Part shown: one piece after another, positions 1 to 34,864 of the stretch
Layout of the letters: each line of letters opens with the position of its first letter
How positions within the stretch are numbered: the first letter of the stretch is position 1
NCBI GenBank assembly: GCA_023150875.1
Contig: JAKLKC010000064.1
Span: forward strand, 1-34,864
DNA: 34,864 nt
DNA from: Myxococcota bacterium
GTDB taxonomy: Bacteria; Myxococcota_A; UBA796; UBA9615; JAKLKC01
Direction of reading: 5' to 3'
Position numbers and translations under genes: made by a program
The notes under the pieces: model-generated
The model's input: only the letters and a program-made list of their open reading frames with translations
Database searches by the model: none
What the model was told of the DNA's origin: nothing

Positions 1-69
1 CCGCCCTACGTTCCGGATCGGGTGGGCCTGGGAACGGAGAAACTGGGGAGGAACCTTCGGAACGTGGTA

Positions 70-1446
<1,377 letters not shown>

Positions 1447-1510
1447 GGTGCGGCTCGGTGCTCCCCTCGCGGCCGGACTCCCGGTCCGAGGCCGGGATCC
1501 GGGGCCGGGA

Positions 1511-1539
1511 ATGGTAGTGCGGGCGTCCCTCCGGCGCAA
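1511..1539 (-). promoter_or_regulatory. Candidate sigma-70 promoter of asnS
   Basis: On the minus strand, TTGCGC (1539-1534) is followed by a 17-bp spacer and TACCAT (1516-1511). This would start transcription near 1504, about 58 nt before the asnS ATG. The same TTG / 17-18 bp / TA-rich -10 form recurs at several other gene starts in this window, which supports it. Based on pattern only. Confidence 0.45.
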
Positions 1540-1657
1540 CGAGGGCCCGGGTGGAGCCCGGGAGCGGGGAATGAGGGGCGAGGGGCAGTGGCCCGCTCCT
1601 TGCTCCTTTCCTCGCAGGCGGATCCACGAGCGGGGGCCGCCGGGAGGGACCGAGACC

Positions 1658-1960
1658 GTGAGCTATTCCAGCGAGAACATCCAGTCCAGTGTTCGGCCCG
1701 AGCCGGGCGAGAAGCTTCGGGTGAAGGGCAAGAGGTTCATGAGCACCATGGAGATCCCTCGGGAGACCTACATGGTCGCCGTGGTCGGCTCCATCGCCCT
1801 GTCGTCCTACCTCTTCCTGAGCGGGCGGCGGGACTGGGGCATCTTCGTGGGCCTCTGGGCTCCGACCTTCCTCAACCTCGGGCTCTACAACAAGCTTCTC
1901 CGACCGGGCGAGCCCGCCTCGGGGAGCGAGGAGGAGGTCTCGCGGTACCCGCAGGTGTGA
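1658..1960 (+). CDS. Small two-helix membrane protein, function unknown
   Basis: A 100-residue protein I do not recognise. The GTG at 1658 is preceded by GGGAGGG at a good distance; an internal ATG at 1739 would give a 73-residue alternative. The first ~35 residues are polar. Two hydrophobic segments follow ([18 protein letters not shown], then [20 protein letters not shown]), separated by a short RRDW loop, so a two-pass inner-membrane hairpin is predicted. The short C-terminal tail is acidic. It diverges from asnS and converges on the Rad52-like gene, with a hairpin between the two stops. No operon partner is visible, and nothing in the sequence indicates a function. Confidence 0.72.
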
Positions 1961-1968
1961 CGGTGAGG

Positions 1969-2000
1969 GGGGGGCGGCGCCGCGGGAGGCGCCACCCCCC
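1969..2000. terminator. GC-rich hairpin between convergent genes, possible bidirectional terminator
   Basis: Six G (1969-1974) pair with six C (1995-2000). After one C-A mismatch, GGCGCC (1976-1981) pairs with GGCGCC (1988-1993) around a 6-nt loop. It sits 8 nt after the stop at 1960 and 46 nt before the stop of the opposing gene at 2046. There is no T tract, so intrinsic termination is uncertain. Confidence 0.4.
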
Positions 2001-2045
2001 GCCTGGAGGTCGCGGCGCCGGGGACGGGGTGGCGCGCCGGGGAGG

Positions 2046-2993
2046 CTAGAGGGCCACGTCGCCGTAGTCGAAGGGGATCTCGTCCTCCCCCGGGGCGGGC
2101 GCGCCGGCCGCCTCGTCGGCGGTGGGCTCCCTCCCCAGCAGGCGCTCGGCCTCGCGGCGGAGGACGTCCGGGTCGATGGCGGTGAAGCGGAACCACGCCT
2201 GCTCCTGCTTCCAGGCTTCGGCGCGCTCGTGGAAGGCGCGCAGGGACTCCCAGCCGCGCCAGTCGCCGTCCCGCTCCCAGCCGGTGAGCACCCGGCTCAT
2301 CGCCCGGAGCAGGTCGTCGTCCCCCGAGGCGATGGCCTGGAGGGCGTGGCCCACCCGCGCCGCCCAGTCCTCGGGCATGGGCACCGGGGGACGCTGGCCC
2401 CGGGCCTGGAGGGGGACCCGGGGGACGTAGCGGGGCGCCGGGCGGTCGGTGCCCGGGGAGGCGCCGCGCCCCCCGGCGGACTCGTCGTCCTGGGTCGTGG
2501 GAGCGAAGCCGCGCCCCTCCCGGGCGTCGACCTCGCCCGCGAAAGCCGCCAGCCTGCCGGCGTAGGCGTCGCGGCCGACGCCGGCCCGACTCATCGCCTT
2601 CTGGATCGCGTAGGTCACGGCGCCGTTCATCGCGTCGCCGGGATCCCTCTGCACACAGGTCCCGAAGGCCTCCCGGTGCACCTTCGCGTCGCCCAGGCGG
2701 AGGTCGACGCCGACCCGCACCGTGGCCTGGAGGGAGTGGCCGTCCCGGATCGCCTCGATCCGGGGCTCATCCAGCAGGGCGTAGTCCCAGCCCTCGGGGC
2801 CGAAGACGCGGCAGACGGCGTCGATGACCGCCTGGGGGACGTAACCGTAGAAGACCGGGGCGTTGCGCCCCTTGTGGACCCTCTGCACCACGTCGGCACC
2901 GGAGGCGCGGAGGATGTCGTTGACGCGCTCGACCGCGTCCCACAGGGCGGACGCCGGGCCGGGCTCGGGGCGGCGGGCTGCCTTGACCGTCAT
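2046..2993 (-). CDS. Rad52/Rad22 (DdrA-like) DNA-repair protein
   Basis: A 315-residue protein resembling the Rad52/22 family, ssDNA-binding and annealing proteins that include Deinococcus DdrA and phage recombinases. The conserved part is residues ~15-145: ALWDAVERVNDILRASGADV, then FYGYVPQAVIDAVCRVFGP, and the family hallmark GDAMNGAVTYAIQKAMSRAGVG. The middle is Pro/Arg-rich and probably disordered. A second conserved-looking part (residues ~215-290) contains GWERDGDWRGWESLRAFHERA. The tail includes GEDEIPFDYGD, reminiscent of the acidic SSB tip but not at the very end. The ATG at 2993 has GGGAG 8 nt upstream; an ATG at 3053 is possible but adds a non-conserved stretch. No phage genes flank it, so it looks like a resident chromosomal gene. 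The family call is good; the exact biochemical role is inferred. Confidence 0.78.
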   Translation of the reverse strand: MTVKAARRPEPGPASALWDAVERVNDILRASGADVVQRVHKGRNAPVFYGYVPQAVIDAVCRVFGPEGWDYALLDEPRIEAIRDGHSLQATVRVGVDLRLGDAKVHREAFGTCVQRDPGDAMNGAVTYAIQKAMSRAGVGRDAYAGRLAAFAGEVDAREGRGFAPTTQDDESAGGRGASPGTDRPAPRYVPRVPLQARGQRPPVPMPEDWAARVGHALQAIASGDDDLLRAMSRVLTGWERDGDWRGWESLRAFHERAEAWKQEQAWFRFTAIDPDVLRREAERLLGREPTADEAAGAPAPGEDEIPFDYGDVAL

Positions 2994-3348
2994 GTCGTCT
3001 CCCGCGAGGTCCGCCGTCGGGCGGCCTCGATCCGTTGCGCGGGGGGCTCCCACCCGCGGCGGTCAGAACGCGCACATACTACATACGGACTCGTCGGGGC
3101 GCCAGAGGAAGGTCCATGATTTCTTCAGTAACGGAGAGGAGTTCCGGCGGAGGCGCCACCCCCGTGCGGGGGAGGCGAGGGAGGCGATGGGGGGCGACTT
3201 GACGGAGGAGGGACGGTGCGCCGATCATCGCCCCACGCGCACGGCCGGAAAGCCCACCCCCTCTCATCCATGACGCCGGTATCCCGATGAGTAGGCCGCG
3301 GACGGGTCCGGGACTCGGTCCCCCGGGACGCAGGGAGACGCGACCAGG
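2994..3348. other. Divergent intergenic region (Rad52-like / sugar-dehydrogenase)
   Basis: A 355-bp region without a convincing gene. It holds an AT-richer patch at 3074-3090 with TAGTAT (minus strand, 3081-3076) as a weak candidate -10 for the Rad52-like gene. On the plus strand it holds the better promoter candidate at 3199-3228. The rest is GC-rich, with no repeat recognised. Confidence 0.5.
3199..3228 (+). promoter_or_regulatory. Candidate promoter of the sugar-dehydrogenase cassette
   Basis: TTGACG (3199-3204), an 18-bp spacer and GATCAT (3223-3228; 4 of 6 matches to TATAAT) lie upstream of the gene at 3349. The resulting leader would be about 115 nt. Pattern only. Confidence 0.35.
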
Positions 3349-4662
3349 ATGAACGCGAACACGCAGTTGCTGGGCCTGCTGGAGCGCCGGGAGGCCCGGG
3401 TGGGCATCATCGGCCTCGGCTACGTGGGGCTCCCCCTGGCCATCGAGGTGGCGGGGGCGGGGTTCCTGGTGCGGGGCTACGACGTGGACCCCCGGAAGGT
3501 CGCGCGGATCGAGGCCGGCGACTCGTACATCCAGGACGTGCCCTCGGCGCGCCTCGGGGAGCTGGTGGAGTCCGGCCGCCTGAGCGCCGCCACCGGGTTC
3601 GACTCCCTGGCGGAGATGGACGCGGTGGTGATCTGCGTCCCCACGCCCCTCAGCAAGACCAAGGACCCGGACATCTCCTACGTGGTGGCCGCGGCCGAGC
3701 AGGTCGCAGCGCACCTGCGGCGGGGCCAGCTCGTGGTGCTGGAGAGTACCACCTACCCCGGGACCACCCGCGACCTGCTCAAGCCCATGTTCACGCGGTC
3801 GGGTCTGGAGATCGGCGTGGACTTCCACCTCGCGTTCTCGCCGGAGCGGGTGGACCCGGGCAACCCGCGCTTCGGGGTCAAGAACACCCCCCGGGTGGTG
3901 GGCGGCGAGACGCCGGCCTGCGCCCGGGCCGCCTGCGCCCTGTACCGGTCCTTCATCGACACCGTGGTCCCCGTCAGCTCCACGGCCAGCGCCGAGATGG
4001 CCAAGCTGCTGGAGAACACCTTCCGGGCCGTGAACATCGCCATGGTGAACGAGGTGGCGATCATGTGCCGGAAGCTGGGGATCGACACCTGGGAGGTGAT
4101 CGAGGCCGCGGGCACCAAGCCCTTCGGGTTCATGAAGTTCTACCCCGGCCCGGGGCTCGGGGGGCACTGCATCCCGGTGGACCCGCACTACCTCTCGTGG
4201 ATCCTCAAGAGCCTCAACTACAACGCCCGCTTCATCCAGCTCGCGGGCGAGATCAACAGCGCGATGCCCTCCTACGTGGTGGACCTCGTGGCGGACGCCC
4301 TGAACGAGGATCGCAAGCCGATCAAGGGCTCCAGGGTCCTCATGCTCGGCGTCGCCTACAAGCCGGACATCGACGACGTGCGGGAGTCGCCGGCCCTCGA
4401 CGTGATGGAGCTGCTCCTCGCCAAGGGGGCGGACCTGGTCTACTCCGATCCCCACGTCCCCGAGGTGCGCCTGGGGGACCACCTGCACAGGGGGGTCGAG
4501 GTGACGCCGGAGCTCCTGGGAGCGGTGGACTGCGTGGTGATCGCCACCAACCACCGTTCCTTCGACTACGACGCCATCGCCTGCGCGGTGCCCCTCGTGG
4601 TGGACACCCGCAACGCCACGCGGGACCTCCCGCCCCGGCGCGCCCGGATCGTGAGGCTGTGA
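3349..4662 (+). CDS. Nucleotide-sugar 6-dehydrogenase, WbpA/TviB type (UDP-GlcNAc or related)
   Basis: An NAD-dependent enzyme that oxidises C6 of a UDP-hexose to the uronic acid, supplying uronate sugars for surface polysaccharide or glycolipid. The 437-residue protein has the three-domain layout of the UDP-Glc/GDP-Man dehydrogenase family. The Rossmann motif is VGIIGLGYVGLPLA with glycines 22, 24 and 27. The central helical domain contains AKLLENTFRAVNIAMVNE. The catalytic site is GGHCIPVDPHYL with Cys274, and the C-terminal UDP-binding domain contains VLMLGVAYKPDIDDVRESP. The ESTTYPGTT segment and overall form fit UDP-N-acetylglucosamine or N-acetylgalactosamine dehydrogenases (WbpA, TviB) better than UDP-glucose dehydrogenase (Ugd), but the substrate is inferred. 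Its stop overlaps the next gene's GTG (GTGA), implying translational coupling. Confidence 0.93.
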   Translation: MNANTQLLGLLERREARVGIIGLGYVGLPLAIEVAGAGFLVRGYDVDPRKVARIEAGDSYIQDVPSARLGELVESGRLSAATGFDSLAEMDAVVICVPTPLSKTKDPDISYVVAAAEQVAAHLRRGQLVVLESTTYPGTTRDLLKPMFTRSGLEIGVDFHLAFSPERVDPGNPRFGVKNTPRVVGGETPACARAACALYRSFIDTVVPVSSTASAEMAKLLENTFRAVNIAMVNEVAIMCRKLGIDTWEVIEAAGTKPFGFMKFYPGPGLGGHCIPVDPHYLSWILKSLNYNARFIQLAGEINSAMPSYVVDLVADALNEDRKPIKGSRVLMLGVAYKPDIDDVRESPALDVMELLLAKGADLVYSDPHVPEVRLGDHLHRGVEVTPELLGAVDCVVIATNHRSFDYDAIACAVPLVVDTRNATRDLPPRRARIVRL

Positions 4663-5762
4663 CCGGCGACCCGGCGCCGGCGGGCGGCGGCGACGGGGTA
4701 CCGGCCCGGGGCCGGCGGGCGATCCGGCTCGTCGCCTCCCTCGCCGTCGGGCTGGCCTGTCTCTGGGTGGTCTTCCGGGGCGTGGAGATGGAGGCGTTCC
4801 TGGAGGCTCTGGGCTCGGCCCGGCCGGGCTGGATCCTCGCCGGCAGCGCAACCTTCGCCGCCATGCACCTGGGCCGGGCGATGCGCTGGGGGGCCCTGAT
4901 CCGCCCGGTGAAGCGGGTGCCGGCCCGGTCCTACGTGTCCATCTGCAGCGTTGGCTTCCTGCTCCTGACCACCTTGCCACTGCGCCTCGGGGAGCTGGCC
5001 CGCCCCTGGCTGCTCCACGAGAGGGAGGACGTCCCCTTCGGGGCGTCGGTGGCGACGGTCGTTGTGGAGCGGACCCTGGAGGTGCTGTCGCTGGCGGGGC
5101 TCATGGCGCTGGCGGTGCTGCTCGCCGACGTCCCGATGGCGGACGTGCGGGTCGCGGGGGTGGACCTGCCCCTGGTGAGCGCCGGCAGGGCGGCGGTGGG
5201 GATCGCCCTGGTGCCCTTCCTGGGGACGCTGGTGGCGGCGATCGCCCTGGGGGAGAGGGCACCCGCGCTGGCGCGGGCGACGCTGGGGCGCCTGCACGGA
5301 GGGTTGGGGGAGAGGACCGCCGCCTTCGCCGGCTCCTTCGTGTCCAGCCTGCGAACGCTGCGCACGCCCCGGCTGGCGGGGGAGGTCCTGTCCTGGACCG
5401 TCGCCACCTGGGCCCTCAACGTGGCGACGATGTGGCTGTTCTTCAGGGCTTTCCCGGCGTTGGACCAGCCGGCGCTGGACAGTGGCGCGGCGCTGGTGGT
5501 GCTGGTGGTGCTGGTGGTGGGGGTGATGGTGCCCTCGGGGCCGGCCTTCATCGGGACTTTCGAGCTCTTCATCGGGGCGGCCCTGGGCCTGTACGGGGTG
5601 GCGGAGGCCGACGCCGCGGCGTACGCGGTGACGGTGCACGCTGCCCAGCTCGTGGTGTTGGGCGCGTTCGGGGTCTTCTTCCTGGTCCGGGACCCGGTCC
5701 CGATGGGACGGCTGCTCGGGGTCCTGGGCGGATCCGCCCCGGGGCCGAGGAGGGCGGCGTGA
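4659..5762 (+). CDS. Lysylphosphatidylglycerol-synthase-TM/UPF0104-type flippase-like membrane protein
   Basis: A 367-residue polytopic inner-membrane protein of the PF03706 family (AglD, UPF0104 and the flippase domain of MprF). Visible segments include LVASLAVGLACLWVVFRGV near the N-terminus, the family-typical LGRAMRWGALIRP (~70-82), SVGFLLLTTLPLRLGELARP (~96-115), and late hydrophobic stretches rich in Val/Leu (GAALVVLVVLVVGVMVPSG, then FIGTFELFIGAALGLYG). There is no soluble synthase domain, so it is more likely a lipid or lipid-linked sugar transporter than an aminoacyl transferase. The GTG at 4659 overlaps the TGA of the dehydrogenase, and its own stop overlaps the next GTG in the same way. 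The context suggests it handles the product of the dehydrogenase pathway; the substrate is unknown. Confidence 0.85.
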   Translation: MTGDPAPAGGGDGVPARGRRAIRLVASLAVGLACLWVVFRGVEMEAFLEALGSARPGWILAGSATFAAMHLGRAMRWGALIRPVKRVPARSYVSICSVGFLLLTTLPLRLGELARPWLLHEREDVPFGASVATVVVERTLEVLSLAGLMALAVLLADVPMADVRVAGVDLPLVSAGRAAVGIALVPFLGTLVAAIALGERAPALARATLGRLHGGLGERTAAFAGSFVSSLRTLRTPRLAGEVLSWTVATWALNVATMWLFFRAFPALDQPALDSGAALVVLVVLVVGVMVPSGPAFIGTFELFIGAALGLYGVAEADAAAYAVTVHAAQLVVLGAFGVFFLVRDPVPMGRLLGVLGGSAPGPRRAA

Positions 5763-6382
5763 GCCCCGGGGGGAGCCCCGCGCGCCGGGACGAGCGGCGA
5801 TGGGCGGGGCCGTCCATGGCATGGGCCGTCTCCTTGGCGGCGGCGATGGTGGGGTCGGCAGCGCCGGCGGAGGGAGGGGGAGGGGAGGAGGCCGCCCCGC
5901 GCCCCGCCGTCCGGGACCACGACCAGGACGGATACTGCGCCCAGGGAGCGCGGTGCCCACCGGGGCTCGACCGGGGGGACTGCGACGACGGCGATCCCGC
6001 CACCCATCCCGACGCCGTGGAGGTGGCCTACGACGCCATCGACCAGGACTGTGACGGCGAGGACCTGATGGACGTGGACGGCGACGGCTTCCGGGCGGTC
6101 CAGGTGGGGGGACCCGACTGCGACGACCTGGACGAGGGGGTGAACCCCTCCAACCCCGACGATGGGGACGGAGACGGCGTCGATGACGACTGCGACGGCG
6201 AGGTGGACGAGGACGCGCCGCCGCCGGATCCCTGGGGGTGCGCCACGGCGGGAGGCCCCCCGGCGCGGGCGTGGGCAGCGATCATGCTCCCGTGGGCCTG
6301 GGTCCTGGGGCGCCGGATGGCGAGGGGGCGGACGCTCGCCCGGCGGCGGGGCGTCGGGGTGCGAGGAGCGGACGCGGGCTAG
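5759..6382 (+). CDS. Small secreted MopE-repeat protein with MYXO-CTERM-like tail
   Basis: A 207-residue predicted surface protein. A hydrophobic signal segment (AWAVSLAAAMVGSAAPA, ~21-37) follows a basic N-terminus. Two putative metal-binding repeats of the Cu-binding MopE type follow: GDCDDGDPATHPDAVEVAYD ending QDCDG (~73-100), and PDCDDLDEGVNP ending DDDCDG (~119-147), linked by DVDGDGF. The end is WGCATAGG (Cys161), a hydrophobic stretch WAAIMLPWAWVLG and RRMARGR, resembling the MYXO-CTERM sorting signal but with a ~15-residue basic tail beyond the Arg cluster. The GTG at 5759 overlaps the flippase stop; a start at the ATG at 5816 would keep the signal peptide. Its stop shares a CTAG with the stop of the opposing gene. 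Metal binding is inferred from the repeat family. Confidence 0.8.
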   Translation: MSPGGSPARRDERRWAGPSMAWAVSLAAAMVGSAAPAEGGGGEEAAPRPAVRDHDQDGYCAQGARCPPGLDRGDCDDGDPATHPDAVEVAYDAIDQDCDGEDLMDVDGDGFRAVQVGGPDCDDLDEGVNPSNPDDGDGDGVDDDCDGEVDEDAPPPDPWGCATAGGPPARAWAAIMLPWAWVLGRRMARGRTLARRRGVGVRGADAG

Positions 6383-7062
6383 TCGAGGTCGGTGGGATCG
6401 TCCTCGAGGCGGTCGGCGATCCCGGATGCCTGCTTCTTCTTGTCCTTGCCGGTCCTGGCCTGGCGCTTACCCGACTTGCCGGCGGCGCCGTCGTCCTCGA
6501 GCAGGGTGATGCCCGCGGCGGAGTCGCCACCGGGCCCGCCGTCCTCGGCGTCCTCGTCGAGGGCGGCGGGCTCGTCGTCGGCGTCTTCGACGGGGCCGAC
6601 CTCGTCGTCACCCGGCTCGGCGTCCTCGGCGATGGGGCCCAGCTCGTCGGCGGGCGTGGCGGCCGGCGCCTCGGCCTTTCCCCGGGACTTCTCGCCCTCC
6701 GCGGGGCCATCGAGGTCCTCGACCCCGAGCGCCTGGATACTCTGCTGGGCCGTGTCGGCCTCGGGCTCGGACGGAGCGTCGGCCTCGGTGGCCACCGGCC
6801 GGCCCCGCGCCGCGGTCTTGAGGTCGGCGGCGTCCAGGTCGAGGTCCATCAGCTCGGCGGAGTCCTTCGCGTAGCGGTCCTTGCAGGCCTTCCGGTCGGC
6901 ACCGGTCAGCCCGGACGCGTCCTTCTTGAGGATCCCCGAGCAGTACTCGTCCAGGGTCTTGCCGTAGTACAGGTCCGCCTGTTCGGCCGCCCGGGCGGAC
7001 GGCGCCGAGACGAGCACCGCGAGGGCGCCGAGTACGAGGGTGCGCGCGGCGGGGTTGGCCAT
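6379..7062 (-). CDS. Exported acidic low-complexity protein, function unknown
   Basis: A 227-residue protein with a clear Sec signal peptide (LVLGALAVLVSAPSARA, cleavage expected after ARA, ~25). A short structured-looking segment (~26-75) contains YYGKTLDEYCSGILKKD and ADRKACKDRYAKD, with two cysteines that could form a disulfide. The rest is an Asp/Glu/Ala/Pro-rich acidic region, ending with a Lys-rich patch (GKDKKKQ) and a final acidic stretch, so most of it is probably disordered. I recognise no family. A candidate promoter lies at 7132-7161, back to back with the promoter of the YfgM-BamB pair. The stop overlaps that of the convergent MopE-type gene by four bases. Confidence 0.75.
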   Translation of the reverse strand: MANPAARTLVLGALAVLVSAPSARAAEQADLYYGKTLDEYCSGILKKDASGLTGADRKACKDRYAKDSAELMDLDLDAADLKTAARGRPVATEADAPSEPEADTAQQSIQALGVEDLDGPAEGEKSRGKAEAPAATPADELGPIAEDAEPGDDEVGPVEDADDEPAALDEDAEDGGPGGDSAAGITLLEDDGAAGKSGKRQARTGKDKKKQASGIADRLEDDPTDLD

Positions 7063-7131
7063 CGGATCCGTCTCCCGCGGGAGTCAGGTGTGGGCTGGCG
7101 GCCGCGGAGATCCTGCCGGACCAGCGGCAGC

Positions 7132-7161
7132 AAGGTAGCGGCGGCGCTGACGCGGTGTCAA
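7132..7161 (-). promoter_or_regulatory. Candidate promoter of the acidic exported protein gene
   Basis: On the minus strand, a perfect TTGACA (7161-7156), an 18-bp spacer and TACCTT (7137-7132). The start would be about 63 nt before the ATG at 7062. This is the best -35 match in the window. Confidence 0.55.
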
Positions 7162-7190
7162 TAGAAACGCACGAGCCGGGGGGGAACTCC

Positions 7191-7219
7191 TTGCGGACTC
7201 GGGGGTTGTTGACTAGTCT
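7191..7219 (+). promoter_or_regulatory. Candidate promoter of the YfgM-BamB operon
   Basis: TTGCGG (7191-7196), a 17-bp spacer and TAGTCT (7214-7219), giving a leader of about 36 nt before the GTG at 7262. It lies back to back with the promoter at 7132-7161. Confidence 0.45.
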
Positions 7220-7261
7220 TCCGCGGTCCCGAAGCCACCCTCCCCGGGGGAGCCCCACAGC

Positions 7262-8113
7262 GTGAGCGACAAGCAGACCCGCAAGGACCGGCAGCGCGAG
7301 CTGCTCCAGCCCGACGACTTCCTCGTGATGGGGGAGCGGCTCGTCCATGGCTTCGTCGTGCACTGGCGCGCGGTCGTGGCGGTGGTGGTGGTGGCGGTGG
7401 CGGTGACGGGGGCCTTCAGCCTCTGGGAGCGTCACCTCGACGGCGTCGAGGAGGAGGCGGCCGCCGCCCTTTACAAGGCGGAGAGCCAGCTCCCCTCCCA
7501 GGACCCCATGGAGATCTTCCAGCGGCTCCAAAGGGGAGAGACGGCCGCCCCCGCGGACGACTCCACCAAGCTGAGGGAGGCGGTGGCGGCCCTGGAGGCG
7601 GTGGCCACGAGCCACGGGGGCACGGTGCAGGCGGACATCGCCCGCATCGAGGCGGGCGCCGCCCTCTTCGAGCTCGGCGAGTATGCCAAGGCGGCCGAGC
7701 ACTTCGCCGCGGCCCGCGGGACCGACTCGGAGCTGGTGCGCCACCTCGCCACCCAGGGCGAGGGGCAGTCCCTCGTGGCGCTGGAGCAATGGGACCGCGC
7801 GATCCAGGCGTTCCGCGCACTGCGGGACGGGACGACGGGGCCGGTGAAGGAGCAGGCGTGGCTGGACCTGGCCCGGGCCCATGAGAGTGCGGGGAAGCGG
7901 GACGAGGCGCGGGCGCTCTACGAGGAGTTCGAGAAGACCTTCCCGGACTCGAAGCTCCTGGCGACGATCAAGGGGAGGCTGGCCTCGCTGGCGGCCGGCG
8001 GGGGAGGGGAGGGGTCGGCCCCGGTCCCCGCGCCTCCGGCGACGATCCCCCCGGCCCCCGACGGCGCGCCGCCCGCTGGCGGAGACGCCTCCCCCCCGGG
8101 TGAGAGCGGATGA
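7262..8113 (+). CDS. YfgM-like membrane-anchored TPR protein
   Basis: A 283-residue protein with a short cytoplasmic N-terminus, one membrane helix (VVHWRAVVAVVVVAVAVTGAF, ~33-53) and an extracytoplasmic TPR region. The helical repeats are visible as ADIARIEAGAALFELGEYAK, then GEGQSLVALEQWDRAIQAF, then ARAHESAGKRDEARALYEEF. The C-terminal ~40 residues are Pro/Gly/Ala-rich. This is the layout of YfgM (TPR_21, PF09976), a periplasmic-facing chaperone partner in Escherichia coli that is likewise encoded next to bamB. The GTG at 7262 is the most upstream start before the conserved N-terminus. Its stop overlaps the bamB ATG (ATGA). The family call rests on topology and neighbourhood; sequence similarity alone is moderate. 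Confidence 0.8.
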   Translation: MSDKQTRKDRQRELLQPDDFLVMGERLVHGFVVHWRAVVAVVVVAVAVTGAFSLWERHLDGVEEEAAAALYKAESQLPSQDPMEIFQRLQRGETAAPADDSTKLREAVAALEAVATSHGGTVQADIARIEAGAALFELGEYAKAAEHFAAARGTDSELVRHLATQGEGQSLVALEQWDRAIQAFRALRDGTTGPVKEQAWLDLARAHESAGKRDEARALYEEFEKTFPDSKLLATIKGRLASLAAGGGGEGSAPVPAPPATIPPAPDGAPPAGGDASPPGESG

Positions 8114-9507
8114 TCCTCGCCCGTTGGGAGGCGCGGGGGGTGGTGCGCCTCGGGGCCCTGGCGGTGGCGGTGGGGGGCCTGGCGCCCCTCGTCTCCGCCT
8201 GTGCCGCGCCCGGGGCGGTCCGCCCTCCGGTGGACGCCGCGCGGGTGATGGAGGAGATCGACCGGGGGGGGCCCGCCTTCCCGGGTGAGCTGAGCCTTCC
8301 GCTCTCGCCCGCGTGGACGCGGGAGTTCCCGAGCCAGGACACCTGGACGCCTGGCCGGATCGAGCTGGGCGAGCCGGTGCTGGTCTCCGACGGGGTGGTG
8401 GCGGTGGGGACGAGCCGCTGGCCGGCGCTCTTCCTGATCGACCGGCGCAGCGGCTGGCTGATCCGCGCCATCCCAACCCGGGGACCGGTCCAGGCGCCGC
8501 CGGCGGTGCGGGGCGACCGGCTCTGGCTGGCGGACACCACGGGGCTGGTCAGAGCGACGGACCTCGCCGGGGACAAGGTCTGGGAGCGCACGTTCGCGGC
8601 ACCGATCTACGCCTCTCCCGTGCTCGCGGGGGAGCTCCTCCTGGTGCAGACGACGGCGGACCAGGTGTTGGCCCTGGATGCTGCCACGGGCGAGGACCGC
8701 TGGCTGTACCGGCACTCGCCCGACGGAGCGGCGTCGGAGCTCGACATCCTGGGCACGGCCGCGCCCGCCGTGGCGGGCGGCCAGGTCTTCGTCGGCTTCG
8801 GCGACGGCACCCTGGTGCGTCTGTCGCTGGAGAGCGGGCGCCTCGAGCAGCAGGCGTCGGTGGGGACGGGCCGCTTCCGGGACGTGGACGCGACGCCGGT
8901 CCTGGCGGACGGACTCCTGGTGACGGGCTCCTTCGGCGGCCCGATCCAGGGGCTGGACCCGGCGGACCTCTCGCCCCGCTGGACCTACGAGGGCGGCCTG
9001 TCCGGACCGGCGGCGGTGGCCGCGGACACGGTGTATTTCAGCGACACGGACGGCACGGTCCGGGCGCTGTCCCTGGCCGAGGGCAAGGAGATCTGGAGCT
9101 GGCCCCCTCCGAGGCCCCAGCAGGACCTCGCCAGCGGTCTCGCGGCAGGCGCGGGTGGCGCGACGCGGACCGTCGAGGAGATCGCGCCCGTCGGTCCCGC
9201 CATCGACCTGCGCTGGCCCCGGCCCCACGGCCAGCAGTACACGCCGCCGGTGATCGCCGCGGGATACGTCATCGTGGGTGCCCACCGGGGCACCCTCGAC
9301 GTGCTGGACCGGTACACGGGGCGACACCTGTGGCAGTTCCGGCCGCAGGAGTGGCTGGAGGGGATCTCAGCGTCGCCGCTGGTGGATGGTCGTCAGGTGA
9401 TCTTCCTGAGCAACAGCGGCCGGATGTACAGCCTGGTCGGCGACACGCTGCCGGAGGACCTGAGCGGTGAGCCATCCCGGAGGATCTCGCGCGCGCTGGG
9501 GTGGTGA
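8110..9507 (+). CDS. bamB: BamB-like outer-membrane assembly lipoprotein (PQQ-type beta-propeller)
   Basis: Predicted lipoprotein of the BAM complex, which inserts beta-barrel proteins into the outer membrane. The 465-residue precursor has a signal peptide ending in the lipobox LVSAC, with the lipidated cysteine at residue 31. The mature part is a propeller of PQQ-like repeats, each recognisable by strands ending in a Trp motif: GDKVWERTFAAPIYASPVLA, LDAATGEDRWLYRHSPDG, LSPRWTYEGGLSGPAAVA, LAEGKEIWSWPP, LDRYTGRHLWQFRPQ. It is longer than E. coli BamB (about 390), partly through a loop of ~50 residues between the later blades. It is translationally coupled to the YfgM-like gene. A generic PQQ-repeat lipoprotein is the main alternative; the yfgM-bamB gene order supports BamB. 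Confidence 0.85.
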   Translation: MILARWEARGVVRLGALAVAVGGLAPLVSACAAPGAVRPPVDAARVMEEIDRGGPAFPGELSLPLSPAWTREFPSQDTWTPGRIELGEPVLVSDGVVAVGTSRWPALFLIDRRSGWLIRAIPTRGPVQAPPAVRGDRLWLADTTGLVRATDLAGDKVWERTFAAPIYASPVLAGELLLVQTTADQVLALDAATGEDRWLYRHSPDGAASELDILGTAAPAVAGGQVFVGFGDGTLVRLSLESGRLEQQASVGTGRFRDVDATPVLADGLLVTGSFGGPIQGLDPADLSPRWTYEGGLSGPAAVAADTVYFSDTDGTVRALSLAEGKEIWSWPPPRPQQDLASGLAAGAGGATRTVEEIAPVGPAIDLRWPRPHGQQYTPPVIAAGYVIVGAHRGTLDVLDRYTGRHLWQFRPQEWLEGISASPLVDGRQVIFLSNSGRMYSLVGDTLPEDLSGEPSRRISRALGW

Positions 9508-9590
9508 CGGGGGCCGGGCGAAGTCGGGCTGGGGCGGGAGATCGGGGGGGGAGTCGGCAGGGTGGTGTGGGGTGACCGGCGGACTCGGGC

Positions 9591-9857
9591 ACGGACCGGG
9601 GCACGAGCACCGAATCGAGGCACGGGAGCGAGCACGGGGCACGGTCCGGGGCACGAGCACGGACGCGAGGCACGGGCGCGAGCACGGGGCACGGTCTGGG
9701 GCACGAGCACGGACGCGAGGCACGGGCGCGAGCACGGGGCACGGTCTGGGGCACGAGCACGGACGCGAGGCACGGGCGCGAGCACGGGGCACGGTCTGGG
9801 GCACGAGCACGGACGCGAAGCACGGGCACGAGCACGGACGCGCAGCACGGGCACGAG
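9591..9857. repeat. 50-bp tandem repeat array (GCACGAG/GCACGGG-rich)
   Basis: About five copies of a 50-bp unit beginning near 9591, 9641, 9691, 9741 and 9791, each starting ACGGNCNGGGGCACGAGCAC. Copies 3-5 are nearly identical; the first and last are diverged. The unit is itself built from 6-10 bp GCACGNG sub-repeats. There are no unique spacers, so it is not a CRISPR. All frames are open because of base composition. It follows the bamB stop by 83 bp. Confidence 0.9.
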
Positions 9858-9922
9858 TGTAGAGTCCCACGCTCTTCCGTCCCCACCGGGACACATTGCA
9901 CCGTTACGCCAGAGCGCGGAGA

Positions 9923-9944
9923 AGAGGTCGATTTCCGGACCTCT
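9923..9944. repeat. Perfect 7-bp hairpin inside the MITE-like element
   Basis: AGAGGTC (9923-9929) and GACCTCT (9938-9944) flank an 8-nt loop. No T tract follows, so there is no strong reason to call it a terminator. Confidence 0.5.
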
Positions 9945-9971
9945 CCATCCGCCGCCTATCCAGCCAGCCGG

Positions 9972-10049
9972 GTGGCCCGGAAGGCGTGTCAAGGGCGCCA
10001 GCCGCGCAGCGGTCGGCCATGGCCGACCCTTGACTCGCCTGAGGACCAC
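9972..10049. repeat. Long imperfect inverted repeat with internal 16-bp palindrome
   Basis: The core arms at 9982-9995 (AGGCGTGTCAAGGG) and 10027-10040 pair at 13 of 14 positions. Pairing continues imperfectly outward through GTGGCCC and GGACCAC. Between the arms, 10012-10027 is a perfect palindrome, GTCGGCCATGGCCGAC. Such a structure could fold as RNA or as a cruciform. It lies within the MITE-like element. Confidence 0.75.
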
Positions 10050-10115
10050 GGGACAATGCGGGGAAGGCGGCGGAAGACCGCGTAACGATGCCACGGATTA
10101 TCGTGGCTCTCTACA

Positions 10116-10308
10116 CACGAGCACGGATGCGAGGTACGGGCGCGGACTCGCGCACGGACCGGGGCACGGACGCGGGCACGGGGCACGGACCGGGGCACGA
10201 GCACTGGCGCGCGCACGGGGCGCTGTCCGGACGACCACGGACGCGAGGCACGAGCACGAGCGCGAGCACGAGGCACGAGCACGAGCCCCCGCAGGCACAC
10301 GAGCCTCG
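10116..10308. repeat. Degenerate GCACGAG/GCACGGAC repeat block
   Basis: A continuation of the same word family as the array at 9591-9857 (GCACGAG, GCACGGA, GCGCGAG), but without a regular 50-bp period. It looks like the other half of a tract split by the 258-bp element. It has no coding potential that I trust. Confidence 0.7.
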
Positions 10309-10338
10309 ACCGCGGCCTCCGGCTGCAGAGGGCATGAC

Positions 10339-10416
10339 CACATTATCGGCCATCCCGACGGTCGGACTCCCTCTGCGAGCACCCCGAGGGGGGCCGTCGG
10401 GATGGCCGATAATGTG
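10339..10416. repeat. Perfect 23-bp inverted repeat with 32-bp loop
   Basis: The arm at 10339-10361 (begins CACATTATCGGCC) is exactly the reverse complement of 10394-10416. The arms are AT-richer at their outer ends than the surroundings. It could be a small insertion, a palindromic REP-like element or a strong RNA hairpin. It is intergenic. Confidence 0.85.
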
Positions 10417-10473
10417 CATTATGTCAAGTGTTGGGCGACCGGGTGCCGATCTTCGACAGTCTTCCTTCATTGC

Positions 10474-10637
10474 CTATCCGCTTGCCGCCCAAAGCTCCGG
10501 GCCTCCCCGCCCTTTCCTCCGCGTTCTCTGCGGGCCCCGGACGGGCCACTCTGCGCCTCTGCGGGCGAGCCAAGGACGGCGAGCCATCCACGACCGCCGG
10601 CAGTCGTCACGAACCGCCCTGGGTGGCAACCGTCTAG
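10474..10637 (-). repeat. Dispersed ~163-bp element, copy A
   Basis: Read on the minus strand it begins CTAGACGGTTGCCAC, continues with the conserved GGGCGGTTCGTGACGACTG and GATGGCTCGCCGTCCT, then GCAGAGGCGCAGAG and CGCAGAGAACGC blocks, and ends GGATAG (10479-10474). It aligns nearly base for base with copies at 21302-21463 and 34770 to the window end. Its first four bases, CTAG, include the stop codon of the minus-strand gene ending at 10634. Confidence 0.85.
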
Positions 10638-11497
10638 GGCGACCGCGGAGGCAGCGGTGCCTTGGGTGCGGCCGGCGCCCCGGGGCGGAACGCCGGCGGC
10701 GCGGTGACCGGTTCGGGCGGGAGCGGCGCTTCCGGGGCCAAGGGAGCCGCCGGCGCCGGCACGGACACCGGCTCCGAGCCCGCGGCCGAAGCACCCGGGC
10801 ACGCCGGGAGCCGCCGGGCCAGCTCCACCAGCGGCGACACCGCTTCCGTCGCGCCGACATCGCACGCCACGAAGTACGCCTTGCTGGTCGCCGGACATGC
10901 CAGGAAGACCGCCTGGTCCCGGTCGCGGCCCTGGTCCGGGCGGATCCAGGTCCGGGCCAGGAGCGTCCGGCGCCCCCAGGGCCCGAGGTCCGCGGTCACC
11001 TCGGTCTTGGACTCCAGGCTCCGCGGCATGCCCTGGCTCCCCAGGTCGACCTGGAGCGAGCCGTCGGCGAAGGAACGCTCCACCTCCGACGCCGCGTCCC
11101 CCAGCCCGGGCAGCGGGATCCCCCCCAGCGTGCACCGTGGGCCACCCCCTTCGGGCTCCAGCGCGATCCCCTGGATGGTCAGGAAGTTCGAGGCTTGCAC
11201 CAGCCGCCAGCCCGACAGGTCCATGTCCGCGACCAGGCGGCCCCGGATCGCCTGGGCCTGGGGCGTGTCGCCTCCGTGGATCCCGATGTCCTGGGTGCTG
11301 AACCCGACCTTGGCGAGCTCCTCGCTCGCCTGACGGATCTCGGGCGCCACCTCACGGTACACGTACAGGCCGAGGCCGAGGGCGATCAGTCCCCCGAGGA
11401 CGGCGATGGCGAGGCATCCCACCAGGCAGCCCAGGATGAGGCGGCTGCCGGAGCTGGACTCCGATGAAATGACGACCGGCGGCGGATGGTCGCTCAC
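10634..11497 (-). CDS. Single-pass membrane protein of unknown function
   Basis: A 287-residue protein I do not recognise. A short Ser-rich N-terminus precedes one strong membrane helix (LILGCLVGCLAIAVLGGLIA, ~20-39, running on to ~46). An extracytoplasmic domain (~50-225) follows with no motif known to me. Visible stretches are DMDLSGWRLVQASNFLTIQG and QAVFLACPATSKAYFVACDV, with four cysteines. The last ~60 residues are Pro/Ala-rich (PAPAAPLAPEAPLPPEP). The GTG at 11497 lies just after a GAGAGGGGGGGA stretch; upstream in-frame codons belong to the neighbouring gene. It follows the outer-membrane gene by 22 nt, so the two are probably co-transcribed. The stop codon lies within the first bases of dispersed element copy A, so the original C-terminus may have been different. 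Confidence 0.75.
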   Translation of the reverse strand: MSDHPPPVVISSESSSGSRLILGCLVGCLAIAVLGGLIALGLGLYVYREVAPEIRQASEELAKVGFSTQDIGIHGGDTPQAQAIRGRLVADMDLSGWRLVQASNFLTIQGIALEPEGGGPRCTLGGIPLPGLGDAASEVERSFADGSLQVDLGSQGMPRSLESKTEVTADLGPWGRRTLLARTWIRPDQGRDRDQAVFLACPATSKAYFVACDVGATEAVSPLVELARRLPACPGASAAGSEPVSVPAPAAPLAPEAPLPPEPVTAPPAFRPGAPAAPKAPLPPRSP

Positions 11498-11519
11498 TCC
11501 CCCCCCTCTCGTGCTCCGG

Positions 11520-13052
11520 TCACAGCCGGAACTGGAGACCCGCCTGGACCCGGAGCAGGAGGCGGAAGGATTCGATCTCGGCGCTGGGGTCGCCGGGTAC
11601 GAGCTGGGACTGGGTGAGGTCCTCGACGCCGATGACCTTGCTGTCGAGGAGCAGGAAGGCCACGGGGACGTCCAGGAAGAAGGCGGTGGTCGGGCTCGCC
11701 GCCACCCGAAGCCCGAGCGCAAACTCGGGGCCGAAGAGGAGGCCCGCGGAGCGGTCGTCGTAGTACTTGGCGGTGGCCTTGACGTTCCCGTCCTCGTCGG
11801 TGATGGAGCTCTCCACCGTCTTGAACGGGGCGGTCACGACGAACGGCAGCCCGAACCCGGCGTAGACGTTGGCGCGGCTCTTCGCCGCCCTGCTCGCCGG
11901 CACCAGGTAGAAGCGGACTCGGGGGTCGAAGATCCCGAACAGGGCGGCGTGGTCCTGCCAGGCACCCGCGCCGACGCTGCCCGGTCCCTCGCTTGTGGCG
12001 TACTCCATCCGCATGGAGTTCTGACCCACGATCGCGCCGGCGTCGACGCCGATCTCCACGTGGGGGGTGATGCCGTAGTCGATGCCCAGGAACGCCGAGA
12101 ACGCGTAGGGCTGGAAGTCGACGGTGGACCAGGAGTACTCCTCGGTCCGCGCGAAGCTGGAGTCGATGTAGATGGTGCTGCTGTAGAGCTGACGCAGGGC
12201 TCCCAAGGCGTAGCCGACGCCCCCGCGGACGTGGAATCCCCGGGTGTCCCCGAGGGAGCGGGGGGCCGGGCGGACGCTCGCGCCCGCGGATGCCGGGGCG
12301 ACCACGGGAGCGGCCGGGGGAGGCGGCGCGTGGGGCCGGACGGGGGCGGGGGGCGTCGTCCCGGTGCCACCATACGGATCCCGGGACGCGGCGTAGGGAT
12401 TGGGCGATCCCCCGGCCGGGGCCCCGTACGGATCGACTCCGGGGGGCGGAGCCGGGGGCACGACGGGGGCCGCGACGGCGCTGGCAGGGGCGTATGGATC
12501 GACGGGGGGGAGATCCCCCTGCGGCGCACCGTAGGGGTCCGCCGGGACGCCACCGCTCCCCGACGCGACGGGGGCGGGTGCGGCGATGGCCTTCAGGGCC
12601 CCGATGAGGGCCGTCCCCAACTCCGCTTCGGCCCCGGGGGCGAAGCGCAGGTCGACCACCTGGTACTCCCGGCCGTCGGGACCGGCGATCACCAGGCGCC
12701 CCCGCACGGTCCCGTCGGGCTCCCGGCCGATGACGCCGGTGACCAGGGCCGTGGGCTGGTACCGGGCGCGGACCGAGTCCCTGCACAGGGGCGTGACCGC
12801 GCACCCGGCCATGTCCTCCCCGAGCTCCGCCGCCAGCGGTTGGCCGCCGAGGAGCCGGGGGCCGAGCTCGGCGGCGGCCTGGCGCACGAGCCGGTCGTAG
12901 ATCACCGCCGCGGGGTTGGGGTCACCGGGGTACGCGGGCTGGAACTGGAGCATCACGAAGGGACGGTCGCCGTGCGTCAGAGCCGTCGCGTGGACGGGAG
13001 TCGCCAGCGCGGTGGCGACTCCGAGGAGCGCGGCGGGCAGGATCGATCGCAT
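11520..13052 (-). CDS. Outer-membrane beta-barrel protein with N-terminal periplasmic domain
   Basis: A 510-residue exported protein. The signal peptide is RSILPAALLGVATALATPVHA (~2-22). An N-terminal domain (~25-165) contains HGDRPFVMLQFQPAYPGDPN and YQPTALVTGVIGREPDG, a layout seen in periplasmic TolB-N/CsgG-like domains, though I cannot assign a family. A low-complexity linker (~175-275) repeats DPYGAP/DPYAPA/NPYAAS. The C-terminal ~230 residues alternate polar and hydrophobic residues in strands (RGGVGYALGALRQLY, YAFSAFLGIDYGITPHVEIG, FFLDVPVAFLLLDSKV) and end LLLRVQAGLQFRL, as expected for an outer-membrane barrel. The ATG at 13052 is the natural start before the signal peptide. It is first gene of a pair with the membrane protein at 10634-11497. 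Confidence 0.78.
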   Translation of the reverse strand: MRSILPAALLGVATALATPVHATALTHGDRPFVMLQFQPAYPGDPNPAAVIYDRLVRQAAAELGPRLLGGQPLAAELGEDMAGCAVTPLCRDSVRARYQPTALVTGVIGREPDGTVRGRLVIAGPDGREYQVVDLRFAPGAEAELGTALIGALKAIAAPAPVASGSGGVPADPYGAPQGDLPPVDPYAPASAVAAPVVPPAPPPGVDPYGAPAGGSPNPYAASRDPYGGTGTTPPAPVRPHAPPPPAAPVVAPASAGASVRPAPRSLGDTRGFHVRGGVGYALGALRQLYSSTIYIDSSFARTEEYSWSTVDFQPYAFSAFLGIDYGITPHVEIGVDAGAIVGQNSMRMEYATSEGPGSVGAGAWQDHAALFGIFDPRVRFYLVPASRAAKSRANVYAGFGLPFVVTAPFKTVESSITDEDGNVKATAKYYDDRSAGLLFGPEFALGLRVAASPTTAFFLDVPVAFLLLDSKVIGVEDLTQSQLVPGDPSAEIESFRLLLRVQAGLQFRL

Positions 13053-13084
13053 GAACGGCCTCCAGGGAGCTCGAACCGGCGCGA

Positions 13085-13114
13085 ATCCTAGCAGCGGGCC
13101 GCGGACGGTGTCCA
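13085..13114 (-). promoter_or_regulatory. Candidate promoter of the barrel-protein operon
   Basis: On the minus strand, TGGACA (13114-13109), an 18-bp spacer and TAGGAT (13090-13085; 4 of 6 matches to TATAAT). The start would fall about 25 nt before the ATG at 13052. Confidence 0.5.
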
Positions 13115-13145
13115 CCCGCGGGACGGAGGAGGGACGGACCCGGGC

Positions 13146-14507
13146 TCAGCGCCGCGCCCGGGAGGCGACCCGCCGGAGGAGCCGCGCCTCGCGCCTCTGG
13201 AACGCTTCCAGCACCGCGGCGCTCCCGGTGCCCCCCGCGGCCGAGAGGTACTCCCGGACCGCCGCGAGGGCGGCGGCGGGATCGCGTCGGCGATGCTCGG
13301 CATCCTTCGCCTCCTCCTCGTAGGCGGACGGGTCGTCGGGCCACGAGGCCCGCAACCGGCTCCACTCGGACCGGGCCTCCTCGTGCCGGCCCGCCCTCCT
13401 GAGGAGGCGCGCCCTCTCCTTGGCGGCCTCCCGGGCGTCGAGACCGGCGTCCCCCGCCTCGGAGGCCGCTGCCAGCAGGCGCAGCGCCTCGCCCCCGTCG
13501 CCCCGCTCGGCGTGGAGGCGCCCCGCCCGGAAGAGCACCGCGCCGGGCACCGCCCCGGGCTCCTCGGCCCGGACCAGTCCCGCCAGCGCGCCGGGCAGGG
13601 CCACCAGGGACAGCAGGTCCGCGGCGTTGTGCAGCACCACGGCCTCGATCCGTGCGGGATCTCCCGAGCGGCGGAAGTCCTGGTAGACCCTCGGGATCTG
13701 GGCCCCCGGGACGTCGTGCTCCCGGCGCACCCCCAGCAGGTGGCGCTCCAGGGCCCGCAGGTCGCAGGACGGAAGGGTCCCCCGCATGAGCCGCCGGGCG
13801 GGGTGGAGCGTGTCCAGGTGGGGCAGGCCCAGCAGGGCCTCGTCGTCCAGGCGTGCCATGGCGTAGCGCACGGCCAGCAGGTCCCGGTCGAACGCCTTGC
13901 CGTTGAAGGTCACCAGCGCCGATGCCTTGCGGAGCTCGCCGTCCAGCTCCCGCAGGACCTCCCCCTCCCCTCTCCTCTTCACCAGGAGCCGCTGGTGGAC
14001 CGCCAGCCGGCCTCCCTCGAACCGAGCCCAGCCCACCAGGAACGCCACGGTCCCCGCGCCCCGGGAGAGACCCGTCGTCTCCAGGTCCAGGTAGATCGCC
14101 TCGCCGAGGTCGACGCCGGCAAGGGCCGGATCCCCCGCGAGCAGCGCCGCCTCGTCGCCCCGCACGCCCCGGGTGGCCTCGAAGGGAGCGGCGGGCACCA
14201 GGAGGGCCAGGTGGTCCACGTCCCCGCGCCGGATCGTCTCGGGCCGCCCCGCCGGCGCCCCCCCGGGGAGGCGCGGCTCGAACCCCGTTGGGGCCCCGGC
14301 CGGCTCGGCCTCCCCCCGCGCCCGGGACGCCCGGAACAGGGCCTCCAGCCTGCCCCTCAGGGCCGGGACTCCCGGCGGCGTCGCGGCCGCAGGCTCGATC
14401 CCCTCGGCCGTGCCCGGGGCGGCGGATGGGGGGGGATCCTCCCCCGGGGTGGGCGGGACGCCGGATCGGACCTGCCTCCTCAGGCGATCGGTGAGGGACG
14501 ACGCCAT
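13146..14507 (-). CDS. mrfB: MrfB/YprB-like DEDDh exonuclease with TPR tail
   Basis: A 453-residue protein of the RNase H-like YprB family (PF13482). In Bacillus subtilis MrfB is the exonuclease of the UvrA-independent mitomycin-C repair pathway, acting with the helicase MrfA. The first ~95 residues are low-complexity. The exonuclease core carries YLDLETTGLS (Asp141, Glu143), VTFNGKAFD (Asp207), PHLDTLHPARR, and VLHNAADLLSL with His293 and Asp297, so all DEDDh acids and the histidine are present. The C-terminal ~140 residues (AVLFRAGRLHAERGD, then ERARLLRRAGRHEEARSEW) look like TPR helices. It starts 3 nt after the stop of the helicase gene, which is transcribed first, so the two form a tight operon. 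No iron-sulfur or other domain is seen. Confidence 0.85.
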   Translation of the reverse strand: MASSLTDRLRRQVRSGVPPTPGEDPPPSAAPGTAEGIEPAAATPPGVPALRGRLEALFRASRARGEAEPAGAPTGFEPRLPGGAPAGRPETIRRGDVDHLALLVPAAPFEATRGVRGDEAALLAGDPALAGVDLGEAIYLDLETTGLSRGAGTVAFLVGWARFEGGRLAVHQRLLVKRRGEGEVLRELDGELRKASALVTFNGKAFDRDLLAVRYAMARLDDEALLGLPHLDTLHPARRLMRGTLPSCDLRALERHLLGVRREHDVPGAQIPRVYQDFRRSGDPARIEAVVLHNAADLLSLVALPGALAGLVRAEEPGAVPGAVLFRAGRLHAERGDGGEALRLLAAASEAGDAGLDAREAAKERARLLRRAGRHEEARSEWSRLRASWPDDPSAYEEEAKDAEHRRRDPAAALAAVREYLSAAGGTGSAAVLEAFQRREARLLRRVASRARR

Positions 14508-14510
14508 GGC

Positions 14511-16997
14511 TCAGCCCGGAGCCGTCCCCCGGAGGTCCATCCCGTCCCCCGGACCCCCGCCGTCCAGCATGCGGAGCACCGCCCGGGCGACGTCCTTCCC
14601 CCGCTCGCTCACCTCCCCCACGGGCCCCACGCAGCCGGGGCAGCCCGACTCGCAGCCGCAGGCGTCCACCAACGCCCGGGTGCGCGCCACGAGGTCGGCG
14701 TGCCGCTCGAAGAGCCGCGAGGCGAAGCCGACGCCGCCCGGGAAGCTGTCGTAGAGGAACACCGTGGGATCGAAACGGTCGAGGCGTTCCACGTCCACCG
14801 GGCGCCCCGCCTCCGGGACCGAGTACACCCCCCGGCCGTCCTGGTCGAGCCGGGCGTACCACGCGGCCTGCTGGTCGCCCATGGAGCGGGAGACGTCCCG
14901 GACGTCCGCCAGCAGGATCGTCGCCGCCATGTGCTGCATCGCGTAGGCGACGCCCAGCAGGCCGTCCACCAGCTCCAACCGGGGGAAACCCAGGCGGGCG
15001 GCCGCGGGGCCCGGGATCGTCAACCAGTACGAGGTCGTGTGGGTCTCGACGTCGGGGAGCTGCACGTCGCCGAAGCCGACGTTCTCGGAGGTGTAGAGCT
15101 TGATCTTCTTGTAGCCCACCACCCGGCTGGCGACGTGGACCTCGCCGTGGCCCCGCACGCAGCCGGGTGACGGCGCCTCGTCGAAGCGGTCCAGGATCTG
15201 GACCCGGGTGTAGTCGAGGGCGTCGGTGTAGTAGTCGACGTCCACCTGGTGGACGAACGCCTCGTGCCGCTCCCAGTCCAGGCGGTCGACGTGGTACTGC
15301 ACGCCCTCGACCATGTGGATCGCGCCCTGGTGCAGGAGGGTCTGGGCCGAGACCAGGTCGCACTCGGCGATGATCCGCGGGGTTCCCGACGTGGAGTCGA
15401 TCACCACCACGTTCTCCTGGTTCACCGAGCGGATGTTCACGCCGTCCGCCGGGTAGCTCTCGTCGGAGTAGTGCCAGTGCCCCGCCTCGAGGTGGACGAC
15501 GCCCTGGTCCTCCAGGAAGCGCATGATCTCGGCGGTGTCGGGGCCACCGAAGCGCTCGTCCTGCTGTACGGGGACCTCGTAGGCGGCGCACCTCAGGTGG
15601 GAGACCAGCACCGAGAGGTTGTCGGGATCGATCCGCGCGTGCTCGGCGGCACGGCCGAAGAACCACTCGGGGTTCTGAACCACGAACTGGTCCAGGGGGG
15701 TGGAGGAAGCGATGTACACCGCCGCCGAGGGGGCGAGGCGCCGGCCCGCCCTGCCGATCCGCTGCCACGTCGACGCCACCGAGCCCGGGTAGCCGGCGAG
15801 GACGACGGCGTCGAGCTGGCCGATGTCGACCCCCAGCTCCAGGGCGTTGGTGGAGACCACCCCCACCACCCTCCCCTCCCGGATCCCCGCCTCCACCTCC
15901 CGTCGCGTGCCGGGCAGGTATCCGCCCCGGTACCCGGCGATGCGGTGCTCCTCGCCGGGGCGGCGGCAGAAGCGGTCCTTCAGGTAGCGGGTGAGGACCT
16001 CGACCTGGGTGCGGCCCTGGCAGAACACCAGGGTCGGCACGTCCCTCTCGATGAACAGCGTGGCGATCCGCCGGGCCTGGGAGATCGCCCCGGCGCGGAT
16101 CCCCAGGCGCGGGTCCACCACCGGCGGGTTGTAGAAGAAGAAGTGCTTCCGCCCCCGGGGCGATCCGTCCTCGTCGGCGGAGATCTCGTCGACCTCCTTC
16201 CCGAACAGGCCCTCCGCCAGCTCCTTGGGGTTGGCGATGGTGGCGGAACAGCCCACGAAGACCGGGTCGGAGCCGTGGAAGCGGCAGATCCGGCGCAGGC
16301 GCCGCAGCACGTTGGCGACGTGGGACCCGAACACCCCGCGATACCCGTGCAGCTCGTCGACGACGACCCAACCCAGGTGGCGGAACAGCCGCTGCCACCG
16401 CGGGTGGTTGGGCAGGACGCCGCCGTGGAGCATGTCGGGGTTGCTCACCACCACGTGCCCAAGGCGACGCACCGCCTGGCGGGCGTCCGAGGGCGTGTCG
16501 CCGTCGTAGGTGAACGTCTTGATGTCGGCGCCGAGGCCGTCGATCAGCCGGTTCAACCCCTGCATCTGGTCCTGGGCGAGGGCCTTGGTGGGGAACAGGT
16601 AGAGGGCGCGCCGCTCGGGATCATCGAGGATCCCCTGGAGGATCGGCAGGTTGTAGCAGAGGGTCTTCCCCGACGCGGTCGGCGTGACCACCACCGTGTC
16701 CCTCCCCCGCCGCACCCGGTCCGCCGCCAGCGCCTGGTGCCGGTACAGGCGCTCGATCCCTCGCCCCCGCAGCGCCGCGCGCATCCGCTCGCCCACCCAG
16801 TCGGGGAACTCGGCGTAACGGGCCTCCCTCGCCTCGATCACCCGGTGGGCGGTGAGCTCGCCGCGGACGTCCGCCCCCCCGGCGAGGCGTTCCAGGGCCC
16901 GCCCCAGGGGGGACGCCGGAGGTCCGGCCGCCGGTGGGACCGGGACGGGCACGGGCGCCTCGGGGGCGTCGGGAACGGGACGTTCTGGGGAGGACAT
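14511..16997 (-). CDS. mrfA: MrfA/YprA-like DEAD/DEAH-box helicase with C-terminal zinc-binding domain
   Basis: An 828-residue superfamily 2 helicase of the YprA/Hrq1 type. In Bacillus subtilis MrfA is a 3'-5' DNA helicase that repairs mitomycin-C adducts with MrfB. Visible motifs are Walker A TPTASGKT (105-112, Lys111), DELH (214-217), SAT (251-253), a C-terminal RecA lobe with VSTNALELGVDIGQLDAVV, and motif VI QRIGRAGRR. The DUF1998-type C-terminus has the four-cysteine cluster CGCESGCPGC (Cys780, 782, 786, 789), expected to bind a metal. The N-terminal ~35 residues are Pro-rich and not conserved. The ATG at 16997 is used; it diverges from an alpha/beta hydrolase gene 109 bp away. The mrfB gene follows within 3 nt. 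Confidence 0.9.
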   Translation of the reverse strand: MSSPERPVPDAPEAPVPVPVPPAAGPPASPLGRALERLAGGADVRGELTAHRVIEAREARYAEFPDWVGERMRAALRGRGIERLYRHQALAADRVRRGRDTVVVTPTASGKTLCYNLPILQGILDDPERRALYLFPTKALAQDQMQGLNRLIDGLGADIKTFTYDGDTPSDARQAVRRLGHVVVSNPDMLHGGVLPNHPRWQRLFRHLGWVVVDELHGYRGVFGSHVANVLRRLRRICRFHGSDPVFVGCSATIANPKELAEGLFGKEVDEISADEDGSPRGRKHFFFYNPPVVDPRLGIRAGAISQARRIATLFIERDVPTLVFCQGRTQVEVLTRYLKDRFCRRPGEEHRIAGYRGGYLPGTRREVEAGIREGRVVGVVSTNALELGVDIGQLDAVVLAGYPGSVASTWQRIGRAGRRLAPSAAVYIASSTPLDQFVVQNPEWFFGRAAEHARIDPDNLSVLVSHLRCAAYEVPVQQDERFGGPDTAEIMRFLEDQGVVHLEAGHWHYSDESYPADGVNIRSVNQENVVVIDSTSGTPRIIAECDLVSAQTLLHQGAIHMVEGVQYHVDRLDWERHEAFVHQVDVDYYTDALDYTRVQILDRFDEAPSPGCVRGHGEVHVASRVVGYKKIKLYTSENVGFGDVQLPDVETHTTSYWLTIPGPAAARLGFPRLELVDGLLGVAYAMQHMAATILLADVRDVSRSMGDQQAAWYARLDQDGRGVYSVPEAGRPVDVERLDRFDPTVFLYDSFPGGVGFASRLFERHADLVARTRALVDACGCESGCPGCVGPVGEVSERGKDVARAVLRMLDGGGPGDGMDLRGTAPG

Positions 16998-17106
16998 CGT
17001 CGCCCCGCAGCCCCGCCTCCTGGCCGGAGGGGGGCGGTCTGGATATCCTGGCGGCGCGTGCCCCGCGCGCGGGCACGCCGGACCACGCTACCTGAACGGA
17101 TGTTCC

Positions 17107-18087
17107 ATGACAATGACCGCGACCGCCACACGGGCGGATCCGGGCGGTGAGTCCCCTGCTCCGGGGAGTGACCCGGGGGGCACGGAGGCGGGTCCCGGAG
17201 GCGTCCCTTCGCGCCAGGGATTCGTCCGTGCCTCGGACGGGCTCCAGCTCTACTACCGCGTCCACGGGGACGGCGAGCCGGCCCTGGTCTGCTGCAACGG
17301 GGTGGGCGTCTCGACCTTCTTCTGGCGTTACCTCGTCGAAGCGTTCGCGCCCCGCCATCGGGTCGTGGTGTGGGACTACCGGGGCCACGGACGCAGCCAG
17401 CGCGTGCGCTTCGGGGACGACGTGTCCATGGAGCAGTGCGCCCGGGACCTGCGGGCCGTCTGCCGCGCCGCGGGCGTGGACCGCCCCGTGCTGCTGGGGC
17501 ACTCCATGGGCGCCCAGGTGATCCTGGAGCACTACCGCCGGTTCCCCGAGCACACCGCGGGGCTGATCTCGGTCCTGGGCACCTTCGGCCGGACCCTGGA
17601 CACCTTCGGCAACCTGCGCTTCTCGCGGCCGGTCTTCGACGTCCTGATCTCGGCGATGCTCGGCGCCCGGAGCGACGCCCTCAACCGCTTCCTGTGGCGG
17701 CCCATGGTGAGCCTCCCCTTCGCCTTCGACTTCGCCCGCCTGTCGGGGCTGGTGCATGCCGACCGCTGCGACCAGGCGGACATCGGCCCCTACATGAAGC
17801 ACCTCGGAGACGTGGGCGCCCCGGTCTTCTTCTCGTTCCTGCTGGAGCTGGGAGAGCACACGGCGTGGGACCTCCTACCCCGGGTCCGCGTTCCCACCCT
17901 GATCATCGCCGGGGGACGGGATGGTTTCTCGCCCCCCAACGTCGCCGCCCGGGCGGCGAAGCTGGTGCCGGGGGCCGAGCTGGAGCTCATCGCCGACGCC
18001 ACCCACGCGGGGATCGTCGAGTACGCCGGCGAGATCGACGAGAGGGTCGCCGTCTTCTTGCGGGAGCGCTTCGGCGCCGGACCGTAA
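17107..18087 (+). CDS. Alpha/beta-hydrolase fold protein
   Basis: A 326-residue soluble hydrolase with the full catalytic triad. The nucleophile elbow is GHSMG with Ser133, the acid is in AGGRDGF (Asp272), and the histidine is in DATHAG (His300). The oxyanion loop is CCNGVGVSTFFW, and VVVWDYRGHGRS matches the strand-turn before the cap. About 40 non-conserved residues precede the fold, which begins FVRASDGLQLYYRVHGDGEP. The cap region (~185-240) is helical (DVLISAMLGARSDALNRFLW). There is no signal peptide, so it is cytoplasmic. The ATG at 17107 is first in frame; a second ATG lies two codons later. Substrate class (ester, lactone, epoxide or haloalkane) cannot be read from the motifs. It diverges from mrfA and converges on the TPR gene. 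Confidence 0.86.
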   Translation: MTMTATATRADPGGESPAPGSDPGGTEAGPGGVPSRQGFVRASDGLQLYYRVHGDGEPALVCCNGVGVSTFFWRYLVEAFAPRHRVVVWDYRGHGRSQRVRFGDDVSMEQCARDLRAVCRAAGVDRPVLLGHSMGAQVILEHYRRFPEHTAGLISVLGTFGRTLDTFGNLRFSRPVFDVLISAMLGARSDALNRFLWRPMVSLPFAFDFARLSGLVHADRCDQADIGPYMKHLGDVGAPVFFSFLLELGEHTAWDLLPRVRVPTLIIAGGRDGFSPPNVAARAAKLVPGAELELIADATHAGIVEYAGEIDERVAVFLRERFGAGP

Positions 18088-18128
18088 ACCGAGCAGGGCC
18101 GGTGCCCGACGGCAGCGGGGGGCCCGGG

Positions 18129-19013
18129 TCAGGGGGGAGGGGGCGTGACCCGCCCGTCGGGGCCGGGCTGCGTCCGGGCCCACTCCACCAGTCGCCGCGC
18201 CGCCTCGGTGCAGCGACAGTCCCCCGCGAGCTCCGCCGCCCGGGAGAGGGCCGCGGCGGCGGCCGCCGGATCCCCCTGGGCGCGGGCCAGCACCGCGGCG
18301 AAGGCCCAGGGCTGGGCCTCGTCGGGGTAACGCCGCTTGAACCCCGCCACCGCGTCCCGGGCCGCGGCGCCGCCACCGCCGGCCACCAGCTCGACGGCGC
18401 AGCGCTGCTCCCAGGCCGCCAGGTCCTCGGGCTCCGCGGCGAGGACCGCGGCCACGCCGGCCCGGGCCGCCTCCACGTCCCCGGCGGCGAGGGAGGCCCG
18501 GGACCCGGCCAGCAGCAGCACGACCCTCCCGGGGAACTCCCGGAGCCCCGCCCGGGCCGCCTCCACCGCCCTGGCGGCGTCTCCCGCCCGGAGCCACAGG
18601 TCGACGCCCCCGGCGTGCTCGTGGGGGGAGCGCGGGGGGACGTCCAGGGCCTCCCGCCACAGGGCCGCCGCCTCCCGGGACCTCCCCACCTCGGCCAGGG
18701 CGCTCGCCGCCGCGAAGGCGATGGGCTTGCCCCCCGAAGCCACCGGCCGCGTGGCGAGCAGGGAGGTCCCGAGGGTGGCGGCCTCGGCGGCCCGCCCCGC
18801 CTCCGCCAGCGCCCGCACCGCCGCCGCGGCCCCCTCCACGTCCCCCGCGCCCGCAGCCCGGCGGCCGATCTCCGCCAGCGCCGCCGCGCCCCCCGGATCC
18901 CCCGCCTCCAGCCGCCCCCGGGCCTCCCCCACGGGATCGGCGCTCCCCCACGCCGCGGTCGCGGGCCCGAGGAGCGGGAGGGCCAGGGCCAGGAGGAGAC
19001 CGGCGGGGGGCAT
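18129..19013 (-). CDS. Exported TPR-like repeat protein
   Basis: A 294-residue, extremely Ala-rich protein. A signal peptide (AGLLLALALPLLGPATAAWG) is followed by tandem helix pairs of TPR character: AAAAVRALAEAGRAAEAATL, ASALAEVGRSREAAALWREA, DLWLRAGDAARAVEAARAG, RASLAAGDVEAARAGVAAVL, AAVLARAQGDPAAAAAALSR. A late CRC pair (GDCRCTEAA) may form a disulfide. The ATG at 19013 follows GGGAGGGCGCAGG, a good ribosome-binding site. It lies 59 nt downstream of the SRPBCC gene and is probably co-transcribed with it. TPR proteins are scaffolds, and no partner is evident. The start is well supported; the function is unknown. Confidence 0.75.
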   Translation of the reverse strand: MPPAGLLLALALPLLGPATAAWGSADPVGEARGRLEAGDPGGAAALAEIGRRAAGAGDVEGAAAAVRALAEAGRAAEAATLGTSLLATRPVASGGKPIAFAAASALAEVGRSREAAALWREALDVPPRSPHEHAGGVDLWLRAGDAARAVEAARAGLREFPGRVVLLLAGSRASLAAGDVEAARAGVAAVLAAEPEDLAAWEQRCAVELVAGGGGAAARDAVAGFKRRYPDEAQPWAFAAVLARAQGDPAAAAAALSRAAELAGDCRCTEAARRLVEWARTQPGPDGRVTPPPP

Positions 19014-19072
19014 CCTGCGCCCTCCCCTCCCCCTCCCCGTCGCGGCCCCTCCCCGGGGCGATCCCGGCGGGA

Positions 19073-19504
19073 TCAACGCCGGGCCAGCGCCTCGGAGCGC
19101 TGCTTGAAGGCCGCCAGGTTCGCCGGCAGGGACTGGGACACCATCTTGTCCACCACCGCCTTCGGCACGAAGAAGCCGATGTCCATGTCGATGTTGTAGG
19201 TCGCGCGGGTGCGGCCGGAGCCCAGGTCCTCCAGGCTCCATCCCCCGTTGTTGGTCTTCATCGGCCCCTCCACGAGGCCCCAGCGGATGCCACGGGGCGC
19301 GTCCTCGACGATCCGCAGCGTGTAGGTGATGTCCTTCATCATCTCGACGTGCATCTCGACGGTGGAGACCCCCGGCTCCCGGCCCTTGATCCGGATCCCC
19401 TTCAGCCGGGGCACGAACTCCGGGTAGCGGTCATAGTCGACGATGACGCCGTACACGACCTCCCGGGGGGCGAGGATCTCGATGGACTGCGATGCGCCGG
19501 GCAT
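19073..19504 (-). CDS. SRPBCC (START/COQ10-like) family protein
   Basis: A 143-residue protein with the helix-grip fold of the SRPBCC superfamily, COQ10/RatA branch. The family signature is at the N-terminus: SIEILAPREVVYGVIVDYDR followed by YPEFVPRLKGIRI. GVSTVEMHVEMMKDITYTLR and a C-terminal amphipathic helix (KMVSQSLPANLAAFKQRSEA) complete the fold. Relatives bind quinones, lipids or other hydrophobic ligands, or act in ribosome association (RatA). The ligand is not predictable here. There is no signal peptide. The ATG at 19504 has AGGAG 8 nt upstream, and a candidate promoter lies at 19544-19572. It is probably the first gene of a pair with the TPR gene. Confidence 0.85.
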   Translation of the reverse strand: MPGASQSIEILAPREVVYGVIVDYDRYPEFVPRLKGIRIKGREPGVSTVEMHVEMMKDITYTLRIVEDAPRGIRWGLVEGPMKTNNGGWSLEDLGSGRTRATYNIDMDIGFFVPKAVVDKMVSQSLPANLAAFKQRSEALARR

Positions 19505-19543
19505 GATGGGGACTCCTGGGGCCGGGGGCTTCGATCACCGTCG

Positions 19544-19572
19544 ATTCGAGCAGGGCCGGGCGGCGGAGTCAA
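19544..19572 (-). promoter_or_regulatory. Candidate promoter of the SRPBCC-TPR pair
   Basis: On the minus strand, TTGACT (19572-19567), a 17-bp spacer and TCGAAT (19549-19544; 4 of 6 matches). It sits in the 89-bp gap after the murJ stop, giving a leader of about 33 nt. Confidence 0.5.
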
Positions 19573-19593
19573 CGACGGCGCGCCCCTCCGCCC

Positions 19594-21294
19594 TCACGCG
19601 GGGGCGCGGCCGGGCCTCCCCTTCGGTCCCTCCTTGATCTTCTGGACCAGGGCCCGCATCTCCTCGACCCGCAGCGCCAGCGCCGCGGCGACGTAGGCCA
19701 GCGCCATCGCCCCCCCCGAGGCGGCCAGCTTCACCATCTGGAGCGCCTTCCCCGGCGCCTCGAAGGAGGCCGGGAGAAGTCGCAGGACGGCCCACCCCGC
19801 CGCCGCCGCGGCCGCGGTGGCTAGGGAGATCCGCAGCAGCGCCGGCCAGGTGGAGGGCGTCAGGGGGCCGATCCGGGACCGGAGCAGCAGGAGCAGCACC
19901 ACCGCCTCGCCGTTCACGGCGATGGCCGAGGCCAGGGGGAGCGCGTAGTAGGGTTCGGCCCAGGTCAGCGCCCCGAAGGGGGCCAGCAGTGCCCACACCA
20001 GCCCCGCCTTGGCGGCGATGGTGAGCAGGGTCAGCAGCATCGGCCTCAGGCTGTCCCCGAGGGCGTAGAAGATCGGCAGCAGGATCCGCGGGTAGGAGTA
20101 ACCCATCAGGCCCAGGGCGTACAGCGCGAGCACCCAACCGGTGCGGCTGGCGTCCTCGGGCCCGAAGCGCCCCTGCATGTAGAAGAACTGCGCCAGCGGC
20201 TCCCTCAGCACGACGAAGGCGGCGGCGGCGGGGAGGGACAGGAAACCCAGGAGCACCACGGACTGGGAGACGGTGCGCCTCAGCCCCTCGGAGTCCCCGT
20301 CCGCCACGTCGCGGCTCGCCACCGCCAGGGTGGAGGTCGCCAGGGCCATGGCGACGATCCCGATGGGGAAGAGGATCAGGCGGAAGGCGTAGTCGATGTA
20401 GGCGACGGCCCCGGTCCAGCGGGACGCCACCTGGACGTCGATGAGGTTGGTGAGGGAGACCCCCGCGAGGCCGATCACGCCCGGGACCATCAGGCGGACC
20501 ACCCGCCGCAGGCCGGGGTGGGCGAAGTCGAAGCGGGGCCAGAAGCGGAATCCCAGGCGCCGCGCGGCGGGGAGCATCGCCGCGAGCTGCGCGACGCCGC
20601 CCAGGGTGAAGCCGATCCCCACGGCGAGGATGGCGGGCTGCCCCGTGGCCCGGGCGAAGGGCTCGGCCAGCAGGCAGGACAGCACCCCCACCACGTTGAA
20701 CAGCGCCGGGGCGATGGCGGGCAGGAAGAACCGGCCCCGGACGTTCAGCGTGCCGGCGACGACCGCGGACAGGGACGCCAGCAACAGGAAGGGCCCCGCC
20801 ACCTGGGTCAGGCGGGTCGCCAGGCGGAGCTGCTCGGGGTCGTCGGCGAAACCCCCGGCGAAGAGCAGGATCCAACGCTCCCCGAAGACCACGAGGGAGA
20901 GGACGATGGCGCCGACCACCACCAGCAGGAAGCCGATCACCGCCTGGGCGAGGGCCACCGCCGCCTTCGCCCCCTGGTTGCGGTCGTACTCGGTGAAATT
21001 GGGGACGAAGGCGGCGGTCAGGGAGCCCTCGGCGAAGAGGTCCCTCAGGATGTTGGGGATCCGCAGCGCCACCCCCAGGGCGTCCCGGGCCGCGCCGGCC
21101 CCGAAGTAGTAGGCGAGGGCGGCCTCGCGCACGAGGCCGAGCACGCGGGTGAGCAGCCCGGCGAGGCCGACGGCTGCGGCGCCCCGGACGACCTCGCCGC
21201 CGGCGGCATCGGGGGGGCCTCCCCGGGCCGGGGAAGGGCCGGGAGGGGGGCTGCGATCGTCGCGGACGGCGGCCGCCTTCGGGATCTTCTTCAT
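19594..21294 (-). CDS. murJ: Lipid II flippase MurJ
   Basis: A 566-residue polytopic inner-membrane protein of the MVF/MurJ family, which translocates lipid-linked peptidoglycan precursor to the periplasmic side. After ~35 polar residues, the family N-terminus is clear: LLTRVLGLVREAALAYYFGA and RIPNILRDLFAEGSLTAAFV. A dozen or more membrane helices follow, with IDYAFRLILFPIGIVAMALA and LREPLAQFFYMQGRF as further family landmarks. Conserved arginines in the first helices are retained. The last helices are followed by a short cytoplasmic tail ending VQKIKEGPKGRPGRAPA. The ATG at 21294 lies only 7 nt beyond the end of dispersed element copy B, so its upstream region is made of the repeat. The next gene on the strand (SRPBCC) has its own candidate promoter. 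Confidence 0.94.
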   Translation of the reverse strand: MKKIPKAAAVRDDRSPPPGPSPARGGPPDAAGGEVVRGAAAVGLAGLLTRVLGLVREAALAYYFGAGAARDALGVALRIPNILRDLFAEGSLTAAFVPNFTEYDRNQGAKAAVALAQAVIGFLLVVVGAIVLSLVVFGERWILLFAGGFADDPEQLRLATRLTQVAGPFLLLASLSAVVAGTLNVRGRFFLPAIAPALFNVVGVLSCLLAEPFARATGQPAILAVGIGFTLGGVAQLAAMLPAARRLGFRFWPRFDFAHPGLRRVVRLMVPGVIGLAGVSLTNLIDVQVASRWTGAVAYIDYAFRLILFPIGIVAMALATSTLAVASRDVADGDSEGLRRTVSQSVVLLGFLSLPAAAAFVVLREPLAQFFYMQGRFGPEDASRTGWVLALYALGLMGYSYPRILLPIFYALGDSLRPMLLTLLTIAAKAGLVWALLAPFGALTWAEPYYALPLASAIAVNGEAVVLLLLLRSRIGPLTPSTWPALLRISLATAAAAAAGWAVLRLLPASFEAPGKALQMVKLAASGGAMALAYVAAALALRVEEMRALVQKIKEGPKGRPGRAPA

Positions 21295-21301
21295 GCCTCG
21301 C

Positions 21302-21463
21302 CTATCCGGTCGCCACGCAGGGCGGTTCGTGACGACTGTCGGCCAGTGTAGATGGCTCGCCGTCCTGGGCTCGCCCGCAGAGGCGCAGAGTGGCCCGTCC
21401 GGGGCCCGCAGAGAACGCAGAGGAAGGAGGGGGGAGGCCCAAAGCCGTGGCAGCGCAGGATAG
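21302..21463 (+). repeat. Dispersed ~163-bp element, copy B
   Basis: It begins CTATCCGGTCGCCAC and ends CAGGATAG, so CTATCC/GGATAG form short terminal inverted repeats. The interior matches copies A and C (GGGCGGTTCGTGACGACTG, GATGGCTCGCCGTCCT, GCAGAGGCGCAGAGTGGCCC, CGCAGAGAACGCAGAGG). It fills nearly all of the gap between the murJ start and the methyltransferase stop. Unlike A and C it reads TGTAGA rather than CGTGGA at 21347-21352, which creates TACACT on the minus strand (21350-21345). Confidence 0.88.
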
Positions 21464-21481
21464 CAGCCCGAGGCGTCCGCC

Positions 21482-22369
21482 TCACGCCGGCGCCCGCGCC
21501 TCGATCGTCACGACGCCCACCCGGCCCGCCAGGACCCGGACCACGGCGTCCACGGCGAGGCGGAGCGGGGGCGGCAGCCCGTCGGCTCCCTGGCGCCGCG
21601 CCTGTTCGCCCAGCGCCTCCGCGTCCGCCATCCGGAGGTCGAGCACCCGCGCGTCGCGGAAGCCCGCCCGGGCGAGGCTCCGGAGCACGAGGTCGGGCGC
21701 CACGGCCTCGAAAAGGTGGTTCCCCGGAGCCCGGAGCAGGCAGCGCAGCCCGGGGGGTAGCCACCCGGCCACGGCGTCGGCGTACAGCAGCCGGCCGCCG
21801 GGGCCCAGGCACCCCGCGACGTCCGCCAGGGCCGCCGCTCCCCGCCCGAGGGAGGCGTTGGCCAGGACCAGGTCGAAGTCGCCCCCCACCGGGTCGGCGC
21901 CCCCGCCGGGTCCTCCCGTCCGGCCCCGCGGCCCCGACCGGACCCTCTGAGTGCCCCCCAAGTCGGCCACCACCCACCCGATCGTGCCCGCGCCACCCGG
22001 TGGCTGGAGGACGGCGGGGGGGAGAGCCCGGTCGACGGCGGTCACCCGGCCTCCCGCCGCGGCGGCCATCCACGCCTCCAGGCCGTGGCCGCATCCCGCG
22101 TCCAGGACGCGCAGGCCCCGGGGATCTCCGGCGTGGAGCAGGAGGGGCGCGCACCCTCGATACCCCCGGACCGACGCCTCCGGGGCGGCCGCCAGCCACG
22201 GCCCCCACCTCGGATCCGTCCGGTAGTCCTCGAGCGCCGGTGCCTCCGCCCCGAGCCCGCTGGGGACGCCGGGGGTGGCCGGCGCCGGACCCGCCGCCCC
22301 TCCGTACGGAACGAGGGCGGGCCCACCTTGCGGCGAGACCGGGCGACTGCTACCTTTCCGCACTTCCAC
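21482..22369 (-). CDS. SAM-dependent methyltransferase-like protein
   Basis: A ~295-residue class I methyltransferase fold. Motif I is RVLDAGCGHGLEAW (~87-100), followed by VTAVDRA (acidic end of strand 2), then FDLVLANASLGRGAAALADV as motif IV/V and GGRLLYADAVAGWLPPG. It also has a helix-rich N-terminal segment, ALEDYRTDPRWGPWLAAAPE. The substrate is unknown. Start choice is uncertain: no ATG lies near the fold. GTG codons occur at 22369 and 22363; I use 22369, which has GGAAGG about 10 nt upstream. The first ~40 residues are low-complexity and may not be real. The gene diverges from the acyltransferase with a gap of only ~46 bp. Dispersed element copy B starts right after its stop. Confidence 0.75.
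   Translation of the reverse strand: MEVRKGSSRPVSPQGGPALVPYGGAAGPAPATPGVPSGLGAEAPALEDYRTDPRWGPWLAAAPEASVRGYRGCAPLLLHAGDPRGLRVLDAGCGHGLEAWMAAAAGGRVTAVDRALPPAVLQPPGGAGTIGWVVADLGGTQRVRSGPRGRTGGPGGGADPVGGDFDLVLANASLGRGAAALADVAGCLGPGGRLLYADAVAGWLPPGLRCLLRAPGNHLFEAVAPDLVLRSLARAGFRDARVLDLRMADAEALGEQARRQGADGLPPPLRLAVDAVVRVLAGRVGVVTIEARAPA
22328..22356 (+). promoter_or_regulatory. Weak candidate promoter of the acyltransferase-SDR pair
   Basis: TTGCGG (22328-22333), a 17-bp spacer and TACCTT (22351-22356). The -10 is the same hexamer as at 7137-7132. It would lie inside the 5' coding end of the divergent methyltransferase if that gene starts at 22369. Confidence 0.3.
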
Positions 22370-22415
22370 GCGCGAGCGGCCTTCCCGGCGCGACGCCTCG
22401 GTCCAGGGGGTGGTG

Positions 22416-23465
22416 GTGAAGCGCGTCCGGCGCCCGAGTCTTGTCCGATCCGTCCTCGATCGCCTCGTCGACGACGACGTCCGTTCCCGGGCGTCCCGCG
22501 TCCCGACCCGCCTGAACGAGTACGGGTACGACGACTTCGGCTTCACGCCCAGGGCGGTGGCGCCGGTCCTGGCGGTGACCCGCCTGCTCTACCGCAGCTA
22601 CTTCCGGGTCCGCACGCACGGGATCTCCAACGTGCCCCAAGGTGGGGTCCTGCTCATCGCCAACCACGGGGGCCAGCTCCCCGTCGATGGCATGATGATC
22701 GCCACGGCGATGATGCTCGATGCCGAGCCCCCCCGCATCGTCCGGGCGATGGTGGAGCGATGGGTCCCCACCCTCCCCTTCGCCAGCACCCTCTTCTATC
22801 GGGTGGGGCAGGTCGTGGGCAACCGCGAGGACTGCCGACGGCTGCTGGAGTCCGGGGAGGTGGTCCTCGTCTTCCCGGAGGGGGCGCGGGGATCGGGCAA
22901 GACGATCTGGCACCGCTACGAGCTCCAGGAGTTCGGCCTCGGTTTCATGCGCCTCGCCCTCGAGACCGGCGCGCCCATCGTCCCGGTGGGGGTGGTGGGG
23001 TCCGAGGAGTCCATCCCGAGCGTGTACGACTGGCGGGCCCTGGCGCGCCTCGTGGGCGCTCCCTATGTGCCCGTCCCCGCCACCCTTCCCCTCCTCGGCC
23101 CCCTCTCGATGCTGCCCCTGCCCACCCGGTTCGACATCCGGTTCGGGGAGCCGATACGGTTCGAAGGGGATCCCGACGGGCCCAGCGTCGAGGTCGCCGA
23201 CAAGGTACAGCGCGTCCGCGACGCGGTCGCGGGCCTGATCGCCCAGGGGCTGGAGGAGCGCCGCGGCGTGTTCGACCTCGGACTCTCCCGGTGGCTCCGG
23301 GGCGAGTCGGCGCCCCACGTCGAGGGGGGCGCCCCACCTCCCCCGGGGGGGCTCGATCCGGCCGCGGCCCCCGCCGAGGAGGCCGACCCGGGTGGCGACG
23401 AGCCCGGCCGGGGATCCTCGCCGCGGCGCCGGCGCCGGCGTGCGGCCGAGGGACGCCAGCCATGA
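22416..23465 (+). CDS. 1-acyl-glycerol-phosphate acyltransferase family protein (PlsC-like)
   Basis: A 349-residue acyltransferase likely acting at the cytoplasmic membrane on a lysophospholipid or other glycerol or sugar acceptor. Family blocks are visible in order: NHGGQLPVDG (His84, Asp91; the spacing is longer than the classical HX4D but usual in this subgroup), LVFPEGARGSGK (~152-162), and LALETGAPIVPVGVVGSEES. The segment VLAVTRLLYRSYFRVRTHG precedes the fold. The last ~60 residues are a Pro/Asp/Arg-rich tail. Three GTG codons run at 22410-22418; the last (22416) is best placed after AGGGGG. Its stop overlaps the next ATG (ATGA), so it is coupled to an SDR protein. The same gene pairing is known in actinobacteria (the Rv0501-Rv0502 locus). 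The substrate is unknown. Confidence 0.86.
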   Translation: MKRVRRPSLVRSVLDRLVDDDVRSRASRVPTRLNEYGYDDFGFTPRAVAPVLAVTRLLYRSYFRVRTHGISNVPQGGVLLIANHGGQLPVDGMMIATAMMLDAEPPRIVRAMVERWVPTLPFASTLFYRVGQVVGNREDCRRLLESGEVVLVFPEGARGSGKTIWHRYELQEFGLGFMRLALETGAPIVPVGVVGSEESIPSVYDWRALARLVGAPYVPVPATLPLLGPLSMLPLPTRFDIRFGEPIRFEGDPDGPSVEVADKVQRVRDAVAGLIAQGLEERRGVFDLGLSRWLRGESAPHVEGGAPPPPGGLDPAAAPAEEADPGGDEPGRGSSPRRRRRRAAEGRQP

Positions 23466-24415
23466 GCCGCAGGATCCTCGTCACCGGGATCGCTGGAGGC
23501 CTCGGACGGGTGGTCTGGCGCGGCCTGCTGGAGCGCCGGAACCTGGAGGTCGTCGGCCTCGACCGGCGCAACTGGCTCCTGGAGAGGCCCGAGCGGTTCC
23601 GGTACTACCAGGCGGACCTGAGGAAGCGCTCGGCCGAGGACGTGTTCCGGAGCGAGCGCCCGTACGCGGTGGTGCACCTCGCGTTCGAGGACGACCAGAC
23701 CGTCCCCCGCGCCCGGAGGCACGAGACCAACGTCATCGCCACCCAGCAGGTGCTGGAGTGGTGCGCGCGCTACGGCGTCCGCAAGGTCGTGACCCTGAGT
23801 CGCGCCATCGTCTACGGGGCTTCGCCCGAGAACCCCGCCAAGATCACCGAGGACATGCCCCTCAAGATGGGGATCCGCTACGAGGAGTTGCACGACCTGG
23901 TGGAGTACGACCACATCTGCCGGTCCTGGATGTACGAGCACCCCCAGATCCCCATGGTGCTCCTCCGCCCCGTGCACGTGGTCGGGCCCAACATCCGCGC
24001 CGGGATGCTCTTCCGGTACCTGTCCATGGCGCGGTGTCCGGTCCTCGCCGGCTTCGATCCCATGCTCCAGATCGTCCACGAGGAGGACCTCGCGGAGGCC
24101 ATCGGCTGCGCCCTGCGCGCCCGCGCCCGGGGGATCTACAACGTGGCGGGACCCGGAGCGATCCCCCTGTCGGTCCTGCTGCGGGAGCTCCGCAAGCCGA
24201 CCCTCGTGCTGCCGCACCCGCTCCTGTACGCCGCCGACGGGCTCCTGTTCCGCCTCGGGGCGTCGAAGCTCCCGCCGGCGAGCTTCGACTTCATCCGGTA
24301 CAACTGCCTCGTGGACGGTACGAAGATCGAGCGCGAGCTGAAGTTCCGTCCCCGCTTCTCCCTCCCCGACACCATCGCCGCCATCCCCGTCCGCCCCGCC
24401 GCCATCATCGCCTGA
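23462..24415 (+). CDS. Atypical NAD-dependent epimerase/dehydratase (extended SDR) without YxxxK
   Basis: A 317-residue Rossmann protein. The nucleotide motif is VTGIAGGLGR (7-16). AVVHLAFEDD follows as the core strand, then KVVTLSRAIVYGAS (Ser113), LLRPVHVVGPN, a VHEEDLAEAIGCAL motif as in GalE-like proteins, and YNVAGPGAIPLSVLLRELRK. Where the catalytic Tyr-x-x-x-Lys is expected, the sequence reads EYDHICR (Tyr149), so the lysine is absent. This suggests a non-catalytic, NAD(P)-sensing or differently acting member. The ATG at 23462 overlaps the acyltransferase stop. The pair probably acts together in lipid or glycolipid metabolism; the reaction is unknown. Confidence 0.85.
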   Translation: MSRRILVTGIAGGLGRVVWRGLLERRNLEVVGLDRRNWLLERPERFRYYQADLRKRSAEDVFRSERPYAVVHLAFEDDQTVPRARRHETNVIATQQVLEWCARYGVRKVVTLSRAIVYGASPENPAKITEDMPLKMGIRYEELHDLVEYDHICRSWMYEHPQIPMVLLRPVHVVGPNIRAGMLFRYLSMARCPVLAGFDPMLQIVHEEDLAEAIGCALRARARGIYNVAGPGAIPLSVLLRELRKPTLVLPHPLLYAADGLLFRLGASKLPPASFDFIRYNCLVDGTKIERELKFRPRFSLPDTIAAIPVRPAAIIA

Positions 24416-24476
24416 AGGCCCCCCTCCCCTGCCTCCTCCCCGCCGTTTCCCCGTCCCCGGCTCCGCCGCGCCGCCT

Positions 24477-24493
24477 CTGTAAACAATTTACAG
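24477..24493. promoter_or_regulatory. AT-rich palindrome, possible operator
   Basis: CTGTAAACAATTTACAG: perfect 7-bp arms around CAA. AT-rich dyads are rare in this genome, so it looks like a repressor site. It lies 62 bp after the SDR stop and 225 bp before the -35 of the fusion gene. No T tract follows, so a terminator is less likely. Confidence 0.45.
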
Positions 24494-24701
24494 GCGGGTG
24501 TTCGTATGTCCGTCCCCCGCCGAACGCTTCGGGGCGCCCGCCCCGCCGCCCGCCAGAGACCGACGCCGCGCCACCCCATCCACGCTGACAGTGCGCTACA
24601 ACACCAACAAAAACAAGCACATACGACCATGCGCCGAATGCGGCAACAACTACCATGCGCCAATGCTGGCGTACCATGTGGGATTTTTCCGGCGTCCTGT
24701 G

Positions 24702-24731
24702 TTGACGGTCTTTACCAGGGCCCGGTACTTT
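24702..24731 (+). promoter_or_regulatory. Candidate promoter of the MraZ-ParB fusion gene
   Basis: TTGACG (24702-24707), an 18-bp spacer and TACTTT (24726-24731). The predicted start is near 24738, so the ATG at 24736 would not be on the transcript. This supports the GTG at 24793 as the real start, with a leader of about 55 nt. Confidence 0.55.
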
Positions 24732-24792
24732 TCCCATGCCGGGTGGCCGTCCCCAGGAAGGGCGGCCCGGAGCGGCCGAGGAGGATCCCGAC

Positions 24793-25932
24793 GTGGGCAA
24801 GCTCAACAGGCGCGTGAAGTTCATCGCGAAGGAGCGGCGGCTGAGCATCCCCGCCGAGTTCCTCCACGAGCACTCCATCCAGCGGGGGGACGCGATCCAC
24901 CTCGCCGCCCGGGGCAACACCCTCTTCGCCTTCCCGGTCCGGTCCTGGGAGGGGTACCAGGGCCTCGCCCGGCAGCTCGGGCGGTGGTTCCCCGACGACC
25001 GGCACCCCTTCTTCGCCCTCTTCGATGACGCGGCGCGGGTCACCCTGGGGAGCCAGGACCGGGTGGTGCTCCCCAGGGACTTCCCTTTCCACCCCAAGGA
25101 GACCATCCGCCTCCACTGGGAGATGGTGGACGGCTTCCTCCACCTCGAGGCCGAGAACGGGCGGGAGCCGGAGGCCCCTCCCCTCGCCCGCGGACCGGGC
25201 CAGACGAGCCTGATGGACTTCCTGCCCACCCCCGCCCCCTCGCCGGCGGCCCGGCCCACCTTCGATCGCCGCGCCGCCGAGCGGTCCCTGACCGAACGTG
25301 TGCCCATCGAGGCCGTCGACTTCCGGGACCGGACCTTCGCCGAGAAGACCCCGATCCCCACGGACTCCCTGGTGCGCTCGGTGCGCCTGGAGGGGATCCG
25401 CCGTCCCCTGGTGCTGCTGGCCCGGGACGACGGGACCTACCAGGTCATCGACGGGTTCCGGCGCCTGGCCGCGGCGCGCCAGCTCAAGGTCGCCCAGGTC
25501 CCCGCCGTCGTCTGGCGCGGCCTCGACTTCGACGCCTGCCTGCGCCTGAAGCTCCTCGAGGCCACCGAGGAGACCTCGGAGGCCCCCACCCTCCGGCGCC
25601 TGCGCTCCACCCTGAAGCTCCACGAGGGGCAGGTGGACCTCCAGGAGATCGAGAAGATCACCGGTCGGCGCAAGCGGACCCTCCAGCGGTACCTGCGGGT
25701 GGCCGCCGATCCCCTCCTCCGGGAGGCCATCGAGAAGGGGCGCCTCTCCATCTTCAAGGCCGAGGAGATCCTGAAGGCCGGCGTCGATCCCGAGACCGCC
25801 CTGCGAAAGCGGATGACCGTGAAGGAGATCCGCGCCCAGTCCCACCGCCCCGCCCCGTCCCGCCGCGCCCGCCGCCGCTCCGTGACCCCCCGCCGACGCG
25901 GCGGCCGGGGGTCGTCGACCATCCCCGGCTGA
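24793..25932 (+). CDS. MraZ/AbrB-like domain fused to a ParB-type DNA-binding protein
   Basis: A 379-residue protein with an unusual domain order. Residues ~8-120 resemble MraZ, with two AbrB-like halves: RRVKFIAKERRLSIPAEF and ARVTLGSQDRVVLPRDF, joined by a helix (SWEGYQGLARQLGRWF). Residues ~166-245 form a ParB/Srx-like domain: ERVPIEAVDFRDRTF, EGIRRPLVLL, and the box VIDGFRRLAAAR (218-229). A central helix-turn-helix-like region (~265-335) follows, with IEKITGRRKRTLQRYLRVA and EAIEKGRLSIFKAEEI. The C-terminus is strongly basic (SRRARRRSVTPRRRGGRG). The GTG at 24793 has GAGGAGGA 7-8 nt upstream; an ATG at 24736 is the alternative. No ParA gene is adjacent. Function is inferred as sequence-specific DNA binding, in transcription or chromosome organisation. 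Confidence 0.82.
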   Translation: MGKLNRRVKFIAKERRLSIPAEFLHEHSIQRGDAIHLAARGNTLFAFPVRSWEGYQGLARQLGRWFPDDRHPFFALFDDAARVTLGSQDRVVLPRDFPFHPKETIRLHWEMVDGFLHLEAENGREPEAPPLARGPGQTSLMDFLPTPAPSPAARPTFDRRAAERSLTERVPIEAVDFRDRTFAEKTPIPTDSLVRSVRLEGIRRPLVLLARDDGTYQVIDGFRRLAAARQLKVAQVPAVVWRGLDFDACLRLKLLEATEETSEAPTLRRLRSTLKLHEGQVDLQEIEKITGRRKRTLQRYLRVAADPLLREAIEKGRLSIFKAEEILKAGVDPETALRKRMTVKEIRAQSHRPAPSRRARRRSVTPRRRGGRGSSTIPG

Positions 25933-26038
25933 AGTCCTCCCGCCTCCTCCCCGCCCCGAGGGCGCCCGCGGCCCCAGGAGACCCGGATCCCCGGGGTTGG
26001 GGGTGACCCTCCCCTCCTGCCGCCCCCGGACCTCCAAG

Positions 26039-26077
26039 GGGTTTTCCACATCCTGTGGATAACCCTGCTTGTCCACA
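26039..26077. promoter_or_regulatory. Cluster of three DnaA boxes
   Basis: TTTTCCACA (26042-26050) and TGTGGATAA (26054-26062, the exact complement of the consensus TTATCCACA) form a 12-bp inverted pair with one mismatch around TCC (GGGTTTTCCACA / TGTGGATAACCC). A third box, TTGTCCACA (26069-26077), has one mismatch. CCTGTGGA and TCCACAGG can also pair. The cluster lies between the stops of the ParB fusion gene and coaD, 107 bp past the former. DnaA binding is inferred from the consensus. Confidence 0.65.
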
Positions 26078-26205
26078 GGCCCGCGGACTCGGAACAAATC
26101 CGGAACCTGTACGGGATCTCTACGGCCGGAGCGCGGCGGGACGCCCGGGTGGGCGGGACGCGGGGTGGGGGCCGGGAGCGGTGCGCGGAGGCCGGGGACC
26201 CGGGA

Positions 26206-26697
26206 TCAGCGCTCGGCGAGGCGGCGGTGCAGGCGGGCGAGGACGGAGGGGGCGACCATCTGGGAGACGTCGCCCCCCAGGGACGCGACCTCCCGCACCA
26301 TCCGGCTGCTCACGAAGAACCAGTCGGCGTCGGTCATCATGAAGAGGGTGTCCACCTCGGGGGCCAGCTTGCGGTTCATCCCCGCCATCTGGAGCTCGAA
26401 CTCGAAGTCCTGGACCGCCCGGAGGCCACGGACGATCGTCCGGGCGCCGCGGGCGCGCACGTAGTCCACCAGGAGGCCGTCGAACTGGTCCACGTCGAGG
26501 TTCGGGTGGTCGCCGACGCTCTCCCGGATCATCTCCATCCGCTCGGCGGGGGTGAAGAGTGAGCGCTTCTCGGGGTTGCCGACCACCGCGACCAACACGC
26601 GATCGAAGGCCGCCAACGCGCGGGCGATCACGTTGACGTGCCCCAGGTGGGGCGGGTCGAACGACCCGGGGTAGATCGCCAGCCTGCCTTCAGCCAT
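26206..26697 (-). CDS. coaD: Phosphopantetheine adenylyltransferase
   Basis: Transfers AMP from ATP to 4'-phosphopantetheine, the penultimate step of coenzyme A synthesis, in the cytoplasm. The 163-residue protein is full length. The nucleotidyltransferase signature is YPGSFDPPHLGHVNVI with HLGH at 17-20. TIVRGLRAVQDFEFELQMA (~87-105) binds substrate, and FVSSRMVREVA (~128-138) is the second ATP motif (ISSTxVRE in relatives). The ATG at 26697 lies within the last codons of rsmD (8-base overlap), the common rsmD-coaD arrangement, so translation is probably coupled. No oddity is seen. Confidence 0.96.
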   Translation of the reverse strand: MAEGRLAIYPGSFDPPHLGHVNVIARALAAFDRVLVAVVGNPEKRSLFTPAERMEMIRESVGDHPNLDVDQFDGLLVDYVRARGARTIVRGLRAVQDFEFELQMAGMNRKLAPEVDTLFMMTDADWFFVSSRMVREVASLGGDVSQMVAPSVLARLHRRLAER

Positions 26698-27292
26698 CGG
26701 GGCTCTCCTCTACGGTGCCATCGACCTTCGCCGACTCCCGCTGCGCATAGAACGTCACCCGCGTCCCTCCGTACCGGCGCTCGTCGACCCTCACCAGAGC
26801 CCCCTCCCCTTCCGGGAGGTCCTCGCGGGCGGAGTGCTCCACCACCAGGCGGGCGCCGGGGGACAGGACCTCGCCGCCGGCCAGCCAGCCCGGCACCCGG
26901 GGTGCCAGGCCAGCGTCGTAGGGCGGATCGGCGAAGACCAGGTCGAACCGGGCCCCCCGCCGGCCCAGGTCGCGGAGCGCGGCGGCGACGTCGTCCTGGA
27001 CCACTCGCCAGCTCCCCGGTGGCAGCAGCGCGCGGGCGTTGTCCGTCAGGGCGCGGGCGGCCGTCCGGTCCTTCTCGACGAAGACCGCCTCCATGCCGCC
27101 GCGGCCCACCGCCTCGATGCCGAAGGCGCCGAGGCCGGCGAACAGGTCCAGGACCCGCAGGCCGTCGAGCCGCTGCCCCAGGATGTCGAAGATGGACTTC
27201 CGGACCCGGGACCGGGTGGGACGGCGATCGGGGCCGGCGGGGCCGACCAGCTTGCGCTTGCCGAAGGCGTGGCCGTGGATGCGGAGGACCAT
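26690..27292 (-). CDS. rsmD: 16S rRNA (guanine-966 N2)-methyltransferase
   Basis: Methylates N2 of G966 in helix 31 of 16S rRNA using S-adenosylmethionine. The 200-residue protein shows the family start LRIHGHAFGKRKL and the RPTRSRVRKSIFDIL segment. The SAM site is RVLDLFAGLGAFGIEAVGRG (~46-65), and the catalytic motif is FADPPYD (~120-126). The ATG at 27292 is 14 nt downstream of the stop of the large lamin-tail protein gene, so read-through transcription from that gene is possible. It overlaps coaD by 8 bases. The product is of typical length (E. coli RsmD is 198 residues). Confidence 0.94.
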   Translation of the reverse strand: MVLRIHGHAFGKRKLVGPAGPDRRPTRSRVRKSIFDILGQRLDGLRVLDLFAGLGAFGIEAVGRGGMEAVFVEKDRTAARALTDNARALLPPGSWRVVQDDVAAALRDLGRRGARFDLVFADPPYDAGLAPRVPGWLAGGEVLSPGARLVVEHSAREDLPEGEGALVRVDERRYGGTRVTFYAQRESAKVDGTVEESPDG

Positions 27293-27306
27293 CGGTCAGC
27301 GGGCCG

Positions 27307-30300
27307 TCATCCCCTCCGCCGGTGGGCGGCGGCGAGGAGGGCGAGGGCGATCCAGGCCACCGTGGCCCGCTCCGCCCGCTGGGGGGTCGCGTCGCAGCCG
27401 CAGCCTTCGGGCGCGGCCGCACCGCCGCCGCCGCCGCAGTCCGAGTCTACGCCGTCGAGCTTGCTGTCGCAGTCGTTGTCCACCATGTCGTCGCACAGCT
27501 CACCCGCCGCCGGCGAGACCGCGGCGTTGGTGTCGTCGCAGTCCTGGCCTCCCGCGGCGGATCCACCCCAGCCGTCCCCGTCCACGTCCGTCAGGTCGAC
27601 GCCGTCGCAGTCCTCGTCGCTCCCGTTGTAGGGGACCTCGTAGGCCCCCGGGTGGACCTCCGCGTCGTTGTCGTTGCAGTCCGCGTCCAGGCAGGTGTCG
27701 TACCCGTCGCCGTCCCGGTCCTGGGGGTGCTCGTTCGGGTTGTTGGGATTGGTGCCGCAGGCGGTCTCGTCGTCGTCGGACCAGCCGTCGCCGTCGGAGT
27801 CCGCCGGAGCCTCCAGCTCGTCGCAGATCCCGTTGGCGTCGGTGTCGGTGGGGAGGTCGGCCGGGTTCCCGGGGTCCGTGCCGCACTCCACCTCGTCCGC
27901 GTCCGTCCATCCGTCCCCGTCGTCGTCGTCGTCCTGGTCGTTGCACACGCCGTCCCCGTCGGGATCCCCCGAGGGGTTGGCGCCGTCGCACAGATCGGTG
28001 GCGTCACAGATCCCGTCCCCGTCGAGGTCCTCGCCGTCGTCCAGGGGGTCGTCGGAACCGGATCCCGAGCAGTCGTCGCAGCCGTCGTTGTCCGAGTCGT
28101 TGCACGCGAAGGGATCGGTGTCGTCGGAGTCGTCCTGGCAGGCGTGGGCCGGCCAGGTCGGGTCCCCGGCTCCGTCGCCGTCGGCGTCGAAGCAGGCGTC
28201 GCCCGCGTCGCACACGCCGTCCAGGTCGAGGTCCTCGTCGAGGTTCCCGTCCCCGGGCGTGCCCGCGTCGCCGCAGCCGGCGGGGATGGGCGCGGTGCTG
28301 GGGCACCAGGCCGCCGGGGAGTCGTTCCCCGCCGCGTCGGTGCCCGGGGCGGCCGCCAGGCTGCGCCCGTCGGAGAAGGGCCAGCCCGCGGCCACGTCCC
28401 ACGCCACGCCGTCCACGAGGACGCCGGAGGGGTCCAGGACCTCCACCGAGCCCGCGCCGTCGGCGAGGGAGAGGCCGCTCCACTCCGCATCGCAGGTCAC
28501 GCCTCCGTTGGCGGCGGGACGGTCGTCGGCGCAGACCACGACGCTGCCCCCTGCCGGGAGGGTCAGGTCCCCGGAGATCGTCCAGGTCGCGCCGGTCTGG
28601 ATGCGGATGCTCCAGTAGGACAGCAGCAGGTCGTCCACCCGGTTCGAGGTCAGCTCGAGCCACTCCCCTTGGACCGACGAGGAGCAGCCGGGGCGGAGCA
28701 TCATCTCCGTGACCACGACGTCCCCGGCGACCGCGGGCGAGCCCTCGAAGAGGCACGCCTCCGAGCAGCCGTCCCCGGAGACCGTCCCGCCGTCGTCGCA
28801 GTCCTCGCCCGGGGCGACCTCGCCGTCGCCGCAGACCGTCGCGTCGTTGGCGTCGCAGGTGCCGTCCCCGTCCGCGTCCGCGGGTACGGACAGGGGATCG
28901 CGGGGATCGGTGCCGCAGGACGCCTCCAGCACGTCGCTCCAGAGGTCGTCGTCGTCGTCGTCGTCCAGGTTGTCGCAGGTCCCGTCGAGGTCCGTGTCCC
29001 CGCTGGCGTCCAAGCCTTCGCAGGCGTCCAGGGCGTCGCAGAGCCCGTCCCCGTCGCCGTCCCCAGGGACCGAGAAGGGGTCGCCGGAGTCGGTGCCGCA
29101 GGTCGCCTCCTCCGGGTCGGTCCACCCATCGTCGTCGTCGTCGGAGTCCAGGTTGTCGCAGGTCCCGTCGAGGTCCGTGTCCCCGCTGGCGTCCAGGCCG
29201 TCGCAGGCGTCCAGGGCGTCGCACGTCCCATCGGAGTCCGTGTCGTCGGGGACCGAGAGGACGTCGTCGGGATCGGCCCCGCAGCTCGCCTCGGCGACGT
29301 CGCTCCACCCGTCGTCGTCATCGTCGCCGTCGAGGTTGTCGCAGATCCCGTCCAGGTCGACGTCGCCGCTGGCGTCCAGGCCGTAGCAGGTGTCCAGCGC
29401 GTCGCACACGCCGTCGGCGTCCTCGTCGCCGGGGACCGAGGCGCCCGCGTCGGGATCGGTCCCGCAGGTCGCCTCGGCGAGGTCGGACCACCCGTCCCCG
29501 TCGTCGTCGGGGTCCAGGTTGTCGCAGGTCCCGTCCAGGTCCGCGTCTCCGCTGGAGTCCAGGCCGTCGCAGAGGTCCCCCGCGTCGCAGAGTCCGTCTC
29601 CGTCGGCGTCCGGACCGTCCGCACGGGGGTCGTCGACGCCGGAGGCGCAGTCGTCGCATCCGTCGGCGTCCGCGTCGTGGCAGACGAAGGGATCGGAGTC
29701 GTCGGTGTCCGCCCGGCATGCCCCGGGCACCAGCGCCGTGCCCGACAGGTCCCCGTCGGCGTCGATGCACTCGTCGGTGGCGTCGCAGACCCCGTCCCCG
29801 TCCCGGTCGACGTCGGCGTTGGCGAAGCCGGGGCTCCCGAGGTCGCCACAGCCCCCCGGGATGGGATCGAGGGACGCGCACCAGGCCGCCGCGGCGTCGT
29901 TCGAGGCGGCGTCGTGGGCGGAATCCCGGAGGGCGAAGGAGGCGGCGGGAGCGATGGGCCACGGGCCCCCGGTCCACGAGACCTCGTCGACCAGGTCACC
30001 GGACCCGTCGAGCATCGAGATCCGGTCGGTGGAGTCGAGGAAGGGGCCGGGGAAGGTGTGGTCGCACGCCACTCCCCCGTTGAGCAGGGGATCGGCGTCG
30101 CCGCAGAGCACCACCCGCGCGCCGGGGGCCACGTAGACGCCGGAGATCTCCGTGGACTCGCCCCCGCTCACCGCCTGCCATCCCGTCAGGTCGACGGTGC
30201 TGGCGGTGGCGTTGTAGACCTCGAACCACTCGCCGCGGGCGTCGTCGCTGCAGCTCGGCGCGAGCATCACCTCGGAGATCACCAGGTCGCCCACCCCCGC

Positions 30301-30375
30301 CGCCGCGACGGCCGGCGACAGCGTGGCCGCCGCGCACGCGCCGACACGACAAGCGAACCATCCGAACCGCGCCAT
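27307..30375 (-). CDS. Large surface protein: two lamin-tail domains, thrombospondin-3 repeats, MYXO-CTERM
   Basis: A 1022-residue secreted protein. A signal peptide (~1-26) is followed by a lamin-tail domain (~28-150: GDLVISEVMLAP, GEWFEVYNATASTVDLTGW). Calcium-binding type thrombospondin-3 repeats follow (~185-510), including four tandem 61-residue copies (263-506) with the core GLDASGDTDLDGTCDNLD. A DUF4215/'myxococcus cysteine-rich' motif (VCGDGEVAPGEDCDDGG, ~515-543) leads to a second lamin-tail domain (~550-665), more type-3 repeats (~710-890) and MopE-like CNDNDAEVHPG/CDDTNAAVSP repeats (~900-970). The end is GCGCDATP, the helix VAWIALALLAAA and HRRRG. The first module (~28-262) and the second (~548-795) are recognisable duplicates. 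The ATG at 30375 precedes the signal peptide. Anchoring at the surface through MYXO-CTERM processing is inferred. Confidence 0.88.
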   Translation of the reverse strand: MARFGWFACRVGACAAATLSPAVAAAGVGDLVISEVMLAPSCSDDARGEWFEVYNATASTVDLTGWQAVSGGESTEISGVYVAPGARVVLCGDADPLLNGGVACDHTFPGPFLDSTDRISMLDGSGDLVDEVSWTGGPWPIAPAASFALRDSAHDAASNDAAAAWCASLDPIPGGCGDLGSPGFANADVDRDGDGVCDATDECIDADGDLSGTALVPGACRADTDDSDPFVCHDADADGCDDCASGVDDPRADGPDADGDGLCDAGDLCDGLDSSGDADLDGTCDNLDPDDDGDGWSDLAEATCGTDPDAGASVPGDEDADGVCDALDTCYGLDASGDVDLDGICDNLDGDDDDDGWSDVAEASCGADPDDVLSVPDDTDSDGTCDALDACDGLDASGDTDLDGTCDNLDSDDDDDGWTDPEEATCGTDSGDPFSVPGDGDGDGLCDALDACEGLDASGDTDLDGTCDNLDDDDDDDLWSDVLEASCGTDPRDPLSVPADADGDGTCDANDATVCGDGEVAPGEDCDDGGTVSGDGCSEACLFEGSPAVAGDVVVTEMMLRPGCSSSVQGEWLELTSNRVDDLLLSYWSIRIQTGATWTISGDLTLPAGGSVVVCADDRPAANGGVTCDAEWSGLSLADGAGSVEVLDPSGVLVDGVAWDVAAGWPFSDGRSLAAAPGTDAAGNDSPAAWCPSTAPIPAGCGDAGTPGDGNLDEDLDLDGVCDAGDACFDADGDGAGDPTWPAHACQDDSDDTDPFACNDSDNDGCDDCSGSGSDDPLDDGEDLDGDGICDATDLCDGANPSGDPDGDGVCNDQDDDDDGDGWTDADEVECGTDPGNPADLPTDTDANGICDELEAPADSDGDGWSDDDETACGTNPNNPNEHPQDRDGDGYDTCLDADCNDNDAEVHPGAYEVPYNGSDEDCDGVDLTDVDGDGWGGSAAGGQDCDDTNAAVSPAAGELCDDMVDNDCDSKLDGVDSDCGGGGGAAAPEGCGCDATPQRAERATVAWIALALLAAAHRRRG
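28858..29589 (-). repeat. Four in-frame 183-bp tandem repeats within the lamin-tail gene
   Basis: These encode four consecutive 61-residue units starting at residues 263, 324, 385 and 446, each Cys-Asp-Ala-(Leu/Gly)-Asp then ...GLDASGD...DGTCDNLD...CGTDP...SVP. Their DNA is similar enough to suggest recent expansion. Confidence 0.8.
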
Positions 30376-30776
30376 TCGCGCCTCCCGCTGGCGGCCGGGT
30401 GCCCGGATGGTGTCGATCCCTCGACCGGTCCGCCGTCGCTCCGACACCAAGGCTAGCACAGCTCCGCGCCCCCGCGCGACGGCCGGCGCCGCCGGGCGTC
30501 AGGCCGCCCTTGACCGTGGCGGCCCCACGAAGGAAACTGCGGCGGCGGAAGGGTCCCGCCCCGGACCGGGGGGGGCCGGGCCCCATGAGGGGGCCGGGGT
30601 CGGCGACGGCCCCGCTGGGGCCGGAGGCCGATCCCGTTCCGCCGCCCCGAGAACGCCGTGGCCCGTTGCGCTTCGGAGGGAAAGTGGAGGGAGCTGGGTT
30701 CCGGCGGCCTGCGCCGGCCATCGCCCCCCCCGCTCGCCGCACCGACGCCCCGCCTGCCCTCATGAGGAGGCTCCCC
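30376..30776. other. Divergent intergenic region between the two large surface-protein genes
   Basis: A 401-bp region with no convincing gene. On the plus strand, TTGACC (30510-30515), a 17-bp spacer and GAAACT (30533-30538) is a weak promoter candidate for the MopE-repeat gene; it would leave a leader of about 230 nt. On the minus strand, TGCTAGCCT near 30459-30451 could be an extended -10 for the lamin-tail gene. Nothing else was recognised. Confidence 0.4.
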
Positions 30777-33700
30777 ATGCCCCGCTGCACCCACCCCGTC
30801 ATCGCCGCCGCGGCCTTGCTGACCGCGTCGATCCTCCGCCCCCTCCCCGCCGCCGCCCTGGGCGACGACGTGCTGATCTACGACCCCTCGCTCCTCGGCG
30901 GCGCGGGGAGCTGGACGAACCTGAGGGACACCTACACGGGCCTGGGAGTCACCAGCGACGTCGTGAACCTGGTGCCCGGCGACCTGTCCGCCTACCGGCT
31001 GATCTACGTCGTCGCACCCGGCGGGACGCTGACGGCGCTGGAGAAGGCCCAGCTCTCCGCCTTCGTCGACGACGGGGGGCGGATCGTGGCGGTGGGCGAG
31101 TTCGCCGGTCTGGGCGCGCTCAACGACAACGTCAACGACCTCCTGGCCGCCCTCGGGGTCGAGAGCCGCATCGACGACGCCTCCCTCAACGCCACGTGCA
31201 CGAACGGGCTCGGCCAGCCAGGCAACGACATCACCTACAACGTCGATACCTTCGCCGGGGGGAACCACTCGGTGGTGGACGCCGGCCCCACCGCCGTGCC
31301 CCTGGTGCGGATGGTGAGCGCGGACTGCCCGAGCGGCTGCGACTACATGGTGGTCGAGCAGCCGCCGGGGGCGCCGGACGCCCCGGGGGGAGAGGTGATC
31401 GTCGTGGGCGACACCGACGGCTTCAAGGGCTGCGTCGGCGGCGACAACGCCCAGCTCTGGGAGAACCTCTGGGACTACGTGCCCGGCTTCGACTGCGACG
31501 CGGACAACGACGGGTGGATCGGCGAGGCGTGCGGGGGGCCGGACTGCGACGACGCCGACTACAACACCAGCCCGGGACAGGACGTGTTCACCGGGGGCTA
31601 CTGCAGCGGGGACCACGACTGCAACGGCTTCACCGACTCCGACAACGACGGCGACGGGGCCGTGAGGACGCTGGTCTGCGGGGGGGACGACTGCAACGAC
31701 CTCGACCCTTCCCTCAACCCCTCGGCTTACGAGACCGTGGACTCCGGGACCTGCTCGGACGGGATCGACAACGACTGCGACGGCGCCACCGACTCCGCCG
31801 AGGACGAGTGCGTCGAGCTGTGCTCGGGTGTCCGCTCCAACGACCTGGTGTCCTCCTTCGACCGCCTGGACATCTCCGACGTCGGGACGGTCACCAACCT
31901 CGACGACGAGGAGTCGGTCACCTTCTCCCTGCCCTTCTCGTTCCGCTTCTACAACACCACCTACCCCGCCGGCACCACGCTGACCGTGACCGACAACGGG
32001 GTGCTGGTCTTCGACGGGCGGGTGCCGCTGAAGGCAGACCTGGTCCCGGGCGAGGGGATGGGGGTCAACGCCTTCCCCGAGAACGAGGGATTCGGCCGTT
32101 TCGCCGCCCCGTGGCTCGCCGACTGGGACGGCGCGACCGTCCATCGCTACCGGGACACGTCCGGCTGCAACGAGAAGTTCATCGTCCAGTGGGACGCACG
32201 CCACGTCTCGGGGGCGGGGCCCTACTCCTTCCAGCTCGTGCTCCAGGCCACCCGGAACTTCGTGTACTTCCGCTGGCTCGACGCCTCCGCCGGCTCCCCC
32301 GACGTCGACGGGGGCGGCAACGCGGTGTACGGCTCCTACCAGAGGATCCAGACTGGGGTGGCCTGGGAAGGGCTCTCGGGCGGACTCTACGATGGCGCCG
32401 AGCTGCTGGTGACCCGCACCACCGACCTCTCCCCCGCGGGGACGCCCTACTGCACGACGATCGAGGTGTGCGACGACGGGATCGACAACGACGGGGACTG
32501 CGACGTGGACGCCGACGACGCGGAGCAGCCCGATCCCGACGGGGATGGCCACGCCTTCGAGTGCGATACCTGCGAGGACGGCGACGGGGACCTCTACGGC
32601 ACCGACGGCGGCGCCGGGACCTGCCTGGGCCCGGACTGCGACGACGGGGACGGCGCGGTCCACCCGGGGGCGGCCGAGGTGTGCAACGGCGTCGACGAGG
32701 ACTGCGATGGCACCGTGGACGACGGGTTCGACCTCGACGCGGACGGCTACACCACCTGCGAGGGGGACTGCGACGACGCCGATCCCTCCCGCCACCCCGG
32801 CGCCGCCGAGGCGTGCGACGGCATCGACGGGGACTGCGACGGAGTCGTGCCCGCGAGCGAGGCCGACGGGGACGGCGACGGCTTCCGTCCCTGCGAGGGG
32901 GACTGCGACGACGGGGATCCCGCGGTGAGCCCCGGGGCCGCCGAGGCGTGCAACGGTGTGGACGACGACTGCGACGGCCTCCTCCCTGCGGACGAAGTCG
33001 ACGGGGACGGAGACGGGCACATCGCATGCGCCGAGTGCGACGACGCCGATCCCGCCATCGGCCCCGGCGGCGTCGAGGTCTGCGACGGGGCCGACAACGA
33101 TTGCGACCCCACCACCGACGAGAACGTCGACGGCGACGGCGACGGGATCTCCATCTGCGACGGGGACTGCGACGACAGCGATCCCACCTACTCCCCCGGA
33201 GCCGAGGACTTCTGCGGGGACGGGCAGGACAACAACTGCGACGGCTTCCCCGACGACTTCGCGGACGGTGACGGCGACGGCTCCATGGTCTGCGCGGGGG
33301 ACTGCGACGACGCCGATCCCGCCGTGAACCCCGACGCCGTGGAGGTGTGCGACGGGATCGACAACGACTGCGATGACGCCACGGACGAGGGGTTCGACGA
33401 GGACGGCGACGGCTTCACCACCTGCGCGGGGGACTGTGACGACGCCGATCCCGACGTGATGCCCGGCACCGGGGAGACGTGCGGCAACGGCATCGACGAC
33501 GACTGCAACGGGCTGGTGGACGAGGACACCGACAACGACCTCGACGGCGTCACCACGTGCGCGGGGGACTGTGACGACGCCGATCCCGACGTCAACCCCG
33601 CCCGCCCCGACGGGGACTGCGACGGGGTCGACGACGACTGCGACGGGATCGCCGACGACGACGCCGGGGACGCGGACGGCGACGGCAGCTTCGCGTGCGC

Positions 33701-34688
33701 CGACTGCGACGACGAGGACCCCACCGCCCACCCCGGGGCTGAGGAGGTGTGTGGCGACGGGGTGGACAACGACTGCGACGGGGTGGCGGACGTCGCCACC
33801 GACCACGACGGGGACGGGTACGCGTCCTGCGGGGACTGCAACGACGAGGACGCCAACTGGCATCCCCACGCCGACGAGTTGTGCGACGGGCTGGACAACG
33901 ACTGCGACGGCGCCGTGCCGGGGGACGAGTCCGACCACGACGGCGACGGCTTCCGGGAGTGCGAGGAGTGCAACGACGACGACGCCCTCACCTACCCCGG
34001 GGCGGAGGAGATCTGCGACGGGCGCGACAACGACTGCGACGACGCGCTTCCCGAGCCGGAGCAGGTGGACGAGGACCAGGACGGGTCCCCCTTCTGCGAG
34101 GACTGCGACGACACGGATCCCGTCAACGCCCCCGGGAACGAGGAGATCTGCGACGGCTTCGACAACGACTGCGACGGAGAGGTCGACGAGGACGAGGACG
34201 TGGACGGCGACGGCTACACGCCCTGCCAGGGCGACTGCGCCGACGGCGACGCCTCGCGCCACCCCGGGGCCTCGGAGGTCTGCGACGGGAAGGACAACGA
34301 CTGCGACGGGTCGGTGCCCTCGGACGAGGTGGACGACGACAACGACGGCTTCCGTGCCTGCGACGACTGCGACGACTCCAACTCGGCGGTCAACGTGGAC
34401 GCCGACGGGGACGGGTTCACCGGCTGCGACGGCGACTGTGACGACCGGGACGACGACGTGCACCCCGGCGCCGTCGAGGACTGCACCGACGGCATCGACA
34501 ACGACTGCGACGACCTGATCGACGCCCTGGACGAGGACTGCATCACGCCCGAGGAGCTGCACGACTGGTGGGTGGGGGGCGCCAGCGGCTGCGGCTGCGG
34601 CGCCGCGCCGGTGGGGGCGCCGGCCTCGTCCGGAGCCTGGGCGGTCCTGGGGGTCCTGGCGGCCTTCCGGCGGCGGCGGGGGCGCTGA
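30777..34688 (+). CDS. Large secreted protein with MopE-type metal-binding repeat array and MYXO-CTERM
   Basis: A 1303-residue predicted surface protein. The signal peptide is VIAAAALLTASILRPLPAAA (~8-27). Residues ~30-235 look like a Rossmann or flavodoxin-like domain (DDVLIYDPSLL, AYRLIYVVAPGG, DGGRIVAVGEFAG), similar to glutamine-amidotransferase-like folds. Two MopE-type repeats (~256-335) precede a beta-sandwich-like domain (~348-560: TFSLPFSFRFYNTTYPAG, TVTDNGVLVFDG, GRFAAPWLADWDG), of the type seen in nidogen-like surface proteins. From ~615 to ~1250 there are about 14 complete repeats of the form DCDDxDPxxxPGAxEVCDGxDNDCDG, plus one truncated copy. The tail is SGCGCGAAP, the helix AWAVLGVLAAF, then RRRRGR, a good MYXO-CTERM. 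The ATG at 30777 has AGGAGG 6 nt upstream; the ATG at 30762 has none. Copper binding is known for MopE of Methylococcus but only inferred here. Confidence 0.9.
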   Translation: MPRCTHPVIAAAALLTASILRPLPAAALGDDVLIYDPSLLGGAGSWTNLRDTYTGLGVTSDVVNLVPGDLSAYRLIYVVAPGGTLTALEKAQLSAFVDDGGRIVAVGEFAGLGALNDNVNDLLAALGVESRIDDASLNATCTNGLGQPGNDITYNVDTFAGGNHSVVDAGPTAVPLVRMVSADCPSGCDYMVVEQPPGAPDAPGGEVIVVGDTDGFKGCVGGDNAQLWENLWDYVPGFDCDADNDGWIGEACGGPDCDDADYNTSPGQDVFTGGYCSGDHDCNGFTDSDNDGDGAVRTLVCGGDDCNDLDPSLNPSAYETVDSGTCSDGIDNDCDGATDSAEDECVELCSGVRSNDLVSSFDRLDISDVGTVTNLDDEESVTFSLPFSFRFYNTTYPAGTTLTVTDNGVLVFDGRVPLKADLVPGEGMGVNAFPENEGFGRFAAPWLADWDGATVHRYRDTSGCNEKFIVQWDARHVSGAGPYSFQLVLQATRNFVYFRWLDASAGSPDVDGGGNAVYGSYQRIQTGVAWEGLSGGLYDGAELLVTRTTDLSPAGTPYCTTIEVCDDGIDNDGDCDVDADDAEQPDPDGDGHAFECDTCEDGDGDLYGTDGGAGTCLGPDCDDGDGAVHPGAAEVCNGVDEDCDGTVDDGFDLDADGYTTCEGDCDDADPSRHPGAAEACDGIDGDCDGVVPASEADGDGDGFRPCEGDCDDGDPAVSPGAAEACNGVDDDCDGLLPADEVDGDGDGHIACAECDDADPAIGPGGVEVCDGADNDCDPTTDENVDGDGDGISICDGDCDDSDPTYSPGAEDFCGDGQDNNCDGFPDDFADGDGDGSMVCAGDCDDADPAVNPDAVEVCDGIDNDCDDATDEGFDEDGDGFTTCAGDCDDADPDVMPGTGETCGNGIDDDCNGLVDEDTDNDLDGVTTCAGDCDDADPDVNPARPDGDCDGVDDDCDGIADDDAGDADGDGSFACADCDDEDPTAHPGAEEVCGDGVDNDCDGVADVATDHDGDGYASCGDCNDEDANWHPHADELCDGLDNDCDGAVPGDESDHDGDGFRECEECNDDDALTYPGAEEICDGRDNDCDDALPEPEQVDEDQDGSPFCEDCDDTDPVNAPGNEEICDGFDNDCDGEVDEDEDVDGDGYTPCQGDCADGDASRHPGASEVCDGKDNDCDGSVPSDEVDDDNDGFRACDDCDDSNSAVNVDADGDGFTGCDGDCDDRDDDVHPGAVEDCTDGIDNDCDDLIDALDEDCITPEELHDWWVGGASGCGCGAAPVGAPASSGAWAVLGVLAAFRRRRGR

Positions 34689-34769
34689 CCGGGCCGGTCC
34701 TCCTCCCCGATGACTCCGCCACCGCCGGACGCACTCACGTTCGGGCCTTGCCCTCGGGCTGATCCATGC

Positions 34770-34864
34770 CTGTCGGGATGCCACCCGGGGCGGTTCGTGA
34801 CGACTGCCGGCGGTCGTGGATGGCTCGCCGTCCTTGGCTCGCCCACAGAGGCACAGAGCGGCCC
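34770..34864 (+). repeat. Dispersed ~163-bp element, copy C (truncated by window end)
   Basis: It begins CTGTCGGGATGCCAC and matches copy A (read on its minus strand) closely through CGGTTCGTGACGACTG, GATGGCTCGCCGTCCT and the first GCAGAG-type blocks, with CACAGAGGCACAGAG in place of CGCAGAGGCGCAGAG. It lies 81 bp after the stop of the MopE-repeat gene. Confidence 0.85.

Follow-up and report, generated by a model that had tools for sequence, protein, structure and literature searches.

Can a single gene join MraZ, a ring-forming regulator of cell division, and ParB, a clamp protein of the chromosome, both very widespread and intensively studied, and what would such a chimera do in the cell? 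The question is raised by a 34,864-nt stretch of a Myxococcota bacterium genome (contig JAKLKC010000064.1; hereafter the window), in which a first-pass annotation had read the open reading frame at 24793-25932 as two MraZ-type AbrB halves followed by a ParB/Srx-like domain and a helix-turn-helix (HTH), and had proposed a DNA-binding protein linking cell-cycle transcription to chromosome organisation. The reading frame is indeed present, with the motifs RRLSIPAEF and QDRVVLPRDF occupying residues 15-23 and 88-97 of its product, and it encodes a genuine, evolutionarily conserved chimera in which a complete double-AbrB domain of the MraZ type is joined to an orphan ParB-type module. The latter consists of a ParB_N fold and a Noc/ParB HTH and lacks both the ParA motif and the ParB dimerisation domain (Table 1).

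Table 1. Coordinates of the fusion gene, the domains of its product and the neighbouring sequence elements in the window
Feature	Position	Strand	Basis
MraZ–ParB fusion gene, 379 aa, GTG start	24793..25932	+	M1-G2 invariance, dN/dS
MraZ-like two-repeat domain, residues 1–122	24793..25158	+	hhalign with controls; structure match to 1n0e
First AbrB/MraZ half, residues 1–48; DxxxR Arg kept (R16), Asp lost (A12)	24793..24936	+	alignment, hhalign, predicted structure
Second AbrB/MraZ half, residues 81–122; R90 kept, Asp lost (G86)	25033..25158	+	alignment, hhalign, predicted structure
Low-confidence linker, residues 123–158	25159..25266	+	pLDDT <50 across 123–157
ParB_N / ParB-CTPase fold, residues 159–256; box II GFRR, box III lost	25267..25560	+	PF02195, PadC match, motif alignment
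ParB/Noc-type HTH region, residues 265–338	25585..25806	+	structure match to 6y93; 45/74 invariant
Basic tail, without ParB C-terminal dimerisation domain	25843..25929	+	homologue alignment, ParB motif comparison
Palindrome CTGTAAACAATTTACAG, with similar sequences in G004 and G001	24477..24493		
Half-site GTATGT	24504..24509		full ACATACNNGTATGT palindrome in G001
Half-site ACATAC	24619..24624		
Distal box TACCAT, upstream of the proximal box; CCA-to-CCA distance 62 bp	24651..24656	+	spacing in 7/7 genomes
Third TACCAT box in the window	24672..24677	+	upstream comparison, shuffles
Promoter TTGACG-18-TACTTT	24702..24731	+	predicted from sequence, upstream comparison
Proximal box TTACCA, in the spacer from -35 to -10, identical in 7/7 genomes	24712..24717	+	
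Three DnaA-type boxes: TTTTCCACA (+), TTATCCACA (-), TTGTCCACA (+)	26042..26077		starts 26042, 26054, 26069

A misassembly, the danger named beforehand for such a junction, can be rejected. The gene is carried by 7/7 genomes examined from the order, the six besides the window's own all encoding full-length orthologues that are 53–57% identical to the window protein; these genomes come from different sequencing projects, and the surroundings are syntenic as far as contigs reach, coaD and rsmD flanking the gene to one side and shared genes to the opposite side. One further full-length homologue (31% identity) was found in G008, a genome from another family of the class, where the reading frame is intact and in-frame TGA/TAG codons fall 3' of its stop. 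No fusion was detected in 63 other genomes of the class at an E-value of 1e-20, and across the phylum sample further matches span the ParB part only. An origin from a phage or another mobile element was likewise rejected: phage collections gave no match, viral contigs no confirmed relative and plasmids two matches to the ParB part only, so that no full-length relative is found in these collections. On the sequence comparisons, the gene is vertically inherited at one conserved locus; it is single-copy in the order except for a partial paralogue in G005, and dN/dS is ~0.19–0.28 in three pairs of relatives, with dS near saturation. Its order-wide occurrence at one conserved locus, single copy number and purifying selection argue for a stable cellular role.

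The GTG at 24793 is the likely start, over a competing in-frame ATG at 24736, because the M1-G2 pair matching this GTG is invariant in the alignment of 8/8 homologues and the -10 element ends at 24731. Among the seven orthologues, invariant positions amount to 28/48 in the first MraZ repeat and 45/74 in the HTH, compared with 29/98 in the nucleotide fold; judged by this alignment, the two DNA-binding modules are the best-conserved regions of the fusion and the nucleotide fold is the weaker one.

When the family profile was searched against PDB sequences, the ParB half alone gave a match; recognising the MraZ half took profile-profile and fold comparison. Single-sequence matches to MraZ profiles stayed below curated cut-offs, for TIGR00242 against the window protein (E 0.01, 15.8 bits, cut-off 98.35) as well as for the homologues against Pfam (MraZ, E 0.0015; MazE, E 9.5e-4; best score 18.9 with a cut-off of 23). 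In contrast, comparison of the family profile with an alignment of MraZ proteins from the same class was positive (hhalign probability 97.2%, E 4e-11), and controls gave at most 5.1% (E 0.0077) for 60 column-shuffled MraZ profiles, 0.5% for a reversed profile and 0.3% for the ParB half against the MraZ profile. The predicted structure, with pLDDT mostly 70–90 over this domain, consists of a strand–strand–helix–strand–strand unit joined through two helices to a further group of strands. It matches the full two-repeat fold of solved MraZ structures, covering nearly the entire protein in 1n0e (Z 11.4, 126 residues, rmsd 3.2) and scoring similarly with 9qlg (Z 11.2; 126-127 residues across both), and a Foldseek match to MraZ was obtained at E 1.9e-4; MraZ is also the top structural match of the G008 homologue (Z 13.3). 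The two AbrB halves originally proposed are thus confirmed by profile and by structure, the comparisons named beforehand as able to refute them. In E. coli MraZ, the Arg of the DxxxR motif contacts DNA. This Arg is invariant in both repeats of the fusion (R16, R90) and the Asp is replaced throughout the order (A12, G86), the G008 homologue retaining it in its second repeat; the missing Asp in both repeats across the order renders DNA binding by the MraZ half uncertain.

For the ParB half, which spans the ParB_N fold and the HTH at residues 159–350, the domain assignment of the first-pass annotation could be verified directly, as the protein passes the Pfam threshold for PF02195 (ParB_N; E 6e-8, 33.1 bits, cut-off 26.3) and its structure matches PadC (Z 13.3), Myxococcus xanthus ParB (Z 11.9) and Noc (Z 11.2). 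The family profile matched that of 27 true ParB proteins from the phylum with 99.1% probability, and residues 263–357 match the DNA-binding domain of Noc in complex with its site (6y93) with Z 8.8 over 95 aa. The ParA-binding motif LG-R/K-GL is absent from 8/8 homologues in the motif alignment, CTP box II reads GFRR, GFHR or GWRR instead of GERR, and box III (ENxxR) is unconserved. Beyond the HTH the protein ends in a basic tail, in which no C-terminal dimerisation domain was found. No parA gene adjoins the fusion gene in the neighbourhoods of the window and of the relatives' loci, in agreement with the initial description of a gene standing without ParA, and TGTTTCACGTGAAACA, the canonical parS (the site of the fusion's HTH may differ), was not found with up to three mismatches in the window or in the orthologue loci examined. 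By these motifs the fusion is not a canonical ParB, being devoid of the ParA motif, the dimerisation domain, GERR and ENLQR.

The gene has its own predicted promoter, in an intergenic region that is AT-rich relative to the window (67% GC vs 71-77%), and both features had been correctly noted at the outset. Upstream regions from seven genomes share the element TTGAC-N5-TTACCA, which occurs once per genome in five of them and twice in the other two, the extra copies lying in other sequence contexts. Two CCA boxes keep a spacing of 62–63 bp in 7/7 genomes, a number that 3000 dinucleotide shuffles, which ignore relatedness, did not reach (at most 5/7), and TACCAT, ACATAC and TTTACAG are enriched relative to shuffles. 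The palindrome ACATACNNGTATGT is found in G001 upstream of the fusion gene only, with near-full copies in G002–G004 and, in the window, two separated half-sites. A regulon search found TTGACN5TTACCA and ACATACNNGTATGT to be essentially confined to the fusion promoter, so that no wider regulon can be deduced, and a different regulator could be the one that uses the promoter boxes.

What, then, would the protein do? It is probably a self-regulating, multi-subunit DNA-binding protein and not a chromosome-segregation clamp. The most likely specific reading, to which we give about an even chance, is an autoregulatory, oligomeric regulator that loops or bridges DNA, has few other targets and uses MraZ in place of the ParB dimerisation domain. 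The MraZ part would act as the assembly module that the missing ParB C-terminal domain otherwise provides and would read short box elements, while the ParB HTH would read a second site; one oligomer would thus hold at least two DNA segments. The ParB_N fold may, going by its motifs, still bind nucleotide via GxRR, but a canonical CTP-hydrolysing clamp is unlikely. The main site would be the gene's own promoter, where TTACCA sits between the -35 and -10 elements and another CCA is found six turns of the helix further upstream. The two boxes, on one helix face, represent the best candidate site; an autoregulatory looping or bridging role would follow from this choice of main site. Known MraZ proteins form octamer-type rings, and the MraZ domain of the fusion may assemble in the same way. 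Autoregulation by a ring would parallel the MraZ of Mycoplasma genitalium, which regulates itself and whose only chromosomal motif lies at its own promoter (PMC8475190), and the octameric toroid thought to bind MraZ repeats (PMC7761207). Of the function proposed in the first-pass annotation, the DNA-binding part is well supported by the conservation of both modules. The proposed coupling of cell-cycle transcription to chromosome organisation stays conjectural: the protein has degraded CTP boxes (II and III) and neither the ParA motif nor the C-terminal domain that closes the clamp, the stretches examined contain no canonical parS, the promoter has no MraZ-type triple repeat, and two relatives have their oriC at dnaA.

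An orphan ParB-type clamp or nucleoid organiser resembling Noc or KorB, driven by nucleotide to slide from an adjacent cis site and using the MraZ ring as a gate or bridge, appears unlikely, although several observations speak for it. The best structural matches of the ParB half are ParB, Noc, PadC and KorB, both GxRR arginines are kept in 7/8 homologues, and the ACATACNNGTATGT palindrome of G001 is unique to the region upstream of the fusion gene. Moreover, the main text of a 2025 survey of ParB-fold proteins describes orphan folds in which box III is often absent or divergent and some of which still bind CTP, ATP or GTP (PMC12704722). The same text reports that 17/28 purified ParB-fold proteins bound no nucleotide in vitro and that nucleotide specificity is not predictable from sequence (PMC12704722). 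Against a clamp stand the absence of the C-terminal clamp domain, the loss of the GERR Glu and of box III, the one orthologue with GFHR, and a nucleotide fold that is less conserved than the DNA-binding parts.

The protein could also be a second MraZ-type regulator of the dcw genes (division and cell wall), its ParB part contributing affinity only. We consider this improbable, even though the MraZ fold is a true one and murJ lies ~3.5 kb upstream (lipid II flippase MurJ, window 19594-21294, minus strand). The window's genome already has a true MraZ elsewhere (G000:C113), as it has a true ParB (C125), and this normal mraZ has triple-repeat boxes of its own and is followed by a methyltransferase-like gene in the mraW position, whereas the fusion gene is not in the dcw cluster and its product has lost the DxxxR Asp in the order. 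True mraZ promoters of the order carry three GTGGG-type direct repeats with ~10-bp spacing (L039, L060, L061, L065, L069), the repeats upstream of mraZ in the window's genome being of the TGGATC type. No such 10-bp triple repeats occur at the fusion promoter, and the fusion's promoter elements are not present at mraZ. The fusion promoter is thus not a classic MraZ operator, and an MraZ-like specificity is not conserved.

The DnaA boxes claimed just downstream of the gene are present; there are three, packed within 36 bp between the convergent 3' ends of the fusion gene and coaD. Perfect copies of TTATCCACA number three in the whole 6.9-Mb genome, one of them at the fusion locus, and the 182-kb contig with dnaA has two boxes within one mismatch. 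In three other genomes of the order boxes also occur near the fusion gene, but upstream of it. The AT-rich DNA and the DnaA boxes suggested an oriC at this locus; in G002 and G003, however, dnaA is where the GC skew switches sign, and the fusion locus is therefore not the main origin of either. No origin-like skew change is seen around the gene in the window or in G003:C217. Judging from their sequence, the boxes are putative binding sites that may link the locus to DnaA, and they may constitute a DnaA-titration or regulatory site. A more elaborate scheme has them tie expression or loading of the protein to replication, while a multivalent MraZ–ParB ring bridges a unique cis site to further sites on the chromosome and thereby coordinates division-gene regulation and chromosome organisation, acting neither as a ParABS clamp nor as an MraZ repressor; we accord it a small chance.

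Two loci connect the ParB module with Ser/Thr kinase–FGE proteins. At G005:C80 (L053:15-4208), a 1398-aa ORF combines a metallophosphoesterase, a Ser/Thr kinase, a ParB-like half and an FGE-sulfatase domain; its ParB-like half has 52% identity to that of the fusion, a near-identical HTH and no MraZ part, and a TIR-like stretch, seen by eye only, lies between phosphoesterase and kinase. The second link comes from G008:C29 (L052:1037-3912), where a Ser/Thr kinase–FGE gene follows the distant homologue on the same strand at a distance of 210 bp. That the fusion belongs to a signalling or conflict system using such proteins is nonetheless very unlikely, as no kinase–FGE gene was found next to any of the order's seven orthologues, among whose conserved neighbours are coaD and rsmD. 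An AbrB/MazE-like antitoxin with a ParB-like accessory region is scarcely credible: one homologue does match MazE_antitoxin (E 9.5e-4), but no toxin-sized conserved partner gene is present and the structure matches full MraZ, inter-repeat helices included.

Compared with known systems, the fusion shares with MraZ (PF02381, TIGR00242; 1n0e, 9qlg, 9r4j, 9sz7) the full double-AbrB fold, the inter-repeat helices and the DxxxR Arg in both repeats; it departs from MraZ in its ParB module, its location outside the dcw cluster, its promoter without 10-bp GTGGG repeats and the DxxxR Asp, lost in the order and kept in the second repeat of the G008 homologue. With chromosomal ParB (Myxococcus xanthus 7bnr/7bnk, Bacillus subtilis Spo0J 6sdk) it has in common a ParB_N fold followed by a ParB HTH, in the same order, whereas LGRGL, ENLQR, the C-terminal dimerisation domain and a ParA neighbour are missing and GERR is replaced by GFRR. 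Like Noc, KorB, PadC and the fusions of the 2025 survey (PMC12704722), it is a ParB fold outside parAB, and it is also joined to another domain. Since it lacks defining features of MraZ and others of canonical ParB, the fusion is best placed in neither family but among the orphan ParB-fold proteins, as a novel variant. The early statement that no described protein joins MraZ and ParB holds for the literature searched, in which few papers carry both names and none reports such a fusion in its title or abstract, and AbrB/MraZ is not named as a partner in the main text of the 2025 survey (PMC12704722). Pfam-based surveys would miss the fusion because its MraZ half scores under the cut-off. Whether a ring-forming DNA-binding domain can stand in for the dimerisation domain of ParB, and what role the ParB fold has once its CTP motifs decay, are questions for which the protein is a natural experiment.

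Two further genes of the window deserve mention. An MrfA/HRQ1-type helicase (14511-16997, minus strand) is encoded, like MurJ, a few kb upstream of the fusion gene and also nearby in G002, G003 and G005. Adjoining rsmD, positions 27307-30459 (minus strand) encode a large secreted-type protein that is rich in Asp/Gly repeats and has a C-terminal tail resembling a membrane anchor.

Follow-up and report, generated by a model that had tools for sequence, protein, structure and literature searches.

DnaA-box clusters located outside the replication origin are known from Bacillus subtilis and Escherichia coli (PMC5295017, PMC11317965). B. subtilis has several such clusters per chromosome, and removal of six DnaA-box clusters led to early initiation (PMC5295017). 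In E. coli, datA and DARS are DnaA-binding loci that lie away from oriC and contain high-affinity boxes (PMC5295017, PMC11317965); datA, to which older work assigned a titration role, carries five boxes and needs IHF (PMC5295017). E. coli DnaA was found in vivo mainly on two boxes 2 to 3 bp apart, nrdA and nrdD being among the targets; the DnaA regulon also includes polA, purH, and dnaA, among others, and the double boxes listed are all in tandem (PMC11317965).

The locus described here is located on contig C141 of genome G000 (6.92 Mb, 180 contigs, 98% complete), the 34,864 nucleotides of which are referred to as the window. It is an ordinary element of a known kind, namely a non-oriC DnaA-box cluster; what is unusual is its location between convergent genes. 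Like the B. subtilis clusters, it groups boxes outside oriC, and, like datA and DARS, it would be a DnaA-binding locus away from oriC with high-affinity boxes, binding being predicted in the window. It differs from the B. subtilis clusters in consisting of three boxes that include an inverted pair, and from datA in having three boxes instead of five. The spacing of boxes 1 and 2 (3 bp) is that of the E. coli double boxes, but this close pair is tail-to-tail, whereas the pairs listed for E. coli are tandem, so that the spacing preference of E. coli DnaA may not apply to it. Tandem pairs of the E. coli type are present upstream of the ParB-family gene in relatives, and ribonucleotide reductase promoters, which are among the E. 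coli targets (PMC11317965), also carry boxes in relatives of the same order.

Results

A three-box cluster between convergent genes

The original prediction reported three DnaA boxes within 36 bp beside a ParB-family gene, two of the boxes forming an inverted pair with 3 bp in between, and all three were found at the positions given in Table 1. The raw number of box matches in the window is not unusual (four with at most one mismatch versus a shuffle mean of 2.05, with 10 of 100 shuffles reaching four), whereas their clustering is: three matches within 36 bp occurred in 0 of 2,000 dinucleotide-preserving shuffles of the window, as did two exact matches within 21 bp, in agreement with the claim that such a trio is unlikely by chance. 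In the whole genome (6,920,249 bases), TTWTNCACA has 10 exact matches (6 forward and 4 reverse), including 2 in this cluster, versus 6 for the same pattern read backwards. Single boxes therefore occur at close to the background rate, and it is the clustering alone that is remarkable. Exact TTATCCACA occurs three times in the genome, box 2 being one of these occurrences.

Table 1. Features of the cluster and of its surroundings (positions in the window)
Feature	Position	Strand	Description
Upstream region of ParB-family gene	24416-24792	+	AT-richest spot of window
ParB-family gene	24793-25932	+	MraZ-like N-terminal domain, ParB_N, and helix-turn-helix (Pfam PF02195, alignment, fold search)
Gap between convergent genes	25933-26205		273 bp, 74.7% GC; holds the cluster
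Imperfect palindrome	26039-26065		27 bp, GGGTTTTCCACA-TCC-TGTGGATAACCC; contains boxes 1 and 2
DnaA box 1	26042-26050	+	TTTTCCACA; 0 mismatches versus TTWTNCACA
Alternative stem	26052-26079		CCTGTGGA...TCCACAGG; between boxes 2 and 3
DnaA box 2	26054-26062	-	TTATCCACA; perfect consensus; tail-to-tail with box 1, gap of 3 bp
DnaA box 3	26069-26077	+	TTGTCCACA; 1 mismatch versus TTWTNCACA; head-to-head with box 2, gap of 6 bp
coaD	26206-26697	-	Pantetheine-phosphate adenylyltransferase (NCBIfam TIGR01510, 194 bits; cut-off 103)
rsmD	26690-27292	-	16S rRNA methyltransferase (NCBIfam TIGR00095, 131.5 bits; cut-off 117.5)

The sequence TCCACA-N0-30-TGTGGA is present at five places in the G000 genome (three for the reversed control), of which only the window site and C103:64690 have the longer tail-to-tail DnaA-box form; G000 thus contains only two inverted DnaA-box pairs. 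The second cluster (L007, C103:64524-64707) consists of TTGTCCACA followed by CTGTCCACA and TTATCCACA in tail-to-tail orientation with a gap of 3 bp; it lies in AT-rich DNA that precedes a TetR-family gene. The window site holds at least two close, near-consensus boxes beyond chance expectation and is intergenic and away from oriC, the latter being placed in G000 by gene context and not by skew; these are the features of a non-oriC cluster.

The coaD gene is transcribed toward the cluster, convergently with the ParB-family gene. The 25 called genes of the window, each searched with Pfam and/or NCBIfam profiles either as called or inside a longer open reading frame, gave no match to dnaA, dnaN, or gidA, as had been predicted, and Rfam detected no family at the gathering score between 24300 and 27400. 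Further along the window are two long repeat proteins, one with lamin-tail and bacterial TSP3 repeats (27307-30294) and one with 15 MopE-type metal-binding motifs (30777-34688).

In relatives G001, G003, and G004, all of the same order, the gene order is ParB-family, NUDIX, aminotransferase, coaD, and rsmD, and in G006 it is ParB-family, aminotransferase, and coaD; domain searches covered NUDIX and rsmD in G003 and the aminotransferase in all four, coaD having been located separately in these genomes and the other genes being assigned by sequence similarity. The distance from coaD to the ParB-family gene is 1.7 to 1.8 kb in these four genomes, with the aminotransferase gene in between, accompanied in three by the NUDIX-like gene. 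Neither the NUDIX nor the aminotransferase gene is present in the window, where the boxes occupy the corresponding junction. A tie of the boxes to coaD, and not to the ParB-family gene, was rejected, as no box cluster lies between the two genes in the relatives' loci examined.

The neighboring gene encodes a putative MraZ-ParB fusion

The ParB-family assignment of the adjoining gene was upheld by Pfam (ParB_N, 32.9 bits), and the predicted structure indicates that its product is an MraZ-ParB fusion. The MraZ-like domain spans approximately residues 5 to 122 with a pLDDT mostly above 70, in a whole-protein model of low confidence (pLDDT of 63 and pTM of 0.35). PDB profile searches matched ParB and Noc, and a fold search with the model matched ParB and MraZ. 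Orthologues of the fusion are present in the six same-order relatives examined (51 to 55% identity), and the GTG start at 24793 is kept, as MGKL, in 7 of 7 orthologues. Elsewhere in the class, G008 contains one weak, near-full-length relative (30% identity) with stops, and a plasmid search with the ParB-family protein as the query returned two weak partial matches. We recognized no published MraZ-ParB fusion in the excerpts available from the literature on MraZ with ParB.

Upstream of the gene, a TTGAC(A)-N-TTACCA promoter-like element is conserved in all seven genomes. The same region contains the palindrome CTGTAAACAATTTACAG at 24477-24493 in G000 and a ACAAGTATGT-type palindrome in relatives. 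A role of CTGTAAACAATTTACAG as a dispersed parS-like site was discarded: G000 and G004 have a single copy each, and the five other genomes have none at one mismatch. No DnaA box was detected at one mismatch in the upstream region of G000 (24416-24792). DnaA boxes do lie near the orthologue in relatives, there on the other, upstream side of the gene: tandem boxes with 2-bp gaps precede it in three of the five testable relatives, namely G002 (one mismatch in each box), G003, and G005 (one mismatch in the second box). G001 and G004, which belong to one genus, have no boxes upstream of the orthologue, and G006 was left out of this count as its contig begins too close to the gene.

Dispersed DnaA-box pairs in the order

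The search covered 58 genomes of the class, none of them, other than G000 itself, from the genus or family of G000. Tail-to-tail pairs (TNTCCACA-N0-30-TGTGGANA) gave 18 forward matches at 16 loci in six of the seven same-order genomes, versus 0 in all seven for the reversed-pattern control, and all 16 loci are outside called genes (coding density of 84 to 92% on six contigs). The compact form, with a gap of 0 to 5 bp, was found in six of seven same-order genomes (12 sites) versus 5 of the 51 others of the class (5 sites; Fisher P = 7e-5). Head-to-head pairs occur at five sites in five of the seven genomes (control, 0), four at known loci and one at the MinD-like locus of G003. For direct pairs, the census gave 41 matches (24 forward and 17 reverse) versus 16 for the reversed pattern; it is noisy, chiefly in G003, and its counts were therefore not used as enrichment. 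A perfect TATCCACAGCTGTGGATA pair also occurs in a genome from a different family of the class (L172, G035:C593:1807-1824), between mraZ-like and smpB-like genes, named from sequence.

Direct-pair loci without a pair at one mismatch (L142, L143, L147, L152, L157, and L162) were dropped, and those inside genes (L150 and L151) were left out; L153, with boxes just inside the start chosen by the gene caller, was kept, and L139, L140, L144, L145, L148, L154, L159, and L161 repeated other loci. A tabulation of 22 sites includes L160 and L163 and leaves out loci lacking between-genome recurrence (L141, L146, L149, L155, and, from the tail-to-tail census, L125). Direct-pair rows L164, L166 to L169, and those without a locus were also left out, except G003:C167 (via L179) and G003:C217 (via L039). 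We recognized no published account of this DnaA-box set in the excerpts available from the literature on DnaA-box pairs or clusters, DnaA with nrdJ or NrdR, and Myxococcus DnaA.

The pairs recur at the same genes, the flanking proteins being orthologous between genera, and in relatives they are mostly located upstream of genes. A histidine kinase gene followed by a MinD/ParA-like ATPase gene, with DnaA boxes in between, was found in six of six relatives (L126, L132, L134, L135, L158, and L188). Boxes accompany the class II ribonucleotide reductase gene in the five relatives in which this gene was found (it was not found in G006), a fabG-like gene in four (in G004 only via a neighbor in common with G001), a cysteine desulfurase gene (aminotransferase class V domain) in two, a MobA-like gene in two, and an HU gene in one. 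An NrdR-box-like sequence is present 3' of the reductase boxes in G001, G002, G004, and G005 (centered around CACCACAAYATCTNGTG, except in G002, which has a variant), which places the boxes of that gene in the promoter region. No box cluster was found upstream of the reductase homologue or of the cysteine desulfurase gene of G000, indicating that the set is smaller in this genome. Among the 22 tabulated sites, only that of the window was read as lying between convergent genes, and it may therefore not share the function of the others.

Discussion

Alternative explanations

An atypical oriC was among the roles originally proposed. The cluster adjoins a ParB-family gene, an AT-rich stretch (24551-24750) lies 1.3 kb off, and its boxes are closer to the consensus than those between dnaA and dnaN in G000, as might be expected of an atypical or second replication origin. 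However, dnaA was located on another contig (C125) in a canonical origin neighborhood, with dnaN-, recF-, and gyrB-like genes on one side and rnpA-, yidC-, parA-, and parB-like genes on the other (names read from sequence, except for DnaA, a profile match, and the ParB-like protein, a search match). In G002 and G003, the sign of the GC skew switches at dnaA, where degenerate DnaA boxes also cluster; the skew is not origin-like at the ParB-family locus of either genome, the cumulative skew being near its maximum, not its minimum, in G003 and the skew keeping one sign across 52 kb in G002. In G000 itself, the GC skew lacks the strength to locate the origin. Gene-strand bias and third-position skew were uninformative as well, the latter being set aside because it follows gene strand. 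The second cluster adjoins a long series of + strand genes on C103 (after 65 kb), which was considered as an origin and rejected, its left side being unmirrored and GC skew showing no turn. Ordinary chromosomal genes flank the window cluster, which is beside neither dnaA/dnaN nor gidA, and no AT-rich unwinding region adjoins the boxes in the GC-rich gap (Table 1). The cluster is thus probably not oriC, and an origin of an atypical or second kind appears very improbable. A bidirectional terminator would fit the location between convergent genes, the palindrome then accounting for the resemblance to DnaA boxes. The alternating hairpins that had been predicted both form on paper: the palindrome hairpin (26039-26065) reaches -16.5 kcal/mol on the + strand, on which 0 of 200 shuffles fold as well, and -15.0 kcal/mol on the - strand, and the alternative stem (26052-26079) reaches -16.1 kcal/mol on the + strand. 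The terminator drawn from them fared poorly. A scan at the cluster found no T tract after the stem, and the whole 273-bp gap folds no better than shuffles (z of -0.75). The box hairpin, although stable, is weaker than those of most convergent gaps: for the best 34-nt hairpins of 21 such gaps on three G000 contigs, the median is -22.7 kcal/mol and the cluster gap ranks 17th, with a best hairpin that starts at 25971 and is different from the box hairpin. Most comparable pairs in relatives precede genes, and the palindrome is imperfect exactly where boxes 1 (TTTT) and 2 (TTAT) are different DnaA-box versions. We regard a terminator as improbable, and as less likely than a DnaA reservoir or regulatory cluster.

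Chance would be compatible with the near-background rate of single boxes in the genome, but the absence of any comparable trio from 2,000 shuffles and the recurrence of the same kind of pair across the order leave it hardly credible. A functional tie to the MraZ-ParB gene, in which bound DnaA would affect the expression or activity of the gene, or the protein, much as boxes at the opposite end of the gene might in relatives, is unlikely, if less so than the preceding alternatives. Of the six genomes with sufficient sequence at the locus, four have boxes near the orthologue, on the upstream side in G002, G003, and G005 and on the downstream side in G000. Since G000 has only two inverted pairs, the landing of one of them beside one of approximately seven box-bearing gene families would be an unlikely coincidence, roughly estimated at below 1%. 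Against such a tie, the site is located 110 bp past the stop codon and faces the convergent gene, and boxes are lacking upstream of the gene in G000 (at one mismatch), G001, and G004.

A candidate DnaA reservoir

Our preferred reading, with a probability of approximately 0.6, is that the cluster is a compact DnaA site outside oriC, likely of high affinity, which belongs to the dispersed set of the order and would most likely serve as a reservoir or for titration. Of the options raised by the original prediction, a genuine DnaA-box cluster acting as a titration site or a DnaA-controlled region is the one that the sequence comparisons favor. G000 encodes a DnaA with a complete, canonical domain IV (Pfam Bac_DnaA_C, 107.7 bits), whose GGRDHSTV motif aligns with GGRDHTTV of chain 1j1v, presumably domain IV of E. 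coli DnaA. We infer that DnaA binds the boxes and is titrated there. The tail-to-tail pair (boxes 1 and 2) would hold two DnaA molecules, and box 3 would take up one more. The pairs of the relatives, mostly in promoter regions, suggest that DnaA may act there as a transcription regulator. At the window site, which lies between convergent genes, a promoter role is unlikely, and no called gene starts from the gap, so that titration would be the likeliest consequence, DnaA being held in a reservoir rather than operating a promoter switch. DnaA could also form a roadblock to convergent transcription.

To our knowledge, few bacteria have had their DnaA regulon or titration loci mapped. For a deltaproteobacterial order represented here by metagenome assemblies only, the recurrence of pairs at the same genes in several genera provides a concrete candidate DnaA regulon, which includes ribonucleotide reductase, as in E. 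coli. It is a doubtful proposition that DnaA directly controls an orphan partition-like pair (the MinD/ParA-like ATPase and the MraZ-ParB fusion) together with ribonucleotide reductase in the order. If it did, the start of replication would be linked to a second system resembling segregation or division machinery, and tail-to-tail DnaA-box pairs would constitute a type of binding unit that has not been described for E. coli. The convergent position of the window site offers a natural test of titration versus promoter control, and the cluster is a pointer to an order-wide DnaA regulon.
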